Shown piece by piece: positions 1-64,000 of a DNA stretch of 64,000 bases. Position numbers and translations under genes: made by a program. The notes under the pieces are model-generated. The model saw nothing but the letters and a program-made list of their open reading frames with translations. It made no database searches and was not told the origin of the DNA. Positions within the stretch are counted from its first letter, which is position 1; each line of letters begins with the position of its first letter. The stretch covers positions 32,076-96,075 of the forward strand of contig CADEDO010000001.1 of assembly GCA_902826115.1 (NCBI GenBank), given 5' to 3'. The stretch comes from an uncultured Nitrosomonas sp. (lineage in GTDB: Bacteria > Pseudomonadota > Gammaproteobacteria > Burkholderiales > Nitrosomonadaceae).

Positions 1-930
1 TGGCTTCATCCACGATAAAGTCGTTGATCGTGACAACCGGCGTGCCGGAGGGCGCGTCATTATCGATAATTGTCCCCAGTGCCGAGGCATCAACAATGGT
101 GGCATTGGCGCTGGCTGAGAATAAATCCAACTCAAAATTCTCAATCGCTTCCGCAATGGAGCCATTCGACATCGTGACCCGTACGGTCTTAACTGTCTCT
201 CCCGGTGCAAAATTCAAGGTTCCCGAGGTAAATACAAAATCCTGACTGCTGCTATATGTTGCAGTATTCACGTCTGTTTGGTAACCAACGCTGACAGGAT
301 TGATATTCGGTGCGTCCAGGCGTACCTGAAAATCCGCATACGCTTGCGATTCATCGACAAATATATCATCGACGGAAATCCTCGAATTGCTCACCGGCGC
401 TGCATCATTCTCAAATATGATCGCTGTACCAATATTATCCAGCGTGGTGGCATTGGTGATCGCCGACAATGCCAGGTTGAATGCCTCAGAGGCTTCAAAC
501 GCGGCATCATTGGTCAGCGTGACTTTCACTGTCTTGACGGTCTCGCCAGGCGCAAAACTTAACGAACCGTTCTTAGCCACAAAATCTGTGCCAGCCACGG
601 CTGTGCCATTTTGCGTGGCATAGTTCATCGAAACCACGCTGGTGGATGGGCGATCCAGGGCAATGACAAAAGTAGCTTCCTTGCTGGCTTCATCCACGAT
701 AAAGTCGTTGATCGTGACAACCGGCGTGCCGGAGGGCGCATCGTTATCGTAAATTGTCCCCAGTGCCGAGGCATCAACAATGGTGGCATTGACGCTGGCT
801 GAGAATAAATCCAATTCAAAATTCTCAATCGCTTCGGCGATTGCATTATTCGTAATAGAAACGCTGACAGTTTTAGACACTTCACCAGGATTAAAGGTTA
901 AGGTTCCCGAGGTAAATACAAAATCCTGAC
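1..930. repeat. 684-bp coding tandem repeat
   Basis: Bases 1-306 recur with few changes at 685-990, an exact offset of 684 bp (228 codons). The match covers the linker that starts GTPVVTINDF and most of the flanking Calx-beta domains. Identity is much higher over the 'B to A' junction than over the start of the first domain (1020-1072), which suggests recent homogenisation inside the gene. Confidence 0.85.
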
Positions 931-1072
931 TGCTGCTATAAGTTGCAGTATTCACGTCTGTTTGATAACTAACGGTAATAGGATTGATATCAGCCACATC
1001 CAATCTGACAGTAAAAATCGCATTGGCATTAGTTTCATCTACAAAAACATCATCTACTAAAATATTACTCAT
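1..1072 (-). CDS. Giant Calx-beta repeat adhesin, 5' part only
   Basis: The reading frame is open from an ATG at 1072 to the left edge, so about 357 codons of a longer protein are visible. It starts directly with a Calx-beta-like beta-sandwich domain (DDVFVDE, then PGEVSKTV, then DNDAPSG). Domains of about 114 aa follow in an alternating A-B-A-B pattern, giving a 228-aa super-repeat that is also a 684-bp DNA repeat. No signal peptide is present, which suits a type I secreted RTX-type adhesin whose export signal would be at the unseen C-terminus; this is an inference. A good ribosome binding site (AGGGAGAAATA) precedes the ATG. Calx-beta domains bind calcium and are common in large bacterial surface proteins. 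No type I transporter genes lie in the window. Confidence 0.85.
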   Translation of the reverse strand, partial: MSNILVDDVFVDETNANAIFTVRLDVADINPITVSYQTDVNTATYSSSQDFVFTSGTLTFNPGEVSKTVSVSITNNAIAEAIENFELDLFSASVNATIVDASALGTIYDNDAPSGTPVVTINDFIVDEASKEATFVIALDRPSTSVVSMNYATQNGTAVAGTDFVAKNGSLSFAPGETVKTVKVTLTNDAAFEASEAFNLALSAITNATTLDNIGTAIIFENDAAPVSNSRISVDDIFVDESQAYADFQVRLDAPNINPVSVGYQTDVNTATYSSSQDFVFTSGTLNFAPGETVKTVRVTMSNGSIAEAIENFELDLFSASANATIVDASALGTIIDNDAPSGTPVVTINDFIVDEA

Positions 1073-1510
1073 TATTTCTCCCTGTTCTTGATTAAGTATT
1101 CATTTTATTGATCACAAACTAATTGATCTGAGTTTGATTCCTAGCACAAAAATTGTACTTAATTTTTAACATGGCAACCATCATGTAAATGCAAATTGAG
1201 GGTAAGTTTTTTCCTGTTTTGTGCCTAAACTTTTCCTACAATCTAATCAAACAAATGTTACCAAGTCATTGCAAGAAATTCTTTAATAGAGATTAAGCGA
1301 TAAGAATTACAAGCAGTTAGGCAGTGCTTGAAGGATGGGTGCCATGCAAAAACTATTTGTATATTTTCGATTTAACGCTGAGCGCGGCTGCGCGGGCGGG
1401 ATAGAAAGGCCATGCCTATGATTCGCTGTACTTGCACTATTTTTCTATGCGGAAGAATGATACTTAGGCAGTCATTCAATCAAGACAGCATGACCTAATC
1501 TACTACTGGA
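1073..1510. other. Intergenic region upstream of adhesin and downstream of mtkB
   Basis: No gene was found in these 438 bases. The stretch is AT-rich on the adhesin side and should hold the adhesin promoter on the minus strand. Two direct TTGATC copies occur at 1108-1113 and 1123-1128, but they do not form an FNR dyad. No clear terminator hairpin follows mtkB. Confidence 0.5.
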
Positions 1511-2398
1511 TTACATCTTAGCTAAAACTTCTGCGATCGTTTGTCCCATGAGGGATGGGGTTGGGCAAATCGTGACGCCAAGCTCTTTCAGGATCGCCAC
1601 TTTTTCCGCAGCGCTTTCGCCGGCGGATGAAATAATCGCGCCTGCGTGTCCCATGCGCCGCCCTTCCGGTGCTGTCAATCCGGCAATATAGGCAACCAGC
1701 GGCTTGCTCATATTCTCCTTGGCAAATTTCCCTGCCTCCACTTCCTGTGGACCGCCTATTTCGCCGATCATCAGCGCTACTTTGGTTTCAGGATCTTGTT
1801 CCAATTTTTCCAGAATATCACGGTGTGAGCTGCCGGGAATCGGATCGCCACCAATGCCTACCGAGGTTGAGATTCCAATGCCCAGCAAGCGCATTTGATC
1901 GGCGGCTTCATAACCCAATGTGCCAGAGCGGCCGACAACACCGACATTGCCACGGACATAAATATGCCCAGGCATAATACCCAGCATGGCACGACCCGGA
2001 CTGATGGTACCCGCGCAGTTAGGTCCCGTCAGCATCATGCGCTCTTCCTTGGGGAAACGGCGCAGAAAATTCTTCACCGTCATCATGTCTTGCGTCGGTA
2101 TGCCATCGGTGATGGATACGCAAAATTTGATGCCGGCATCGGCGGCTTCCATGATGGAGTCTGCGGCAAATGCGGGCGGCACAAACACAATACTGGCTTC
2201 CGCTCCGACCTGATCGACAGCTTCTTCAACGGTATTAAATACCGGCAATCCCAAATGCGTTTGCCCGCCTTTACCGGGGGTAACACCGCCAACCACATTG
2301 GAACCATAGTCAATCATTTCCTGTGCATGGAAAGTGCCAATTCTTCCGGTAAAACCTTGCACAATAATTCGTGTCTTTTCATTGATTAATATCGCCAC
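1511..2398 (-). CDS. mtkB: Malate-CoA ligase (malate thiokinase) small subunit
   Basis: This 295-aa subunit has the CoA-binding Rossmann start (GSNVVGGVTPGKGG), the active-site histidine segment GHAGAIIS, and the ATP-citrate-lyase/succinyl-CoA-ligase signature around GPNCAG. Several blocks follow Methylobacterium MtkB rather than E. coli SucD: GPNCAG (SucD has GPNCPG), MLGIMPGHIY (SucD IGIQPGHIH), TLGYEAA (SucD TLTYEAV), and an RRFPKEER insertion before GPNCAG. This comparison is from memory. The enzyme would make malyl-CoA from malate, CoA and ATP. The start is GTG, with TAGGAG six bases upstream overlapping the mtkA stop, so translation of the two subunits is probably coupled. The main alternative is sucD. 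Confidence 0.82.
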   Translation of the reverse strand: MAILINEKTRIIVQGFTGRIGTFHAQEMIDYGSNVVGGVTPGKGGQTHLGLPVFNTVEEAVDQVGAEASIVFVPPAFAADSIMEAADAGIKFCVSITDGIPTQDMMTVKNFLRRFPKEERMMLTGPNCAGTISPGRAMLGIMPGHIYVRGNVGVVGRSGTLGYEAADQMRLLGIGISTSVGIGGDPIPGSSHRDILEKLEQDPETKVALMIGEIGGPQEVEAGKFAKENMSKPLVAYIAGLTAPEGRRMGHAGAIISSAGESAAEKVAILKELGVTICPTPSLMGQTIAEVLAKM

Positions 2399-2407
2399 TT
2401 TGTACTC

Positions 2408-3589
2408 CTAGGCTCTTTGTGCGACGATTTCGTTGCGTGCGCGGACTACTTTTTCCGCAGCATCCGCTAACGTATCGGCTGTAATAATCGGCAGGCCGCT
2501 ATCCGCAATAATACGGCGGCCTTCTTCTACGTTGGTTCCCGACAAACGCACCACCAAAGGCAGTTTCATGTCGATGTTTCTAACCGCTTGCACAACGCCT
2601 TCAGCGATCCAGTCGCAGCGATTGATACCGGCGAAAATATTGACCAGCATGGCTTTGACATTCGCATCGGCCAGCACCAGACGAAAAGCTTTTTCAGTAC
2701 GTTCCGCTGAGGCACCACCGCCCACATCGAGAAAGTTGGCGGGCTCGCCACCGGCCAGTTTGATCATGTCCATGGTTGCCATAGCCAGACCGGCGCCATT
2801 GATCATGCAGCCGATATCGCCATCCAATCCAACATAGCTTAAACCGGCTTCTGCTGCGGCGACTTCGCGGTTGTCCACTTGCGTGTTGTCACGTAATTCT
2901 GCAATGCGGTGGCGACGGAATAGCGCGTTTTCGTCAAATACCATTTTTGCATCCAGCGCGACGATTTCGTTGTTGGCAGTCAACACGAGCGGATTAACTT
3001 CCAGGATGTTGGCATCCAGATCACGCAGCGCACGATAACAGCCTTTGATGGTTTTGACGGCATGATTGAGTTGTGCCGGATCAATATTCAAGGCAAAAGC
3101 CATTTTTCTCGCCTGAAAATCCTGCAATCCTACTGCCGGTTCGATATAAATCTTGACGATCGCTTCCGGGTTAGTGACAGCCAATTTCTCAATTTCCATG
3201 CCGCCCTGTGCTGAGCCAATCATGATGACGCGCTCGCTGGTTCGGTCAATCATGAACGATAAATACATTTCCTTGGCAATGTTGGTTCCGGCCTCAACAT
3301 ACAGCCTGGAACAGATTTTTCCGGCCGGCCCGGTTTGATGCGTCACCAGATTTTTACCCAGCAACTCTTCAGCTGCTTTTTCGACTTCTGCATGAGTTCT
3401 GCAAACTTTAATCCCGCCGGCTTTACCACGCGCACCGGAATGAATTTGCGCTTTGACGACCCATACATCGCCTTCAATTTCTCTTGCGCGCTGTACGGCT
3501 TCCACTACGCTGTAGGCAAGACCGCCTTCAGCAATTTTGACGCCGTATTCTGACAAGATCTCTTTTGCTTGATATTCATGAATATTCAA
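2408..3589 (-). CDS. mtkA: Malate-CoA ligase (malate thiokinase) large subunit
   Basis: This 393-aa protein is an ATP-grasp succinyl-CoA-ligase beta-type subunit. It begins [12 protein letters not shown], has the grasp-domain segment [14 protein letters not shown], and ends in a ligase-CoA domain ([12 protein letters not shown], then [15 protein letters not shown]). It pairs with the downstream small subunit, whose sequence points to malate rather than succinate. The start codon is TTG at 3589, with AGGA seven bases upstream; the only nearby ATG (3580) is out of frame, and the family N-terminus MNIHEYQ confirms TTG. The stop is 9 bases before mtkB. sucC is the alternative name if biochemistry shows succinate use. 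Confidence 0.82.
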
Positions 3590-3663
3590 TTCAATTTCCT
3601 CAACAATCGCATTAAATACAATTCGTTCATTTTAATTTTATAAATCAACAAACCATAAAGACA

Positions 3664-3684
3664 AAGGCCGCTGAATGCGGCCTT
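3664..3684 (-). terminator. Hairpin terminator between mcl and mtkA
   Basis: On the minus strand AAGGCCGC-attca-GCGGCCTT forms an 8-bp GC-rich stem with a 5-nt loop, followed by TTGTCTTT. It starts 9 bases after the mcl stop. It could end an mcl transcript or attenuate readthrough into mtkAB. Confidence 0.7.
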
Positions 3685-3693
3685 ATCCATTGA

Positions 3694-4641
3694 TTAATTT
3701 TTTGCTGCAATAGCTTCCGCTACTTTGACTACATTATTGGCCATTCTTTCCGATGCCGCATCGATTAAACGACCATCCAGCGCAGCAGCGCCTTTCCCTT
3801 GCGCGGCAGCTTCTTTGAGCGCTGCCAGAATGCGCTTGGCTTTCTCAATTTCACGGGCAGGCGGTGTGAATACATCATTCGCCAATTCAATTTGAGTGGG
3901 ATGAATCGCCCATTTTCCTTCGCAACCCAATGCGGCGGCCCGTTTTGCAGCTAATACATAACCATCCGGGTCCTTGATATCGCCAAATGGACCATCAATT
4001 GGACGCAGTCCATACGCACGGCAAGCCACGATCATTCGACTGATAGCAAAGTGCCATTGATCACCCGGATAATCAGGATTCAGGCCGCCGATATTGGTGG
4101 TTCTGGCACGATTACTGGCCGCATAGTCAGCAACACCAAAATGCAATGCTTCCAGTCGACCCAAGGCGCCATTCCGTGCAATGTCTTCCACGTTAGCCAT
4201 TCCCAAAGCAGTCTCTATCAATGCTTCCAAACCAATCCTGTTTTTCAGGCCTTGCTGCATTTCGAGTTGAGTCACCATGGCTTGTACCATGTAAATATCC
4301 GCATACACGCCGGCTTTAGGAATGAGCAGGGTATCGATCTTGCTTCCGGCTTGTTCCACCAGATCCACGACATCGCGCACCATATACTGAGTATCCAGTC
4401 CGTTAATGCGAACTGAAACCGTAATGCCGTGGCCTTTCCAGTCCAAATCATTGAGCGCTTCAATGATATTCTTACGCGCCTGGATTTTGTCATCCGGTGC
4501 TACGGCATCTTCCAGATCCAGAAAAACAAAGTCTACGCCGCTATTCAGTGCTTTCTCAAACATTCCCGGGCTGGAACCTGGAACTGCCAATTCGCAGCGT
4601 TGTACCCGCTGAACGGTGGTTTCATATAGCGTGTGACTCAT
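3694..4641 (-). CDS. mcl: Malyl-CoA lyase (CitE-like HpcH/HpaI family)
   Basis: This 315-aa TIM-barrel lyase has the family metal and CoA motifs: FLDLEDAVAPDDK near residue 40, RINGLDT, EALIETALGM, GVADYAASNRA, and the C-terminal WAIHPTQI. These blocks resemble Methylobacterium malyl-CoA lyase from the serine cycle (from memory) more than citrate-lyase CitE. It would cleave malyl-CoA to glyoxylate and acetyl-CoA, or run in reverse. The start has an excellent site, GGAGG five bases before the ATG. It is first in a run with mtkA and mtkB, but a terminator-like hairpin separates it from them. In an autotroph the set could recycle glyoxylate from phosphoglycolate; that role is inference. Confidence 0.85.
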   Translation of the reverse strand: MSHTLYETTVQRVQRCELAVPGSSPGMFEKALNSGVDFVFLDLEDAVAPDDKIQARKNIIEALNDLDWKGHGITVSVRINGLDTQYMVRDVVDLVEQAGSKIDTLLIPKAGVYADIYMVQAMVTQLEMQQGLKNRIGLEALIETALGMANVEDIARNGALGRLEALHFGVADYAASNRARTTNIGGLNPDYPGDQWHFAISRMIVACRAYGLRPIDGPFGDIKDPDGYVLAAKRAAALGCEGKWAIHPTQIELANDVFTPPAREIEKAKRILAALKEAAAQGKGAAALDGRLIDAASERMANNVVKVAEAIAAKN

Positions 4642-4987
4642 TTTTCCTCCAGAATTAATAAATAGTTACAGTCATCAATAAGGGCCAATGTGATTGGTCC
4701 GATGAGCTACTTGTTTTTAGTGTTATGTCACCTTATTTACGCTCGGTAATAAGCACGGTGTTAAGGTATTCTTTATATAGCGATTTAACAACGCAGGTAA
4801 TTGGGGTGAGGTGATCAGTTAGAATGAGTAGTTCAATACTTCGTGTTTTTAAGACTAAATATTCAGCGAATTATATCTATTTTCAGTGAATTTATCTACT
4901 GATGACCTCTTCTTGTCTGAAATGATGAAGTCGCCAGGCTTTGAATTGTTCAATCAGCCACCAGGAAGAAAGCTGACCATGAATCCG
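4642..4987. other. Intergenic region, no gene seen
   Basis: These 346 bases lie between the mcl start and the end of the STAND-WD40 gene. They should hold the mcl promoter. No RNA gene, repeat or clear hairpin was recognised. The STAND frame stays open for 31 codons past its stop, which I take to be chance. Confidence 0.4.
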
Positions 4988-7900
4988 TTAATCGTTGGAC
5001 AACGGTAAATCCGGACATGTCGCCCGATAAGGCTCTCCCGCCATAAATTGGTGCCACTCCGCCCGAGTCAAATTACGATTGGCAATACGGCAAGCGCGTT
5101 CTTTCCATGAATCGAAATGTGATCGGATCAATGGGCGAAAAGTCATATTCCAAATGCGAACAGTGTTGTCATCACCGCCAGAAACCAGGATCTTGCCATC
5201 AGCACTTAAAGCAACGCTCAGTATCGCATCGCCGTGGCCGATGAGGGGCGAACCCAGTGGTTGGCGGGTAATCACATCCCATAATCGGACGGTGTTGTCG
5301 TCACTGCCGGAAACCAGTGTCAGACCATCTGCACTCATCGCTACGCTTCGGATAGCGCTGGTATGGCCGGTCAATGGCGGTCCAAGCGGCTGGCCGATGG
5401 CTACGTCCCATAGGCGAATGGTCTTGTCTACACTGCTTGAAGCCAAGATCTTGCCATCAGGACTTAAGGCCACACTGCGCACAACGCCGGTGTGACCAAT
5501 TAGAGGAGGGCCGAGTGGTTTTTGGGTGACTACGTCCCATAACTGAATCGTTTTATCGCCACTGCCAGAAGCCAAAATCTTGCCGTCAGCACTCAAGGAT
5601 ACGCTCCATACAGTGCCATTATTGATCAGAGGCGACCCCATCGGCTGGAGCGTGGCCACATCCCACAGACGAATGGTGTTGTCGTCGCTGCTGGATGCCA
5701 AGATCTTACCATCGGCACTTAATGCTACGCTCAAGACAGCACTGGTAGATCCGGTGAGCGGTAGTCCAAGTGGCTGGCGGGTGGCTACATCCCATAAGCG
5801 GATAGTTTTATCGCCGCTGCCGGAAGCTAATAATTTGCCGTCGGCACTCAAGGCCACGCTCGCTACGGCGCCAGTGTGACCGGTAATGGGTGGTCCGAGT
5901 GACTGTTGTGTGATTGCATCTCGTAAATGAATGGTTTTGTCATCGCTGCCGGAAGCGAGAACCTTGCCGTTGGCACTCAGTGCGACACTCAATACAGAGC
6001 TGGCATGGTCGGTAAGAGGCAGTCCGAATGGTGGGCGAGTCGTCGCATCCCATAAGAGAATAGTGCTGTCTTCACTACCGGAAGCCAAAGTTTTGCCATC
6101 GCCACTCAAGGCCACACTGAATACGGCGCTCGTATGGACGGTAAGGGGGGATCCGAGCGGCTGATGGGTGGTTAAATCCCACAAACGAATGGTGTTGTCC
6201 CCACTGCCAGAAGCTAAGGTCTTGCCATCGGCACTTAACGCTATACTCAAGACGGTGCCATTATGGCCAATGAAGGGAGATCCGATCGGCTGGCGAGTGG
6301 CGACATCCCACACTATGATGGTGCTGTCTTTACTACCGGAGGCTAGCATTGTGCCGTCCGAACTCAATGCGATACTTCGCACGGGGCCACTATGCCCGAT
6401 GAACGGCGATCCGAGCGATTGGCGAGTGGCGACATCCCATAACAGGATGGTTTTGTCTGCACCGCCAGAAACCAAGGTTTTGCCATCAGCACTCAAAGTC
6501 ACACTACGCACGGGTCCGGCATGGCCGGTGAGGGGTGATCCGAGCGGTTGGCGAGTGACCGTATCCCATAAAATAATGGTTCCATCTTCACTTCCGGAGG
6601 CGAGGATCCTGCCATCGCCACTCAAAGCGACGCTGACCACGGAGCCAGTATGACCGCGGAGAGGTGATCCGAGCGGTTGACGGGTTGTCACATCCCACAA
6701 CATGACGGTATTGTCGCCACTGCCGGAAGCCAGAATCTTGCCGTCAGGACTCAAAGCCACGCTCCACACCGAACCGGCATGACCGGTAAGGGGTAATCCG
6801 AGCGGTTGATGAGTAATTGCATTCCACAAAATAATCGTATTATCCGCACTACCCGAGGCTAATATTTTGCCATCCGCACTTAAGGCTACGCTGCGAACGC
6901 TGCCGGCATGACCACGCAAGTAAGTCGTCGGATGCGTACTCTGTTCCAAAACATTGAGCAGCACACTTTCGCTCTCGGATCGGTCATCAATTTCAAGCGC
7001 CTCCACACTGAGCAGCATGGACAAATCCAGTTGCTTGATATGATTCAGTGCTGAGGCTTCCAGGCTACGCAAGGTAGCCAGTCGCGTTTGTTGAATTGCC
7101 CATGCAGCGGCTCCTACGGCGCCAACAAAGGTTAAAGCCAGCATCATCGTCAGCCAGCGAAATCGCCGAATGGTCCGGGCTTGCTCTTTTGCACGTATCT
7201 GTCCAGCTTGTGTGAGTCGTTGTTGCTCGGCCAATATTTTTTCTTGTTCGAGTGCATATTGCCGCCGAGCTTCCTGTTCTCGTATTTCTTCATCTCGATG
7301 CGCTAAGCTGGCATCCAGAAAAGCCATTGCTTGCGTAAAGCCTGCATAGTAACGATGCGCCCAAGTTTCATTAGGCTGTTCTTTGGCTCGCCAATCCAGC
7401 GCCACTTGCAAATCCGGGTCTTGCCAAAGTCCGGCCCGGCCTGCTTTATGCAGCATCGAAGTCTCAGCCAGACGATGATAGATCTGAGCCGATTGAGCTT
7501 CTGCATCCGCCCATGCCATCAGCCGCTGCCAAACCCTCATTAGACTCTCATGCGAAATGTCGATCACTGTTTCAGCCCCCAATGGTTCTCCTGCCGGCGG
7601 CATTAAAAAAGAACGGCTCGGCGTGCGGAATACATCAATCACCACTATAATTTCCGCCGCCGTGGCATCGGTTAATGCACACAATGTACTCAGAGTGGTC
7701 GGACGTCTGACGCCGCGCGAATCGGTCGCTTTATCAGTCAGTGCTCTAAAGATCTTCTCGCAGAGCTGTTGCTTTCTTTCGGTGTCGAGTTCTGCATAGG
7801 CTTTTTCGGCATGCTGATCTAGCGCATGCGCCATGGTTCCGATAGCTTCGTAGTGTGGTAGATCCAACATACCTGCACCGCCCCCCTGGAATTTCCAGCG

Positions 7901-8746
7901 TGCCCAGGTACGATTCAGAGCGTGTTGCAGAATCGATAATTGATCGGGATTATCGCCGACGTCATTGACCAGGCGCGTCAATAAAACCGGTGAAATCTCC
8001 GCCCCACTCACGCCGATAGGTCCGCTGATCGCTGCACGACGCTCTTCACGGGTCATGCGCGGGACCAGATATTGACCGGCATTGATGGCCTCGGCCAAAC
8101 CGGGAAATTGCGCGCAATCACCCAGAAAGTCTGAGCGCATCGTTAGCACGATGTAGATCGGATAAGTATTTTGCTGCTTGGCTTCCAGCAACAGATTGAC
8201 AAAGGCGGTGGCTTCCTCACTGGCACTATAGATAGCGTCTTGCTGACCGGTTCTAAGCTGGCGGTAACGAAACAGTTCTTCAAACTGATCCACCACCACC
8301 AGCAAATTGACATCCTCATCCAACTGCGCTTGCTGATAAATATCGATCAATCCCAACTTGCTCATGCGCAACGTAGTGTCAATGATTTCGGTGAGTGTCA
8401 GGCCCTTGGCTGCATAATCACGAAATAAAACCCCTTCTCTGGCAAGCTCGTTAGCCAGCGCCCGTAGCGGATCACTGCCCGGGCGAAACTGAGCGATACG
8501 CCATGCCGTACCGGCTGAAGCCATCAAGCCGCCATGCAAAGCCGGACGTAATCCGCAATTCACCAACGAAGATTTGCCGCTGCCAGAGTTACCAACTACG
8601 GCTAAGAAACGAGTGGCGGCCAGTTTATCGACAATCGCATCCACTTGACTTTCGCGACCGAAGAACAAGTGTTCTTCATCTTCGCGAAATGGTCTCAGGC
8701 CTGGAAAAGGGTTGGTGTAAGCTGCCCTGTTAACTGACGTGCTCAT
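4988..8746 (-). CDS. STAND-family NTPase with 14 WD40 repeats
   Basis: This is a 1252-aa signalling NTPase. Residues about 10-480 form an nSTAND1-type module: it opens NPFPGLRPF, has Walker A GNSGSGKSS (about 51-59) and Walker B LLVVVDQFEE (about 146-155). A hydrophobic segment at about 530-550 (LTMMLALTFVGAVGAAAW) is probably a membrane anchor, preceded by a charged coiled-coil stretch. Residues about 611-1210 hold 14 WD40 repeats of about 43 aa (typical unit SVALSADGKILASGS...TIRLWD), enough for two seven-bladed propellers. A short tail with ACRIANRNLTRAEW closes it. The start overlaps the TIR gene stop by 4 bases (ATGA), so the two are coupled. STAND proteins with repeat sensors act as ligand-triggered switches; a defence role is inference. 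Confidence 0.9.
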   Translation of the reverse strand: MSTSVNRAAYTNPFPGLRPFREDEEHLFFGRESQVDAIVDKLAATRFLAVVGNSGSGKSSLVNCGLRPALHGGLMASAGTAWRIAQFRPGSDPLRALANELAREGVLFRDYAAKGLTLTEIIDTTLRMSKLGLIDIYQQAQLDEDVNLLVVVDQFEELFRYRQLRTGQQDAIYSASEEATAFVNLLLEAKQQNTYPIYIVLTMRSDFLGDCAQFPGLAEAINAGQYLVPRMTREERRAAISGPIGVSGAEISPVLLTRLVNDVGDNPDQLSILQHALNRTWARWKFQGGGAGMLDLPHYEAIGTMAHALDQHAEKAYAELDTERKQQLCEKIFRALTDKATDSRGVRRPTTLSTLCALTDATAAEIIVVIDVFRTPSRSFLMPPAGEPLGAETVIDISHESLMRVWQRLMAWADAEAQSAQIYHRLAETSMLHKAGRAGLWQDPDLQVALDWRAKEQPNETWAHRYYAGFTQAMAFLDASLAHRDEEIREQEARRQYALEQEKILAEQQRLTQAGQIRAKEQARTIRRFRWLTMMLALTFVGAVGAAAWAIQQTRLATLRSLEASALNHIKQLDLSMLLSVEALEIDDRSESESVLLNVLEQSTHPTTYLRGHAGSVRSVALSADGKILASGSADNTIILWNAITHQPLGLPLTGHAGSVWSVALSPDGKILASGSGDNTVMLWDVTTRQPLGSPLRGHTGSVVSVALSGDGRILASGSEDGTIILWDTVTRQPLGSPLTGHAGPVRSVTLSADGKTLVSGGADKTILLWDVATRQSLGSPFIGHSGPVRSIALSSDGTMLASGSKDSTIIVWDVATRQPIGSPFIGHNGTVLSIALSADGKTLASGSGDNTIRLWDLTTHQPLGSPLTVHTSAVFSVALSGDGKTLASGSEDSTILLWDATTRPPFGLPLTDHASSVLSVALSANGKVLASGSDDKTIHLRDAITQQSLGPPITGHTGAVASVALSADGKLLASGSGDKTIRLWDVATRQPLGLPLTGSTSAVLSVALSADGKILASSSDDNTIRLWDVATLQPMGSPLINNGTVWSVSLSADGKILASGSGDKTIQLWDVVTQKPLGPPLIGHTGVVRSVALSPDGKILASSSVDKTIRLWDVAIGQPLGPPLTGHTSAIRSVAMSADGLTLVSGSDDNTVRLWDVITRQPLGSPLIGHGDAILSVALSADGKILVSGGDDNTVRIWNMTFRPLIRSHFDSWKERACRIANRNLTRAEWHQFMAGEPYRATCPDLPLSND
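5170..6915 (-). repeat. 129-bp WD40-coding tandem repeats, 14 copies
   Basis: Fourteen consecutive 129-bp units encode the WD40 blades. The core ALSxDGKxLASGSxDxTIxLWD is nearly invariant, while the turn between units (HTGSV, HTSAV, HNGTV and so on) varies. The uniformity implies recent amplification or gene conversion. Confidence 0.85.
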
Positions 8747-10257
8747 GCTTTGGCTTCCGCCGCTTGCATCGCTCGCATGAAGGCGTCCATTCCTAACGTT
8801 GAAAAAGCGTCTATTCCATTAATCAGATTGGGTTCGTCCATATCGATCAAGTCTTCTTTATCCGCGGTTTTGGGTTCAGCCAGATAGGTAAAGTTAGCAA
8901 ATATAGGTTTGCCATCGCGATAGCCGGGCATTTTTTTTAGTTCGTTGTCGATGGTTCGCTTCCATGCTTCACTTCCGGTGCCATAAAAAAGAATCACGGC
9001 ATCGCAGTTACTCATCAATTGTCGATGCGCTTCGCGCACCGCGGTCGCATCGCCTTCAAACGCCGGCAAGGAAACTTCGTAGCCCTGTTCACGCAAATAT
9101 TTGCGGACCGGGACCGTTGCTTTGCGGTCTTTCTCGTTACAGATCAAGTAAATCAATTTGGCTTTGTCAGCGGCAGCAGTCAATTTCTCTGGCAGTTTGA
9201 TTTCAGGTTGCTCCAATTTCTTCAGCGTAATATGTATTGAAGCTTTGAGTGCTTCGATATCGCCCGTGATCAGGTCCGCCCCCAATTGAACTTCAGCATC
9301 CTGATGGAGTGCCTCGATAAATGCTTGCTGCGCTGCTTGTCCAGAGGCAGTGCCTTCAGGCAGCCAAATGACGCGCGGCAGTCCACTGTGCTTGCTTTTT
9401 CCAACAGCGAGCTCATTTTGCAATACCACCACCGATTTCTGGCCGGGACCATCGGGTACAGCTCCATAGCCCGTACCCACCAGATGAATGGCTAGTTGAC
9501 TGCGCGCCAACAGACGCTCTACAGTAGCAATATAATCTGCTTCCTCACGCGGTAATTGCTGATCCGGCAACACGGTATAACCATGGCATCGCAAATCGCT
9601 TTCCAGAATTTCCCTGGCCTCTTTCCGGTCATAACTGCACTCAGCCAGATAGATGGTTGCTTTGGGTGGAGTATGTGAATCAGCATGCTTGCCATTCACA
9701 TCATCATCGATCGCCAGTCGTTTGAGTAATTGCGAAATATCCCAGGCTAATTTTCCAATTTTGCGATTGTAATCCTGCGCAAATTTCTCTCCGTAAGCAG
9801 GATCCAGCTCAAGCGGCGTACCGTCTTCCAAGCTGAAAAACTCATATCCTAGGACATCCTTAATCGCAGAAGGCAATACTTCCTGGGTATCAACCGGTGT
9901 TTTCATCACCTTGAAAACTCTGGCCTTATTGTCAATTACAACGCCACCATTTTGTTTGGCGCGCTCACAGAATTCGTGGGCTTCCCGGGTACACCATTCG
10001 GAATTGAGATAACGCGGTGTCAGGACTGATACGAGCACCGCAGTATGGGCAAACTGATCAATAATTTCATTAGCAAAAGCATCGTTGCCCTGTAATTTAT
10101 CGTCGCGCCAAATCTTGGCTGTCTGACCTAAGCGCATGCTTAGGAGCGCATCGAGGGAAGCGTGAAAGCGACTGACCCATCCCTTTTCTGCAGGACTCAG
10201 TGGTTGATTATCGATATGTGCGTAGCTGATGAAAAGGTCTTTCCTAAAATGAGCCAT
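8743..10257 (-). CDS. Protein with three TIR-like domains
   Basis: This 504-aa protein has an N-terminal TIR domain (FISYAHID at 9-16; SEWCTREAHEF at 86-96, where E92 sits where TIR NADases carry their catalytic glutamate). Two more Rossmann-like TIR-type modules follow: about 201-330 (starts TIYLAECSYDRKEAREIL, then HLVGTGYG) and about 367-500 (starts KLIYLICNEKDRKATVPV, then VILFYGTGSEAW). The second and third resemble TIR or DUF4062-like folds and lack an obvious catalytic glutamate, so they may be scaffolds. No membrane segment is seen. It is the first gene of a coupled pair with the STAND-WD40 NTPase, which suggests effector plus sensor. Whether it degrades NAD or makes a nucleotide signal cannot be told from sequence alone. 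Confidence 0.82.
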   Translation of the reverse strand: MAHFRKDLFISYAHIDNQPLSPAEKGWVSRFHASLDALLSMRLGQTAKIWRDDKLQGNDAFANEIIDQFAHTAVLVSVLTPRYLNSEWCTREAHEFCERAKQNGGVVIDNKARVFKVMKTPVDTQEVLPSAIKDVLGYEFFSLEDGTPLELDPAYGEKFAQDYNRKIGKLAWDISQLLKRLAIDDDVNGKHADSHTPPKATIYLAECSYDRKEAREILESDLRCHGYTVLPDQQLPREEADYIATVERLLARSQLAIHLVGTGYGAVPDGPGQKSVVVLQNELAVGKSKHSGLPRVIWLPEGTASGQAAQQAFIEALHQDAEVQLGADLITGDIEALKASIHITLKKLEQPEIKLPEKLTAAADKAKLIYLICNEKDRKATVPVRKYLREQGYEVSLPAFEGDATAVREAHRQLMSNCDAVILFYGTGSEAWKRTIDNELKKMPGYRDGKPIFANFTYLAEPKTADKEDLIDMDEPNLINGIDAFSTLGMDAFMRAMQAAEAKA

Positions 10258-10764
10258 ACCGCTTCCTTCGAATCATTTCAATGTTCGTTCCATTAGGTTA
10301 CGTCGGTTTTCATTCCTCTTGCCTCATGATCTTCAATCATGCAGTGTCGATCAAGCTGATCGAGAATCAAGATAATACAAGCGTTCCAGCAGGAAAATCT
10401 CGAACGACTATAGTGGTAGCTGTAAATCGTTCAATATCGCGCCAGCCATGCAATCTGAAAATTTTGTTTTTGTTTCTGGTTTACTTTCGCGAGATACAAA
10501 CAAGCCCATGATTGACCTTTGAACGGCGCTGTATCGCAACTATCCTAGGTGAATACCATTATAAGTCATCATAGTAGGTACAGCAATTTCTATCAGTAAG
10601 CGATTCCGCCACTGAATGTGGCTGTTTGCGCGCCATTTTGATTGATCGGCTGGTTATGATGGCAGTTAATGTAAATTTCTTGTGTCGTGACCAGTCGCGG
10701 CATGACTAACTAGGCTAGTTGCCAAGGAATCGCAACTAATTCCTACTGAAAGCGCGCTGACTCA
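10258..10764. other. Intergenic region upstream of the TIR-STAND operon
   Basis: No gene is supported in these 507 bases. The minus-strand promoter of the TIR-STAND operon should be near 10260-10350. An AACTAG-G-CTAGTT palindrome lies at 10708-10720. A plus-strand open frame at 10281-10511 has no family resemblance and no good ribosome site. Confidence 0.4.
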
Positions 10765-11736
10765 TTAGAGTCGTACACAAGCTTCAGCAACCATTGATAA
10801 TTTTCGATATTTGGCAATCCATTCAAGCGGTATGGGAGCCAGTGAATTATTGGGTTGCGATGTTTGCGCAGCAATGATGGCGCCCAGCATGATCGCACGT
10901 CCGCAACTATCCCCGCCAATACGGATGTTTTCTTCGATCGCGGTACGATAATCAGGCGCATGTTGTGCAATATGCATAATAATCGGCATGCCTTCCAACA
11001 CATGACAAGCTGAACCGAAGCGGTTGGCAATGGCTTGACTATCCAGTGCATGAGTTTGCATGGCTTCTTCAATCCGCATTGCCAGTTTTTCCCCAGCCAA
11101 CGGCAATGCCGAGGTCATTGCTTGCGTAACCGATTGTCCATTTAACAATTCAAACAAAACACCGGCTGCAAACTGTGCGGCGGCAACGGCAGTATCATTA
11201 TGATTGGTTAAGCGCACAACCTGCTCTATTTTTCTGGATAGTGCTGATTGTGGACCGACATGAGTCGCAACTACGCTCGGTATCGTTGCCAAAGCTGCAA
11301 ACTGATCGTCATCAGTACCGGAGATTTCTGGAAACTCTTCTGGCTTGAGTGGCAATAAAGTAAGCAATGTCTGGCGAGTGGGCGAATCGATGTAGCCCAC
11401 ATACGCACCTCCAGGACCAAAATGATTGCGGTATTCCATTTGATATTCGATGCGTTTAAATTGACCATGATGTGCGTGATGCCGCAGCATCAGCAAGCAT
11501 AGCTCGCCATATCCGGATGAATCTCCTGCTATCTTACTGCCATGCGCAAAATAGCCTTTGGTATTGGCATAATCATTTGCATCAGGTTGCAGAAAAACCA
11601 GCCCCCTGGTTTGCTCTATTTGCGCAATGCGTTCGGGATCATAAAGCCAATGCAGACCTAATGCAGCGGAATCAGCGATCAATGCGCCTAACACCGCTGC
11701 CACACGAGGCTCAAACCGGATACTTGAATTCATCAT
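10765..11736 (-). CDS. ADP-ribosylglycohydrolase-fold protein (J1-crystallin-like)
   Basis: This 323-aa all-helical protein follows the ADP-ribosylglycohydrolase layout: N-terminal VAAVLGALIADSAALGLHW, central repeats, and C-terminal GGDSCGRAIMLGAIIAA. Canonical enzymes bind two magnesium ions through a TDD motif early and a GGDTDT motif late. Here the corresponding segments read SGYGEL and GGDSCG, so most metal-binding acidic residues are missing. It may therefore be a divergent hydrolase or a non-catalytic member. It lies 507 bases upstream, in the transcriptional sense, of a TIR gene. TIR enzymes make ADP-ribose derivatives, so a functional link is possible but unproven. The downstream gap contains no strong terminator. 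Confidence 0.75.
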   Translation of the reverse strand: MMNSSIRFEPRVAAVLGALIADSAALGLHWLYDPERIAQIEQTRGLVFLQPDANDYANTKGYFAHGSKIAGDSSGYGELCLLMLRHHAHHGQFKRIEYQMEYRNHFGPGGAYVGYIDSPTRQTLLTLLPLKPEEFPEISGTDDDQFAALATIPSVVATHVGPQSALSRKIEQVVRLTNHNDTAVAAAQFAAGVLFELLNGQSVTQAMTSALPLAGEKLAMRIEEAMQTHALDSQAIANRFGSACHVLEGMPIIMHIAQHAPDYRTAIEENIRIGGDSCGRAIMLGAIIAAQTSQPNNSLAPIPLEWIAKYRKLSMVAEACVRL

Positions 11737-11756
11737 ATTGTCAGAAGATTTGTGTG

Positions 11757-11939
11757 TTATTTAATGTCGACTTCGTCGGGTATTCTGCGTGCTTCTTCTT
11801 CCAGCATGATCGGTATACCATCTTTGATTGAAAATGCGAGTCGGTCAGGTTTGCAAATCAATTCCTTATCGTCTTTTTTGTAGATGAGAGGGCCTTTACA
11901 CAGTGGGCAAACCAAAATATCCAGTAATCTTGCATCCAT
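11757..11939 (-). CDS. Trm112/UPF0434 family zinc-ribbon-like protein
   Basis: The 60-aa product begins [18 protein letters not shown] and carries the family pattern, one CPLC knuckle followed by a single later Cys (ELICKPD) and [14 protein letters not shown]. The start at 11939 is preferred over an in-frame upstream start because AAGGAAAATT precedes it and the family begins at this point. Related E. coli YcaR is a small protein next to lipid-A or kdsB genes; eukaryotic Trm112 activates methyltransferases. The role here is unknown. It sits between parB and the ADP-ribosylglycohydrolase-like gene on the same strand. Confidence 0.85.
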
Positions 11940-11979
11940 AATTTTCCTTATTAATGATTTATTATGCGGACGGGTTATT

Positions 11980-12819
11980 TTATAACTTACTGAGGATGTC
12001 ATCCAACTGATCCAGACTACTATAGTGGATCACAATATTACCCTGTCCATTTTTTTTCGGTTTAATATCCACCTGCGCACCCAGTCGTTCGGATACATCT
12101 TCCTGTAATCGCAACAGATCCCTATCGGGTTTTTTAATCTTTTTGGTACTTGGATGCTCAATCTGGTTAACCAGCTTCTCCGTTTCGCGCACGGAAAGTT
12201 GTTTCTGTGCGATCAGATTGGCCATTTTAATTTGTTCTGCTGGCGCCAGTGTCAGGATTGCACGCCCATGCCCCATTTCTATTTTGCCTTGCATCATCAA
12301 TTCCTGCACTGGCGCGGATAGATTGAGCAAGCGCAATAAATTGGAGATGGTGCTGCGCGAATTGCCTAGGGCTTCGCCGGCCGTTTGATGAGTCATGCCG
12401 AATTCATTGATCAAGCGCTGAATGCCCATGGCTTCTTCCAGTGGATTCAGATTTTCGCGCTGAATATTTTCAATCAATGACATGGCCAGTGCGGATTCAT
12501 CGGCTACTTTTCGTATCAATGCGGGCACTTCGTTTAGCCCTGCCAATTGCGCCGCCCGCCATCTTCTCTCACCGGCAATGATTTCGTATTGATCGTCGCT
12601 GATAGGACGCACCAGAATGGGTTGCATGACCCCTTGCGCTTTGATCGATTCGGCCAATTCCGCCAAAGCCACTTGATCCATATTGGTTCTGGGTTGATAT
12701 TTGCCAGGCTGCAGCTTGGATATTTCCAGATTTTGCAACGACTCATCAGAAATATCGACGCTTCCATTGCGCGACAATAAAGCATCCAGTCCTCTCCCTA
12801 GCCCTTTTTGTTTTACCAT
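11980..12819 (-). CDS. parB: Chromosome-partitioning protein ParB
   Basis: This 279-aa protein has the chromosomal ParB order. The N-terminal [11 protein letters not shown] tail contains the ParA-stimulating arginines. The CTP-binding ParB/Srx region includes [13 protein letters not shown] helix-turn-helix module follows ([20 protein letters not shown]), then the dimerisation C-terminus ending [11 protein letters not shown]. ParB binds parS, slides as a CTP-dependent clamp and stimulates ParA. A near-perfect parS site lies 3.5 kb away at 16295, upstream of mnmG, in the same gene cluster. The gene starts 51 bases after the parA stop, so the two are probably co-transcribed. Confidence 0.96.
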
Positions 12820-12870
12820 CTTATGGATTCCTTAATTTTGCCACTGAGTTTTCAGTCTTTCATCAATGCG

Positions 12871-13629
12871 TCAAGCATTGAGAATTTCCTTTGCCAATTC
12901 GAGATATGCCTGCGCACCTTTGGATTGCCCGTCGTGATACAGGACCGGCAATCCGAATCCCGGCGCTTCCGCCAGACGGACATTGCGTGGAATAACCGTG
13001 CGATACACCTTATCACCGAAGTGCTTCTGCAATTGATCTGAAACCTGCTGTGCAAGGATACTGCGCGGATCGAACATGGTGCGCAGCAAGCCTTCGATGC
13101 GCAAATCGGGATTAAAATTGCTGCGCACTTTTTTGATGGTATTGACCAGATCGCTGAGTCCTTCCAGTGCATAATATTCGCATTGCATCGGGATCATGAC
13201 CGCCTGAGCCGCACATAAGCCGTTGAGCGTTAACAGATTCAGAGCCGGCGGGCAATCAATTAAAATATAATCATATTCGTGTTGAATGGGTTCAATTGCA
13301 GCTTTCAGGCGCGCTTCCCGTTGCGAAAAATCGACCATTTCCACTTCAGCTCCGGCCAAATCACGGTTGGCTGGCAGCAAATCATATTTACCCTGCGCAC
13401 TGACTATGCGCGCAGTTTGTATCGATTCATCGCCCAACAACACATGGTAGACCGTGATTTTAACTGTTTGTTTGTTGGTACCGCTGCCCATGGTTGCATT
13501 GGCCTGTGGATCGAGATCAATCAGCAACACACGCTTGCCGGCAACAGCCAGACTGGCAGCCAGATTGACACTGGTTGTGGTTTTGCCAACACCACCTTTT
13601 TGATTGGTAATGGCGAGAATTTTAGTCAC
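12871..13629 (-). CDS. parA: Chromosome-partitioning ATPase ParA/Soj
   Basis: The product is a deviant-Walker P-loop ATPase: it starts MTKILAITNQ, then KGGVGKTTTSVNLAASLA (signature lysine and P-loop), LLIDLDPQANAT (Walker A'), and LIDCPPALNLLTLN (Walker B). Its length, about 252 aa, is typical of chromosomal Soj. I chose the GTG at 13629, which has AGGAG eight bases upstream, over an ATG eight codons earlier (13653), because the family begins at this position. ParA forms the nucleoid gradient that segregates ParB-parS complexes. It follows rsmG by about 50 bases in an mnmG-rsmG-parA-parB cluster typical of origin-proximal DNA. Confidence 0.96.
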   Translation of the reverse strand: MTKILAITNQKGGVGKTTTSVNLAASLAVAGKRVLLIDLDPQANATMGSGTNKQTVKITVYHVLLGDESIQTARIVSAQGKYDLLPANRDLAGAEVEMVDFSQREARLKAAIEPIQHEYDYILIDCPPALNLLTLNGLCAAQAVMIPMQCEYYALEGLSDLVNTIKKVRSNFNPDLRIEGLLRTMFDPRSILAQQVSDQLQKHFGDKVYRTVIPRNVRLAEAPGFGLPVLYHDGQSKGAQAYLELAKEILNA

Positions 13630-13682
13630 GGTATTAGCTCCTGTATTCATCAAACTGAATCAAAGCTGCGATATATTTTATT

Positions 13683-14330
13683 TCAGGTTGTCAATTTTTT
13701 AATAATGATCAGCTGTCGAGCTGCATTCAATCCTGGCACAGTCAACGTTACGATGTTTTCAATGCTGAAAGGCGCACGCACTTGCTGGAGCTCAGCATCA
13801 GAGCAACTTGCTTTCATTGCGACCCAGCAGCCGCCATCTTCATTTCCTGCCATGAGTGACTGGGTCAATTGGATAAAATCACCCAGATCAGAAAATGCAC
13901 GAGTGATGATAGTATCCACTGTGTGCTCTGCATGAATATCTTCAATTCGTTTTGCAATCACCGTGACATTCTGCAACGCCAGTTCAATTTTGACCTGCTG
14001 CAAAAAGGAAGCTTTTTTTTGATTGCTTTCAACTAACGACACCTGCCAATCCGGCCTTGCCAGCGCCAGCGGGATGCCTGGCAGACCCGCACCGCTGCCC
14101 ACATCAATGATGTTTGGCCCCTGGATATGAGGCAGCACGGCCAAACTATCCATCACATGTTGATAGAGCATGTCTTGCGGATTTCTGATGGCGGTCAGAT
14201 TATGAATCTTGTTCCATTTCTCAATACGCAACAAATATTGCTGAATCAATTCATCCAGCGATCTCGCTTGTTGCGGGAAATCATAACCCAGCGCCTGCAG
14301 GCTTTGCGAAATTTGCGCTAACAAACTCAT
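13683..14330 (-). CDS. rsmG: 16S rRNA (guanine-527-N7) methyltransferase
   Basis: This 215-aa class I SAM-dependent methyltransferase has the RsmG motif order: [20 protein letters not shown], the SAM-binding [27 protein letters not shown], and [12 protein letters not shown]. It modifies G527 of 16S rRNA using S-adenosylmethionine. The ATG overlaps the mnmG stop by 4 bases (ATGA), so it is translationally coupled to mnmG. The length is normal for the family. Confidence 0.96.
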
Positions 14331-16225
14331 GCGCTTTGTTTTTTGTCATTAGCGCCCAATCCGCGCTTTAAATGCACCAAAAGCAATGAGATGGCAGCGG
14401 GGGTCACACCAGAAATTCTGGAAGCCTGACCAATCGTTTCCGGTTTGTGTTGATTTAGTTTTTGTAGCACCTCATTGGAAAGCCCTTTCACGACTGCATA
14501 GTCGATATCAGTAGGCAACAGTGTGCTTTCATATTGCGCCTGACGGGCAACTTCTTCCTGCTGGCGCTGAATATATCCATGATACTTGGCCTGAATTTCA
14601 ACTTGCTCTGCCACCTGTGCATTGGCTACTGGCAATCCTGCTCCCGGTAATGTCATCAGTGTGGCGTAGGTCACATCCGGACGGCGCAATAACTCGGTTA
14701 AAGTATATTCTCGCTCAATCCCCTTTCCCAAAACGCGCATCGCTTCTTGTTCAGGGAGTGTACCCGGAAATAGTCGAATTGAATTGAGACGCTGCTGCTC
14801 TTTTTCTATGGCTTCCTGTTTCTCCGTAAATGCAGCCCAACGCATATCATCCACCAAACCAAGTTGCCTGCCCATTTCCGTCAAACGCAGATCAGCATTG
14901 TCTTCGCGCAATTGCAACCGATATTCCGCGCGACTGGTAAACATTCGATAAGGCTCTGTTACACCGGAAGTCACCAGATCATCTACCAGAACGCCTAAAT
15001 AGGCCTCATTTCTTTTCGGCAACCATGCTTCCTTCTCCTGAATTTTCAGTGCAGCATTCACACCAGCTAGTAGCCCTTGTGCAGCGGCTTCTTCATAACC
15101 AGTGGTGCCATTGATTTGTCCGGCAAAAAACAAATTCTCGATGGTTTTGGTTTCCAACGAGCGCTTCAGATTACGCGGATCAAAGTAGTCGTATTCGATC
15201 GCATAGCCTGGCCGTGTAATATGCGCATTTTCCAGCCCTTCTATGGAATGAATCAATTTAACCTGGACTTCAAACGGCAAACTGGTTGATATTCCATTGG
15301 GGTATATCTCATTCGTGCCCAATCCTTCCGGTTCGAGAAAAATGGAATGTGATTCTCTGGCGGAAAAGCGCACTACTTTGTCTTCTATCGACGGGCAATA
15401 ACGCGGACCAATCCCTTCAATTTTTCCTGTGTACAAAGGAGAATCCACCAAACCATCGCGAATAATATCGTGCGTGGTCGAGTTGGTGCTGGTGATCCAG
15501 CAGGATATCTGTTGTGGGTGCTGAATGTTAGCACCGACGAATGAAAAGACTGGTGTAGGTTGATCCCCAGGCTGCTCCAACAGCTTTGTATAATCCATGC
15601 TCCGGCCATCAATGCGCGGCGGCGTTCCTGTCTTTAGCCGCCCTGCAGGAAACTCCATTTCACGCAATCTGTGCGCCAGCGTTATGGATGGCGGGTCGCC
15701 AGCCCTGCCTGCCTTGAAATTGGTTTTGCCGATATGTGCCAATCCTGCCAGGAAAGTGCCAACGGTTAAAATCACTGCACGTGCATAAATTTTGATATTC
15801 AGTTGGGTGACCACGCCAGTGACGCGATCTTGCTCAATGATCAAGTCATCCACTGCCTGCTGCATAATCGATAAATTAGCTTGATTCTCAATGCGCCTGC
15901 GAATTGCCTGCCGATAAAGAACACGATCCGCTTGTGCGCGCGTCGCTCTGACAGCAGGACCTTTGCTTGAATTGAGAACACGAAACTGAATACCCGCTTC
16001 ATCGGCAGCCATCCCCATAGCGCCGCCCAGCGCATCAATTTCCTTCACCAGATGACTTTTTCCAATGCCACCGATGGATGGATTGCATGACATTTGACCA
16101 ATCGTTTCGATATTGTGCGTGAGCAACAATGTTTTGTGCCCCATACGTGCAGCCGCCAACGCCGCCTCAGTGCCCGCATGCCCTCCACCGACAACAATAA
16201 TTTCAAATTCTGTGTGATTGCTCAT
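14327..16225 (-). CDS. mnmG: tRNA uridine-5-carboxymethylaminomethyl modification enzyme MnmG
   Basis: This 632-aa FAD protein has [19 protein letters not shown] at its N-terminus, the redox Cys region [18 protein letters not shown], the [18 protein letters not shown] motif, and the [19 protein letters not shown] motif near residue 380. With MnmE it installs the cmnm5 group on wobble uridine of tRNAs. I chose ATG 16225 over the in-frame TTG three codons upstream, since AGG lies about ten bases before the ATG and the TTG has no Shine-Dalgarno. The gene leads the mnmG-rsmG-parAB cluster, with a parS site 70 bases upstream. Confidence 0.96.
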
Positions 16226-16294
16226 AATGCTCAAGCCTACGATATTCTTAGAATAACTAATAGTTTTACTGGTGGGAAGGATAACAAACAGAGA

Positions 16295-16310
16295 TGTTTC
16301 ACGTGAAACC
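16295..16310. other. parS: parS centromere site
   Basis: TGTTTCACGTGAAACC matches the bacterial parS consensus TGTTTCACGTGAAACA at 15 of 16 bases, and the inner GTTTCACGTGAAAC is a perfect 14-bp palindrome. It lies upstream of mnmG in the cluster that encodes ParA and ParB. No second copy was found by eye in the window. Confidence 0.93.
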
Positions 16311-16376
16311 TTTTGGCAACCATCGCTGACAAAAGGCGTGATCTACAAGATGTAATTATAGGTGGTGTAGAATAAT

Positions 16377-16402
16377 CAGCGCAAGTTTATGCGCTGTTTT
16401 TT
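16377..16402 (+). terminator. Orphan plus-strand intrinsic terminator
   Basis: CAGCGCA-agttta-TGCGCTG is a 7-bp stem with a 6-nt loop followed directly by six T residues on the plus strand. No plus-strand gene lies upstream: the nearest gene, mnmG, is transcribed away from it. It may end a short RNA beginning near parS, or block antisense transcription into the adjacent region. Confidence 0.7.
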
Positions 16403-16696
16403 AGTGGCAAACCAGAAGTATCTTAGCATGAATCCGGCAAAAGGCACGCCAAGCTAGCAACAGATTCTGTAAAAAAGTGATGCAATAGATTCCGCTCTCA
16501 GGCAGAACTGCCAGAATCGAAGAAAAACCACTTGCGAGCTTAAAACTACCGAGGAGGTCAGGATTGCCTTAACCGCCAAACGATCGTTGAATATGGCGCG
16601 TTTTGAGAGGTCATTTTTTCATGTCTCTTGAATCAAATGCTTGATACGATATTGGCCCAAAGTATTAATCATCCACTCGATTTAGCTCCCAGACAA
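16403..16696. other. Gene-free stretch, no element recognised
   Basis: Together with 16226-16376 this makes a 471-base gap between mnmG and the DUF748 gene. Apart from parS and the orphan terminator I see no RNA gene, repeat or coding frame of note. Confidence 0.4.
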
Positions 16697-19600
16697 TTAT
16701 TTAAGCAGAAACTCTGCTCGATTGCCTTTTTGCTGTTCACTCTGTTCAGATTCATGGCTACCCACGACAAAAATACGCTCATCCGGGATCTGACCATTCT
16801 CGATTAGCCAATTACGCGCAGCGATAGCGCGACGTTCGGCCAACTCGGCCAGATCATTGTCGTTAATTTGAGTATTTGCCAACATCAACTGCTCCATCTC
16901 AGCATCCGGCAAACTTTTAGTCAGTCCAATAGCATTTTTAGGTTTGTCGAAAGATTCTTTTTTGTAAGCTAGTTCAAGATACTTGCTATATTCTTCCGGA
17001 GTTAATGTAACGTCCGCGATACCTCCGCTAGCAATGCCTTTCTTGGTTTGTTCCGCAAGTTTTTGCGCTTTCACCTTGTTTTGCAGGATAGCGAGCTTGA
17101 GTCCCTCATGATCTGCCTCAGCATCGATATGACCGGAAATTTCCAACTTGAGCGATGGGCGATCTGTTAGTACTTCAGCCAAAGCCTGCAGGCGCTTCGA
17201 TGATTCTTCATCAATATCAGCGAAGCCGGGGGTAAAGATAACTTCGGACAATTCTTCCCCACCACCCAGCACCGAACCCAATAATGCAAAAGGCGAAGTA
17301 ATGGCTTTTGTGATCAGATTGGTAAATGCAGTAAAAATAATGTCGCCGAGGTTAAATTGTGGATCATTAATGGATCCTTTGAGTGGCAAATGGATATCGA
17401 TTTCACCGCGCCGGTTTTTGAGTAGCGTAAGAGCAAGATTCAGCGGGAGAGAAACCGCATTCTCGCTTTCGATCTGATCACCCAGCGTAAATTGATCCAA
17501 AAAGATTTTATTTTCTGCAGTGAGTGCGCCATTTTCTACATGATAATAAACATCAGCTGAGAGCTTCCCTTTTTCAATAGCGTAGCCTATATACTTTGCC
17601 GAATAGGGACTGAAAGGCGGGAGTTCAATATCTTTAACTGTCGTCACAAGATCCAGGAAAAGCTCTGAACTGAATGGATCAATGGTTCCTTTGATTTCCA
17701 GCGGCGCTGTTTTATCGAGCGCGCCGTGGATATCTATTTTTCCCGATTTTCCAGGGTACAACGGACCAATCTGGCCAGAAAGTCCCGTCAGATTAGCGCG
17801 ATAATTGGGTTTGACAAAACGGTCATTGAAATTGATATTGCCATGGTGCAAAAGAATTTTGCCGATATAAACGGGCAGCGCTTCTTTGCCTTGATTGGCT
17901 GGCAGGCTATTCGCTGATTCAGCTCCGGCGCTGGGCGATATAACCGATGCCGGCGTTGGTGCAGGCTCTACCGATTTCTCTTGCTGAACTATTTGCTTGA
18001 GATTGAGATTTCCATCCGGCATCAAGGTCACTCGAGCGTAAAAGTCGCTCAAATTGATGGTTTTGACGTCTACACGCAGCGGTTCATTAACAAAATTCAG
18101 ATCATTGATATCCAGTTTCTTCCAGCGCAGCAGATCATGAGCATCTTTAGGATCAAATACGTTGAAATTGGCCAGTTTTCCTTGACCATTCACTTGAATT
18201 TTCAGAGGCTCGCCGTTAGCTTTGATATTTCCTTCAAAAGAAATATCGCCGCTGGTCAATAGCGCAGTTAGTTTATCGCCGGCCCAGCCTTGCAAGGACA
18301 CCAAATCGACCGAATTCAGATTTAACGCTAAATCCGTTGCCAGAGGCGCCCATGCCAATGAGCCATCCACTTTAATGTGGCCGCGTTGGTTAACCTGCGC
18401 TTGCAACGCCAAATTGAGCGGCTTAATGCCGTTCAAGTCGATGCTATCCAGCGTGATATCCAATGAATCCACAATCATCGGCGTAATTTTTTTCAGCGTA
18501 AGATCTTCATAGCGCAGCGAGGCTGCCTTGAATTTTATGCGCTTGATTTGTGTTGTCCAAGGGGCATTATTTTTAGCAGCGTGAGCAGAAGAAGCATGAT
18601 TCTTCTGCTCACGAACCAGCTCAGATTCACGTTTTTGGTCCGATTCCCTTTCAGCTATTTTGATATCGCTGTCGGATCGTGAAGGTTTTCTGGAGGGAAT
18701 CGGAACAATTGCTGGCTTAGCAATCGCTTTGGCGGTCGCTTGAGATTTGCTGTTAGCAACAGGCTTTTGAGCATCCGATGATTGTGTTGTCGATTGTGCT
18801 TGTGTCGTATTGAATAGCTGCGCTAAATCAATGCTGCCACTGGCGTCTCGCCGCAAAGTGGAGCTTAATCGATCCAACGTAATCTCTCCCAATGCTACCT
18901 GTCGTGATGGAGTGTTGACTTGCAGGTTGTCGACGGCAAGCTGCGCTAGCGATAGTGCCGGTTCCTTTTCACCTTCACGCGTTAACGCAATTTGATTCAT
19001 CTGCAGTTTGATTTGCGATGGTTTCTTGCCAGTCAAATCGACTTGCGTCAGCTCAATGCCCAATTGTTTCAAATTAGCTTGGTAGGGAGCTTGCACTGCG
19101 GTGTTTTTGATTCCAAGTTGCCGCAGTGTCGATTGTCCTGTTAAGGAAATATCAGGTGCTTTGTCTGGCGCTTGAGTAAATGTAATCAGCAGATCACTAT
19201 CGAAATGACCTGAAAGCAGTTTGATCCCTTCGGGTAAAGGGGCATATTGATCAAACTGAGTTAAATCGAATTTATCGAGCTTTAAAGCCAGCGTTGCTTC
19301 CTGATTATCCGTAAAAGGCCGCAACTTACCTTCCAGAGACAGCGATGAGCCGTTAATTTTTGCGCTGAAATGAGGCTCTATCCAGTTGGTCAGCGCACTC
19401 TGGAAATTGGCAATGATCGGAATGCCCAGATTGATTTCAGAAATTTGATGCTCTGCCTTCATGGGCCGATCAATAAAATCAAACTGCCCGCCTTGAATAG
19501 TAATATTGCTGACGGAGAAAAAACTGCCAGTATCTCTGGGTGTCTCTTCTTGTTCTTCAGACTGACTAAATTGTGCTATCAAATCTGAAATATTCAATTG

Positions 19601-19993
19601 ATCTTTAGTTTCCCGCACCAAGCGCAGTTTGGGATCCGACAGTGAAAACGCTGTAATGACAGGAGCACGCTGTTTGATCGATTCTATGCTCATATCAACA
19701 TACAACCTGCTAAAGGAAAAGAGCGTCTCATTGGATTGCTGAGCATCTGCTGTTTCGCCTATGCGAAAACCATGCACAGCTAATTCCAGCGTATGCGGCT
19801 TGATTTCAATGGAAGCAACGGTAACAGGGCGCTTCAGGAGTTCAGATAGGCGTATCTCCAGCTGAGATTTTGCATAACCGGGTAACCAAAAGTAGCTGAG
19901 CGCTGCTAGCAGGGCAATCAGCGCAAAGACAATGCCGAGACTGATACTGAGACGTTTATAGCGAGAAACGCGAGGCTGTTCGGTCGTGGTCAT
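16697..19993 (-). CDS. DUF748/AsmA-like envelope protein with OmpA-like C-terminus
   Basis: This large protein (about 1098 aa) starts with a cytoplasmic tail and one membrane helix (SLGIVFALIALLAALSYFWL), then the AsmA-type motif GYAKSQLEIRLSELLKRPVTV. Long beta-rich DUF748 repeats follow, interrupted by a low-complexity Ser/Lys/Gln/Ala linker near residues 400-470. The C-terminus (about 930-1098) has OmpA-like features: SGHIDAE, RRAIAARNWL, RIFVVGSHESE. AsmA-like proteins bridge the periplasm and move phospholipids; the OmpA-type end could anchor to peptidoglycan. I prefer ATG 19993, which has AAAGGG eight bases upstream, over the longer in-frame start at 20017. Transport of lipid is inferred from the family. 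Confidence 0.82.
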   Translation of the reverse strand: MTTTEQPRVSRYKRLSISLGIVFALIALLAALSYFWLPGYAKSQLEIRLSELLKRPVTVASIEIKPHTLELAVHGFRIGETADAQQSNETLFSFSRLYVDMSIESIKQRAPVITAFSLSDPKLRLVRETKDQLNISDLIAQFSQSEEQEETPRDTGSFFSVSNITIQGGQFDFIDRPMKAEHQISEINLGIPIIANFQSALTNWIEPHFSAKINGSSLSLEGKLRPFTDNQEATLALKLDKFDLTQFDQYAPLPEGIKLLSGHFDSDLLITFTQAPDKAPDISLTGQSTLRQLGIKNTAVQAPYQANLKQLGIELTQVDLTGKKPSQIKLQMNQIALTREGEKEPALSLAQLAVDNLQVNTPSRQVALGEITLDRLSSTLRRDASGSIDLAQLFNTTQAQSTTQSSDAQKPVANSKSQATAKAIAKPAIVPIPSRKPSRSDSDIKIAERESDQKRESELVREQKNHASSAHAAKNNAPWTTQIKRIKFKAASLRYEDLTLKKITPMIVDSLDITLDSIDLNGIKPLNLALQAQVNQRGHIKVDGSLAWAPLATDLALNLNSVDLVSLQGWAGDKLTALLTSGDISFEGNIKANGEPLKIQVNGQGKLANFNVFDPKDAHDLLRWKKLDINDLNFVNEPLRVDVKTINLSDFYARVTLMPDGNLNLKQIVQQEKSVEPAPTPASVISPSAGAESANSLPANQGKEALPVYIGKILLHHGNINFNDRFVKPNYRANLTGLSGQIGPLYPGKSGKIDIHGALDKTAPLEIKGTIDPFSSELFLDLVTTVKDIELPPFSPYSAKYIGYAIEKGKLSADVYYHVENGALTAENKIFLDQFTLGDQIESENAVSLPLNLALTLLKNRRGEIDIHLPLKGSINDPQFNLGDIIFTAFTNLITKAITSPFALLGSVLGGGEELSEVIFTPGFADIDEESSKRLQALAEVLTDRPSLKLEISGHIDAEADHEGLKLAILQNKVKAQKLAEQTKKGIASGGIADVTLTPEEYSKYLELAYKKESFDKPKNAIGLTKSLPDAEMEQLMLANTQINDNDLAELAERRAIAARNWLIENGQIPDERIFVVGSHESEQSEQQKGNRAEFLLK

Positions 19994-20171
19994 AACAGTG
20001 CCCTTTATTGTCTGCAATGGATTAGCGGGATACTCAAAACATGTTAGAACAATGAACTGTGGTAATTGTTTTCAGTATGAGCAATTCAGGCGCTGCCTAA
20101 ATTCGATAAAAAAGCAATCGACTGAATAGCTCATAACCAATATTCAACTCAAAGCAATTGAATTGCGAATA

Positions 20172-20639
20172 TTAATAATGTGAACTGGTTGTTTTTAAGC
20201 TGATTAATTCAACTTCAAAAATCAGAGTGGCATTTGGTGGAATAACATTACCCGCGCCTCTATCGCCATACGCCATGGATGGAGGAATAATCAGCGTACG
20301 CTGTCCCCCCACTTTCATGCCGTTCACGCCTTGATCCCAGCCCTTGATTACGCGCCCTGCACCTAGCATGAATGAAAAAGGATCTTTGCGATCAAATGAG
20401 CTATCAAATTTTTTGCCTTTTTTATCGGGTGCATTTTCATCATACAACCAGCCGGTATAATGAACATTCACTGTTTTGCCAATTTCAGCTTCTTCGCCGG
20501 TTCCTACCTTGATGTCAATTTTCTGAAGCTGGGCGCTATCGGCAGCAGCATGCTCTTTATAAGCAAAGGTAACTTGCGGCAGCATAGCAAGAACTAACAG
20601 AATAATACTTACATTAAACAGATTTTTTATATTAGGCAT
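20172..20639 (-). CDS. Secreted FKBP-type peptidyl-prolyl isomerase
   Basis: The 155-aa protein has an N-terminal signal peptide (hydrophobic [22 protein letters not shown], cleavage probably after TFA) and one complete FKBP domain: [40 protein letters not shown], and [13 protein letters not shown]. It should catalyse cis-trans isomerisation of prolyl bonds in the periplasm. It is transcribed alone, divergent from the DUF454 gene. The closest functional analogue is the FkpA/FKBP22 class, but it lacks an N-terminal dimerisation domain. Confidence 0.92.
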
Positions 20640-20823
20640 AATTTCCTCGAGAAAAAATTAAATTCGGTTAATGCTAACGATCAACTCTCAGGTATTATAA
20701 CCGTTAAGGTCCGTTCGTCATTAGCAACTATTTTATTCGATTATCGATACTTACGGGCTGATTACGCAGTATTGAGCAGCGTAATTTCTCTATTTTTAAC
20801 GTATTTTTGATACATTAAAATGT

Positions 20824-21288
20824 ATGCAATCATTTGAGCCGCAGGAAAATGATCAAAATGAACAGCCATCGCTGAATAATCAAGCAGCCGATCTATTATG
20901 CTTGCATGATTCACCATTTGTCCGCGCCATGTACCTGGGCGCCGGATTTCTGGCGCTATTGCTGGGCGCACTGGGAGCAGTGTTGCCGGTTCTGCCTACC
21001 ACGCCATTTGTGTTACTGGCAGCCGCTTGCTTTGCGCGCGGCTCGGAACATTTTCATCGTAAATTATTGGAAAATAGAATAGCGGGTCCCATTATCTACG
21101 AATGGTACATGCATCGCAGTATTCCCCGCCGTGTCAAACACTGGGTCTATTGTCTGATGGCATTGTCATTTGGCAGCTCGCTGCTTATCGTGCCGGAGCT
21201 TTGGCAGAAACTGGTGCTGGTGGTGATTGGCAGTATTTTAGCCTTTTATATTTGGCGCATTCCGGTTAGAGAACTCTCAGGTAAATAA
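20824..21288 (+). CDS. DUF454 (YbaN-like) inner-membrane protein
   Basis: This 154-aa protein has the YbaN/DUF454 core: GFLALLLGALGAVLPVLPTTPFVLLAAACFARGS, then a soluble loop with HRKLLENRIAGPIIYEW, and two more helices near the C-terminus (LMALSFGSSLLIV and LVLVVIGSILAFYIW). It has four predicted membrane segments. The function of the family is unknown. The N-terminal 30 residues are polar and unlike the family core. It is divergent from the FKBP gene, with a 184-bp shared intergenic region. Confidence 0.85.
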   Translation: MQSFEPQENDQNEQPSLNNQAADLLCLHDSPFVRAMYLGAGFLALLLGALGAVLPVLPTTPFVLLAAACFARGSEHFHRKLLENRIAGPIIYEWYMHRSIPRRVKHWVYCLMALSFGSSLLIVPELWQKLVLVVIGSILAFYIWRIPVRELSGK

Positions 21289-21598
21289 AGCATCCTTTTT
21301 CAGTTCCCGTCTCTAGTACTATTATTCGGAATAGTCGATCGACTGTCATTCCTCGCTGCAAAATTGTCATCTTTCAGCTCCTCAGATTTAGTCATTAGCA
21401 TGCATAATTCATTGACATTTCTTACAGTTATTATCGGATTAATCTGACGCTAAGCGCCTATTTGCGGGTGATTCCCTCCGCTGTTTGCCCGATCAATATA
21501 TCTTCTTCTTATTTAAAATAACGCAAAATAAAAACATTATGAATTCAGGTTTAAAGCCTGCCTTTCAATAACCACTACCCCAAGAAAGTGAGTCAGTT
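21289..21598. other. Intergenic region upstream of chemoreceptor
   Basis: These 310 bases hold no gene that I can support. A 12-bp palindrome AGTCGATCGACT lies at 21333-21344. I looked for a sigma-28 flagellar promoter before the chemoreceptor and found no convincing match. Confidence 0.4.
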
Positions 21599-23128
21599 AT
21601 GAGAATAAACGAGCCGGTTACCCAAAGAGACATGGGTATGAACGACAACTGTGAGATCATTTCCACCACCAATTTAAAGGGTGCGCTCATATCCGCCAAT
21701 GAAGATTTCATTCGAATGAGCGGATACTCCTGGGCGGAGCTCGAGAATAAAAATCACAACATCATTCGTCATCCCGATGTGCCTCCTGAAGCCTACGCCA
21801 TGCTGTGGGAAGCGCTCAAAGCGGGCAATCCGTGGATGGGAATGGTTAAAAATCGTAATAAAAATGGCGACCACTACTGGGTCGATGCTTTTGCCAGCCC
21901 TCAGTTTGAGAATGGCAAAATCACCGGCTTCCAGTCCGTTCGGGTAAAACCTGAAAAAGCCTGGGTGGATCGTGCGGAAAAGCTGTATGCCAGGATCATG
22001 TCTAAAAAGTCAGTCGATGATAAGCGCCGCTCGACAATGGATCCGGTGCAATTAACTCGCTTTCCGCTCAGTTTAACCGCAAAAATTGCTCTCATCGTAT
22101 CCGGCGCTTTTGCATTGGTGTTTGCCGGCCTCGCGCTGACTGGGCAAGTAGCCCTGCCGCTGGCTTTCACAGCTTTTATCGTAGGCAGTTTAATCAGCTC
22201 CATAGGCATCTATTCCATGCTCAGCGGATTACGGAATTTGGTTGCCAAATCGGAAAAGATTGCCAATGATCCGTTAGCGAGATATGTGTATACCGGAAGA
22301 ACCGACGAATTGGGTCAGTTGGAATATGTGCAAATCTTTCAGAATGCAAAGCTACGCACCATTATCGGTCGTGTCAGGGAATCTTCCACCGCACTGGAGC
22401 AAGTGACTGTGAACATCATGCAAAGTAGCATGGATCTTGGCAGCCGCACAGAAAGTCAAGTTTCCAGTCTGGAACAAACCGCTGCCAGCATGGAAGAAAT
22501 TAACTCGACTGTGCAGCAGAATGTCGACAATGTAAAACAGACCAATCAGTTGGTGCAGGAAACACGCAAACAAGCTGAAAGAAGTGGCGATGTTGTCTCC
22601 ACCACTATGCGCGCTATGACCGATATCAATGAAAGTAGTAAAAAGATTGCGGAAATTACCAATGTCATTGACGAAATTGCCTTCCAGACCAATCTTTTGG
22701 CACTGAATGCCGCTGTGGAAGCTGCAAGAGCAGGCGAGCAAGGGCGAGGTTTTGCCGTGGTCGCTAATGAGGTGCGGAGTCTGGCAGGACGCAGCGCCGA
22801 GTCTGCCAAGCAGATTAAAGATCTAATCAATGACAGTGTTTCCAAGGTCGAAAGTGGTACGCAATTGGTTAATCAGTCGGCTGAATCGCTGAAAATGATC
22901 AATGAAAGCGTCAAAAAAATTGCCGGTATCGTCACTGAGAATTCTCAATCTTTTCAAGAACAAGCCAACGGCATTGAGCAGATCAATCAAGCAATCACAC
23001 AAATCGACGAATCTACCCAGCAAAATGGGCAGTTAGTGGAGCAGCTCACTACAAATGCCAACACCATGAACCAAAAAACCCGCATGTTATCCACTTTGGT
23101 GGATTTATTTAAAGCAGAAGGTAAATAA
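21599..23128 (+). CDS. PAS-domain methyl-accepting chemoreceptor (Aer-like)
   Basis: The 509-aa protein begins with a PAS domain (about 10-125: [53 protein letters not shown]), as in the Aer redox or energy sensor. A membrane hairpin follows (about 155-205: [18 protein letters not shown] and [17 protein letters not shown]), then a HAMP-like linker and the MCP signalling domain. The highly conserved tip reads [21 protein letters not shown] and continues [21 protein letters not shown]. There is no periplasmic ligand domain, so it senses an internal cue, probably redox through FAD in the PAS domain. No other chemotaxis genes are adjacent. Confidence 0.93.
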
Positions 23129-23297
23129 GTCCGTGCGCACGGTTGAATCTGAGTTCAAAGGAAAATAAGTAAGCTACGATTCTATTCATTATTTTTCGAC
23201 TAGCATGTAAATTTTCTCATTTTTAATTTCAGCCTATAAAGTTTCTGTGCAAATTCATCTATAATCCTATTTAATGATGAAATGCTAAAGTATTTAT

Positions 23298-23663
23298 ATG
23301 ACTGAAAAAGAAAAAATACCTGAATTTGATTTTGAAGAGTGGTCCAAAATAGCGCAACAGGATCCCGAGAAATTTGAGGCCATGCGCCGACAATTACTCA
23401 ATAATCTGATAGAGCAATCGCCCGCTCATTTAAAACAACGGATGATCGGTTTGCAGTGGCAAGTGGATCAAATCCGTAATCAAGCCGATAACCCCATGGC
23501 GGCTTGCTTACAGATTTCTCAAAAAATGTGGAATCATGTGCTGGGAGAAAACGGCTTATTGAACACGCTGCGCGAACCCAAAACAATACTCAATGCTTTA
23601 AATAATGCACAAACGGCAACAGTACTCTCATTTGAAAAGTATAAAGCCAGCAAAAAAGATTAG
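23298..23663 (+). CDS. DUF3135 family protein
   Basis: This 121-aa soluble protein has the DUF3135 features: an N-terminal FDFEEWSKIAQQDPEKFEAMRRQLL and then LIEQSPAHLKQRMIGLQWQVDQ with several conserved basic residues. Its function is unknown. The family is widespread in beta- and gammaproteobacteria. It is the first of four same-strand genes (DUF3135, spermidine-synthase-like, DUF3460, lipoprotein), with gaps of 71-133 bases, so co-transcription is possible but not shown. Confidence 0.8.
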   Translation: MTEKEKIPEFDFEEWSKIAQQDPEKFEAMRRQLLNNLIEQSPAHLKQRMIGLQWQVDQIRNQADNPMAACLQISQKMWNHVLGENGLLNTLREPKTILNALNNAQTATVLSFEKYKASKKD

Positions 23664-23734
23664 TCTGCAAGCAACTCCCAAACCAATATATCTCATATCC
23701 GATTGCTTCACTTACCCTCCTGTTCGATTGGCGC

Positions 23735-24511
23735 ATGGTTCGATTCACCAAGAAAAAAACGCTCAGTGATGTCGATGTTGTGATCAGCGAGCAAGAGGGA
23801 GTGCGCTCACTCCATTTGGGAGGTAGCATGATACAAAGCGCGATGCGCATTGCTGCGCCCAATGAGCTGGAATTGGTGTATACGCAATGCATGATGGGAT
23901 TCTTATTGTTTCATCCAGTATCTGCGCATATTTTGATGGTTGGCTTGGGTGGCGGTTCATTGGCAAAATTTGTTTATCACCAGTTGCCTGAAACAAAAAC
24001 CACGGTGATTGAGATTAACCCACAAGTCATCAGCGCAGCCACACATTATTTTGCCTTGCCCGAAACCGATGAGCGCCTTGAGGTCATTCTTGCTGATGGT
24101 GCGCAGTACATCGCTGATCATCCAGACAGCACTGATATTTTGATCGTCGATGGTTTCGATGATGGGCTCCAGATTCAATCTTTATGCAGCCAAGACTTCT
24201 ATGATCATGCACGCCAGGTTTTGTGCAAAGACGGCATGCTGGTCGTGAACCTGTTGAGCCGGGACAAAAACCTCGACACCTATATTCAGCGAATTAGCGA
24301 TAGCTTCCACGGGCATATTGTTGCCATGATGTCCGATATGCGCGGTAATTTAATTGTGTTTGCGTTTAAGCATAGCCCTGGAAAAGTGGCCTGGAAAGTC
24401 TTGAAAACCAGAGCGCAAAAGCTGGAAGCAACGTATGGTTTGCCATTTACTGACATGGTATCCAAATTACGAAAATATAATGATTGCTATCACACTTACC
24501 TGGAAATTTGA
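23735..24511 (+). CDS. Spermidine-synthase-like methyltransferase-fold protein
   Basis: This 258-aa Rossmann protein follows the spermidine synthase (SpeE) layout: ILMVGLGGGSLAKFVY, TTVIEINPQVISAA, LEVILADGAQYI, and ILIVDGFDDG. True aminopropyltransferases have GGGDG in the first loop and a catalytic DSTDP-type segment. Here these read GGGSLAK and VDGFDDG, so a polyamine-synthesis role is doubtful. The protein also lacks the usual N-terminal beta-sheet. It is probably an orphan SpeE-fold methyltransferase. Confidence 0.78.
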   Translation: MVRFTKKKTLSDVDVVISEQEGVRSLHLGGSMIQSAMRIAAPNELELVYTQCMMGFLLFHPVSAHILMVGLGGGSLAKFVYHQLPETKTTVIEINPQVISAATHYFALPETDERLEVILADGAQYIADHPDSTDILIVDGFDDGLQIQSLCSQDFYDHARQVLCKDGMLVVNLLSRDKNLDTYIQRISDSFHGHIVAMMSDMRGNLIVFAFKHSPGKVAWKVLKTRAQKLEATYGLPFTDMVSKLRKYNDCYHTYLEI

Positions 24512-24644
24512 ACGATGAGTTTCCAGCAATTCCTACAGGGAATCTTAAATTTCCTGTCATGGGATTAGTTAACTCAGGGGCTATATAGAAAATGGCGTCT
24601 GTGCTAAAGTTTAGCTTTTATGATACTAAAAAATAGGTTGAAAA

Positions 24645-24833
24645 ATGGATTACAGTTACGAATCTGAGCACACAAAGTTTATGCGTGAATTGCTTGAGAA
24701 AAACCCTCAATTGGAAGAAAAACGGATGGCTGCGCGCGGCGTATGGTGGGATAAAAAACTCGATAAAGAAGAGCAAAAACGCTTTAATGAAGCAAATGAT
24801 CCCATGAAACCGTATGTTTATTTCGGTGGATAA
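24645..24833 (+). CDS. DUF3460 family small protein
   Basis: This 62-aa charged protein (MDYSYESEHTKFMRELLEKN at the start, RGVWWDKKLDKEEQKRF in the middle, PYVYFGG at the end) fits DUF3460. As I recall, that family is largely restricted to betaproteobacteria. No function is known. A weak ribosome site (TAGGTTGAAAA) precedes the ATG. Confidence 0.85.
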   Translation: MDYSYESEHTKFMRELLEKNPQLEEKRMAARGVWWDKKLDKEEQKRFNEANDPMKPYVYFGG

Positions 24834-24937
24834 GTTTTGACGATCCGCCGAGTGATTCAACGGATCTGCAAGATAAGATAATGCATTAACGATCCAACCC
24901 GGTTACAGCTCGCCAGTTTCTCAAGGAGAATCATGTG

Positions 24938-25420
24938 ATGAGAATGTTGACAGTGTGTTTCGCGATATTCTGCTTGTCGGCGTGTATTCATCTCATCGAA
25001 TCGACGCATGACAAACCCCAACGCCACGAAGAAAAGCTGGCAGGAGAACATTCCGCGCTTGCAAGTTGCGTCACCAATAAATTGCAATCGGATAGCCGGT
25101 CGTTTATGCGCATCCTGCAATTTAGAAACCGCAAATTTTCAGACCGGGATATTTCAGAAATCCGTGCCTTTGATACGCGTTATCTAGCTAATATCTACCC
25201 TAGCAATTCTCCTACAAACCCAGATGCTGTCGTGAATCCAGCAAGCCCGAACCCGGAAATCCTGCCGTATGCGCATAGGAACATGAAAAATGAAACCGTG
25301 CACGCATTCATTTTGACCCTGACGAAACTGGATGACGCCACGGTCAATGCAAACCTTAAGGGCGATCAATTCCTCGGCGACATTGCCTGGAAAGCCTTGC
25401 AATCATGTACAGGCAAATGA
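24938..25420 (+). CDS. Putative lipoprotein, function unknown
   Basis: The product is about 160 aa. It starts with a lipoprotein signal (MRMLTVCFAIFCLSAC) whose lipobox LSAC would be cleaved before cysteine. The rest has no family I recognise. It contains a short Pro/Asn-rich stretch (PSNSPTNPDAVVNPASPNPE) and a second Cys near the C-terminus (LQSCTGK). AAGGAG at 24923-24928 could serve an ATG at 24938 (9-base spacing) or a GTG at 24935 (6-base spacing). A MITE-like element begins 9 bases after the stop. Confidence 0.65.
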   Translation: MRMLTVCFAIFCLSACIHLIESTHDKPQRHEEKLAGEHSALASCVTNKLQSDSRSFMRILQFRNRKFSDRDISEIRAFDTRYLANIYPSNSPTNPDAVVNPASPNPEILPYAHRNMKNETVHAFILTLTKLDDATVNANLKGDQFLGDIAWKALQSCTGK

Positions 25421-25429
25421 CTTTATTCG

Positions 25430-25580
25430 CTAGAGAAGCGCTGATTAATTCAACGAACGTGATGAAGGGCGAGGCGCACGGAACGCAACAACCGAGACAT
25501 ATCAATCTGATAGGCGAGGGAGTGAGTACCGCGCAACGAAGCAATTCGCTCGTGCAGTCAATTAATCAGCGCTTCCCTAG
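25430..25580. mobile_element. 143-bp MITE-like element with CTAG target duplication
   Basis: Terminal inverted repeats AGAAGCGCTGATTAATTCA (25434-25452) and GGAAGCGCTGATTAATTGA (complement of 25558-25576) match at 17 of 19 bases. Both ends are flanked by CTAG (25430-25433 and 25577-25580). CTAG fits the YTAR target of the IS5 subgroup, and the GGAAG end resembles IS5-type termini. The 105-bp interior has no coding capacity. It is probably a non-autonomous derivative mobilised by an IS5-family transposase elsewhere. The right CTAG supplies the TAG stop of the neighbouring SDR gene. Confidence 0.8.
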
Positions 25581-26413
25581 TTATTATTTCCGGATTTCGC
25601 CAGCAATACGTCCATTGCACGCGTGCTGAGTATCCGTTTCAGAAATCCAAACAAATAAGTTGGAAATGTCACATAGTAGCGGGGCTGCGGTTTGGGCGCT
25701 TCCAGCGCATGAATCACCCGCTTCAGCACGGCTTCGGGCGGCAAAGTAAAAGGAACCGCCGGCCCTTGCTTGTTAAGGCGCTTCAATACACCTTCATATT
25801 TCTCACGATGAAAACTGTTTTCGACGTCGATAAATTTTGCCAGCGCCTTGACTGCATTCATGCGGAATTGACTGGCAATCGGTCCCGGCTCAATCAGGCT
25901 CACATGAATATTGCTGCCTCGTAATTCCAGGCGCAGCGTATCACTCAATCCTTCAATGGCATATTTGGAAGCATTATAGGCGCCGCGAAATGGCAGAGAA
26001 ACCAAGCCCAGCACCGAACTGTTCTGGATAATGCGCCCATAACCCTGACGGCGCATGACTGGCACCACAAGATTAGTCAATTCCTGCCAACCAAACACAT
26101 TGGTTTCGAATTGTTCACGCAAGGCATCGCGGCTCAAATCTTCCACGGCACCGGGCAAGCCATAGGCGCCATTATTGAATAGCGCATACAATTCACCATC
26201 TGTACGCCGCATGACTTCCTCAAAAGCAAAATTGATCGAATTGGAATCGGTTAAATTCAGGTGAAAGCTCTCCAGACCTTCAGCCAGCAACATTTCGACA
26301 CTATCGCGTCTCCTTGCAGTGGCAAACACCCGATAACCGCGTGCATGCAATCCTTTGGCAACACAGTAGCCAATCCCGCTAGAACATCCAGTGATTAATA
26401 TGGTTTTTTTCAT
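25577..26413 (-). CDS. Short-chain dehydrogenase/reductase
   Basis: This 278-aa classical SDR has the NAD(P) motif ITGCSSGIGYCVA, the structural FNNGAYG (NNAG-like), the catalytic Ser in QNSSVLG, and YNASK (Tyr and Lys). The arginine after the first strand (TARRRDSVE) suggests NADP preference. The C-terminal region has a hydrophobic stretch (YVTFPTYLFGFLKRIL), as in YbbO/retinol-dehydrogenase-like SDRs. The substrate is unknown. The TAG stop coincides with the right-hand target duplication of the MITE, so the original C-terminus may have been altered. Confidence 0.88.
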   Translation of the reverse strand: MKKTILITGCSSGIGYCVAKGLHARGYRVFATARRRDSVEMLLAEGLESFHLNLTDSNSINFAFEEVMRRTDGELYALFNNGAYGLPGAVEDLSRDALREQFETNVFGWQELTNLVVPVMRRQGYGRIIQNSSVLGLVSLPFRGAYNASKYAIEGLSDTLRLELRGSNIHVSLIEPGPIASQFRMNAVKALAKFIDVENSFHREKYEGVLKRLNKQGPAVPFTLPPEAVLKRVIHALEAPKPQPRYYVTFPTYLFGFLKRILSTRAMDVLLAKSGNNN

Positions 26414-26467
26414 CTGATTCGATTAACCTGTAAAAACGTAATTTTGCTTTTCAGCATTTCCGGTCGC

Positions 26468-26497
26468 TTGACAGTAATTTTGGTGCAAAGATAGCAT
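26468..26497 (+). promoter_or_regulatory. Possible sigma-70 promoter for DUF6164 gene
   Basis: TTGACA at 26468-26473 is a perfect -35. TAGCAT at 26492-26497, after an 18-base spacer, is a 4-of-6 match to the -10 consensus. The predicted start is about 50 bases before the ATG at 26553. Confidence 0.4.
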
Positions 26498-26552
26498 GCA
26501 CGCATGATACTAACCTTTCTAAACTAGAAAATAACACAAGAAAAGATCCTCA

Positions 26553-26918
26553 ATGGCAAAAATTTTATTCCGACTGCATGGCGTTCCCGATGATGAAGCA
26601 GACGACGTGCGCGAGCTATTAGCTAATCATGGCATTGATTTTTATGAAACATCAGCCGGGAATTGGGGTGTTTCAATGCCGGCTATCTGGCTGATAAATG
26701 AAGATCAGTTTGAGAAAGCGCGCGCATTATTGGATACCTATCAAAATGAACGCACACATAGAATGCGCGCAGAATATGCCCGCCTGGAACGGGAAGGAAA
26801 AAATAAGACTTTTATCGATGCCGTTAAACAAAATCCTGCCCATTTCCTGATTCACTTAGCGCTTGCCGCGCTGGTCATATATTTGTCTATCAAATTAGTG
26901 CTTGATTTGGCAGGATAA
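26553..26918 (+). CDS. DUF6164-like protein with C-terminal membrane helix
   Basis: This 121-aa protein has a soluble ferredoxin-like or DUF2007-like N-terminal half (ILFRLHGVPDDEADDVRELL, then HGIDFYET) and one C-terminal membrane helix (FLIHLALAALVIYLSIKLVL). The first half resembles small regulatory domains that precede a tail anchor. I assign DUF6164 from memory with moderate certainty. The function is unknown. Confidence 0.6.
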   Translation: MAKILFRLHGVPDDEADDVRELLANHGIDFYETSAGNWGVSMPAIWLINEDQFEKARALLDTYQNERTHRMRAEYARLEREGKNKTFIDAVKQNPAHFLIHLALAALVIYLSIKLVLDLAG

Positions 26919-27006
26919 AAATATGAATGCTTTTCATGCCGATGATATTGATTGATTCGAATTTAAATTGCACCTGAAGAGATGGTGCAGCAGAGATGTG
27001 CAAACA

Positions 27007-28422
27007 TCACCCTTCATCCAGCAATGCCCCCACCAGCTTAGCTTCGATTTCCTGATATTGCGGATTATTATTACGGGCGACAGATGGCTCCTGCCAAGCA
27101 GGATTCTGACGCAAAGTGCTGGTCAGTTTTTTCCAGTTGTCAGGTAATTTCTCGCTATCGGCTTTGTCCACGTGCAAAGCATCCTGAGCCGCATGGCCGC
27201 GGTGCATCAGTTTCTTCAGCAAGTGTTTTTGGCGCAGATACAAGATTTGCACAGTGGCTTCATCGGCGCATTGCCACTGTGTGCCTTTGACGGTGGCCTT
27301 GATTTCATCGCCGTAGCGCTTGAAAGTGGACCAGCCAGCGCCGGCGATGGCGCCCAGTGCGCTGGCCGCACCCAGGCTCATGCCGCCCACCATCAGGTCA
27401 ATGCCGGCACCGGCTGCGGCACCCTTGGCCGCAGCACTACCTACGTCCAGACCGTAGGCTTTGAGTATGCCGGGCGCAAAAATATCCAGTTGCCAATGAC
27501 CGTTACTGACCGGTATTTTCTGAATGGCAACATCTTTATCGGAAAAATTGAAAATCGATAATAAATCGTTGAGACAATGCTGCTCGGCTTTTCTGACAAA
27601 ATCATGCAGCCGGTCTTCAATCAACGAATGAGCGATCAGATTATGTTGCGTTGATTTGGTTTCGCGATAGCAAGCAACGTTGACAATCAACTCGGTCACG
27701 CGTTTGGCGCCAGATAAGCACAATTGATTCCATAACTTGGCACGGAAATCGATCAGCTTTTGCAGCGGCGTGTAATGGGACTCGACCAGCGTTTGGATTT
27801 TCTGATACAAGCGCTTTTCCGCCTCAAAAGTAAACGCAACCGTATCAAATTCAAGCGTCGCGTGCATGTGGTAGCCTGCCAGGTGTTGCCGCCACTTCGC
27901 CAGTTCCTGATTGTGCTCGGCGATAAAGTTAAACACTGGAATGATCGGTTTGGCGGATTGCGTCAGGATGTCCAGTTCGAGGCGATATTTTTCCAGAAAA
28001 GGCTCGCGCACATCAATGATGTATAAAAGAATGTCGCTACGCAATACTTGTCGAATGACTTTGGCTTCCTGCTCCAGTGGGTCATTGACGGAAACATGCG
28101 TGATGAAATGTTCCAGTATTTGCGCCGGTGTCAGCGGCTTTAATTTGGTTTGCAGCTTTTTGATATGCGCAAACAAAGCCCTGGAATCCTCCAATCCCGG
28201 TGTGTCATACAAATTCAGAATCGGCTCGTTGTCAGCCGCGATGGTCGCCTGTTCGACATGGCGCGTGGTGCCCGCAGCGTCTTCAATGACACCAAATTCT
28301 GTGCTGCGCAACATGGTGCGAATCAGCGATGTTTTACCCGTGTTGGTATGTCCGACGACGGCAATATTCAACAACGGAAGCGCATTCGGTTGATGAGGAC
28401 GATGAGGGTTTTTTACGATCAT
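27007..28422 (-). CDS. DUF3482 family GTPase
   Basis: This 471-aa Era-like GTPase has G1 GHTNTGKTSL, the G2 TTRHVE region, and G3 LYDTPGLED. The usual NKxD (G4) is not seen; PVFNFIAEH occupies about its position. The DUF3482 C-terminal part contains Gly/Ala-rich segments (AAAKGAAAGAGIDLMVGGM and ALGAIAGAGW) that may insert into membrane. It starts 3 bases after the DUF2868 stop, so the two are co-translated. The pair is common in beta- and gammaproteobacteria, with no assigned function. Confidence 0.88.
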   Translation of the reverse strand: MIVKNPHRPHQPNALPLLNIAVVGHTNTGKTSLIRTMLRSTEFGVIEDAAGTTRHVEQATIAADNEPILNLYDTPGLEDSRALFAHIKKLQTKLKPLTPAQILEHFITHVSVNDPLEQEAKVIRQVLRSDILLYIIDVREPFLEKYRLELDILTQSAKPIIPVFNFIAEHNQELAKWRQHLAGYHMHATLEFDTVAFTFEAEKRLYQKIQTLVESHYTPLQKLIDFRAKLWNQLCLSGAKRVTELIVNVACYRETKSTQHNLIAHSLIEDRLHDFVRKAEQHCLNDLLSIFNFSDKDVAIQKIPVSNGHWQLDIFAPGILKAYGLDVGSAAAKGAAAGAGIDLMVGGMSLGAASALGAIAGAGWSTFKRYGDEIKATVKGTQWQCADEATVQILYLRQKHLLKKLMHRGHAAQDALHVDKADSEKLPDNWKKLTSTLRQNPAWQEPSVARNNNPQYQEIEAKLVGALLDEG

Positions 28423-28425
28423 GGT

Positions 28426-29820
28426 TTATTGGGTAATGACATGTTCTGCGGGAATACCACAGGCTTCCGCCAGACGAAACCAAGCAATTTCACGTGCGTT
28501 GGTGACAGGCGCTGATGGCTTGCTCAAAAGGATCAGCCAGGGTTTTTCGCTGGTGTGATCGACCAAATCTTTAATCAGGCGCTGCACGCCGCGATCGGGC
28601 AAGCGATGCGCGGCCACGCCCAGCAATAATGGAGTCTTGAGGTGCTTGATCAACGCAATGGCTTCATCGTGAGTGTCCTGATCAATGATGTTCAAACGGC
28701 AAGTCACGGTTTCTGGCCAATGAGTAGCATCATCCAGTTCAATGCCAAAAGCCTGCGCATTCGACGGAATCGCATTGTTTTCCGGTGGGAGCACCACCTC
28801 GGCAGGCTTGATACCGGCATGCGGATCGGCATCAATGACCTTGGCCTGAACTTCTCGCGCCATCAGGCGTTGACGTAATTCAATGTAATAAGGCAAATAG
28901 AGATCCAGCCTGAAGCGGCGCTCACTCCAGCGCTGCATCACCATGGATAAGCCGAGTAGCAGAATGCGCGGCAAAACCCCATAAACCAACAATGCACCCA
29001 TTAAAAAGGTTGCCCAGGCAGTGCGCGTTGCGGCATCCTGCCTGGCGACACCCACCCGGCTGGCAACCGTTTGCGGGTCATTGGGTATGGTTAAGCCCAG
29101 ATATTCCAGCGGCGTGCCCAAAATTTGCGTGAGTCTCGGTAGGCTGCTATCGGGCAGCAGCGTGGTCCCCCAGATGAAATTGTATTGCTTGGCCAGCATC
29201 AGCAATATCAGCAACACCATGCCAGCGCTTAAATAGGTTAACCAGAATTTATGCGTCAACACGCTGACGCGCCACTTGCCGACATCACCGGTTAAGCAGC
29301 TTTCCCACCAGGCACGCGAGGCAAGCGAAGCCATCGTGGGGTCTTTCTTTTGTCGATAAGGCAGCCAACTGGCCAATTGCGCGGCAATGCCGGTGCTCAA
29401 GCTTTGTAAATTGAGCGTAACGCCGGTGATCCACAACAACAATGAAATGGTATTGAATCCCAGCAGCACGGCAAGTAGCCAGTAAATATTCAAAGTAGAC
29501 GATTCACTGACTGCCTGACTCGCTGCCAGGCCGCCCAAAATTGCAGCAGCGCCTAGGCAAATCCGATTTACACGGACAGATTGTTTCTGAGGTTGCTGCA
29601 ACGCATCTTCCAGCGCATTATCGTGAATTAAAAGATTGGCACGCGTGACCAGCCGACGCATGAAATCCGAGTAGTTGAAGTCACTGACGGGTTGCCCCGA
29701 CATCTCTTTGATGCTGGCATACGATAATTCTTCCGCTTTACTGGACTCAATTTTGCGCAATTGCTCAATTCGCACCAAATCGGCGAATTTATATTTGTTT
29801 ACTGACATTCTGCGACCCAT
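28426..29820 (-). CDS. DUF2868 membrane protein
   Basis: This 464-aa protein has an N-terminal soluble part and about four membrane segments (GAAAILGGLAASQAV; IYWLLAVLLGFNTISLLLWI; LSAGMVLLILLMLAKQY; FLMGALLVYGVLPRILLLGL). A cytoplasmic C-terminal domain ends LAEACGIPAEHVITQ. This matches DUF2868, the usual partner of the DUF3482 GTPase encoded directly downstream. Translation could begin at 29820 or at the in-frame ATG 29808; neither has a strong Shine-Dalgarno. Confidence 0.85.
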   Translation of the reverse strand: MGRRMSVNKYKFADLVRIEQLRKIESSKAEELSYASIKEMSGQPVSDFNYSDFMRRLVTRANLLIHDNALEDALQQPQKQSVRVNRICLGAAAILGGLAASQAVSESSTLNIYWLLAVLLGFNTISLLLWITGVTLNLQSLSTGIAAQLASWLPYRQKKDPTMASLASRAWWESCLTGDVGKWRVSVLTHKFWLTYLSAGMVLLILLMLAKQYNFIWGTTLLPDSSLPRLTQILGTPLEYLGLTIPNDPQTVASRVGVARQDAATRTAWATFLMGALLVYGVLPRILLLGLSMVMQRWSERRFRLDLYLPYYIELRQRLMAREVQAKVIDADPHAGIKPAEVVLPPENNAIPSNAQAFGIELDDATHWPETVTCRLNIIDQDTHDEAIALIKHLKTPLLLGVAAHRLPDRGVQRLIKDLVDHTSEKPWLILLSKPSAPVTNAREIAWFRLAEACGIPAEHVITQ

Positions 29821-29975
29821 TCCAGAAGAATGAAGGTTAAGGGCTTAAAGTGGGTGATATATGTTTTGTTCACAGCGATTAACGGAAACAATCTAGCTTT
29901 TCAGCAGAAAATTTACTGCAAAACACGCTAAAATTCGTTATCAGATCATTCAAAAAATTATGGCAGGAAAATTTC

Positions 29976-30680
29976 ATGAAGCCGGTTGCAATTTTTAGAC
30001 ATCTGCCCATTGAAGGGCCAGGGTATTTTGCCACATTTCTCGACAACAATCATATCCCGTGGCGGCTAATTAAAATCGATGCAGGAGAATCCCCGCCAAC
30101 CAATATCGATGAATTTAGCGGCTTAGTGTTTATGGGCGGGCCGATGAGCGTCAATGATGACTTGCCCTGGATCGAATCTTCGCTGACGTTGATCCGCCAG
30201 GCGGTGGCAGCAGATATGCCGGTGTTGGGGCATTGCCTGGGGGGACAACTGATGGCCAAGGCATTGGGAGGGATCATCAGCGCCAATCCGGTCAAGGAAA
30301 TGGGCTGGGGCGAAGTCAACGTGCCGGATAATCCGGTTGCCCGCTCCTGGTTTGATGACCTAACCACTTTCCAATCATTTCACTGGCATGGCGAAGCTTT
30401 CAGCATCCCGCAAGGCGCCACCTGCATCCTATCCAGCCCGTATTGCGAAAATCAAGCCTTCGCGATGGGCATGCACCTGGGCATGCAATGCCACGTGGAA
30501 ATGACCGAACGCCTGGTTATTGATTGGTGCAGCGTAGCAGCTGAAGAACTCGCCACCCTGGACGGACCATCCGTGCAAACCATTGCCGAGATTGAAAAGA
30601 ATCTGCCTGAGCGCGTGACAGCGCTCAATGCAGTGGCAGAACGATTGTATTTAAAATGGATTATTAACTTGAAAAAGTAG
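29976..30680 (+). CDS. Type 1 glutamine amidotransferase
   Basis: This 234-aa stand-alone class I amidotransferase domain has the nucleophile in VLGHCLGGQLMAKALGG and the His-Glu pair in MQCHVEMT. These form the Cys-His-Glu triad. It resembles the GuaA-like free-standing family (YfeJ type) that is annotated as GMP-synthase-like but lacks the synthetase domain. The acceptor substrate is unknown. AGGAAAATTTC precedes the ATG. Confidence 0.9.
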   Translation: MKPVAIFRHLPIEGPGYFATFLDNNHIPWRLIKIDAGESPPTNIDEFSGLVFMGGPMSVNDDLPWIESSLTLIRQAVAADMPVLGHCLGGQLMAKALGGIISANPVKEMGWGEVNVPDNPVARSWFDDLTTFQSFHWHGEAFSIPQGATCILSSPYCENQAFAMGMHLGMQCHVEMTERLVIDWCSVAAEELATLDGPSVQTIAEIEKNLPERVTALNAVAERLYLKWIINLKK

Positions 30681-30698
30681 ACAGCTTCGCAAAATGCT

Positions 30699-30884
30699 TT
30701 ATTCATAATGCGTCCACAGCCGCAATACTTTTACAATTTTTTCTTTTTCCAACACTTGATAAACAAGCCTGTGTTGGATGTTGATGCGACGAGAATAAGT
30801 GCCCGACAAATCGCCCACTACTTTTTCATAAGGAGGTGGATTTTGATATGGATCATTACGAATGACATTGAGCAACGCGAGCGC
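30699..30884 (-). pseudogene. YoeB/Txe toxin remnant, C-terminal 61 codons
   Basis: The minus-strand frame reads the conserved C-terminal two-thirds of YoeB/Txe toxin: NPPPYEKVVGDLSG, then YSRRINIQHRLVYQVLE, then VKVLRLWTHYE and a TAA stop. It includes the catalytic and ribosome-binding end of this mRNA endoribonuclease. The N-terminus is absent: a TAA lies in frame at 30885-30887 and the broken STAND gene occupies the upstream DNA. No YefM/Axe antitoxin is visible. I read it as a toxin-antitoxin locus truncated when the STAND gene arrived or the region was rearranged. Confidence 0.85.
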
Positions 30885-30922
30885 TTAACAGCGCATCAGC
30901 GTTCGGCGGCGTCCGCAATCAG

Positions 30923-32833
30923 CTATTCGATGGGGGACGAACATAACACCCGGAAACCGACACTGAAATTGCGAAAGCTCTGAGGGTCGCCGCCACGCGC
31001 CGACGCATGCGCGCGGCCCGGAGAATTGCCCCAGGAACCACCGCGCACCACGCGGGCGTCGCTCGAACTCAAGGAAATATCGCTCGGCTGATAATATAAA
31101 TTCAGACACCACTCCCAGATATTCCCCGCCATATCATCCACCCCGAACGGGCTGCGACCCAGCGGATATAAGCCTACCGCAACCGTACGCCCAATGCCTG
31201 CCTCATCACTGTTTGCACGCTGTTCATTCCACTCACCCTGCCACGGGTAATCCTGCTGCGTGCCCCCGAAGGCAGCCCATTGCCATTGCCATTCCGTGGG
31301 CAAACAAATGTCCAGATTGAGTCTGGCGCTCAGCCAGCGGCAGTAAGCCAGCGCATCGTACCAAGAGACATTAATCGCCGGGTAATTGGCAAAAAACCAA
31401 AGCGGGGGACCGGGTTCCTCCTCCCTCGGCCGATCCCTCCACCAGGCTGAATTGCTATAACCATCCTTAGCATTGAGAAAGGCGCAGTATTGCGCCCAGG
31501 TGACCGGGTAGCGGGCCAGGCGAAACGGTGGCACCGTGAAGTGTTCTTGGGATTCAGTTTTCAAGGTAACTTCACCGGCCGGTATGTTTATCCACACAAT
31601 ATCGGGCAGCCCCTTCTCATTCAATCCAGCACCGCGCCGTGGATCACCCAACTGATTGAGGCGCAAGCCGATTTCTTCCCGGCGGTGATGCGATGTATCG
31701 TCTGTGCTCAGCTCGTCAAGCAGTGCGAGCGGTTCCGGGGTAAGAAAGTGACGCAGGGACTCGAGCAATTGGGGTTCGAGCACCCGCCAGGTCGCGATGC
31801 CCGAATCAGAAAAATCCGCAGCGGGCGCAGGCGATGCAAGGTGGTTCAGCTTGCGCAACGCTTCAATGGCAGGCTTTTGCCGTTCCCAGCCCCACTTCAA
31901 GGCAGGCTGGCGCTGAGCTTGATCCCAGTCCCGCGCTGCCTGCTCGGCTTGACGACGCAGCGCCAGATCCGCTGCATAGCGTGCGTACCAATCCTTGAAA
32001 CGCTCCCAATGGCTGAACACAGCCTCATGTCCCACTGCATAAACAGCCGGTTGTTCGTTGCTGCCTTCCCGGCTGACCAGGATGCGCTTGTCGACCAGTT
32101 GCTGAGCCAAAATCAAAGTAGCTTCAGGCAGATCACCCTTGACTGCACGGCGGCGCACCACAGCCAGCGCAACACTCGATTCATTATCGCACTGCTCCAC
32201 GCTGGCGATGGCCAGAAACAAACGTGAAATGGCCTCCTCATCCAATACTTTCGCATCTTGCTTAAGCGCTTCCTTAGCCTGCGTAACCGCTTGTTCAGCC
32301 AAACTGTTGATCGCACCGGCAACGCCTCCCATAGCGGTGTAAGCTGTTTCGGTCAGCGCATCGCTATCCTTTCTGTCATATAACAAGGATAAAGCAAACT
32401 CAACCAACGCCAATGCGCCCGGACCTGATCCAGTGTCATCCAGAATGCGTTGCACCAAGCGGTGTGAGATAGTCAGTTCCGCTGCCCGGGCTGGACCGGT
32501 GATCATTTTTTCCAATGCTGCCGGCCCCGGGATGGCAACCGGAAAATGCCCCGAACGCAGTAACGCGATGCAGGCTTCATCTTGCGGCCATTGCTCGTAA
32601 AAGTCGGAACGCATCGCGATCACCACTCGCACCAGCGGACACTCCACCGCAGCCGTCAGCAACTTGAAGAAGTTGCTCCGTGCAGCATCTTCCACTTTAC
32701 TGGTAAATACTTCTTCAAATTGATCTACGAACAGCAGAAGCTGGACGGCTGCGCCAGCTTGCTCCAGCGCAGCGCTCACCACAGCGGCAATATCGGCTGG
32801 ATGCGTTCGCAGCCGCTGCATCAGATCCGGCAC
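30923..32833 (-). CDS. C-terminal part of interrupted DUF4062-STAND-FGE gene
   Basis: This frame is in phase with 32843-33634 and separated from it only by a TAA codon (32843-32845) plus three sense codons before a GTG. It carries the Walker B of the STAND module (LLLFVDQFEEVF, residues about 34-45), helical sensor regions (VVIAMRSDFYEQW; GHEAVFSHWERFKDWYARY), and a C-terminal formylglycine-generating-enzyme/SUMF1-type domain (about 405-636: YPVTWAQYC, LPTEWQWQWAA, GVDDMAGNIWEW, VVRGGSWGN, GFRVL). In STAND proteins such FGE domains appear to serve as ligand sensors. Without the N-terminal half, which holds Walker A, the NTPase cannot be complete. Confidence 0.85.
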   Translation of the reverse strand: MPDLMQRLRTHPADIAAVVSAALEQAGAAVQLLLFVDQFEEVFTSKVEDAARSNFFKLLTAAVECPLVRVVIAMRSDFYEQWPQDEACIALLRSGHFPVAIPGPAALEKMITGPARAAELTISHRLVQRILDDTGSGPGALALVEFALSLLYDRKDSDALTETAYTAMGGVAGAINSLAEQAVTQAKEALKQDAKVLDEEAISRLFLAIASVEQCDNESSVALAVVRRRAVKGDLPEATLILAQQLVDKRILVSREGSNEQPAVYAVGHEAVFSHWERFKDWYARYAADLALRRQAEQAARDWDQAQRQPALKWGWERQKPAIEALRKLNHLASPAPAADFSDSGIATWRVLEPQLLESLRHFLTPEPLALLDELSTDDTSHHRREEIGLRLNQLGDPRRGAGLNEKGLPDIVWINIPAGEVTLKTESQEHFTVPPFRLARYPVTWAQYCAFLNAKDGYSNSAWWRDRPREEEPGPPLWFFANYPAINVSWYDALAYCRWLSARLNLDICLPTEWQWQWAAFGGTQQDYPWQGEWNEQRANSDEAGIGRTVAVGLYPLGRSPFGVDDMAGNIWEWCLNLYYQPSDISLSSSDARVVRGGSWGNSPGRAHASARGGDPQSFRNFSVGFRVLCSSPIE

Positions 32834-32842
32834 ACGCCAGTT

Positions 32843-33634
32843 TTAGTCTGGAAATGATTTGCTCAAGGCAGCCGCCAGGGGCTGGAACGGATCATCGCCC
32901 AATTCGCGCGGGGAAAAACTGACTGAAATCCAGCGGACACCCCCTGCGATAGAGCTCTCCGTAAGGGCTGGAATCAGCCCTGCGTATACCAATGAGGATT
33001 TACCCGAGCCCGAAGGCCCGATCACCGCAAGAAAGCGCTCGCTGCGGGCAACGAGACGTTCAGCCAATGCTTCGATTTCAGCATCACGACCGAAGAATCG
33101 ATCTGACTCGAGGGTCAGAAAAGCGCGTAAGCCCGGGTATGGTCGACCCTCGATGCGTTTGGGTGGAAGTTTGTCTTGTCGTTGAGAATAATGATGCGAT
33201 AGGGTTTTCAGAATATGTACCTGCAGATCTCCTGGAGCTTGGAAGATTGCAGATCGCGCATTTTGCATGACGCGCTGCCGGAACGATTCGATCCGTTCTG
33301 GCGGGTTCTCTTGAGTACCTGCATCGTGGAATCGATTCAGAATCACGTCATCGTCTTTAATGAAGATAAATGTCGGCAGCTTATGTTTACGCGCCTGCTG
33401 GTATTCAAGCTCGGTAATGGAAAAGGATTCACCGGGAGGAATAAATCCGTAACGGCGACCGATAATTCCGATATAGAGATCACACCCCGCCACATCATCC
33501 AAGCAACTCTCACGCACGCTGCGCTCGTCAGCATCATAACTCTCGACAACGATATAATCACCAGCTAAAGACCTTCGAACGGCTTCACGCTCAGGACCCA
33601 GATCGTTCAATGTCGATGAAAGATAAACTCGCAT
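32843..33634 (-). CDS. N-terminal part of interrupted DUF4062-STAND-FGE gene
   Basis: The 263-aa product starts with a DUF4062 domain (MRVYLSSTLNDLGPEREAVR, YIGIIGRRYGFIPPG, SITELEYQQARKHKLP), a TIR-related fold found at the front of STAND proteins. An nSTAND opening (GRPYPGLRAFLTLESDRFFG) and Walker A (GPSGSGKSSLVYAGLIPAL) follow, then a TAA stop at the point where the NTPase should continue. ATG 33634 is preferred over the in-frame TTG at 33640. With the downstream frame the original gene would encode about 900 residues. Either the gene is inactivated by a nonsense mutation, or the stop is bypassed or corrected; inactivation is the simpler view. Confidence 0.85.
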   Translation of the reverse strand: MRVYLSSTLNDLGPEREAVRRSLAGDYIVVESYDADERSVRESCLDDVAGCDLYIGIIGRRYGFIPPGESFSITELEYQQARKHKLPTFIFIKDDDVILNRFHDAGTQENPPERIESFRQRVMQNARSAIFQAPGDLQVHILKTLSHHYSQRQDKLPPKRIEGRPYPGLRAFLTLESDRFFGRDAEIEALAERLVARSERFLAVIGPSGSGKSSLVYAGLIPALTESSIAGGVRWISVSFSPRELGDDPFQPLAAALSKSFPD

Positions 33635-33809
33635 GGTCAATCAGAACACAAAGGAATAGTTGGATCATAGACGAAGGTCGCCTGAAAATTTCTCAAAATA
33701 GATGGTTGTGAAATAATCACTGAAATGATGAGATTTGAGAAAATGAAAAAATAAACATACTTTTGATGCAGTGAAATATACGCAGGGCACTGCATGAAAT
33801 CAATTTGTA

Positions 33810-34820
33810 TCAATCCAGCATATGTTCTCCCAACAGCAATCTCAAAAATTTCTCGCGCGTAGCACTCGACGAATCGCGATAGAGCTTGTATTTCGCATGC
33901 TGCTCCGGTTGCTGCGGATTGATTTCGATGCCCCATAACGGGGCCAGGGTCATCGGCAAATTGGAATAACGCACATCCACCAGCACATTCGGCTGTTCCG
34001 GACGAATCGCCAGCAATCCTGCGGAGAAATGGCTGAAACGGGCAATATCGTTAGCCAATACGGATGAGGCGGGTACAGTGCGCAAATCACGTTCCATGAT
34101 AAATTTCTCGATGGATTCTCCGGGATAAATGCGCGGCTCGGAAAACAAGCCAATCCGGATCGCATCCACGTGCAGCTTGCCGTCAAATTCATATACCGAG
34201 CGCCATAGCACCAGATTGGCGAGTGTTGGCTTGACCAGTAATGTTTCCGCGCGGTGACCTCTCTCAGCAATCAGTGCTTCGGCCATGGTTTCCGCGCGTT
34301 GCAGTTGCGTCCAGCCGAATGACATATAGGCCGCAGCCAGCAACAGGCCAATACGAGCCGCTGTATGGGTATATTTCTTGAAGGCGATCATTCCAGCAAT
34401 CAGCAGGATCAATGTAAACGCCGGATCCAGCACTGAAATGGTATTCCATGCAACACGCGCATCACTCAAGGGCCATAGCAGATGCGTACCGTAACTGGTA
34501 AAAGCATCCAGCACACCGCTCAAACAATAACCCAACAAAGCAAACCAATACAGACGGGCGAAGGGCAAGCGTTTGCGCAAAAAAGGCCATAGCAACAGCG
34601 CCGCTATCAAGGCACCCAGCGGCACAAAAAATAGCGAATGCGTGAAATGGCGATGAAACTCGATATTCAATAGCGGATCATTTGATGATTGAATCAGAAT
34701 GTCTAAGTCCGCAACGATACCGGCAAAAAAACCAATACCGGTGGCAAGGCGTGTTTCCTGCTGTTTGGCACCCGACTGTGCCATGGTGGCGCCGAGTAAT
34801 CCCTGGGTCAATAAATCCAT
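33810..34820 (-). CDS. DUF457/YdjM-type membrane metal-dependent hydrolase
   Basis: This 336-aa protein begins MDLLTQGLLGATMAQSG and has the family signature EFHRHFTHSLFFVPLGAL, whose histidines are proposed metal ligands. Several membrane helices span residues about 55-170. The C-terminal half is soluble (FSEPRIYPGESIEKFIMERD). The family is often labelled as an inner-membrane, LexA-regulated metal-dependent hydrolase; the substrate is unknown. No LexA box was looked for in detail. Confidence 0.85.
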   Translation of the reverse strand: MDLLTQGLLGATMAQSGAKQQETRLATGIGFFAGIVADLDILIQSSNDPLLNIEFHRHFTHSLFFVPLGALIAALLLWPFLRKRLPFARLYWFALLGYCLSGVLDAFTSYGTHLLWPLSDARVAWNTISVLDPAFTLILLIAGMIAFKKYTHTAARIGLLLAAAYMSFGWTQLQRAETMAEALIAERGHRAETLLVKPTLANLVLWRSVYEFDGKLHVDAIRIGLFSEPRIYPGESIEKFIMERDLRTVPASSVLANDIARFSHFSAGLLAIRPEQPNVLVDVRYSNLPMTLAPLWGIEINPQQPEQHAKYKLYRDSSSATREKFLRLLLGEHMLD

Positions 34821-34926
34821 AGTTGTTATAGTTCTTAAATAAAAGATGTACCGGGACTAACACTGGCTATAAGCGTTAGTCCTTGAATGGATGACAATCG
34901 GAGCGATAATCAAGTCGTCCTCCATA

Positions 34927-35703
34927 TTAATTACACAATCCCAAATTTTGCGATGGATTATCCAATTCAAAAACAATATTTCCATTTTGTGATAACTCAG
35001 GAGCAAATCGCAGTGATGCCCAATATTCGCTAACGTTACCATCCTGATTAATCACAGTGACTCTTGGAATATGCAGACGGAGATTATCATCCACTAGAGA
35101 ACTGGTTCGAACACACCCATCTTTTTCCACGACCACACCTGTCAATTGACTACATTGATCTTCTTTATTTCCTCCAACCACATTGCCCCCTCCTGTAGGA
35201 GCTGGCGTATTCTCTTTGCATTGAAGATTACCTTTAATTTTGTTCTGCTGGATTTCAATACTGGCGGTATTCTGAAAAACCTGCACACTACCTCCTACTT
35301 GGTTACGCAATGCTTTGAATGGCGACGCGTTGCTCTCGAATTGGATATCGCCATCAATGATGCTGTCGCTGATGACGCTGCCTCCTCCTTGCTTCAACTG
35401 AACTGATCCGCCAATCCTGGAATTGTCCAGGATATTAATTTGTTGTGAATTATCAGCCTGGATATTACCGATCACTACTATTTTCTGGGCGACCAGTGTT
35501 GCATTATTTTCAATCTTGACGCTGCCTAAAACTCGCGTGCTATCCAAACTACAGCTCGCATTACTGGGCACCAGCAAATTATCGACCGTGGTAACACCAA
35601 GACTACTATTACAAATTGTTTCTTCAGCAACTGCCGTGGTGGTCAGCATGATCAATACAAAACCAAGAAGTTTTGAATGGCTATTGAGGATAAATCTATA
35701 CAT
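34927..35703 (-). CDS. Secreted beta-helix-like repeat protein, function unknown
   Basis: The 258-aa product has a signal peptide (LLGFVLIMLTTTAVAEE, cleavage probably after AVA). Irregular short rungs follow (LGSVKIENNATL, VIGNIQADNSQQ, IGGSVQLKQGGG, IDGDIQFESNAS, VGGSVQVFQNTA, IKGNLQCKENTP), typical of a parallel beta-helix. After a GGGNVVGG turn there is a globular C-terminus. Four or more Cys residues suggest disulfides. ATG 35703, with AAGGAG ten bases upstream, is preferred over a start ten codons earlier. No family function is known to me. Confidence 0.7.
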   Translation of the reverse strand: MYRFILNSHSKLLGFVLIMLTTTAVAEETICNSSLGVTTVDNLLVPSNASCSLDSTRVLGSVKIENNATLVAQKIVVIGNIQADNSQQINILDNSRIGGSVQLKQGGGSVISDSIIDGDIQFESNASPFKALRNQVGGSVQVFQNTASIEIQQNKIKGNLQCKENTPAPTGGGNVVGGNKEDQCSQLTGVVVEKDGCVRTSSLVDDNLRLHIPRVTVINQDGNVSEYWASLRFAPELSQNGNIVFELDNPSQNLGLCN

Positions 35704-35996
35704 AGTTTTTAACTCCTTACAAAATAAGTGCATTTAATGTCTATATGCAATGATAACAAGAATGTCAGAGACTGAATCAGTTTAGTTTTTGGCACAATTT
35801 GAGAATCATAAAATGGGTGGAATCTGAGAGCACTAAGCATAGAAAACCATCACCATTGAAATCGATCACAATCAAGATTGTGGTCTTCTTGCAAGATAGT
35901 GCTAAACTTTACAATCGAATATGATGAATCTCCGAATCTCCTTCAGACGATTCATTGATCTCATGCCATCTGCTGTGAAACTTATCAATTAAAAAA

Positions 35997-38468
35997 ATGG
36001 GCAGATATCTTAGCACCTTGCTGCTGGCTCTCGCTGGTTTGATGATAGTCGCTGCAATAGCTCTCTACGCATTGCGCAATCCGCTATTGGAAACACTAAT
36101 CAGCAATCAGTTGCATAAACAGGGCATTCCGCTGCAATCATTGGGAGCGCTCGAGATTTCTCCCCATCGCTTTCGATTGCAGGATCTGGCAGCAGGTGCG
36201 CGCCAAGAACTGCGCGTTGGAAACATTCTCGCGACTTGGGATCTATTGGATTTGCTCATGGGAAAGCCGCTCTCGATTGAAATAAGCGGCTTGCAGATCA
36301 AGCTTGATCTCAGTGACGAACATCCGCTTTGGAATTCTCTGCAAACCCAGGCACCATCGGCACGAGAAGGAAATGGCGTGATACTCCCGTGGTTGCCCAT
36401 CTTATCCTTACGCGACTCAGCCATTCATCTGCATTCATCGGCGGGTGATTTGACGGTGACTTTGTCAGGTGACATTGCACAGCGTCCAGCAGATACACAG
36501 GCAATCCGTTTCAGTGCTTTAGGTTCGGGTTCACTGGGTCAAATTCAAATCCTGTTGACCGCAACCCTGGGTGCCCAAGGAAATATGCAGGGCAAGATCA
36601 TTATCCCGGAGGGTAGACTACACTGGCCTGAAGCAAACATTGCCCGCTTTGCAGGTGAAACCACTTTTGTATTCACGGCAATGCGCCCACAGAAGATTCA
36701 TGCCGAATTTGAGTTATTTGATGTCAATTTATCAGATAAAGAACCACTAAAACCCGCTTCTGAGCAAACAGCTCAAGATTTAAAAGCACAATCGCTGCCC
36801 AACCTAATTGCTGACCGAATTACCTTCACGGGAAATATTGACAGAGCCACTGACGCTTGGAATGGAACGCTGGATTTGGGTGTAACCGGTATTCAAGTCG
36901 CCGCCGGGTCGTTGCATATCCAGCAGGGATCGCTTTCCCTGCCGATGCAAATGAATTCTGACCAGCATAGCGGGCGCTTGGGGTTACGCAATCCAGCGCA
37001 GGTTAAAGTTGGCAAGATGAATCCGATTGATACGCTGAATTTCAAACATTCTCTCGGAATTTCAATCCCTCAGGCAGATTTTGCATGGACGAAGCACTCG
37101 CAAGGCCTAGCGTTGAAGCATGATATTACAGTGATTCCGACAACCTTCACCTTGCTGGCAACACAAGAAAAATCATCACCGCTGGAAGTGCAGATTCAAC
37201 CGGGCAAAATGACCCTGCATGGAAAACTCGATGCAAATAAGCAGTACCAGGGGCAATTTGCCATCCAGGATGCGGCTGTTTTACTGCCTCAATCACACGT
37301 GCAATTGCAGGATATTTCCGCCCATCTTCATCTGGGTGCAACGGCCGCAGAGAGCACAGCCGAATTCGCCATTGGTCAACTGCAACATCTGGTCCCTGAG
37401 CCCTTGTTTAAACCATTTTCCTTCTCCGGTGACCTGAAGCCTCAATCCATGGAAGGAAAACCGACTGCGTATATATTGAATGGTGTCGGCGGCATGCCGG
37501 GATTGTCTTATATCAAACTGACCGGTCGACATACGCCGGATAGCGGAAACGGAATGCTCAAGCTAGCGATGACTCCGTTAAACTTTGCACCGCATAAGTT
37601 GCAGCCGGAAGCGCTATCCTCCGCGCTTGCGTCGCTGGAAGAGGTCACCGGAGTAGTCAGCGCGAGCGCGCAAATCAAGTGGTCCAAGCAGGGCATTCGC
37701 AGTAGTGGCGCGGTTGTGGAGGTAAAAAATTTATCGCTCACCCATGAAACCGGCAAAATCAGCGATTTGAATGTCGCGCTGAATTTAAACAATTTACTAC
37801 CACTCAGTAGCCTGCCTCAGCAGACTATCAAGATTCGAAGCATTGATGCAGGAATTCCACTGGAAAATCTACTGGTATCGTACCAAATTGCAAGCGCAGA
37901 CTTGCCGCGCATCATCCTTGAGAAAGCGCAATTTTCCGTGATGGATGGTCTCGTATCGCTAACACCCGCCGTCATTGATCCCTCCGCTGCGCGCTCCAAT
38001 CTGTTAGTGCATGTGGACAATATCGATCTTGCGGCCTTTTTCGAGTTGATTCAGGTTGAAGGGCTGACAGGGACGGGACATCTCGATGGTCATATTCCAA
38101 TCAAGCTCGAAGGTGAACAGATCACGATCAGTGATAGTCTCCTGACTGCAAGAGCGCCGGGCATTCTGCGCTTCAAATCGGATAAGGCGTCACAATTGCT
38201 TGCAGGTGCAGGAGAAGAAATGAATCTGCTGCTACAGGCCATACAGGATTTTCACTACACCGAATTGTCATTGAGTTTGGATAAATCGGCAAAGCAGGAT
38301 CTGATCGCTAAACTTTCTTTGCTGGGAAAAAATCCAAATGTTAAGGCAGGGCAGGTTTTTCGCTTGAATATCAAACTTGAGAGTAATATTGATAAACTAC
38401 TGACGCCCATTCGTCAGGGCTACCATTTATCCAATGATCTTCTGCGCAGCTCATTCAGGTTACATTAA
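35997..38468 (+). CDS. ydbH: YdbH-family intermembrane phospholipid transport protein
   Basis: This 823-aa AsmA-like protein has one N-terminal membrane helix (LLLALAGLMIVAAIALYAL), an AsmA opening (LEISPHRFRLQDLAAG), a long beta-rich body, and the YdbH C-terminal pattern (ELSLSLDKSAKQDLIAKLSLLGKNP near the end). YdbH acts with TamB and YhdP in moving phospholipid from inner to outer membrane in E. coli. The next two genes, ynbE and ydbL, match the E. coli partner genes in the same order, which supports the call. The ATG has no clear Shine-Dalgarno. Confidence 0.88.
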   Translation: MGRYLSTLLLALAGLMIVAAIALYALRNPLLETLISNQLHKQGIPLQSLGALEISPHRFRLQDLAAGARQELRVGNILATWDLLDLLMGKPLSIEISGLQIKLDLSDEHPLWNSLQTQAPSAREGNGVILPWLPILSLRDSAIHLHSSAGDLTVTLSGDIAQRPADTQAIRFSALGSGSLGQIQILLTATLGAQGNMQGKIIIPEGRLHWPEANIARFAGETTFVFTAMRPQKIHAEFELFDVNLSDKEPLKPASEQTAQDLKAQSLPNLIADRITFTGNIDRATDAWNGTLDLGVTGIQVAAGSLHIQQGSLSLPMQMNSDQHSGRLGLRNPAQVKVGKMNPIDTLNFKHSLGISIPQADFAWTKHSQGLALKHDITVIPTTFTLLATQEKSSPLEVQIQPGKMTLHGKLDANKQYQGQFAIQDAAVLLPQSHVQLQDISAHLHLGATAAESTAEFAIGQLQHLVPEPLFKPFSFSGDLKPQSMEGKPTAYILNGVGGMPGLSYIKLTGRHTPDSGNGMLKLAMTPLNFAPHKLQPEALSSALASLEEVTGVVSASAQIKWSKQGIRSSGAVVEVKNLSLTHETGKISDLNVALNLNNLLPLSSLPQQTIKIRSIDAGIPLENLLVSYQIASADLPRIILEKAQFSVMDGLVSLTPAVIDPSAARSNLLVHVDNIDLAAFFELIQVEGLTGTGHLDGHIPIKLEGEQITISDSLLTARAPGILRFKSDKASQLLAGAGEEMNLLLQAIQDFHYTELSLSLDKSAKQDLIAKLSLLGKNPNVKAGQVFRLNIKLESNIDKLLTPIRQGYHLSNDLLRSSFRLH

Positions 38469-38568
38469 GTGTTGGCGAACTAAAGTACAGACATAGAAAC
38501 CTGTTATGCTCATTACCGATTTCCATGGAAACACGACACGGGAAATCAATTAGAAAAGGAGTGCAATC

Positions 38569-38784
38569 ATGCGCAACATTGATCGAATGACCCATACCAC
38601 CATCGTCATAGCATTGCTGATTCTTTGCTGCTTGGTGATCACTGCGTGTGCGCCCACCGTGAAAGTGGAAACACCTCAGGAACCGATCACGATCAACTTG
38701 AATATCAAGCTGGATGCAGATATTCGCGTGAAGCTGGAAGAAGAAGCCAAGAAAGATATTGCTGCCAATCCAGGCATTTTTTAA
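38569..38784 (+). CDS. ynbE: YnbE-family outer-membrane lipoprotein
   Basis: This 71-aa lipoprotein has a membrane-spanning signal (IVIALLILCCLVITAC) with lipobox ITAC and a C-terminal amphipathic segment (PITINLNIKLDADIRVKL) that defines the YnbE family. In E. coli, YnbE forms a beta-bridge with YdbH across the periplasm. AAAAGGAG precedes the ATG by 7 bases. It lies 100 bases after ydbH and 29 before ydbL. Confidence 0.92.
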   Translation: MRNIDRMTHTTIVIALLILCCLVITACAPTVKVETPQEPITINLNIKLDADIRVKLEEEAKKDIAANPGIF

Positions 38785-38813
38785 TACTCATTTCATTCGA
38801 TAAGGAGAAATCT

Positions 38814-39164
38814 ATGCGGAGTATCTCAAAGCTAGTCGTTACAAAGCCCTTATTGGGAATGATGAATGCCATCTTGTTGGCACTATCGCTCTGCGCATCT
38901 TTCGCCTGGGCAGATAATCTGGAGAGTTTGCGGGCATCCGGGGCAATTGGCGAAAGCCATACTGGCTATGTATTTGCAAGAGACCCCGCAGTCCGGGCGG
39001 AAGCCGACGCAATTAACGCCAAACGCAAGATCATTTACCAGGAAAAAGCCGCCGCACAAGGCATTAGCATTGACCAGGTAGGCAAAGTGTATGCGGAAGA
39101 AATATTCAAGAAAGTACCCGCAGGGACCTGGATTCAAATCAATGGGCAATGGATAAAGAAATAA
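38814..39164 (+). CDS. ydbL: YdbL-family (DUF1318) periplasmic chaperone
   Basis: The 116-aa product has a signal peptide (MNAILLALSLCASFAWADN, cleavage after AWA) and the DUF1318 pattern: LRASGAIGESHTGYV, DAINAKRKIIYQEKAA, VGKVYAEEIFKKVPAGTWI. YdbL regulates assembly of the YdbH-YnbE complex in E. coli. ATG 38814, with TAAGGAG seven bases upstream, is preferred over the longer frame that overlaps ynbE. Confidence 0.92.
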   Translation: MRSISKLVVTKPLLGMMNAILLALSLCASFAWADNLESLRASGAIGESHTGYVFARDPAVRAEADAINAKRKIIYQEKAAAQGISIDQVGKVYAEEIFKKVPAGTWIQINGQWIKK

Positions 39165-39180
39165 TGAACCACTCCTCCCC

Positions 39181-39206
39181 AAATATCCTCGGATATTTTA
39201 TTCTTT
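39181..39206 (+). terminator. Terminator of the ydbH-ynbE-ydbL operon
   Basis: AAATATCC-tc-GGATATTT forms a tight hairpin (7 bp with a 4-nt loop), followed by TATTCTTTT on the plus strand, 16 bases after the ydbL stop. The tail overlaps the stop of the convergent DUF3047 gene. Confidence 0.6.
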
Positions 39207-39839
39207 TGTAAACCAGATATCGCCATACCAAGCAGTCGCCGTAGCGCCTGTATTGTCTGTGTCGGTCATGATGGCCACGGCATCGACACGGCCGGGTTCC
39301 TCACCAAATGCCAGTCGATAATCCGCCCGGACATCCCGACGTTCGCTGATCCATTGACCGATTCGCTCAGGACCTGATTCGATTGCGATCATGTGGGCTT
39401 GATCGGTAAAAGCATTGGGCCAGCGGCTGCCCACCGGCTGGTGATTGGACCACACGTAATTGATAGCACGCGTACGCCAAAAAAGGACCCCGCCAGAAAA
39501 TATGACATACACCCTGGCCGGATAATCATCGCCTGCGCGGGTGCGCTCGTTGTTGCCAGTTAATAGACCCTTTATCTTCCATGTCCAGTTCAGTATTGGC
39601 GTTTTGTTCAAATCGACGCTGACTTCGCGATAACGCCCGGAAGCAGCAGCGTTGCTATCAGCCCGCAGGGCAAGCTGCCCATGCGTATTTTCCAAAGCAT
39701 AGTGCGTTTCTCCCACAAAAGACTTTTTCTGCCAATCATTCAGATCACCCAACGAAAAATGAGCAATATCGACGCGCGCATCACCCGCCCACGATAGCGC
39801 TGGCAGCCAAATGGCCGCACAAAGTAATAATTTCTTCAT
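39198..39839 (-). CDS. DUF3047 periplasmic protein
   Basis: The 213-aa product has a signal peptide (LLLCAAIWLPALSWAGD, cleavage after SWA) and the DUF3047 core: LNWTWKIKGLL, DDYPARVYVIFSGG, NYVWSNHQPVGSRWPNAFTDQ, MTDTDNTGATATAWYGDIWF. The fold is probably a carbohydrate-binding-like beta-sandwich. Its function is unknown. ATG 39839, with AGGA nine bases upstream, is preferred over an in-frame start six codons earlier. Confidence 0.88.
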   Translation of the reverse strand: MKKLLLCAAIWLPALSWAGDARVDIAHFSLGDLNDWQKKSFVGETHYALENTHGQLALRADSNAAASGRYREVSVDLNKTPILNWTWKIKGLLTGNNERTRAGDDYPARVYVIFSGGVLFWRTRAINYVWSNHQPVGSRWPNAFTDQAHMIAIESGPERIGQWISERRDVRADYRLAFGEEPGRVDAVAIMTDTDNTGATATAWYGDIWFTKE

Positions 39840-40228
39840 ACTGTTTTGTCCTGTCAATGATTACAAACGGTGAATCATGCTCCCTGCTCGGGCAAAATTA
39901 CCGAACATCCCTAGTTTGCTCGAATGATTCATAGATGATAACGCTTGTCTGCCATCACTTGTCGCTAGTTGCTTTCCGCATTAAATTAAAAAACTGTCAT
40001 GGTATTGAATATGCAATACTGATCTGCATGGTTGCTTGGGTCAATGAAACGCAGATCGGGCATCTTTCACTATCGAGAGGAACGCACTAGGCATGCCAAG
40101 CGAAAATCGTCTTCTGATCGTTGTGCGATGCGTAAGTGATTTTCGATGCAAGCGCCCACTTTGCAAAATAAACTGGATACGGTGAAATAACACATCTGAC
40201 CAGTCATTTCCCAATCTAAGGAGGCAAC
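39840..40228. other. Divergent intergenic region
   Basis: These 389 bases separate the DUF3047 and RTX genes, which are transcribed away from each other, and should hold both promoters. No repeat, RNA gene or FNR box was seen. Confidence 0.4.
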
Positions 40229-41317
40229 ATGACATTTCACATTTTCCATATGAATGAAGTGTACTCAAACGCGGATGGATCTGTTCAATTCATTGAGTTT
40301 GTAGGAGAAGCCGATAGTCAGCACGAATGGGCGGGACATTCGATCACCTCGAGCAATGGCACGACCCCGAAAACTTACCAGTTCAATACCAATCTACCCA
40401 ATGCGGCAACTAATGGTAAGTCGGTATTGCTAGCAACCCAAGGATTTGCCAATTTGAGTATTGTCACGCCCGATTTCATCATACCGGACAGGTTCTTGTT
40501 TACGACCAATGGTACCGTGAGTTTCCCAGGAATGTTTGGTGGCAGCATCAGTTATGCGGAATTACCCATCGATGGCAATCGATCGCTCAATCGTGATGGC
40601 TCAACTGGAATCAATTCCCCTACAAATTTTGCCGGAAACACCAGTACTGTACAGAGCAATGCTATCTTAGGAACAGACAATCCGGACCATCTCGCAGGCA
40701 CGGCAGGAGTCGATATCATCGTGGCTGCCGGTGGCCAAGACACGCTGGATGGTAAAGAAGGCAATGACACACTGAATGGCGGCGCGAGTGTCGATACTGC
40801 AATCTACAGCCAAAATCTTGCAAGCTATTTGTTCTCCGCTGCAGCCAACGTTTTCAGCATTTCCGGTCCGGATGGCAGCGATACGCTATCTGATATCGAG
40901 CGCCTGCAATTCTCAGATAAAACGCTCGCTATTGATCTTGGTGCCGGGCAAGCAGCCAGCAATACAGTTCGAATCATCGGCGCGGCGCTCGATGCGGCGA
41001 CCATTCAGGAACACCCAGATTATGTAGGTATCGGCCTGGATTTATTCGATTCTGGACTAAGCATGCTGGAAGTTTCTCAGCTTGTAGTCGATGCGCTGGG
41101 TGATCTTAGCAATGAGCTGTTTGTGGATACGGTTTATCAGAATATAGCGGGCTTTGCGCCTCCACCTTCAGAACAAGCTTTTTATGTGGCATTGCTAGAA
41201 GGCAATGGCGGGGCGTTGACCCAGGCACAGATGCTCGAGTTCGCTGCCAATTCTGAAATCAATGCAACAAACATCGACCTCGTCGGATTGCAGCAAAGTG
41301 GAGTCGTATTTGCTTAA
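40229..41317 (+). CDS. RTX-type secreted protein with DUF4214 domain
   Basis: The 362-aa protein has an N-terminal beta-rich domain (about 1-140), two short RTX calcium-binding nonapeptide-like units (AAGGQDTLDGKEGNDTLNGG), an RTX-associated segment (SDTLSDIERLQFSDKTLAID), and a DUF4214-type helical C-terminus (VDTVYQNIAGFAPPPSEQAF). No Sec signal is present. The C-terminal hydrophobic end (GVVFA) suits type I secretion, though this is inference. An excellent ribosome site (AAGGAGGCAAC) precedes the ATG. It is probably a surface or S-layer-like protein and a second type I substrate besides the adhesin at the left edge. Confidence 0.82.
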   Translation: MTFHIFHMNEVYSNADGSVQFIEFVGEADSQHEWAGHSITSSNGTTPKTYQFNTNLPNAATNGKSVLLATQGFANLSIVTPDFIIPDRFLFTTNGTVSFPGMFGGSISYAELPIDGNRSLNRDGSTGINSPTNFAGNTSTVQSNAILGTDNPDHLAGTAGVDIIVAAGGQDTLDGKEGNDTLNGGASVDTAIYSQNLASYLFSAAANVFSISGPDGSDTLSDIERLQFSDKTLAIDLGAGQAASNTVRIIGAALDAATIQEHPDYVGIGLDLFDSGLSMLEVSQLVVDALGDLSNELFVDTVYQNIAGFAPPPSEQAFYVALLEGNGGALTQAQMLEFAANSEINATNIDLVGLQQSGVVFA

Positions 41318-41332
41318 TCGGTCTGTTGTGTG

Positions 41333-41363
41333 CTCAATGGAAGATATTTTTGCAACCATTGAG
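41333..41363 (+). terminator. Weak hairpin after the RTX gene
   Basis: CTCAATGG and CCATTGAG pair over 8 bp around a 15-nt loop, 16 bases after the stop. No T-run follows, so termination here is uncertain. Confidence 0.35.
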
Positions 41364-41444
41364 TCAAGTTGATTTTAACTGAGAGTACTTCAGGGCTTTT
41401 ATTCAGAACCCTTGAATCACTGATATCAACGATAGTCGATTGTA

Positions 41445-41458
41445 TTGATGCTGATCAA
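41445..41458 (+). promoter_or_regulatory. Perfect FNR/ANR box upstream of the glycyl radical cassette
   Basis: TTGAT-GCTG-ATCAA matches the FNR consensus TTGATNNNNATCAA at all ten fixed bases. Its centre (41451.5) would place a class II start near 41493, and TAATTT at 41481-41486 sits at the corresponding -10 position. It lies about 160 bases before the first gene of the cassette. Anaerobic activation is inferred. Confidence 0.82.
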
Positions 41459-41611
41459 TGGAGAAATCCATCATTTCAGCTAATTTAAGAATAGGTCTTT
41501 TATTCTAATAACAGAGTGCTATCATTTCAGTGTCGGTGAAATTTTTGTTGCATTTCTTAAACTGATGCGCAATTCATCTTGCTTGGCAAGAAAGTGGTAA
41601 GGAGACAATCC

Positions 41612-44080
41612 ATGACAGCCTTTCTGAACAGCAAACACTTCGCAGCCGCTTCCAGCGCTGAGCAGCAGTCCCTTACAAATTCATTAGACCAAATACTCAA
41701 CAACGATTATCACGGCAGCTTGTTTGTGATGCTGGGGCAGTATCAGCGCATTCTGGCAGACAATCATCAAAGAAAATATTGGCCAGATATTCATAAAAAA
41801 CTGGATACGCTTTTCAAATGTGGCACTCCGGAGGCGATCAGCGGTCCGATGATCGGCATTCCTGTTTCCATACGGGATAGCGATTATTTTAAAGCATCGG
41901 CACAATTAATTGGTCAAGAGCGCCGTTCGCTGATGGCAAGCATCGAATGGATGGCAACTGCCTGGAATGCCACCTATGCGGATACCGGTTTATGGATGGG
42001 CAAAACGTTTGAACCGGTATCACGTGAGAAGGTCGCCCAAAAAACCCGCAACAATGCTCAGGTGATGGCTGGCTATGATCCTAAAACCACCCGTATCGGG
42101 CGCAACTTTTTCCGTGAACCACCTGATCCCAATGCAGTGCAGGCGATTGGATTGCCAGTCCTGACCCAATTATGGAAATTGAAAGACCGTCCGATGCATC
42201 CCGGCACGACTGGCTTTGATTGCGAGCTGCTAGCAGACAATCTGGACAAGGAAAAAAACATACCTTATAGCAAAACGGGCGGCTATTTTCTGTGCAATCT
42301 GGGCGCATCGGTGGTACCTGAAATGAATGACAAGCTGGTATATCAACTCAATTACCGCTGGCCCGATCTCGGTCCGGTTTATCCCATGACACGTCTGGTC
42401 GACGAGCTGGTACGCATCGACACGGGCATTTATCTGGGCCAATTGGTATTCGCCACACGTCATTACAGTATGGGTGACTTTACCTTGCCAAGCGGTCAAA
42501 CAATATCCATCGGTGACGCCTATCCATACAGCTCTTTGATCGATAATATCAAACGCATGCTGCCGCTGGGTCTATCCGGGGATAGCAATCCCTATGGCTA
42601 CCAGAATAACGGCTTCTTTCTGATGGTAGATCCCGCTTATGCTCATGCATTTTATGCAGAGGATGCATTCCCGCAACTGCGCCCGCGCCGGGGTGAAAGC
42701 GGATTCAAGGAGCTTGGCTATGATCAGACGCCCGTTTCAGCAAACCCAGACACTGCCTCAACAAAGACCACAAGGCCCCAATATTGGCCCGATCTTGCCG
42801 ATTGGATTGATGGTTGGAAACAAGACGAGGCACTAAACCATAAATTCACCACATTCATTCTGGAAGAATCCCCCAAGGGCACTGAAGATGGCGACGTGAC
42901 TGAAATGCTGCAGAAAGGGGAATCCATTTTGCAAATGCTGCAACGGATCAGCGGCGAAATTTCTGCACAGAGCAATCCGCAAGATCATTTGAAATACTTT
43001 GAAAAACTCAATCGCTTATTCCGGCGTGGAGTCGCTCCCACCGTAGAAAAAGGCTTGTTCCAGGGGCATGGTGCGCGCGGCTATAACACGCGCACCGATA
43101 GCAATGAAGAAACCAATTGCTACAACGACACAAGGCGCACGACCGGTTTTGACTACTATCACGGCGCCACGCTCAATTTACATTGCGGCTTTGGCGAAAC
43201 ATTTTGTCCTGACCCCAATGTCAAACCCGATGACGCGCGCCTCTTTCCCAGCCTATTTTCCGAGCAGATACTAGCGAATCACGCACCCAATGCACTTAAC
43301 ATGATGTGGCACAGCATTGGCAAATATATATTTCCATGGGCTGGCAAATCCTATGAAAAAATTTCAGGCAAAAAATTGAGCATGCTGCTCGACGAAAGCG
43401 ATGATTTAGCTGAGCGCTATCCCGAACGCGTGCAAGCACTCAAAACCCACTTAGCCAGTGCTCCTCATTACGCCTTGGTCGAGAAAAACCGTAAACATTA
43501 CTGGGAAACTGAGGGGGTTTATGCCGCGCACTTGAAAAGCGGCGCCTGGGACAAAGGCATGTCGGACGAAGACAAAGTATTCTGGGAAAACGAAGCGGCA
43601 TCTCACTGGGTAGATGGAGCCAATATACAAGACAAACGCATCGTCGCTGCCGATCCCTTGATGCGCATCGTGGATATGAATTACCGCATTCCGGATGCAT
43701 CGTTACAAGCCATATCGGCGGCTGGTCCATCGCCTTTTGCACGGCAGGGCTATATTTTCCTTGGCGCCGACGGACGGAAATCGATTTTACCCATGAATAA
43801 TGGCATCAACAAAAAGAAAACCGTGTTCCAATTTCATTATCGTTTTCCCATGATCGGCGGCCCTACCCCAATCGGCTTCTGCCTCGATGAAATCGTGGAG
43901 ATTGCTGATGGTCTGTATTTGGGGCAACTGATTTATTCGACAGCACTGAGCAAACCATTTCATTCATCCGTCGATCCTGCAGAGTACCAATATCAGCTGT
44001 TTGGCTACTTTTTATTATTGGATGATGCCTGGCAATATCACAGACTGGCGATAGGACTGGACACATTGATTGAATCATAG
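41612..44080 (+). CDS. Unrecognised 822-aa protein with internal duplication, glycyl radical cassette
   Basis: I do not recognise this family. The protein is rich in Trp and Tyr, and has no signal peptide or membrane helix. Two related segments stand out: NYRWPDLGPVYPMTRLVDEL then TGIYLGQLVFAT (about 250-290), and HYRFPMIGGPTPIGFCLDEI then DGLYLGQLIYST (about 740-780). Each is followed by GYxxxGFFLMVD or FGYFLLLDD. A Cys-containing stretch (NLHCGFGETFCPDP) lies in the middle. The ATG at 41612 has AAGGAG upstream. It is the first gene after a perfect FNR box and lies 11 bases before the glycyl radical enzyme. It could be a second enzyme, or a substrate-handling partner of that enzyme. Confidence 0.75.
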   Translation: MTAFLNSKHFAAASSAEQQSLTNSLDQILNNDYHGSLFVMLGQYQRILADNHQRKYWPDIHKKLDTLFKCGTPEAISGPMIGIPVSIRDSDYFKASAQLIGQERRSLMASIEWMATAWNATYADTGLWMGKTFEPVSREKVAQKTRNNAQVMAGYDPKTTRIGRNFFREPPDPNAVQAIGLPVLTQLWKLKDRPMHPGTTGFDCELLADNLDKEKNIPYSKTGGYFLCNLGASVVPEMNDKLVYQLNYRWPDLGPVYPMTRLVDELVRIDTGIYLGQLVFATRHYSMGDFTLPSGQTISIGDAYPYSSLIDNIKRMLPLGLSGDSNPYGYQNNGFFLMVDPAYAHAFYAEDAFPQLRPRRGESGFKELGYDQTPVSANPDTASTKTTRPQYWPDLADWIDGWKQDEALNHKFTTFILEESPKGTEDGDVTEMLQKGESILQMLQRISGEISAQSNPQDHLKYFEKLNRLFRRGVAPTVEKGLFQGHGARGYNTRTDSNEETNCYNDTRRTTGFDYYHGATLNLHCGFGETFCPDPNVKPDDARLFPSLFSEQILANHAPNALNMMWHSIGKYIFPWAGKSYEKISGKKLSMLLDESDDLAERYPERVQALKTHLASAPHYALVEKNRKHYWETEGVYAAHLKSGAWDKGMSDEDKVFWENEAASHWVDGANIQDKRIVAADPLMRIVDMNYRIPDASLQAISAAGPSPFARQGYIFLGADGRKSILPMNNGINKKKTVFQFHYRFPMIGGPTPIGFCLDEIVEIADGLYLGQLIYSTALSKPFHSSVDPAEYQYQLFGYFLLLDDAWQYHRLAIGLDTLIES

Positions 44081-44091
44081 CGGAGGCAATG

Positions 44092-47082
44092 ATGAGTAAT
44101 GACAGACTAAATCGAGGTGGCATCCACATCGACCTTGAGCACGGAACGATCGATACCGCTGCACTCAGCGATCAAGTTCCCATTTTTCCCATTCCCAATA
44201 CCACGCCTGGCCAAATCAAAACGCTGCAAGACCTCGCGCTCAGTGACATCAATCTCAGCGATTTTCCAGTGGTGCAGGCATGGCGCAATCAACTGTTCGA
44301 TCCGAAATGGATTCCGGAAATTTGTGATGAATTGCCCCGCTTGATGACTGAGTTTCTCCGTCAGCCCCAGCACGCAATGCTTCCGCCCACCACACGTCGT
44401 GCACAAGCGCTCAAATATGTCTTTTGCAACAAGACACCGCTGGTGAGAAAAACTGATTTGCTCCCAGGACAAACCACCACCAGCTTTATCGGACCCGTCT
44501 TATATATGGAAATGAGTGGCTACTGCATCTGGCCTGAATTGGAAACCATTTCCAATCGACCGCAAAATCCATTTAATATCAAACCGGAAGTAGCCAAGCG
44601 GCTGAACGAAGAAATTTTTCCGTATTGGTTGGAACGGCGCACAGTACAAGAAGTTGCGCGCTACAGTGATTACGACGCGGCGAACTACGTCAACGACAAG
44701 CGCGACGTAGTGGATGGCGGCCTTTATCAGAGCAAGCCCTCCATCGACCCGCCGCTTAAAAAGCGCGCGGGTGAAACACCCAAATGCCAGGAATTGTTTG
44801 AGCGAGTCGCTTTTTATCTGTCCGATAAAGCCACCGCCGTATCACACACCACACCGGATTTTGCCCGAGTGCTCAAATTTGGTTTTAATGGTTTGATCGC
44901 TCAATTGCAGAAGGACATAGATACCGGCGCTGCGGATACGCCGGAAAAAATTGAGTTTGCACGCAGTGTCATCACGGTTTATGAAGGCGCCAACAACTAT
45001 GCCAAGCATCTGGCCGATGCCGCTGATAAAGCAGGCAATATCGAACTTGCCCGCATCTGCCGCAAAGTTCCGGCAAACCCAGCAGACACGCTGGCAGAGG
45101 CAATGACGGCGATCTGGATTTGCTACCATTTGTTATTGCAGGAAAACACCAATTTTGGCCTATCCCCTGGTCGCCTGGATCAAACGCTGAATGAATACTA
45201 TCTGCGCGATTGGCAGCAACAGCCCGACCAGGCAGCACAAGCTGCCTACACGCGCCGCGCCGTCGAACTGATGTGCCACTTCTTTCTGCGTTGTTCGGAT
45301 CATGTACCGCTGTCACCTGAGAGCGCGGAAGTGTTGTTTGCCGGCAGCGGTTCCAATCAGGCGCTCACTGTTGGCGGCACACGCTTTGAGAATGGCAAAA
45401 CGGTCGATGCCGTCAACGACATGACCTACATCATTCTGAAAGCCACCGAGATGCTGGCTATCCGCGATCCGAATGTGCATGCCCGCTATCATAAAGATCT
45501 GCATCACCGCGCAGCGGATGGCAGTCCTCTGGGAATTGGTGAGATATCCCCTTATCTGAAGCGCATTTGCCAGGTCAATCTGGTTACCCGCGCAACCCCT
45601 GCACTGCATGGCGATGTGCCGGTAATTCGCAGCATGGCAAACTACTACGCCAAACATGATCACGTCGGTGCGGAAGAAGCGCTGGCCGATGCACATGATT
45701 ATGCATCCATTGGCTGCATCGAACAAAATGCCGACCACAAGCATTATGGCCACACCGGCTCCACCTTGCTGGTGTTACCGGCTGTCCTGGAGCTGGCCAT
45801 GTTCGGCGGCAAGCATCGCAGCGACGGCATCGGTAAAGAGGATCCCAATTTGTTTTACGATAAACCTGCGTATACTTCACTGCCATTGACGGAGATGAAG
45901 TCAATGCAGGACTTCATCGATGGCTTCCGTTTTCAACTGGATGAAATGGCGCGGCATTGCGTGCAATTCAATAATTATCTGGGACGCACTTTGGAAAAAG
46001 TGCGCCCTTCTCCGTTCCTGTCCGGCCTATTCGAGGGACCCACCAATAAACCCGGGGAAAGCGGCGCAAAATTCCGCGACCTCTCTTCCGGCGGAGCCAA
46101 ATATAACTCATCGGGAGTCGCCATTATCGGTCTCGCCGATGTCATTGATTCCTTCTGTGTGATTGACGCATTGATATTTGGAGGAAAAATGTCGGCACAC
46201 GAGCTGATTGCGGTATTGAATTGCAATTTCGATCCCGATCGATTAAGCGGCAATAATGCGCGCAGTGTCGTGCAAAACCTGCTGAGTCGGATTCAAGCGC
46301 AATTGACTGGTCGTACGGAAACCGGCGCTGTGACAATAACACCAGAACGTCTATTGGAATGTGTTCACCTGATACGACGCGCACCCAAATATGGCGCGGG
46401 CGTCGATCAAACGCCGGGCGGATTGTATAACAATGCCACGGCGGTTAAATACACTCACTTATTGACCCGGATGATCCAAGAGGTGTTTTTCAAATATCGT
46501 ACCCATCGCGGCGGACGGTACCTGACCGGGTATTGGAGCATGACCAATCATGCGGGTTTTGGCATGCTCAGCAGAGCCACGCCCAATGGGCGGGTTGACA
46601 AAGCCTCTTTTGCCAGCGGCATTACTCCCTGTCCGGGTATCGTCAAAGCCAATGGGGATCCGGTGATGTTGCTTGACCACATGCTATCGGTAACCAGTGT
46701 CGATGCGGATACCGTGCAGAATGGCTATACCTACAATCTCAGCCTGACACCACGCGGCAAAGCATATTTTGAAGAAGATACTGAATTGTTTGCCACGCAT
46801 ATGAAAACGTTTATGGATCAGGACGGCGTATTGGTGCAGTTATGCGTTACCTCCATTGAGGACTTTATCGCGGCGAATGCTGCAGCCACATCGGCGAGCA
46901 AGGCGGGAGCGGGCGAAGCCGAACAGAAGGCACTGGCTCCTTACAAAGATTTGATGATTCGCGTTGCGGGCTATTCGGCCTACTACGTCACGTTGAGTCC
47001 GTTGATGCGGCAAGAAATTATCGATCGTGCCAACTTTGATATGAAAAGCGGTGTCGAGCAGCACGAAATTTCAGGAGCATAA
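44092..47082 (+). CDS. Glycyl radical enzyme of unknown substrate
   Basis: This 996-aa PFL-like protein has both hallmarks. The thiyl cysteine lies in ASIGCIEQN (Cys codon at 45715-45717), and the C-terminal radical site is in IRVAGYSAYYV (Gly codon at 46969-46971), 36 residues from the end. A single Cys followed by x-Glu fits the dehydratase/decarboxylase/lyase branch (glycerol dehydratase, CutC, HPAD type), not pyruvate formate-lyase, which has Cys-Cys. The length is well above the usual 780-850, with extra N-terminal sequence. GGAGG stands 5 bases before the chosen ATG; the adjacent upstream ATG (44089) is only 2 bases away. The activase gene lies downstream in the same cassette. The radical is destroyed by oxygen, so activity needs anoxia. 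Confidence 0.9.
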   Translation: MSNDRLNRGGIHIDLEHGTIDTAALSDQVPIFPIPNTTPGQIKTLQDLALSDINLSDFPVVQAWRNQLFDPKWIPEICDELPRLMTEFLRQPQHAMLPPTTRRAQALKYVFCNKTPLVRKTDLLPGQTTTSFIGPVLYMEMSGYCIWPELETISNRPQNPFNIKPEVAKRLNEEIFPYWLERRTVQEVARYSDYDAANYVNDKRDVVDGGLYQSKPSIDPPLKKRAGETPKCQELFERVAFYLSDKATAVSHTTPDFARVLKFGFNGLIAQLQKDIDTGAADTPEKIEFARSVITVYEGANNYAKHLADAADKAGNIELARICRKVPANPADTLAEAMTAIWICYHLLLQENTNFGLSPGRLDQTLNEYYLRDWQQQPDQAAQAAYTRRAVELMCHFFLRCSDHVPLSPESAEVLFAGSGSNQALTVGGTRFENGKTVDAVNDMTYIILKATEMLAIRDPNVHARYHKDLHHRAADGSPLGIGEISPYLKRICQVNLVTRATPALHGDVPVIRSMANYYAKHDHVGAEEALADAHDYASIGCIEQNADHKHYGHTGSTLLVLPAVLELAMFGGKHRSDGIGKEDPNLFYDKPAYTSLPLTEMKSMQDFIDGFRFQLDEMARHCVQFNNYLGRTLEKVRPSPFLSGLFEGPTNKPGESGAKFRDLSSGGAKYNSSGVAIIGLADVIDSFCVIDALIFGGKMSAHELIAVLNCNFDPDRLSGNNARSVVQNLLSRIQAQLTGRTETGAVTITPERLLECVHLIRRAPKYGAGVDQTPGGLYNNATAVKYTHLLTRMIQEVFFKYRTHRGGRYLTGYWSMTNHAGFGMLSRATPNGRVDKASFASGITPCPGIVKANGDPVMLLDHMLSVTSVDADTVQNGYTYNLSLTPRGKAYFEEDTELFATHMKTFMDQDGVLVQLCVTSIEDFIAANAAATSASKAGAGEAEQKALAPYKDLMIRVAGYSAYYVTLSPLMRQEIIDRANFDMKSGVEQHEISGA

Positions 47083-47084
47083 CT

Positions 47085-47735
47085 ATGCACGCAACCATTC
47101 CCGCACTCCCTCAAGGCATCCTGTATATTTTAAAATCCGGCCTGCAACGGGGCGAAGCCACCGGCAGTCTCGCTGGATTGTTCAATCGAGTGGAAGGCAG
47201 ATTATTAGCCGCGGGCATGGCGGTACTGATCAAACTCGGTTTTGGCTTTCTGACTGCTCCGGGCATGAGCGAATCCAAGGCCCAAAAAGCACAGCGTTTT
47301 TTTGAAGACAACTTTATAATCCAGGATCCAAGCGCTAAAGACGGTGTTCGGTATTATCAAGGAAAAATCCTGATCCGCACCCGCAAACCAGAAGACGACA
47401 TGAACGTTTTGATACAATTTTGTCCTGATCCGGAAGCGCTCTATATATCAACACCTTTTGGTCGACAACTGAATCCAGCGGCCATCGTCACCACCGCTGC
47501 CATCAACGAAGCCGAGGCAGAACAGATTGAGCATGATCCCGACAAAGTCGACTTGGTGATTCGCTTTAAAGACACTCAGGCTATTCTGGGATTGGCTGAA
47601 CGGCCCGATGCCGATGTTGTGCAATTATTGCTGGAGAATCTGGTGCAAATTACCGGCAATTTCGGTCATATGTTTAAATTTGGCGCGATTGGTAAAAACA
47701 TCCAATTAGCCATGCAGGATTTTCTTGAAACATGA
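47085..47735 (+). CDS. SCP2-like (sterol-carrier) domain protein
   Basis: This 216-aa protein starts 2 bases after the glycyl radical enzyme stop. The C-terminal half (VDLVIRFKDTQAILGLAE, then LLENLVQITGNFGHMFKFGAIGK) resembles SCP2 sterol-binding domains, which hold lipids or fatty acyl chains in a hydrophobic tunnel. The N-terminal half has an apolar stretch (LAAGMAVLIKLGFGFLTAPG) that could be amphipathic or membrane-associated. The SCP2 assignment is by eye and moderate. Its position between enzyme and activase, with a 4-base overlap to the activase, suggests a dedicated role such as presenting a hydrophobic substrate. Confidence 0.65.
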   Translation: MHATIPALPQGILYILKSGLQRGEATGSLAGLFNRVEGRLLAAGMAVLIKLGFGFLTAPGMSESKAQKAQRFFEDNFIIQDPSAKDGVRYYQGKILIRTRKPEDDMNVLIQFCPDPEALYISTPFGRQLNPAAIVTTAAINEAEAEQIEHDPDKVDLVIRFKDTQAILGLAERPDADVVQLLLENLVQITGNFGHMFKFGAIGKNIQLAMQDFLET

Positions 47736-48490
47736 ACGATAAAGGGTTGATTTTCGACATCAAGCGGGATTGCAGCGAAGATGGCCCCGGTATTCGCACC
47801 ACTGTTTTCTTCAAGGGATGCCCGCTTGCCTGCATTTGGTGCCAGAATCCCGAAGGAAAAGCCGCCCACCCTGAAACAGATAGTCATGGCAAACAGATTG
47901 GCACTTGGTATACGGTGGATGAATTGATGTACCGACTGTTGCAAGATAAACCTTTTTTCACATCAACCGGCGGTGGCGTCACTCTCTCAGGTGGCGAAGC
48001 TACCCTGCAAATGGATTTTGCCAGCCAATTATTGCAAGCACTGAAGCGCGAGGGCATTCACACCGCCATAGAAACCAGTGGTTTCTTTGACTATGCACAT
48101 TTCAAAGACAAGCTGCTGCCGTGGCTCGATTTAATTTATTACGATATCAAGCTGATCGACGATGAAGCCAGCAAGCAATACTGCGGGCAATCCAATCAAC
48201 GCATTCTGGATAATTTTTGTCGATTATTGACCGATGCGCACATTCCGATTATACCGAGAATTCCGCTAATTCCAGGCATTACTACGACAGAAGAGAATCT
48301 ACGCGGCATTGCCGCATTTCTTGATAAACATGGCGTCAAATCTTGCGCTCTGATGCCTTATAACCCGCTATGGAGTGACAAGCTGCGGAAACTGGGCTTG
48401 ACACCTCTCTATCAACACTCAGGCTTTATGACGCCAGCCGAGCAAGCTGCCTGTGCCCGTCATTTTACTAAACCTCACTCATCCAGTTAA
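47732..48490 (+). CDS. Glycyl radical enzyme activating enzyme (radical SAM)
   Basis: This 252-aa radical-SAM protein has CPLACIWC (CX3CX2C, 4Fe-4S cluster) preceded by GPGIRTTVFFKGCPL, the TLSGGEATLQ motif, ETSGFF, and YDIKLID, as in PFL- and glycerol-dehydratase-type activases. Activases of the non-PFL branch usually carry an extra 8-Cys ferredoxin-like insert after the radical-SAM cysteines. Here the chain runs from NPEGKAAHPET straight to WYTVDELMYRLL without those cysteines. It should abstract hydrogen from the Gly of the adjacent enzyme. The ATG overlaps the preceding stop by 4 bases. Confidence 0.93.
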   Translation: MNDKGLIFDIKRDCSEDGPGIRTTVFFKGCPLACIWCQNPEGKAAHPETDSHGKQIGTWYTVDELMYRLLQDKPFFTSTGGGVTLSGGEATLQMDFASQLLQALKREGIHTAIETSGFFDYAHFKDKLLPWLDLIYYDIKLIDDEASKQYCGQSNQRILDNFCRLLTDAHIPIIPRIPLIPGITTTEENLRGIAAFLDKHGVKSCALMPYNPLWSDKLRKLGLTPLYQHSGFMTPAEQAACARHFTKPHSSS

Positions 48491-48501
48491 AGGGGAAAAT
48501 C

Positions 48502-49596
48502 GTGCAAATAGACTTTCATCATGCAACGACTTATGTACTCGCGCGTCTTGCCGGTTTTGAGCACCCTGAGGCAAACATCATCGCTTATTCCGCGCAGTAT
48601 GTTGACGATGCAACCAATTCAGGCATTATTGTCTTTACCAATCATGCCATGTACAACCACACTCGCTCCGCGCATAAAACCGTGGATTATAGAAATTTCA
48701 AGGAACTGGCTAATCATCTGGTCTGGATACCGTTTCATTTTTTACCCGGCAATAATAACCGTCCAGCGGACGATAATTCGGCTGGTGATTTTGATGAGAA
48801 AATCATCTGCACACCGGATAGCCCGGTTGCACGAGATATGGTCAGTGCCTGCATCATGAACAAAAATAGCCCATATGGCTTGCATCGACTGGGTATTACC
48901 ATGCATGTCTATGCCGATACCTGGGCTCATCAGGGCTTTGCTGGCGTCAATCATAAAACTAACGATATCAGCAAGCTTGACGATGAGGACAATCCAGGCG
49001 ATTCCCTGTCATCAAGATTAAAAACATACTTTGGCGATAAGTTCGACAGCATCGCCAGCAAACTGGTCGGCGATACCTTACCACTGGGTCATGGTGCAGC
49101 ATTGTCTTATCCAGACCGCCCTTACTTGAATTGGAGCTACAAAGATCATCATAAAATCAAAGTAACTAGAGATAATCCTACGGACTTTATAGAAGCATCC
49201 GACAAAATGTGTATGGCTATGCAACGTTTTCTACTTGGCAATCCCAGCGCAAATGTTCCAGGTTTATTGGATAAACATAAATATAAAATTGAGCAATTAT
49301 TCCGAGATATTCGGGAAGAAGATGGGGAAAAAAGGCACGCAATATGGCTGAACCATATTTCAAACGGTTATTTTGATTTTTTGCCGGTCAATTTAACTTA
49401 TATTGATAAGGGAGTGGGTTCCTGGAAATATGAGGCACTCGGCACTACTCAAAATACCGATGATAAAAACGAGAAATATGGATATAGTCCTCTGTTCTTG
49501 AAAAGCAATTGGAAGCTATTCCATGATGCGCTGCAGGCACACCGATTCTATGTCATCCATGATCTGCTTCCGCAATACGGCATTTGTGTCGCTTAG
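48502..49596 (+). CDS. DUF6765-like protein, last gene of the glycyl radical cassette
   Basis: This 364-aa protein begins MQIDFHHATTYVLARLAGFE and contains AYSAQYVDDATNSG and HVYADTWAHQGFAGVNH. The latter His/Asp pattern recalls helical zinc-dependent phospholipase C and P1-nuclease folds. I assign DUF6765 from memory with moderate certainty. No signal peptide is visible. The start is GTG at 48502 with AGGGGA upstream, 11 bases after the activase stop, so it belongs to the same operon. If it is a lipid hydrolase, that would fit the SCP2-like neighbour; this is inference. Confidence 0.65.
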   Translation: MQIDFHHATTYVLARLAGFEHPEANIIAYSAQYVDDATNSGIIVFTNHAMYNHTRSAHKTVDYRNFKELANHLVWIPFHFLPGNNNRPADDNSAGDFDEKIICTPDSPVARDMVSACIMNKNSPYGLHRLGITMHVYADTWAHQGFAGVNHKTNDISKLDDEDNPGDSLSSRLKTYFGDKFDSIASKLVGDTLPLGHGAALSYPDRPYLNWSYKDHHKIKVTRDNPTDFIEASDKMCMAMQRFLLGNPSANVPGLLDKHKYKIEQLFRDIREEDGEKRHAIWLNHISNGYFDFLPVNLTYIDKGVGSWKYEALGTTQNTDDKNEKYGYSPLFLKSNWKLFHDALQAHRFYVIHDLLPQYGICVA

Positions 49597-49631
49597 CGTT
49601 TGGCTAAATCGGCTTCAGGATATGGGCAAAA

Positions 49632-50441
49632 TCAATCATTTTTTGTTTCCACAGATCGACAGGGAGCCTCTAGCGCTTGGGGCATATCACCCCACGCCAA
49701 TGAGCGATAATCAAAACCATTTTTGATGGTTGGCTTGATGATGTCAAAAAAGGGCGATATATCGAAATCGCGAGGCGTATACAAGCTGTGATGGCGTATG
49801 TGATAGATTTCTGCGTAGCAATCCGCGTGCACCGGATCATTTGACCAAGTGCGCTCAATCTCCGGCAATATGGGATAGCGCACTGACTCGAAGGCTTGTG
49901 CAATCAGCGTAGAACAGATCGCGCGGGTTGGGTCTCCACTACCAAGCGCTAACAAGCGTCTGCGGAATCTGGTAGGAACCGGCGCTGTGGGTAAAAGGTA
50001 CCGCAATAGGTCGAAAATATTCTTGAGATCATATTGCTGCCCTAGACGTGCAATCACATAATCCACAACCCGTTTGCGATCCTCATCGCTCAAACCGACA
50101 GGACGGCAAATCCGTGTATGCATTTGCGCATAGTTCGCAAGCGTTATTGCGCGAACACCGTCTTTCAGATCGGCTTCCACCAGAACTAGCGGCAGCTCCC
50201 AAGGTGAACCGTTAGGTAGTGCATTACCGATGAACATGGCTGCATGCGACCAAGTAGATTGGGTGAGATATTTGATGGCCACACTGACGCGCGTGTTACC
50301 TTCGATCAGTAGCACATCACCTGGCTGCAGGTTGGCCAACAACTGTTCTTGACTGACTGTTGCCACCTGGGTGCTTTGCCGAACCGGCTTGGTCAGAAAA
50401 TGCGCCAGTCCTCGACCTACTAGCTCAGTTACCTGCCCCAT
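49632..50441 (-). CDS. YiiX/YebB-like NlpC/P60-type cysteine hydrolase
   Basis: This 269-aa permuted papain-fold protein has GDVLLIEGNTRVSVAIKYLTQ, the His of TWSHAAMFIGN, a Glu in LVLVEADLKDG, and the Cys in TRAICSTLIAQAFESVRYPI. Related YiiX proteins are thought to hydrolyse amide or ester bonds in lipids or the cell wall. There is no signal peptide. It is convergent with the glycyl radical cassette, with 35 bases between stops. Confidence 0.85.
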   Translation of the reverse strand: MGQVTELVGRGLAHFLTKPVRQSTQVATVSQEQLLANLQPGDVLLIEGNTRVSVAIKYLTQSTWSHAAMFIGNALPNGSPWELPLVLVEADLKDGVRAITLANYAQMHTRICRPVGLSDEDRKRVVDYVIARLGQQYDLKNIFDLLRYLLPTAPVPTRFRRRLLALGSGDPTRAICSTLIAQAFESVRYPILPEIERTWSNDPVHADCYAEIYHIRHHSLYTPRDFDISPFFDIIKPTIKNGFDYRSLAWGDMPQALEAPCRSVETKND

Positions 50442-50611
50442 GAATGCCCTCTGATTAAGTAGACATCCATGCGTGTTGGCTCAAGCGAGCATGTAAATCA
50501 AATGGTACAGTAATGCAGAAGTACATAGCATGAATAAAAGTTATTCGATAAGATCAATCCTTATTATATATGTGTCTACAATACGTTTTGTAATGAGTTA
50601 CCGAATATTTT

Positions 50612-51085
50612 ATGATGAATGAACATGTGCTCCATTTAGTGGTATTTTTAATTTCTGCTTTGGTAGTCACTATTTGCGTGGTGGTGCATTACGAAGCCCT
50701 GCGTTTTCTTAGTCGCACGGTGGGCATACACGTACATAAACGCATTGGTGTGCTCATTGTGATGCTTGGACTACTGCTGGCGCACATACTGGAAATTATT
50801 ATATTCGCTCTGGGCTATCTGCTGATTCAGCACGGTATCGGATGGGGACATATATCCGGTATTGATGAGGGCGGCTTTCTTGATTTTATTTATTACTCAT
50901 CCGTTGTCTATACGACCGTTGGATTTGGTGACCTAGTGCCGGTTGGAATGATCCGCATATTGACGGCTGCCGAGGGATTGTCAGGATTGTCAATGATCAC
51001 CTGGTCGGCGTCTTTTACTTTTTTGGCAATGCAACGATTCTGGCCACATCCGTTAACCAAATCTGATCACGATGCTAGAGATTAA
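50612..51085 (+). CDS. Two-pore-helix potassium channel family protein
   Basis: This 157-aa protein has three or four membrane segments and one ion-channel pore loop with filter TVGFGD (VYTTVGFGDLVPVG), the K+-selective signature. Helices: VVFLISALVVTICVVVHY, IGVLIVMLGLLLAHILEIII and LSGLSMITWSASFTFLAM. There is no regulatory RCK domain, so it is a minimal channel. Its physiological role is unknown. Two adjacent ATG codons (50612, 50615) could start it. Confidence 0.88.
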   Translation: MMNEHVLHLVVFLISALVVTICVVVHYEALRFLSRTVGIHVHKRIGVLIVMLGLLLAHILEIIIFALGYLLIQHGIGWGHISGIDEGGFLDFIYYSSVVYTTVGFGDLVPVGMIRILTAAEGLSGLSMITWSASFTFLAMQRFWPHPLTKSDHDARD

Positions 51086-51130
51086 TCCATGGTATCGCGT
51101 TCACTCTTATCGTTTCCACAAACTCGAATT

Positions 51131-51172
51131 TGATCTGGCGGTTCTTGTACAAACCAAAGAACCGCCAGATCA
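51131..51172. terminator. 16-bp-stem hairpin between convergent genes
   Basis: TGATCTGGCGGTTCTT (51131-51146) and AAGAACCGCCAGATCA (51157-51172) pair perfectly around a 10-nt loop. The hairpin sits between the K+ channel gene and the convergent coiled-coil gene. No T-run follows on either side, so it may work as a Rho-aided or 3'-end-stabilising structure. Confidence 0.7.
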
Positions 51173-51188
51173 ACTTGTAATCAAGTGA

Positions 51189-52238
51189 TTATTTTAAGCT
51201 ACTCAGACCTTCGTTCAACTTGGTTTTACAGTGCTCTTCTTTACCACCCAGGTCAAGCATACCAGCCGCTCTTAAACATTCGTTATATTCAAATAGCAAG
51301 TCGCTCTTTTTTTGCGCCATTTCGATTGATGCTGAAAGTTGCTTGACTTGTTGAGTCACATTTTTCAAGTCGATATTTGCAACTGCGACGCCAATGCCAT
51401 CCACACTGGCTTTGGTCGCATCCATTTTTTGCAATGACTCCCGGTTTACTTTATTGACCTGCTCAGCAAACACTTGTGCAGCCTTGCCGGAATAACTTCT
51501 TAATTCATCGACATTCTGTTGCGTGATCACAGCCAGTTTTTCTTCATAATTTTTGAGTTCGCCTTGAACAAAGCTATTAATGCCATTTTTGAAGTTATCC
51601 AGAGAACTATCAATCTCCTGTTTGAATACTTGCATCTTCTTTTCTACCAATTGATTAACATCATCATCCAGACGCTTCACAATCGTGTCCGATATTTTCT
51701 CAAGGGGAGGGCGAGATTCAATAATTTGTGTTCTTGCTTCATTCAACGTGGACTTAATTTCATCAGCCAGCATTTTTTGCTTGCTTTCCATTTGGTTGAG
51801 TGCATTTTTCTCATTCTCGGAAATGAGCCACGAGGTCAAAATAAGATCTTTCTTCTGCTCTTTGCCCAAACCTTGAATTAATTCATCCAGAATTTTGGCA
51901 GAAACTTCTTTATTCGCAATATCATTCATGTGGCCCAGATGCGCGGAATTCAATAATTGTTGCAGATTCCCGTGCAATTCATTGACGTTGGCATCTGCTC
52001 TGCCCATCGCCGTCGCTTGTCGATGCAGCTCGTAAGGCAAATAAACCAGCGTTAAAATCAAGCAAACAACATAAGCGGAAAATCGCCAATTCCTGACTTT
52101 CAGGAAAAGGCTAGCAACAAATAAAGCAATAATTAAAATGACAGAAGGCGCTAGAATTGATACCAAATCCAGCCAACTTCTTCCTGTCAGCGCATCCAAG
52201 GAAAGTATATTTAATACTTTAGCTATAAACTCATTCAT
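51189..52238 (-). CDS. Membrane-anchored coiled-coil protein, function unknown
   Basis: The 349-aa protein has two N-terminal membrane helices (SILAPSVILIIALFVASLFL and FSAYVVCLILTLVYLPYEL) and then about 250 residues of charged helical, coiled-coil sequence. That part includes segments like those in chemoreceptors or apolipoprotein-like bundles (VNQLVEKKMQVFKQEIDSSL). It ends in a short domain with two Cys (LLFEYNECLRAAG, EEHCKTKL). No family was recognised. It resembles RmuC- or laminin-like sequences only by composition. Confidence 0.65.
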   Translation of the reverse strand: MNEFIAKVLNILSLDALTGRSWLDLVSILAPSVILIIALFVASLFLKVRNWRFSAYVVCLILTLVYLPYELHRQATAMGRADANVNELHGNLQQLLNSAHLGHMNDIANKEVSAKILDELIQGLGKEQKKDLILTSWLISENEKNALNQMESKQKMLADEIKSTLNEARTQIIESRPPLEKISDTIVKRLDDDVNQLVEKKMQVFKQEIDSSLDNFKNGINSFVQGELKNYEEKLAVITQQNVDELRSYSGKAAQVFAEQVNKVNRESLQKMDATKASVDGIGVAVANIDLKNVTQQVKQLSASIEMAQKKSDLLFEYNECLRAAGMLDLGGKEEHCKTKLNEGLSSLK

Positions 52239-52431
52239 CCATTACTCCCAATATGACCAAAAAGTGCATTAACGTAAAACAATCTTGTTTATTTCTTAAT
52301 AAGGTTGTGCAAAATACTGATAATTTATCACGGTATAGTGAATCGATTGTATAAACTTTGTACTTGATAATCACGAGCGATGATTAAATCAGATTATTAT
52401 CATCAATAAATTCATAGGATTAGAAAAGAAA

Positions 52432-53355
52432 TTGCAAACCGCATATATCAGTCACCCCGATTGCCTCAAGCATGACATGGGAATATATCACCCAGAATGC
52501 CCGCAGCGACTGGTCGCCATTGAAAATGAACTAAAAGCCTCCGGTTTACTGTCAGTGCTGCAATGCTATGATGCGCCGTTAGCCAGTGTAGAGCAGCTGG
52601 CGCGAGCGCATACTCAGAGTTATATTGAAAGTGTCCATCAAGCTGCACCGCGTACAGGATTGATTGCGCTTGATCCCGATACCACCATGAATCCGTTTAC
52701 GCTGAATGCGGCATTACGCGCAGCCGGCGCTGTCGTGCTGGCAACCGAGTTGGTGCTGTCAGGCAAAGTCGATAATGCTTTTTGTGCTATTCGCCCTCCC
52801 GGTCATCATGCAGAATCCGATCGCGCCATGGGCTTCTGCGTGTTTAACAATATAGCGGTGGGCGTAGCACACGCCATCCATGCTTATCAGTTGCAACGAG
52901 TGGCCATTTTGGATTTTGACGTGCACCACGGCAATGGCAGCGAAGAAATTTTTCGGGATAATCCACATGTCATGCTGTGCTCAACGTTCCAGCATCCTTT
53001 TTATCCTTATTGCGGTGCTGATAGCGGCAATCCCCGCATGATCAATGTACCCTTGCAACGGGGTTCAGATGGAGTGGTTTTTCGCAAGGCCGTAACCAAC
53101 GATTGGTTGCCTGCATTGGATACATTCAAGCCCGAAATGATTTTTGTATCGGCCGGATTCGATGCGCATAAGGATGATGACATGGCGCAATTACAATTTT
53201 GTGATAATGATTATGTCTGGATCACTGAACAAATCAAGGCGCTGGCTAATCAACATGCTGGTGGGCGGATTGTATCCGCGCTCGAGGGTGGGTATGAGTT
53301 AAAATCTTTGGGACGCTGTGCGACGGCGCATATCAGAGTGCTGAATACGAACTGA
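52432..53355 (+). CDS. Histone-deacetylase-family amidohydrolase
   Basis: This 307-aa zinc hydrolase has the HDAC-fold motifs RPPGHHAESDRAMGFCVFNN (tandem His), ILDFDVHHGNGSEEIF (zinc Asp/His), SAGFDAHKDDD (zinc Asp), and SALEGGYEL. Bacterial relatives act on acetylpolyamines or other acylated amines. The start is TTG at 52432: no in-frame ATG or GTG lies nearby, and the family begins AYISHPDCLKHDMG. A weak AGAAAAGAAA precedes it. It is convergent with yjgA. Confidence 0.92.
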   Translation: MQTAYISHPDCLKHDMGIYHPECPQRLVAIENELKASGLLSVLQCYDAPLASVEQLARAHTQSYIESVHQAAPRTGLIALDPDTTMNPFTLNAALRAAGAVVLATELVLSGKVDNAFCAIRPPGHHAESDRAMGFCVFNNIAVGVAHAIHAYQLQRVAILDFDVHHGNGSEEIFRDNPHVMLCSTFQHPFYPYCGADSGNPRMINVPLQRGSDGVVFRKAVTNDWLPALDTFKPEMIFVSAGFDAHKDDDMAQLQFCDNDYVWITEQIKALANQHAGGRIVSALEGGYELKSLGRCATAHIRVLNTN

Positions 53356-53364
53356 AAGCCTGTG

Positions 53365-53916
53365 TCACATTTGCGGAACTATCCCCTGCAATGCTTGGAA
53401 CAGCAAGCGAAAGCTTTTCGGTGGCTTATCAGCCGCTTTTTCCTTGTGTGCATTGCGGATTAATAAACGCAAATGTTGCAAGTCGGCCGTAGGATATTTT
53501 TGCGCAAATTCAGTCAATGCATTGTCATCGGTTAGCAGACGCTCACGCCAGCGTTCAAGTTGGTGCAGTCGGGCAGTTTGGTGCAGGGATGTTTTTTGCC
53601 AGGAATCCAGTTTTTCCTGAATTGGCAGCACATCAATCGTGCGCATCAATTTGCCAATATACTGCATTTGTCGGCGACGAGCGCCATGTTTATTCATGGG
53701 ACGCGCAAGATGAATGGCATCCAGCAAAATTTCCGGCAAATCAAACTCGTTTAATTTCTTTGGATCAAGCTCCACCAGCTGCTCACCGATTTCTTGCAAA
53801 GCGTGCATGTCCTTCTTGCGCTTTGTTTTGCTCGGCGCATCATCCTGTTTGATATCGTATTCTGGGTTATTTTGCACGGTAACCTGTGTAATGCAGTGTC
53901 GAGAAGCTGCTATCAT
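53365..53916 (-). CDS. darP: DarP/YjgA ribosome-associated protein (DUF615)
   Basis: This 183-aa basic helical protein fits YjgA/DarP: SKTKRKKDMHALQEIGEQLVEL, LPEILLDAIHLARPMNKHGARRRQMQYIGKLMR, and a C-terminal QKYPTADLQHLRLLIRNAHKEK. DarP assists late 50S assembly. It is divergent from pmbA, the usual neighbour. The true start may be further in; GTG at codon 14 is an alternative. Confidence 0.92.
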   Translation of the reverse strand: MIAASRHCITQVTVQNNPEYDIKQDDAPSKTKRKKDMHALQEIGEQLVELDPKKLNEFDLPEILLDAIHLARPMNKHGARRRQMQYIGKLMRTIDVLPIQEKLDSWQKTSLHQTARLHQLERWRERLLTDDNALTEFAQKYPTADLQHLRLLIRNAHKEKAADKPPKSFRLLFQALQGIVPQM

Positions 53917-54011
53917 AGCGCTTTCGATGCATGTTATTCCATTCGATTTGTTTTTTGTGACTGAAAAACTGCTTTTTTAAATTCCAGATTAAATTTTCTG
54001 CCAACTAGTCT

Positions 54012-55370
54012 ATGAATACTCTATCTGTTTCTAACTCTCGATTTTCTTACCCACTGAGCACACTGCAACAAATTGCCCGTGATATTTTGAAGCATGCCCA
54101 GCAGGGTGGTGCCACTGCTTGCGAAACCAACGTTTCCGATGGTTTTGGTCAAACAGTAACCGTGCGGCAAAGTGCTGTTGAAACGATCGAATATCATCGT
54201 GACAAAGGGTTGTCAGTGACCGTTTACATCGGACAAAAACGCGGGAATGCCAGCACTTCGGATTTTTCACCACAGGCCATCAGCGATACCGTTGCAGCTG
54301 CATTATCCATAGCGCGCTATACCGCTGATGATGACTGTGCCGGATTGGCGGATGCAGAGTTGCTAGCACAGGATTATCCGCAACTGGATTTGTACTACCC
54401 ATGGGAGCTATCGGTTGAGGAGGTCATTGAATTAGCCAAGCAATGCGAACAGGCCGCTTATGCAGTCGATAAGCGCATTACTAACTCAGAAGGCGCCACA
54501 GTTTCCGTCAGTGAATCCCAATTTATCTACGCCAACAGCCTGGGATTTATGGGAGGGTATCCGCTGTCGCGCCACAGCATCAGTTGCGCCATGATTGCTG
54601 AGCAAGGCGATAGCAAACAACGCGATTATTGGTATAGCGTGGCACGCGATGCCGTCGATCTGGAAACCGCCGCAAGCATCGGACAGAAAGCCGGTGCACG
54701 CAGTGCTGCGCGCCTAGGTGCCAGAAAAATTCCAACCTGTGAAGCGCCGGTATTATTTGAAGCACCCATTGCATCCAGCTTGATCGGACATTTTGCTTCT
54801 GCCGTGAGTGGTGGCAATCTGTATCGCAAATCCTCTTTCTTGCTGGATAGTATCGGTCAGCAGGTTTTTGCACCGGATATTCAAATCCTCGAATTGCCGC
54901 ATATACACAAAGGTCTTGCCAGTGGTGCATTTGATGATGATGGCGTCACTACTGTCGCACGCAAGGTGGTTGAGAATGGCATTGTGCAAGGCTATTTTTT
55001 GGGGAGTTATTCCGCACGCAAACTGGGCATGCGCACGACCGGAAACGCCGGTGGTACACATAATCTGATCATGCAAAATGCAGCACCTATGGATTTCAAT
55101 GCATTGTTGAAGAAAATGGGCACAGGCCTTTTGGTAACCGAATTATTGGGACATGGCATCAACGCTGTCACCGGGGATTATTCGCGTGGCGCATCAGGTT
55201 ATTGGGTAGAAAAGGGAGAAATTGCCTATCCAGTAGAAGAAATCACGATTGCGGGCAATTTGCAGAAAATGTTCCAAGGAATACAAGCAATTGGCAACGA
55301 TATCATCGTGCACGGGTCCAAACAGTGTGGGTCTGTTTTAATAGATCGCATGACTATTGCCGGTGGTTAG
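54012..55370 (+). CDS. pmbA: Metalloprotease-like PmbA/TldE
   Basis: This 452-aa protein is the TldE subunit of the TldD-TldE protease, which matures modified peptides and degrades unfolded ones. Motifs seen are GFGQTVTVRQSAVETIEYHRD, the central FEAPIASSLIGHFASAVSGG, and the C-terminal TELLGHGINAVTGDYSRGA followed by WVEKGEIAYPVEEITIAGN. It lacks the HEXXXH zinc motif of TldD, as expected of TldE. No tldD gene lies in the window. Confidence 0.95.
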   Translation: MNTLSVSNSRFSYPLSTLQQIARDILKHAQQGGATACETNVSDGFGQTVTVRQSAVETIEYHRDKGLSVTVYIGQKRGNASTSDFSPQAISDTVAAALSIARYTADDDCAGLADAELLAQDYPQLDLYYPWELSVEEVIELAKQCEQAAYAVDKRITNSEGATVSVSESQFIYANSLGFMGGYPLSRHSISCAMIAEQGDSKQRDYWYSVARDAVDLETAASIGQKAGARSAARLGARKIPTCEAPVLFEAPIASSLIGHFASAVSGGNLYRKSSFLLDSIGQQVFAPDIQILELPHIHKGLASGAFDDDGVTTVARKVVENGIVQGYFLGSYSARKLGMRTTGNAGGTHNLIMQNAAPMDFNALLKKMGTGLLVTELLGHGINAVTGDYSRGASGYWVEKGEIAYPVEEITIAGNLQKMFQGIQAIGNDIIVHGSKQCGSVLIDRMTIAGG

Positions 55371-55447
55371 TCATCTGATTTCATGGCTATTTTTATAATT
55401 ACACATCGATAATCTTGAAATACCTTCGGGAATCATTCAGATGGATA

Positions 55448-55675
55448 CTATTTCTTTTTCAGTATGAAAATAAATTCATCCGCACTTTCTGACATAGATA
55501 GCAATTCATTCCCGGTCTGATCAGCAAAAACCTGGAAATCGATCACGGAGCCAGGATCAGTTGCGATAATTCTCAGTGTTTGTCCTCTGATCATTCCAGC
55601 GAGCGATTGTTTAGTTCGCAAAATGGGAAGGGGGCAAACCAAACCGCGCGCATCCAGTTCTTTATCAATGTGCAT
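55448..55675 (-). CDS. tusA: TusA-family sulfurtransferase
   Basis: This 75-aa protein has the TusA start (ELDARGLVCPLPILRTKQSL) with the sulfur-carrying Cys14 in a CPxP motif, and ends SADEFIFILKKK. It could act in 2-thiouridine synthesis or general sulfur trafficking. It lies alone between pmbA and a D-Ala-D-Ala carboxypeptidase gene. Confidence 0.92.
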   Translation of the reverse strand: MHIDKELDARGLVCPLPILRTKQSLAGMIRGQTLRIIATDPGSVIDFQVFADQTGNELLSMSESADEFIFILKKK

Positions 55676-55789
55676 TTTCTGACAGCGGAATTTTCTAAGA
55701 CCTACTCTGTGTAATAAGCAAAAGCTTCAAGGGTATCGATATTGAAGAATGGATCATGCACATGCAATGTCATACTTCTTGCATGCTGA

Positions 55790-57037
55790 CTAACCGTGGG
55801 TGCGAATCACCAAGCATTCCATTTTTTGCCGGGATAAGTTTTGACAAGCATTACGTGCCTGATTTTCCTGCAATCCCACTAGCCGTGCCCGATATAGCTT
55901 GCGCTTGCTGACTTCTACTTCGGTAATCACCACTGAGCCCGGTATCCAGCGGGTAGCCGCCTGAGCCTGAGCTTGCGCTCGATCATGCGCATGATAAGAG
56001 CCAATCTGAATTTCCCAATTTTTATTTTTCGGCAAAACCATTTTTTTTGTTTCAGCACGGGATTCGGCTTGAGCCATTTTTGTTGTCGCAGCAGGCTCCA
56101 CAATTTTTTTCGGTAAGGAAGCCGGTGCACTGGCCTTTTGCACAACAGGGGACACACGGGTATTACGAACATTATCGGTATTGCTGGTCAATTGAGCGCT
56201 TGCAACACTTCCGTTAAAGCTACGATCCAGCAATTGCGCCATTTGTTGATCGCGCGCAGCGGCCGTCGATCCACCCATCACAACCGCAATTACGCGACGG
56301 TTACCGCGTTTTGCAGAGGTAGCAACATTGAATCCGGAGGCTCGAATAAAGCCGGTTTTAAGTCCATCCACACCATCAGTATTGCGCACCATCCGGTTAT
56401 GACTATTATAAGTGGTTCCTTTGTAACTGAAAGATTGAGTCGAGAAGTAATGGTAGTGCTGAGGAAAGTCCTTCATCAGCCGCGTGGATAGTGTCACCAG
56501 ATCCCGAGCGGTGGTTTTTTGTTCGTTATTGGGCAAACCGGAAGCATTGCGAAAAATCGTGGAGTGCATTCCCAACTTGCGGGCTTTATCCGTCATCATA
56601 CGACCAAAATTGGCTTCGGTATTACCCAATGCTTCAGCAACTACTGCCGCCACATCATTGGCTGAACGGACAATTAACGCCGGAATCGCATCACGCACGC
56701 TGAGCATGTCACCAGCTTGAAGATTAATATTAGTCGCTGGCATGGAAGCGGCATGAGACGATACATGCATTTGAGTATCCAACGTTATTTTTCGCTGCCC
56801 TAACGCCTCAAACAACATGTAAAGCGTCATCATTTTGGTCAAAGAAGCGGGATAACGGCTGGCATCCGCGTGAGATTCGTGCAGCACTGCACCAGTATCG
56901 GCATCTACGACGATGGAGGCATGACGATTATTGGCCTGCGCTGGATTTCCCAGAAAGATCGATAGCCATATCGCAAAAACAAAAAATCCTTTTTTCTTTG
57001 CACGTTTCAAAGCAGTCATTTTCCCGAATAATTCCAT
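55790..57037 (-). CDS. dacA: D-alanyl-D-alanine carboxypeptidase with SPOR domain
   Basis: This 415-aa serine peptidase S11 has a signal segment (FFVFAIWLSIFLGNPAQA), the active-site SLTK at 65-68 (RYPASLTKMM), SAN at 125-127, and KTG at 227-229. It lacks the usual PBP5 C-terminal amphipathic anchor. Instead residues about 335-413 form a SPOR domain (WEIQIGSYHAHDRAQAQAQA, LYRARLVGLQENQARNACQ) that binds denuded peptidoglycan at the septum. The in-frame ATG six codons downstream (57019) has a better ribosome context (CGGGAAA). It trims pentapeptides in the cell wall. Confidence 0.9.
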   Translation of the reverse strand: MELFGKMTALKRAKKKGFFVFAIWLSIFLGNPAQANNRHASIVVDADTGAVLHESHADASRYPASLTKMMTLYMLFEALGQRKITLDTQMHVSSHAASMPATNINLQAGDMLSVRDAIPALIVRSANDVAAVVAEALGNTEANFGRMMTDKARKLGMHSTIFRNASGLPNNEQKTTARDLVTLSTRLMKDFPQHYHYFSTQSFSYKGTTYNSHNRMVRNTDGVDGLKTGFIRASGFNVATSAKRGNRRVIAVVMGGSTAAARDQQMAQLLDRSFNGSVASAQLTSNTDNVRNTRVSPVVQKASAPASLPKKIVEPAATTKMAQAESRAETKKMVLPKNKNWEIQIGSYHAHDRAQAQAQAATRWIPGSVVITEVEVSKRKLYRARLVGLQENQARNACQNLSRQKMECLVIRTHG

Positions 57038-57456
57038 AATTAAAATAAAGCTTAATTTTTTAGAATACTACTATCTTTAAGGCCATTTTCATACAAATGT
57101 AATTTCTTATAAATAAGGAATAGAGGAATTAAATCACCTTAAATCTCATAAAATCAATTTGTAATTGATCAAATCTAAAAGATTATTGAACGTGAAACAT
57201 GAAGTTTTAACTCTGTCATTACATAGGTATCGAATTTGCATCTTGGATTCATCTGGTCAGAATGCATGTATAGAAAATTATTCTGAGCCAAATAGGTAAG
57301 AACAAAAGCATAGCTACTTATTGTTCTTTGCAGCGCTCAAACAAGCCCCTTTAAAAAATCAGCAACACAGAACTGAACTTGTAGTGGTCTTTTTATGAAT
57401 TAAAAATTGTGAGCAAGGAAGCGTCGATCAGCTCAATACGAAAATCATTAAAAATT
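57038..57456. other. AT-rich intergenic region upstream of dacA
   Basis: These 419 bases hold no gene I can support. The dacA promoter should lie near 57040-57150 on the minus strand. An imperfect FNR-like sequence (8 of 10 bases) is at 57159-57172 but is not convincing. Confidence 0.4.
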
Positions 57457-57501
57457 AAGCCGATTCATTCTCTTCTGTTATTCTAGAAAATGAATCGGCT
57501 T
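57457..57501 (-). terminator. Intrinsic terminator of the DUF2490 gene
   Basis: On the minus strand AAGCCGATTCATT pairs with AATGAATCGGCTT (13 bp, 19-nt loop), followed by AATTTTTAAT. It lies about 50 bases downstream of the stop at 57553. Confidence 0.75.
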
Positions 57502-57552
57502 CCTATAGCACAAAGTCACACGCCGTGAAAATACCGCGGCAAAATAATCACA

Positions 57553-58305
57553 TCAGAAATTAAGAAATAAATTAACTCCCAGAATATGGATCATTTGATC
57601 TGCGCGCAGGTTATGTGGTCTATTGATATATTGATTCATATAGCCAATCTCAGTGGTAGCAAATTGGTTCCATTTGTAAGCCAATCCTACAAACCCTCTG
57701 TTTTGATCAAAACCATTTGTAATCCAGCCGGCATGCGGAGTTGTCATATTGATAAATAACTCATCTTGCACGACAAAGCTTAGATTAGGAGAGATAAAAG
57801 GCATGGGAACAGCCAGTTTTATTAACTGACGGAATCGATGTGCAACCGCATTGGGACCTGGGTCTGGAACCATATGATCAAAAAAGCGTTGCTCAAAACG
57901 ACTACGCCAAGTTAAGCGGCCAAATGAGAAATTATCAGCCCATAAAGCTTGCTGCCAGATGCGATGCTCATCATACGGATGTGCGCCAGAAAGTGGCTGA
58001 GCTGTTGGAGCCCAAGCATAACCCAACCACACAGTCAATTTGTCCGTTACCGCATAACCCAAACCAGGGCGAATCAGGGATTGAGTAAATTGGGAAGAAT
58101 CATTCCCAAAACGCCCCTGTCCTTCAATCCAATATCTGAATTTTTTTAATTCTGGGTTATTAGGGTTAAGAGGAGCAAAACTACCTAGTGCTGTAATATT
58201 TCCCCATGTTTGGAAATCCTCATCAACTCTCTCTGCAACCGCAGCATTACTAATAAGCAATCCAAGCGCAGCTAGCAAAATAGAAATATTTATTTTTTTA
58301 AACAT
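57553..58305 (-). CDS. DUF2490 outer-membrane-like protein
   Basis: The 250-aa product has a signal peptide (ILLAALGLLISNAAVAERV, cleavage after AVA) and a beta-strand-rich body typical of DUF2490: FQTWGNITALGSF, SLIRPGLGYAVTDKLTVWLGY, LTWRSRFEQRFF, and a terminal aromatic (LFLNF) as in outer-membrane barrels. The function is unknown. ATG 58305, with GGAAGGGAG just upstream, is preferred over a longer frame from 58380. Confidence 0.88.
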   Translation of the reverse strand: MFKKINISILLAALGLLISNAAVAERVDEDFQTWGNITALGSFAPLNPNNPELKKFRYWIEGQGRFGNDSSQFTQSLIRPGLGYAVTDKLTVWLGYAWAPTAQPLSGAHPYDEHRIWQQALWADNFSFGRLTWRSRFEQRFFDHMVPDPGPNAVAHRFRQLIKLAVPMPFISPNLSFVVQDELFINMTTPHAGWITNGFDQNRGFVGLAYKWNQFATTEIGYMNQYINRPHNLRADQMIHILGVNLFLNF

Positions 58306-58842
58306 GCAATCTCCCTTCCAAAAATTGAACTCTGTAAAATTGTTCGCCAAATCTGTCTTAATAAGCAATATATTATGCACAACGATTCACATTTAATTCA
58401 CATTGATATGAAGTTGTTAATAATTGCTCGCCATGTTTTCCTTCAAAATAACACGTCATTCTTTCACTAAAAGAATGATAGCGTTCATATTTCGCTGCCG
58501 CGCAGCGTAGCACAGCAAATGTCAAGAAAGTGTCAAGAAACGAACCAGTGAATTGAATAAAACAGCCAATTGCTATTGAGTAAGCAAGTGAAAAAATGAT
58601 GATCGGTCGGATGCCAAAAACCATCCCAAGATTAAGCATCATCCGAAGCCAATCCGGCTGGATTGATAAGTACTTTCAAACATTTGATTGACAAATTATT
58701 GTAACACTAGGTATGGTTGATCTTCTAAAGATGAGGTTGGATTAAAATATTATAAAAATAATTTATTAAGTAACTGAGTTTTAGACTGAGTTTAAAAGAA
58801 TTTCTCGTATTTATTGAAGAATTAAAAAATTGGAGCTAGGAA
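58306..58842. other. Intergenic region between DUF2490 and cytochrome c genes
   Basis: No gene is supported in these 537 bases. A tandem 10-bp repeat TGTCAAGAAA occurs at 58520-58529 and 58531-58540. A minus-strand open frame at 58373-58642 has no recognised family. The cytochrome c promoter should lie in 58680-58830. Confidence 0.4.
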
Positions 58843-59151
58843 ATGAAGAAATTAAATTTTGCGTTAACGGCATCAGCACTATTGGTATTAGTCGGTTGTG
58901 GTGGCGGTAGAGACTATACGCCTCCTGCAGATGCCACCGGAGAAAAAATATTCAGCTCGGCTTGTACAGAATGCCACAAACCTCTCAGTGCTAATGTCGC
59001 AATGATACTGAGTGAAAACGTTGCCAACAAAGAAGCCATTATCAAGAAGTTTCAAGGAGGCAGTATGCGAATGCCCGCTTTCAAAAATATTCAAGGTGAA
59101 TCGGCCGATCGCTTAGCCGATTATGTTTTAGCGAATAGCCAAGTCAAGTAA
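58843..59151 (+). CDS. Lipoprotein class I c-type cytochrome
   Basis: This 102-aa protein has a lipoprotein signal (FALTASALLVLVGCGGG, lipobox LVGC), one haem-binding CTECH near residue 41, and a distal Met candidate in SMRMPAFKNIQG, followed by the typical C-terminal helix (DRLADYVLANSQ). It is a small periplasmic electron carrier anchored to a membrane. TTGGAGCTAGGAA precedes the ATG. Its neighbours (HemN-like and FNR genes) point to redox-related expression, but no FNR box was found in front of it. Confidence 0.92.
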   Translation: MKKLNFALTASALLVLVGCGGGRDYTPPADATGEKIFSSACTECHKPLSANVAMILSENVANKEAIIKKFQGGSMRMPAFKNIQGESADRLADYVLANSQVK

Positions 59152-59152
59152 T

Positions 59153-59190
59153 CTTACTTGGGGAATCTGAAATAAAATTCCCCAAGTAAG
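59153..59190. terminator. 14-bp bidirectional hairpin between convergent genes
   Basis: CTTACTTGGGGAAT (59153-59166) and ATTCCCCAAGTAAG (59177-59190) pair perfectly with a 10-nt loop. It starts 1 base after the cytochrome c stop and ends 6 bases before the stop of the HemN-like gene. No long T-run follows, so it may act with Rho. Confidence 0.75.
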
Positions 59191-59196
59191 CAATCA

Positions 59197-60597
59197 TTAA
59201 CGGCGCACTGGATAAATTTTATGTTGCTGAGCAGTACGTCGATATTTATCAAAAACTCTGCAAATGCTAATAATGAGTAACTGCCCTTTCGGTGTCACAG
59301 TAATCTCATCATTATCTAAGGCAATTAAGCCTTCCTGTTCATATACTAAGAGTTCTGTTAATTCGGTAGCGAAGTAATATTTAAATTCAATTGGAAAGAA
59401 GGTTTCCATTGATTCGAACGAAAGTATCGATTGACAAATCAGAGCTTGCATCACTGAACGTCTTATTAAATCATCTGCACTCAATTCTATGCCGTGCATA
59501 ATGGGAAGAATATTGTGCTCCAGTTTGTTATAGTATTGCAAAAAATCACAATGATTCTGATTTAACGTTGGACCAATGCTGCCAACTGCTGAAATACCCA
59601 ATGCAATACGATAGCAATCAGGATAAATTGAATAGCCTTGCAAACTATAATGCAGCCTGCCCTGGCGCTGCGCAATGACTAATGAATCTTCACGCTTGGC
59701 AAAAAGATTCATGCCAATATGGGTGTAACCGGCATTGGTTAGCCGACTAATAGCCAGCAACATCATCGCAATAACAGTTTCAGTATCTGGCAAATCCTCT
59801 CGATTAAAATCGTATTGTGGTTTTAATTTTCCAAACAGACAAAGATAATTTAATAAATTAATTTGATTGGGATGAGTGGAAATAATTTTTTCCAAAGTAT
59901 CTTCAAATGTCTCCATACTTTGTTTAGGTAATCCATAAGTCAATTCAATCTTAATCGATTTAAAACCAGCCTGTTGAGCACTACAAATAGTACTTAATGT
60001 AGCCTCTTCAGTTTGAATGCAGCAAATAGATTGCTGTACTTGATGCGCAAAATCCTGAACACCAATAATTGCGCAGTTAAAGCCCATTTCTTTTAGAGCA
60101 GCCATCGAATGATTATTTATTTGCCTAGAATCAATCTCTATACAAAAATCCCCCTCTTTTATTAAGTTAAAATTTTTCTGAATTTCATTCATCACACTAC
60201 TTAATTGAGAGTGATTAAGAAATGTAGGTATCCCACCACCCAAATATAATTGCTCAACTCTAGGATCATCTTTAAATAATTGACCCTGAAGTCTTATTTC
60301 AAGTGCTAAATATTCAAGATATTTATTTATACTGTCATAATCGTCAGTAATAAACTGATTAGAAGGACAATAAAAGCAAGCCGAGCGACAAAAAGGAATA
60401 TGCACATATAACGATAACGGTCGACGAGCATAGACAGTCCTGCGATGACCCAACCAAGCAGAATAGGTATGCGCATCAAACGCTTCAACAAAGAAATCTG
60501 TTCTCGGATAGAGACGATAATCGTTATGGTAATACTCAAAACGACGAATAAGATCCGAATTAATAGCCAGCAAGCCAGATGACAATTGTGAATACAC
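59197..60597 (-). CDS. HemN-like radical SAM protein (diverged coproporphyrinogen oxidase)
   Basis: This 466-aa protein matches oxygen-independent coproporphyrinogen III oxidase in length and layout: YVHIPFCRSACFYCPSN with radical-SAM cysteines 70, 74 and 77, LYLGGGIPTFLNHSQL, IELTYGLPKQS, LFGKLKPQ, and a C-terminal MHGIELSADDLIRRSVMQALIC. True HemN has CX3CX2CXC, but here the fourth Cys is Ser (CPS). GGGTPT reads GGGIPT, and INxLGLxRAx-type blocks are altered. It may therefore be a paralogue with a different role. The start is GTG with AAAGGCG eight bases upstream. It is divergent from an FNR-type regulator and shares its FNR box. Confidence 0.82.
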   Translation of the reverse strand: MYSQLSSGLLAINSDLIRRFEYYHNDYRLYPRTDFFVEAFDAHTYSAWLGHRRTVYARRPLSLYVHIPFCRSACFYCPSNQFITDDYDSINKYLEYLALEIRLQGQLFKDDPRVEQLYLGGGIPTFLNHSQLSSVMNEIQKNFNLIKEGDFCIEIDSRQINNHSMAALKEMGFNCAIIGVQDFAHQVQQSICCIQTEEATLSTICSAQQAGFKSIKIELTYGLPKQSMETFEDTLEKIISTHPNQINLLNYLCLFGKLKPQYDFNREDLPDTETVIAMMLLAISRLTNAGYTHIGMNLFAKREDSLVIAQRQGRLHYSLQGYSIYPDCYRIALGISAVGSIGPTLNQNHCDFLQYYNKLEHNILPIMHGIELSADDLIRRSVMQALICQSILSFESMETFFPIEFKYYFATELTELLVYEQEGLIALDNDEITVTPKGQLLIISICRVFDKYRRTAQQHKIYPVRR

Positions 60598-60782
60598 TGA
60601 GATATCGCCTTTATTTGTGGAGACTGCGGTTAAAAGAATTTAAATTAATAAAATCGTGACATCATTCTCGTTATTCGACTGGCTTACACAATAGCAATGG
60701 CTAGCAATAGCTAAATTGAAAAAGAATGCCCACTTCCTCTAGCAATATGGGTAGAATTGTGGGCAAATCGAAAAAAATAGCT

Positions 60783-60796
60783 TTGATTCAGATCAA
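60783..60796. promoter_or_regulatory. Perfect FNR/ANR box in the hemN-like/fnr intergenic region
   Basis: TTGAT-TCAG-ATCAA fits the FNR consensus at all ten fixed bases. It is 26 bases before the fnr start codon and 186 bases from the HemN-like start. The closeness to fnr suggests negative autoregulation; activation of the divergent gene is also possible. Confidence 0.85.
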
Positions 60797-60821
60797 TTAA
60801 ACAGCGTTGAATTGAAATTTC

Positions 60822-61592
60822 TTGCATTTGGATAAAATTTTGTCTTTAGAAACTTCACCACATAATCATCTTGATATTTCGCACATTAAGTCAAGCTGCG
60901 CGACTTGCAGTTTGCGCGAATTGTGCTTGCCTGTTGGTCTCAATGAACAGGAAATTCAGATTCTAGGTGATGTGGTAAGTCATAAACGAAAGATTCAACG
61001 TGGTGGATATCTGCACCATACAGGCACGAAGTTTCAATCACTATTTGCTATTCGTAGTGGTTTTTTAAAAACTTGTGTGCTTGAAGAAGATGGACGGCAG
61101 CAAGTGACTGGATTTCATATGACTGGAGAATTACTAGGTTTAGATGCTATCAGCACAGAAATTCATACTTGTGATGCCATTGCGCTTGAAGATAGCGAAG
61201 TATGCGAAATTCCTTTTTTGAAACTGGAAGAGATTAGTCGCGTCATTCCCTCGTTAATGCGACATTTTCACAAAATAATGAGTCGTGAAATAGTTAGAGA
61301 TCATGGCGTTATGCTATTGCTGGGCAGTATGAAAGCTGAAGAGCGATTAGCAAGTTTTCTACTGAATTTATCTCGTCGATTCCTAGCGCGTGGTTATTCC
61401 GAATGCGATTTTAATCTGCGCATGACCCGTGAAGAAATTGGCAGCTATCTTGGTCTTAAGCTAGAAACCGTCAGCCGCGCATTCTCTAAACTGCAAGAAG
61501 AAAATATTATTACTGTTGATAATAAGCACATACAAATAAATGATATCGCTCGCTTAAGAATGAAAATGGGAAACACCTCTTGTGTTACTTAG
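60822..61592 (+). CDS. fnr: FNR/ANR-type oxygen-sensing transcription regulator
   Basis: This 256-aa CRP/FNR protein has the N-terminal iron-sulfur cysteines C26, C29 and C35 (CATCSLRELC) and the fourth Cys at 128 (SEVCEIPF), in the same context as Cys122 of E. coli FNR. The effector domain includes YLHHTGTKFQSLFAIRSG. The HTH recognition helix ETVSRAFSKLQ has the FNR Glu-x-x-Ser-Arg pattern that reads TTGAT. A perfect box lies 26 bases upstream. The frame opens with TTG; no ATG is available before the cysteines. It would bind the box upstream of the glycyl radical cassette as well. Confidence 0.93.
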   Translation: MHLDKILSLETSPHNHLDISHIKSSCATCSLRELCLPVGLNEQEIQILGDVVSHKRKIQRGGYLHHTGTKFQSLFAIRSGFLKTCVLEEDGRQQVTGFHMTGELLGLDAISTEIHTCDAIALEDSEVCEIPFLKLEEISRVIPSLMRHFHKIMSREIVRDHGVMLLLGSMKAEERLASFLLNLSRRFLARGYSECDFNLRMTREEIGSYLGLKLETVSRAFSKLQEENIITVDNKHIQINDIARLRMKMGNTSCVT

Positions 61593-61710
61593 TAATAATA
61601 GATGTCGTTTAGTATTGAGAATAATTCCGCTTTGCTCCCTTTTAAATTAAAATAGTTCTCCATATAAATATCTTAAACAATATTCAATTCCACATAGCAT
61701 TCATGTTGGC
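61593..61710. other. Spacer between fnr and the rpsB promoter
   Basis: Nothing recognisable was found. The full gap from fnr to rpsB is 302 bases; the rpsB promoter and leader occupy the rest. Confidence 0.4.
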
Positions 61711-61738
61711 TTGAGTAAGTATCGGAAAATGCTATAAT
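61711..61738 (+). promoter_or_regulatory. rpsB promoter with extended -10
   Basis: TTGAGT (61711-61716), a 16-base spacer, and TATAAT (61733-61738) preceded by TGC form a strong sigma-70 promoter with an extended -10. It leaves a leader of about 150 nt, the region where S2 often autoregulates rpsB in other bacteria. Confidence 0.75.
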
Positions 61739-61894
61739 ATGAAAATAATTTGATTCCAATCTAATCGAAATTTAAATAGTTTTGTTTTAGGTTTTAGAAT
61801 TAAATTAAATTCACACATTTGTTTCATAATAACTTAACTATTTGCATAGCAAATTGACTGAAACAAATGGAGGCTCAATCCTGAAGGAGAATTT

Positions 61895-62617
61895 ATGGCA
61901 GTAACTATGCGGCAAATGCTAGAGGCGGGTGTTCATTTTGGTCACCAAACTCGCTTCTGGAATCCTAAAATGGCTCCGTACATCTTTGGCCATCGCAATA
62001 AAATCCACATTATTAATCTTGAAAATACCCTAATAATGTATGAAGAGGCGATGAAATATGTGCGGCAATTATCAGCAAACAAAGGGGTCATCTTATTTGT
62101 TGGTACCAAGCGGCAAGCACGTGATATTGTCCGCGAGGAGGCATCGCGCTGCGGATCACCCTATGTAGATCAGCGCTGGTTAGGCGGAATGCTGACCAAC
62201 TTCAAAACTATCAAACAATCCATTAAGCGTTTACAAGATATGGAAGTGATGGTTCAAGACGGAACGCTTGGAAAATTAGTAAAAAAAGAAGCTCTTGATC
62301 TACAAAGAGAGTTAGATAAATTAAATAGTAGCTTGGGTGGCATCAAGGACATGAAAGGTCTTCCTGATGCATTATTTGTAATAGATGTAGGATATCAGAA
62401 AGGCGCTATTACAGAAGCCAGAAAATTGGGCATTCCAGTTATTGGTGTGGTCGATACCAATCATAATCCAGAGGGACTGCAATACATCATTCCAGGAAAC
62501 GATGATTCAAGTCGCGCAATACGACTGTATGCTCGCGGTGTAGCTGATGCCATTCTGGAAGGACGTAATCAGGCTATTCAGGAAATTATTGAGATGAGTA
62601 CTTCAGAAGCCGAATGA
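61895..62617 (+). CDS. rpsB: 30S ribosomal protein S2
   Basis: This 240-aa protein has the S2 signatures [20 protein letters not shown] and [20 protein letters not shown], followed by [17 protein letters not shown]. The C-terminus ends SEAE. GAAGGAGAATTT precedes the ATG. It is the first gene of the conserved rpsB-tsf-pyrH run, though the gap to tsf here is 238 bases. Confidence 0.98.
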
Positions 62618-62659
62618 AATAATTCATTATTTTGATATTCACAACAAATTAGACTAGAT

Positions 62660-62820
62660 GTAAATCGTTTACCCTGATTTATAAGACAGTTTGTCGATAA
62701 ATTATTTAATGTTGGAAAAAAGTATTCAAATGAAATTACTAATCATCATTAAATAATTTCTCGCTTTATTATCAATAAATTGATTACGACAAACAGATTC
62801 CTAGCATAGTAAACGTTTAC
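62660..62820. promoter_or_regulatory. Two related palindromes in the rpsB-tsf spacer
   Basis: GTAAA-TCG-TTTAC (62660-62672) and the perfect palindrome GTAAACGTTTAC (62809-62820) share half-sites. The second resembles LacI/PurR-family operators in its core AAACGTTT. It lies 36 bases before tsf. No regulator can be named. Confidence 0.4.
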
Positions 62821-62855
62821 ATCCCATTCTCAAACTAATTTTATCTGGAGTAAAT

Positions 62856-63740
62856 ATGGTAGACATTACCGCAGGTATGGTAAAAGAACTGCGCGAAATG
62901 ACAGGACTTGGCATGATGGAATGCAAGAAAGCCTTAACGGAAACCAATGGTGATATGAAAGCAGCTGAAGATCTGCTGAGAATCAAAAGTGGCGCTAAAG
63001 CAAGTAAGGCAGCCGGGCGAATAGCAGCTGAAGGTGTTGTTGGTGCATATATTTCGACAGATAGTCAGCAGGGTGCATTGGTTGAAGTTAATTGCGAAAC
63101 AGATTTTGTTGCCAAGAACGATGATTTTATAAACTTCGCCAAAAATCTGGCAGAACTCGTTGCCACAAAAAATTTAACAGATATCTCAGCATTAAGTGAT
63201 GCATCACTACCCTGCGGTGAAACTGTAGAATCAACTCGCAAAGCCCTCATCATGAAGCTGGGTGAAAACATCAGTATTCGTCGGTGTGGACGTCATACCA
63301 CACAAGGCCGATTGGCCTCTTATCTTCATGGCACTAAGATTGGTGTAATGGTAGATTATGCAGGAGGCGATGAAACACTCGGTAAAGATATAGCCATGCA
63401 TATTGCCGCCAGCAAGCCCATGTGCGTCTCTAAAGAACAGGTTTCAGCAGATGTATTAGAACACGAACGTCAAATTTTCAATGCACAAGCAGCGGAAAGT
63501 GGTAAACCAGCAAATATCATCGAAAAAATGGTAGACGGACGAATCGCAAAATATCTAGCTGAAATAACACTGTTAGGACAGCCCTTCGTGAAAGATCCAG
63601 AGCAAACCGTCGAAAAACTTCTATCGAACAAATCTGCTAAGGTCAATGATTTCACTATGTTTATAGTGGGTGAAGGTATAGAAAAAAAATCAGAGAATTT
63701 TGCTGAAGAAGTAAAAGCACAGATGGAACAAGTAAAATAA
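62856..63740 (+). CDS. tsf: Elongation factor Ts
   Basis: This 294-aa protein has the EF-Ts N-terminal UBA-like domain ([25 protein letters not shown]), the TDFV motif ([15 protein letters not shown]) that contacts EF-Tu, and the dimerisation/core region (HIAASKPM). It exchanges guanine nucleotide on EF-Tu. TCTGGAG precedes the ATG. The length matches the family. Confidence 0.98.
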
Positions 63741-63770
63741 TACAACTACAAACGCTTTGACTTATTATCA

Positions 63771-64000
63771 ATGACCACTACTGCCTATAAACGTATATTA
63801 TTAAAACTATCCGGCGAAGCCCTGATGGGCGAAGATAGATATGGTATTAATCAGGCTGTAATGGGAAGAATTGTTGCTGAAATTGAAGAGATCAGCAAAT
63901 TAGGTATCGAAATAGCCATAGTTGTAGGCGGAGGAAATATTTTCCGCGGCATGAAATCGGCTAATGACGGGCTCGAACGTGTTACAGCAGACTATATGGG
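63771..64000 (+). CDS. pyrH: UMP kinase, 5' part only
   Basis: An ATG at 63771 opens a frame that runs off the window. The visible 76 codons read [15 protein letters not shown], then [15 protein letters not shown], then VTADYMG, the P-loop-like and substrate segments of hexameric PyrH. It follows tsf by 30 bases, the standard order. Confidence 0.96.

Follow-up and report, generated by a model that had tools for sequence, protein, structure and literature searches.

Among described mobile elements, the IS5-family (YTAR) MITEs resemble the element reported here in being short and non-coding, in having inverted repeats that start GGAA and YTAR target duplications, and in the presence within the genus of IS5 transposases with similar ends. 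The present element is unlike them in having a covarying core common to MITEs with other ends, and in being enriched on stop codons. REP sequences are palindromic gene-end repeats that can alter mRNA stability. The present element differs from ERIC and REP in its sequence and ends, and in taking the stop codon itself as its target. ERIC sequences are also described as palindromic gene-end repeats able to alter mRNA stability in the accessible part of a review (PMC10969869), which also reports that RNase III processes Correia transcripts. Correia/NEMIS elements of Neisseria are, like the present element, hairpin-forming MITEs, and their terminal inverted repeat (TATAGTGGATTAA...) differs from the present ends. 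QMITE2 of Coxiella is reported mostly from 3' untranslated regions, and an effect on the C-terminus of enhC is discussed; it differs in its variable duplications of 7-11 nt, and no stop-codon targeting is described for it in the accessible part of that source (PMC5896051). Searches of an open-access literature library, including the accessible parts of PMC10969869, PMC5896051, PMC6382973 and PMC2229807, gave no description of a Nitrosomonas MITE, of a core common to different ends or of stop-codon targeting.

The window is the whole stretch of Nitrosomonas DNA analysed, 64,000 nucleotides long, and the features of the locus are collected in Table 1. The locus probably represents an IS5-type MITE on the pre-existing stop of a short-chain dehydrogenase/reductase (SDR) gene, from a widespread, stop-enriched family with a covarying core, kept most likely as a 3'-end hairpin.

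Table 1. Features of the locus and of its neighbourhood (positions in the window).
Feature	Position	Strand	Basis or remark
DUF3460 gene	24645-24833	+	small, conserved; near the element
Lipoprotein-like gene, 161 codons	24935-25420	+	runs toward the element, with the core in sense
Left target-site duplication, CTAG	25430-25433	.	sequence; YTAR duplications at other copies
MITE, 143 bp	25434-25576	+ (folded strand of the core)	sequence; other copies
Left terminal inverted repeat, 17 bp	25434-25450	+	outermost base A, consensus G
Conserved hairpin core, common to MITEs with other ends	25452-25559	+	model R1, 99.6 bits
Apex motif CGAGACATATC-N5-GATAGGCGAGG	25493-25519	+	invariance in the alignment partly imposed by the search pattern
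Right terminal inverted repeat, 17 bp	25560-25576	-	
Right target-site duplication, CTAG	25577-25580	.	CTA at 25577-25579 is the SDR stop TAG on the minus strand
SDR gene, its stop the insertion target	25577-26413	-	Pfam adh_short, E 1.3e-38
DUF6164 gene	26553-26918	+	small, conserved; near the element

The initial annotation had placed a 143-bp element between CTAG duplications, with the SDR stop inside the right CTAG and the left CTAG 9 bases past the end of the lipoprotein gene, and the sequence agrees with it on all three points. The 19 bp that it gave to the inverted ends shortened to 17 bp, 16 of them exact; the ends are inverted as described, and the mismatch is outermost (A at the left, G at the right, read inward). 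The ORF list holds no transposase ORF within the 143 bp, and the element, being short, non-autonomous and bounded by inverted ends, is a MITE. Its RNA folding energy corresponded to z = -5.2; together with the further copies and their YTAR duplications, this shows that the element is no chance pattern. A Pfam search with the lipoprotein-like ORF gave no match.

The SDR stop was not reset by the insertion. An SDR orthologue was present in 24 of 25 same-genus genomes (own included) and in 11 of 12 genomes of a second set, and in all 35 same-genus orthologues the stop lay at the same residue or at most one or two codons away. The element was absent from the SDR end in 32 of these 35, with the SDR end alike. 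The initial annotation had proposed that insertion reset the SDR C-terminus and had itself named relatives with the same SDR end and no element as evidence against this; the 32 orthologues are such relatives, and the proposal fails. The position of the TAG at the edge of the element could suggest a new stop that shortened or changed the SDR C-terminus, a reading rendered extremely improbable by these orthologues and by the equality of the duplications: both read CTAG, so AAC-TAG was already there before the insertion. The SDR protein is unchanged because the 4-bp duplication kept a stop on the SDR side.

The SDR and lipoprotein-like genes were convergent neighbours in 19 of the 35 same-genus loci, and elements occurred in the spacer between them in four genomes (the own genome, G027, G013 and G029). 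G027 shares the insertion of the window, in the same relative orientation, with 94.7% flank identity over 680 bp and a core of 95 bits; its SDR gene is cut by a contig end and stands outside the 35 orthologues. The G013 copy lies on the same SDR stop with a TTAG duplication, in the opposite orientation (core 44.8 bits), and the G029 copy lies 16 bp past the end of the SDR coding sequence (core 98.7 bits). This spacer was thus entered independently at least three times (window and G027, G013, G029), and two of these insertions hit one and the same stop.

In the copy count proposed as a check in the initial annotation, the own genome (3.09 Mb, 123 contigs) yielded 27 matches. Of these, 22 are of full length and 5 are truncated at contig ends, and matching YTAR duplications flanked 16 of the 22 full copies. 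Matches were found in 24 of the 61 genomes searched (own included), and the sole plasmid match was to a Nitrosomonas record (86.6% identity). In the single-contig relative G028 the element end occurred in 89 forward and 88 reverse copies with at most 2 mismatches. IS5-family elements of the genus have similar ends and YTAR duplications, and the transposases of IS with both features scored above the NF033581 (IS5) cut-off. The assignment to the IS5 (YTAR) type is upheld by the multicopy state, the YTAR duplications and these elements. As for the other proposed check, an IS5 element with matching ends, the genus has elements with similar ends and the own genome a truncated one: an IS cut by a contig end terminates in CTAG followed by GGAAACGCTGAATAATTC, and its transposase fragment scored 145 bits (NCBIfam IS5 cut-off 140); among assembled full-length IS of the own genome, none had ends within one mismatch of those of the MITE. 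The complete relative G020 carries a recently expanded IS5-family IS of about 1,191 bp with YTAR duplications (L492-L507), with paired ends in 15 of the 16 fetched copies (L501 having no end pair).

Insertion sites were compared in the Nitrosomonas set, 158 distinct elements from loci fetched from the own genome and from its relatives within the genus, with the loci of G055 left out. The 94 elements with identical YTAR duplications were used; 53 with unequal duplications and 11 with equal but non-YTAR duplications were dropped. A stop was called when, on the reconstructed empty site, an ORF of 80 codons or more had its stop inside the duplication, with genes called by in-house ORF rules that are weakest in GC-rich loci. 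All P values are nominal, per single test, and several tests were run.

These MITEs are enriched on stop codons. The 94 insertions comprised 21 at stops, 65 intergenic and 8 in ORFs, vs 43, 561 and 891, respectively, for the remaining YTAR sites in these loci. Among non-coding sites, 21 of 86 insertions were at stops vs 43 of 604 other YTAR sites (odds ratio 4.2, P = 5e-6), and the enrichment was similar with ORF cut-offs of 60, 100 and 130. With target letters matched, stops accounted for 20 of 84 insertions vs 5.6 expected (0 of 20,000 draws as high), two more insertions having been dropped from this test as possibly shared, one of which (L224) shares just 220 bp of flank with L013. Of the 35 insertions located 0-60 bp from a stop on its downstream side, 20 were on the stop itself vs 8.7 expected (P = 1e-4). 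In convergent spacers, 11 of 18 insertions were at stops vs 16 of 71 comparison sites, and tandem gene contexts held 50 of the 86 non-coding insertions. An age difference between stop copies and other copies was considered and rejected, both being equally close to their nearest relatives. The autonomous IS with similar ends (16 copies, 15 in G020 and 1 in G027) lay at no stop, in 9 intergenic sites and in 7 ORFs; with 0 of 9 non-coding copies at stops, the sample is too small to set it apart from the MITEs (P = 0.20).

An ordinary selfish MITE, whose insertions at stops survive since the protein stays intact and gene ends are safe, and whose hairpin serves transposition alone by joining the ends, not RNA, is a credible reading that we do not favour. 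The rarity of insertions in ORFs is what purging predicts, and the lack of stop preference of the autonomous IS, with its share of copies in ORFs, and the equal apparent age of stop and non-stop copies also fit. However, gene-end safety alone fails to explain why stops are preferred over YTAR sites 1-60 bp downstream.

The initial annotation had further suggested that the element may provide or remove a transcript end. A transcription terminator serving the convergent SDR and lipoprotein genes would agree with the position between them, the strong folding and the excess at stops in convergent spacers, but it is unlikely, as neither strand of the element has a GC-rich stem followed by a T run and non-coding insertions are mostly in tandem contexts; as an intrinsic terminator the element gained no support, though it may act as an RNA hairpin at the 3' end.

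The core covaries. The nhmmer reference set held 40 references, after ten loci had been left out because of long inserts or truncation. The window and 37 of these references made up the core alignment of 38 cores, for which the search pattern fixed the apex. RNAalifold gave 18 pairs for the 38 cores, 9 of them with compensatory changes. Paired cells amounted to 96.3% vs 85.5% in shuffles and at most 39.1% in slid controls, and double-change cells to 77 vs 23.5 in shuffles. The invariance of the apex is partly due to the search pattern, which left free the outer helix, the site of most compensation. An Rfam search of the element gave no match to a curated family and nothing near a gathering score.

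The number of G.U cells exceeded that of A.C cells on this strand (36 vs 5, with 25 of the 36 G.U cells from two pairs), and the core lay sense in 36 of 50 tandem pairs of the Nitrosomonas set and antisense in 14 (P = 0.003); the G.U count and the orientation tests were devised after the structure was known. At stops in tandem pairs of the same set, the core was sense in 15 of 20 (P = 0.04). With other end kinds it tended to be sense in tandem pairs (17 of 24, P = 0.06) and was unbiased at stops (13:9, P = 0.52). The core of the window is antisense to the SDR gene. The sense excess in tandem pairs is also left unexplained by gene-end safety alone, and the preference of G.U pairs for one strand speaks against a hairpin used in transposition only. 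Stops exceed nearby downstream sites, wobble pairs favour one strand and the core leans to the sense orientation; together these findings suggest that the hairpin also does something in the mRNA, and the core would then have a role at the RNA level.

Homology of the core to Correia/NEMIS, which would make this a Correia-like family, is suggested by a layout alike by eye (AGACA, a 4-bp stem, a 5-base loop, a 4-bp stem and GG...CGAGG). It is improbable, since nhmmer gave no match at Correia copies and the similarity found by covariance model R1 was below significance (1 of 6 Correia copies, 13.1 bits, E 0.73).

The same core occurs between other ends and in other bacteria. G055, from another family of the order, has it between three kinds of ends. 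Model R1 recovered the 22 own copies and, among 274 genomes taken from the class, gave matches in 33, the own one included. Viral contigs with the core numbered 0. A scan with the apex pattern gave at least 118 stretches. Genome labels among the matches listed included Nitrosomonas, Gallionella, Rhodocyclaceae, Accumulibacter, Halothiobacillus, Geobacter, Nitrospirae, Blastocatellia and others; many of these genomes are metagenome bins, and single odd labels may be misbinned contigs. Of 84 rows 79 were usable, and among the matches listed their ends were 27 window-like, 14 AGAGGTTGTGAA, 10 CAGGCTGTTGAAAAAC, 12 GGGCACCTCGAAAAACC, 5 GGGAACCTCTAG, 2 others and 9 unassigned. That the covarying core is conserved while ends vary between lineages points to a possible role besides transposition.

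Partner IS were seen for three end kinds, A-like (L493, L100, L076 and L090), CAGGCCGTTGAAAA (L094 of G055) and GGGCACCTC (L083), and those of all three kinds (A-like, C and D) exceeded the cut-off of one NCBIfam IS5 model. By eye, ends of different kinds have a TGAARAAA-like inner part in common. The ends had at first been taken as unrelated and swapped; on these two grounds they may instead have diverged slowly alongside IS5 subgroups, a course at least as likely as swapping. At G055 L094 (1016-2588), a core-bearing MITE with CAGGCTGTTGAAAA ends adjoins an IS5-family IS of the same end kind. In G088 (L457-L463) the same core occurs with two end kinds (AGAGGTTGTGAA and GGAAGCTCTGCA) and two target motifs, and in L360, L312, L334 and L298 additional sequence separates the outer helix from the apex, which looks like nesting of elements.

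Stops were also overrepresented with the other ends, in a test of 71 insertions assigned to end kinds A, B, C or H. Neither the 12 that lacked the target motif nor the 9 that lay within genes or at an edge entered the stop and intergenic counts. The CTSAG duplications of AGGTTGTGAA-type MITEs contain TGA on one strand; these MITEs had 12 stop and 5 intergenic insertions vs 5 and 16 at other CTSAG sites. Counts of stop and intergenic insertions were 5 and 6 for CAGGCTGTTGAA ends (6 and 27 at other sites) and 3 and 0 for GGAAGCTCTGCA ends (3 and 44 at other sites). Pooled, non-window ends were at stops in 20 of 31 insertions vs 14 of 101 other sites (P = 1e-7), and window-kind ends of the same set in 7 of 19 vs 19 of 174 (P = 0.006). 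With a simpler gene rule and the apex-scan loci alone, AGGTTGTGAA-type and CAGGCTGTTGAA ends singly did not reach significance.

As we would reconstruct it, a non-autonomous IS5-type MITE inserts into the existing SDR stop, where CTAG fits the YTAR target, and the 4-bp duplication leaves a stop on the SDR side, with the protein as before. The covarying core is kept while ends and target motifs (YTAR, CTSAG) vary between lineages, and the different ends seem to follow different IS5-type transposases. The core tends to lie sense to the upstream gene, and insertions at stops are most likely tolerated or favoured as hairpins appended to the 3' end of the mRNA. The excess at stops would arise by targeting or by retention; a target motif that holds a stop trinucleotide makes insertions on stops harmless. 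If stop insertion is the rule for the family, it would be a clear case of a transposon whose insertion is rendered harmless by its target motif, through which the stop is rebuilt, and a natural route for one 3'-end hairpin onto many unrelated mRNAs. A widespread family of mobile 3'-UTR modules, in which a conserved RNA hairpin with IS5-type ends installs itself on stops and regenerates them, lies preferentially sense and has an RNA function independent of the transposase, is a doubtful extension of the same data; in it, exact landing on stop codons would result from target motifs that contain TAA or TAG (YTAR) or TGA (CTSAG).

On contig C35 of the own genome, two copies lie 1.26 kb apart (27950-28095 and 29353-29500; L007 1504-1647 and L020), with a carbonic anhydrase gene (Pro_CA) between them. 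The first copy has unequal duplications (CTAG and TTAA), each ending a different long convergent open frame, and the outer CTAG duplications of the pair match each other. This arrangement suggests recombination between MITEs or a composite-like move.

Follow-up and report, generated by a model that had tools for sequence, protein, structure and literature searches.

A new two-module protein family with probable GXWXG/DUF4334-type barrels, encoded beside an uncharacterised glycyl radical enzyme in Nitrosomonas and distant bacteria

The stretch of uncultured Nitrosomonas DNA analysed here (64,000 nucleotides, hereafter the window) contains five genes that follow one another nearly without gaps and encode, in this order, a large protein named P1, a glycyl radical enzyme (GRE), a small SCP2-like protein, a GRE activase and a DUF6765 protein (Table 1). 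The same gene set recurs, sometimes rearranged or inverted, in Nitrosomonas, a Gammaproteobacterium, Sedimenticola, Desulfobacterota, Holophagaceae and others, and no further gene is widely conserved around the cassette in the neighbourhoods compared. Strains listed as carrying the system include Nitrosomonas oligotropha Nm45, N. aestuarii Nm36 and Desulfosediminicola flagellatus IMCC35005. Directly upstream of it in the window (40229-41317) lies a gene for an RTX calcium-binding repeat protein with a weak DUF4214 match, which was not found at the homologous loci.

Table 1. Features of the P1-GRE cassette, in positions of the window
Feature	Position	Strand	Basis or remark
FNR-type box, perfect: TTGATGCTGATCAA	41445..41458	+	exact TTGATN4ATCAA; 154 bp upstream of the P1 start codon
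P1, 822 aa, two-module	41612..44080	+	ATG at 41612; stop codon ends at 44080
P1 module 1, about residues 1-345	41612..42646	+	hhalign to single-module relatives; 4mve_A match of the model
W-x-G-K-x-[FY]-E motif, P1 copy 1 (GLWMGKTFE)	41987..42013	+	
GIYLGQL motif, P1 copy 1	42425..42445	+	
P1 module 2, residues 405-822, with extra inserted stretches	42824..44077	+	hhalign; AF2 model; 4mve_A match
W-x-G-K-x-[FY]-E motif, P1 copy 2 (FPWAGKSYE)	43331..43357	+	
GLYLGQL motif, P1 copy 2	43910..43930	+	
GRE (P0002), 997 aa	44089..47082	+	PF02901 E 4.3e-95; PF01228 26.5 bits (cut-off 22.2)
SCP2-like small protein (P0003), 216 aa	47085..47735	+	weak PF02036 score of relatives; C-terminal pattern
GRE activase (P0004), radical SAM, 252 aa	47732..48490	+	TIGR02494 E 6e-67, 226 bits (cut-off 174)
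DUF6765 protein (P0005), 364 aa	48502..49596	+	PF20551 E 2e-110

P1 carries two copies of a module marked by a YLGQL motif (GIYLGQLVFAT, residues 272-282; GLYLGQLIYST, residues 767-777), each preceded by Y-R-[WF]-P (residues 248-251 and 743-746) and D-E-[LI]-V-x-I and followed by an aromatic strand (GFFLMVD and GYFLLLD, respectively). The original prediction had proposed this duplication for two segments, which lie at residues 248-340 and 743-804, and the duplication is genuine and exceeds chance by a wide margin. When the two halves are aligned locally the score is 124, whereas 500 shuffled versions of the second half never exceed 57, and a profile-profile comparison between the N- and C-terminal halves, over 34 homologs, gives a probability of 98.8 (E 6.4e-17). 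Homology of the two segments is borne out by sequence profiles and structure models alike. What had been described as a duplicated motif order is, however, part of a larger unit. Because the N-terminal half (probability 99.9, E 5.8e-34) and the C-terminal half (probability 100, E 2.2e-40) both align in hhalign almost end to end with single-module relatives, the repeat unit is the entire module of ~300 amino acids and not only the 40-residue motif. Invariant in both copies are W128, G130, K131, E134, Q245, Y248, R249, D264, E265, L275-G276-Q277-L278 and Y330, of which W128, G130, K131 and E134 are unchanged in both copies over all alignment rows and nine are polar (K131, E134, Q245, Y248, R249, D264, E265, Q277 and Y330). 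An alignment of 14 modules yields a signature that starts with L-F, G-x-x-x-G, W-x-G-K-x-[FY], G-x-N and S-[VI] and ends with V...Y-R...P...D-E...I-x-x-G-x-x-x-G-x-L...T and Y-x-Y...G-[YF]-F...D.

Relatives of P1 differ in how the two modules are joined. In several Desulfobacterota genomes they are two adjacent single-module genes of about 320-360 amino acids (loci L088-L090), and shorter fused proteins of 614-620 amino acids also occur (L091, L092). A sensitive module profile run against 395 Desulfobacterota genomes detected modules in 13 of them, always as a pair (an insertion splits or interrupts one pair, and another spans contig ends). The module seems to be needed in twos. The modules of single-module relatives (L088-L091) bear lipoprotein-like signals, whereas P1 itself has no signal peptide. 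At one locus (L094, G588:C2, 9223-13007) P1 consists of two open frames ~1.3 kb apart, as if there were an insertion between or into the modules. In-frame stops are present in P1 of several other Nitrosomonas genomes (L005/L041, L007, L010, L011), and in L010 a truncated P1 is closely followed by DUF6765 sequence; the system seems to be decaying in these genomes, or these are assembly errors instead.

That P1 belongs to no recognised family, as had been proposed, agrees with the profile libraries, which assign neither P1 nor its 33 orthologs nor the distant single modules to any Pfam or NCBIfam family. A sequence search of the PDB returned no usable match for P1 or with the profiles A1 and A2, and the isolated hits to a PafC helix-turn-helix (E 0.07) and a haem dehydratase (E 0.57) were rejected, each being found in one sequence and not family-wide. 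The full-length model of P1 is poor overall (pLDDT 64.7) with a good first half; the second half was therefore judged from a separate AF2 model, folded alone on a pooled alignment (pLDDT 83.6, pTM 0.88), and the first half only from the full-length model. In Foldseek neither half model gave a match below E 0.001. With VIA-align, 4mve_A ranked top for the first half (Z 9.7, rmsd 3.1, 140 aligned of 148; next row Z 4.5) and for the second half (Z 8.3, rmsd 3.5, 146 aligned of 148; next row Z 5.5), which makes it the first and sole stand-out structural match for both predicted halves. Rows for lipocalin, avidin, NanoLuc and histamine-binding proteins in the same lists are treated as barrel-like background only. 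The structure 4mve is itself a member of the GXWXG/DUF4334 family because L103, a Pfam-positive GXWXG-DUF4334 protein, has it as its sole PDB match (E 2e-18). Sequence support for this link is at most suggestive: hhalign of P1 modules to GXWXG sequences is near chance, and local scores are equalled by 2-8 of 100 shuffles. The modules keep the G-x-x-x-G spacing of the G-x-W-x-G motif invariant but lack its Trp (GPMIG in P1, G[HY]xxG in relatives). The curated cut-offs of PF14231 and PF14232 are not reached by P1, the 33 orthologs or the distant modules, and a PF14231 search of the window's own genome gives no signal at P1. Since P1 stays below these cut-offs despite the fold match, it is placed in a new family, and its halves probably adopt a GXWXG/DUF4334-type barrel according to the models. 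Of the original proposal of a new domain family, the novelty of the family thus holds, while the fold is probably a known one.

The radical enzyme that had been noted beside P1 is genuine, with matches to both GRE domains (Table 1), a G-C-I-E motif at residues 542-545 and a glycyl loop, RVAGYSAYY, from residue 958, both conserved in complete homologs. Given these domains and motifs and the adjoining activase, the enzyme should be active. A Cys-x-Glu pair is that of eliminating GREs, i.e., dehydratases and lyases. None of the NCBIfam equivalog cut-offs is reached (best score 196 bits, with 1050 needed) among the subtypes scored, which include choline lyase, Hyp dehydratase, sulfopropanediol dehydratase, indoleacetate decarboxylase and others, and the enzyme is, as judged from its sequence, an uncharacterised subtype. 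It is also the sole PFL-like gene of this Nitrosomonas genome. A separate group of ~990-aa GREs with the motifs GCVEPT and RISGYNAYF is common, without P1, in Desulfobacterota (L130-L137, L146, L147, L150); it has no assignable named subtype match and is found near TetR-like regulators and, at some loci, also a short-chain dehydrogenase-like gene.

Of the remaining cassette proteins, P0003 itself gives no match to PF02036, while its relatives reach at best E 0.0012 (19.6 bits, gathering score 21.3); they share a conserved C-terminal pattern, D...L...V...GN...KF...K. The DUF6765 protein has invariant residues at D4/H6, D35/D36, H58/D62 and H135-x3-D139-x3-H143, and these conserved His and Asp residues suggest a metal-phosphoesterase with a zinc site like that of phospholipase C or P1 nuclease. 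Profile searches of the PDB with the DUF6765 and SCP2-like proteins returned no relatives. At loci of the unfused type DUF6765 was not seen, and a calcineurin-like phosphoesterase is encoded upstream of the GRE. A further cassette variant (L092, 4450-10834) is adjoined by a GMC oxidoreductase and a metallophosphoesterase-like gene, its GRE being broken by a stop codon. A literature search found no paper that describes DUF6765, a GRE together with SCP2, or the cassette as such.

The association of P1 with the radical enzyme extends well beyond this genome. In the 395 Desulfobacterota genomes a matching GRE is present in 13 of the 13 genomes with P1 modules and in 15 genomes overall (hypergeometric P 1.4e-22, a statistic that ignores phylogeny). 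In the two high-scoring GRE genomes without P1, contigs end where P1 would stand, and a further genome (G786) has a more distant GRE, an SCP2-like protein and an activase, with no P1 found. In one complete genome P1 and the GRE lie 1.7 Mb apart. The 997-aa Nitrosomonas-type GRE is only 36% identical to the 827-aa Desulfobacterota type, whereas the corresponding P1 proteins are 56-64% identical; conversely, within the Nitrosomonas type, a Sedimenticola-like locus (L038) and the window share 75% identity in the GRE and only 58% in P1. In a tree, the Nitrosomonas-type GRE joins the P1-less ~990-aa Desulfobacterota group with support of 96/97, on a long branch that calls for caution. P1 and GRE have partly separate histories and yet are kept together, which argues for a working partnership and not for passive linkage, and this partnership is well supported.

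Glycyl radical enzymes are oxygen-sensitive and need low oxygen. Upstream of P1 in the window stands a perfect FNR-type box, a sequence expected 0.32 times per window. Perfect boxes with another spacer (AATG) occur at comparable distance upstream of P1 in four other Nitrosomonas loci (L012, L013, L018, L021), which brings the number of loci with a perfect box to five; boxes with one mismatch precede P1 at L017, L019 and L040, and none was found upstream of P1 at the remaining related loci searched. Also encoded in the window is an FNR-type regulator (60822-61592), which has a CATCSLRELC cysteine cluster, an ETVSR helix and its own upstream box (60783-60796). It adjoins a HemN-like radical SAM gene (59197-61592 for the pair), and this exact FNR box lies between the two. 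On account of these boxes and the regulator, expression of the cassette at low oxygen is likely for at least some members of the genus.

Taken as a whole, these observations are tentatively read as describing a pathway in which P1 would be a two-lobed binder of the hydrophobic, lipid-like compound that the GRE consumes or produces, a reading that we favour without holding it to be established. Calycin-like barrels usually have a hydrophobic ligand, and this property, the SCP2-like protein of the cassette and the recurring phosphoesterases together point to a ligand of this class. P1 would consist of a pair of calycin/lipocalin-like barrels of GXWXG/DUF4334 type, as predicted by the models, each of which may bind the lipid-like molecule, and would act in one pathway with the GRE, its activase, the SCP2-like putative lipid-binding protein and a phosphoesterase-like protein, a role that could be filled by DUF6765 here and by the calcineurin-like phosphoesterase in other cassettes. 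FNR would turn the operon on under low oxygen. The phosphoesterase would then free or trim the lipid-like molecule, the SCP2-like protein and P1 would carry or hold it, and the Cys-x-Glu site of the GRE might perform a radical elimination either on this molecule or on its released headgroup.

A catalytic P1 is the main competing explanation: its barrels would be active sites, as in other calycin-like enzymes, and it would perform one step before or after the GRE. The nine polar residues kept in both copies would also fit catalysis, and between the two cassette lineages P1 is better conserved than the GRE. However, P1 has no enzyme family match by sequence, its fold relative 4mve is without assigned activity and the upkeep of two equal active sites would be unusual, so that a catalytic P1 appears unlikely, if worth keeping in mind. 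The tight linkage and co-occurrence with the GRE, and the fused form that lacks a signal peptide and is probably cytoplasmic, would also suit a structural or regulatory GRE subunit with a role like that of the small subunits of benzylsuccinate synthase or hydroxyphenylacetate decarboxylase. This is improbable in view of the separation of the two genes by 1.7 Mb in a complete genome and of the pairing of P1 with two GRE lineages as divergent as those described above. The lipoprotein-like signals of the unfused modules weigh in the same direction, as these modules may be extracytoplasmic, in a compartment from which the GRE is excluded and in which a direct complex would be impossible; a pathway carrier is for this reason more likely than a fixed subunit.

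A different objection concerns the fold, namely that the likeness to GXWXG/DUF4334 proteins reflects a mere common barrel arrangement and that P1 has a fold and role of its own, unrelated to theirs. The near-chance profile and shuffle comparisons are consistent with this, and Z values of 8-10 are little above the typical best values for unmatched models. Nevertheless, 4mve heads the list for each half, by a clear margin over the next row and with nearly full coverage, and the order W-x-G-K-x-F followed by P...D-[HE]-[FL]...G-x-[ML] is common to both groups, for which reason we regard a fold unrelated to this family as quite improbable.

Some of the most difficult anaerobic reactions are carried out by glycyl radical enzymes, and each new member of this group has revealed a pathway. 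Nitrosomonas is thought of as an aerobic ammonia oxidiser, and the cassette holds the sole GRE of a Nitrosomonas genome. Through P1, a conserved and so far unnamed partner family, the cassette can be recognised across phyla, and the occurrence of P1 with an uncharacterised GRE in distant bacteria points to an undescribed anaerobic pathway, probably for a greasy, lipid-like molecule. A more far-reaching and rather doubtful extension of the binder reading is that, under low oxygen, the GRE transforms a lipid or lipid headgroup with the help of SCP2-like and P1 lipid binders and of a phosphoesterase, in ammonia oxidisers, methanotrophs, sulfur oxidisers and sulfate reducers, which would amount to a class of radical lipid chemistry undescribed so far. 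What is new here is the P1 protein family in an undescribed GRE cassette; what is known is its probable, uncharacterised fold, and the cassette gives this GXWXG/DUF4334-type barrel a strong functional context.

Compared with known systems, the combination of SCP2-like protein, P1 and DUF6765 matches no GRE system found in the literature search. P0002 resembles the PFL2, glycerol dehydratase, choline lyase and hydroxyproline dehydratase GREs in its domains, G-C-[IV]-E motif, R-V-[AS]-G-Y loop and adjacent activase, but differs from them in falling far below every NCBIfam equivalog cut-off. In several cassettes the small protein between GRE and activase is a weak match to the SCP-2 sterol carrier family (PF02036), below the gathering score and with a longer Nitrosomonas form (216 aa), whereas P0005 is a clear member of DUF6765 (PF20551). 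The predicted fold of each P1 half is like that of GXWXG (PF14231)-DUF4334 (PF14232) proteins, with 4mve (Tcur_1030) as the solved example, and the two share the motif order G-x-x-x-G, W-x-G-K-x-F, P-x-x-D-[HE]-[FL] ... G-x-[ML] and an aromatic strand. Unlike these proteins of ~150 amino acids, P1 stays below the Pfam cut-offs and is without the Trp of G-x-W-x-G, and its modules are larger (~300-400 amino acids), paired and linked to a GRE.
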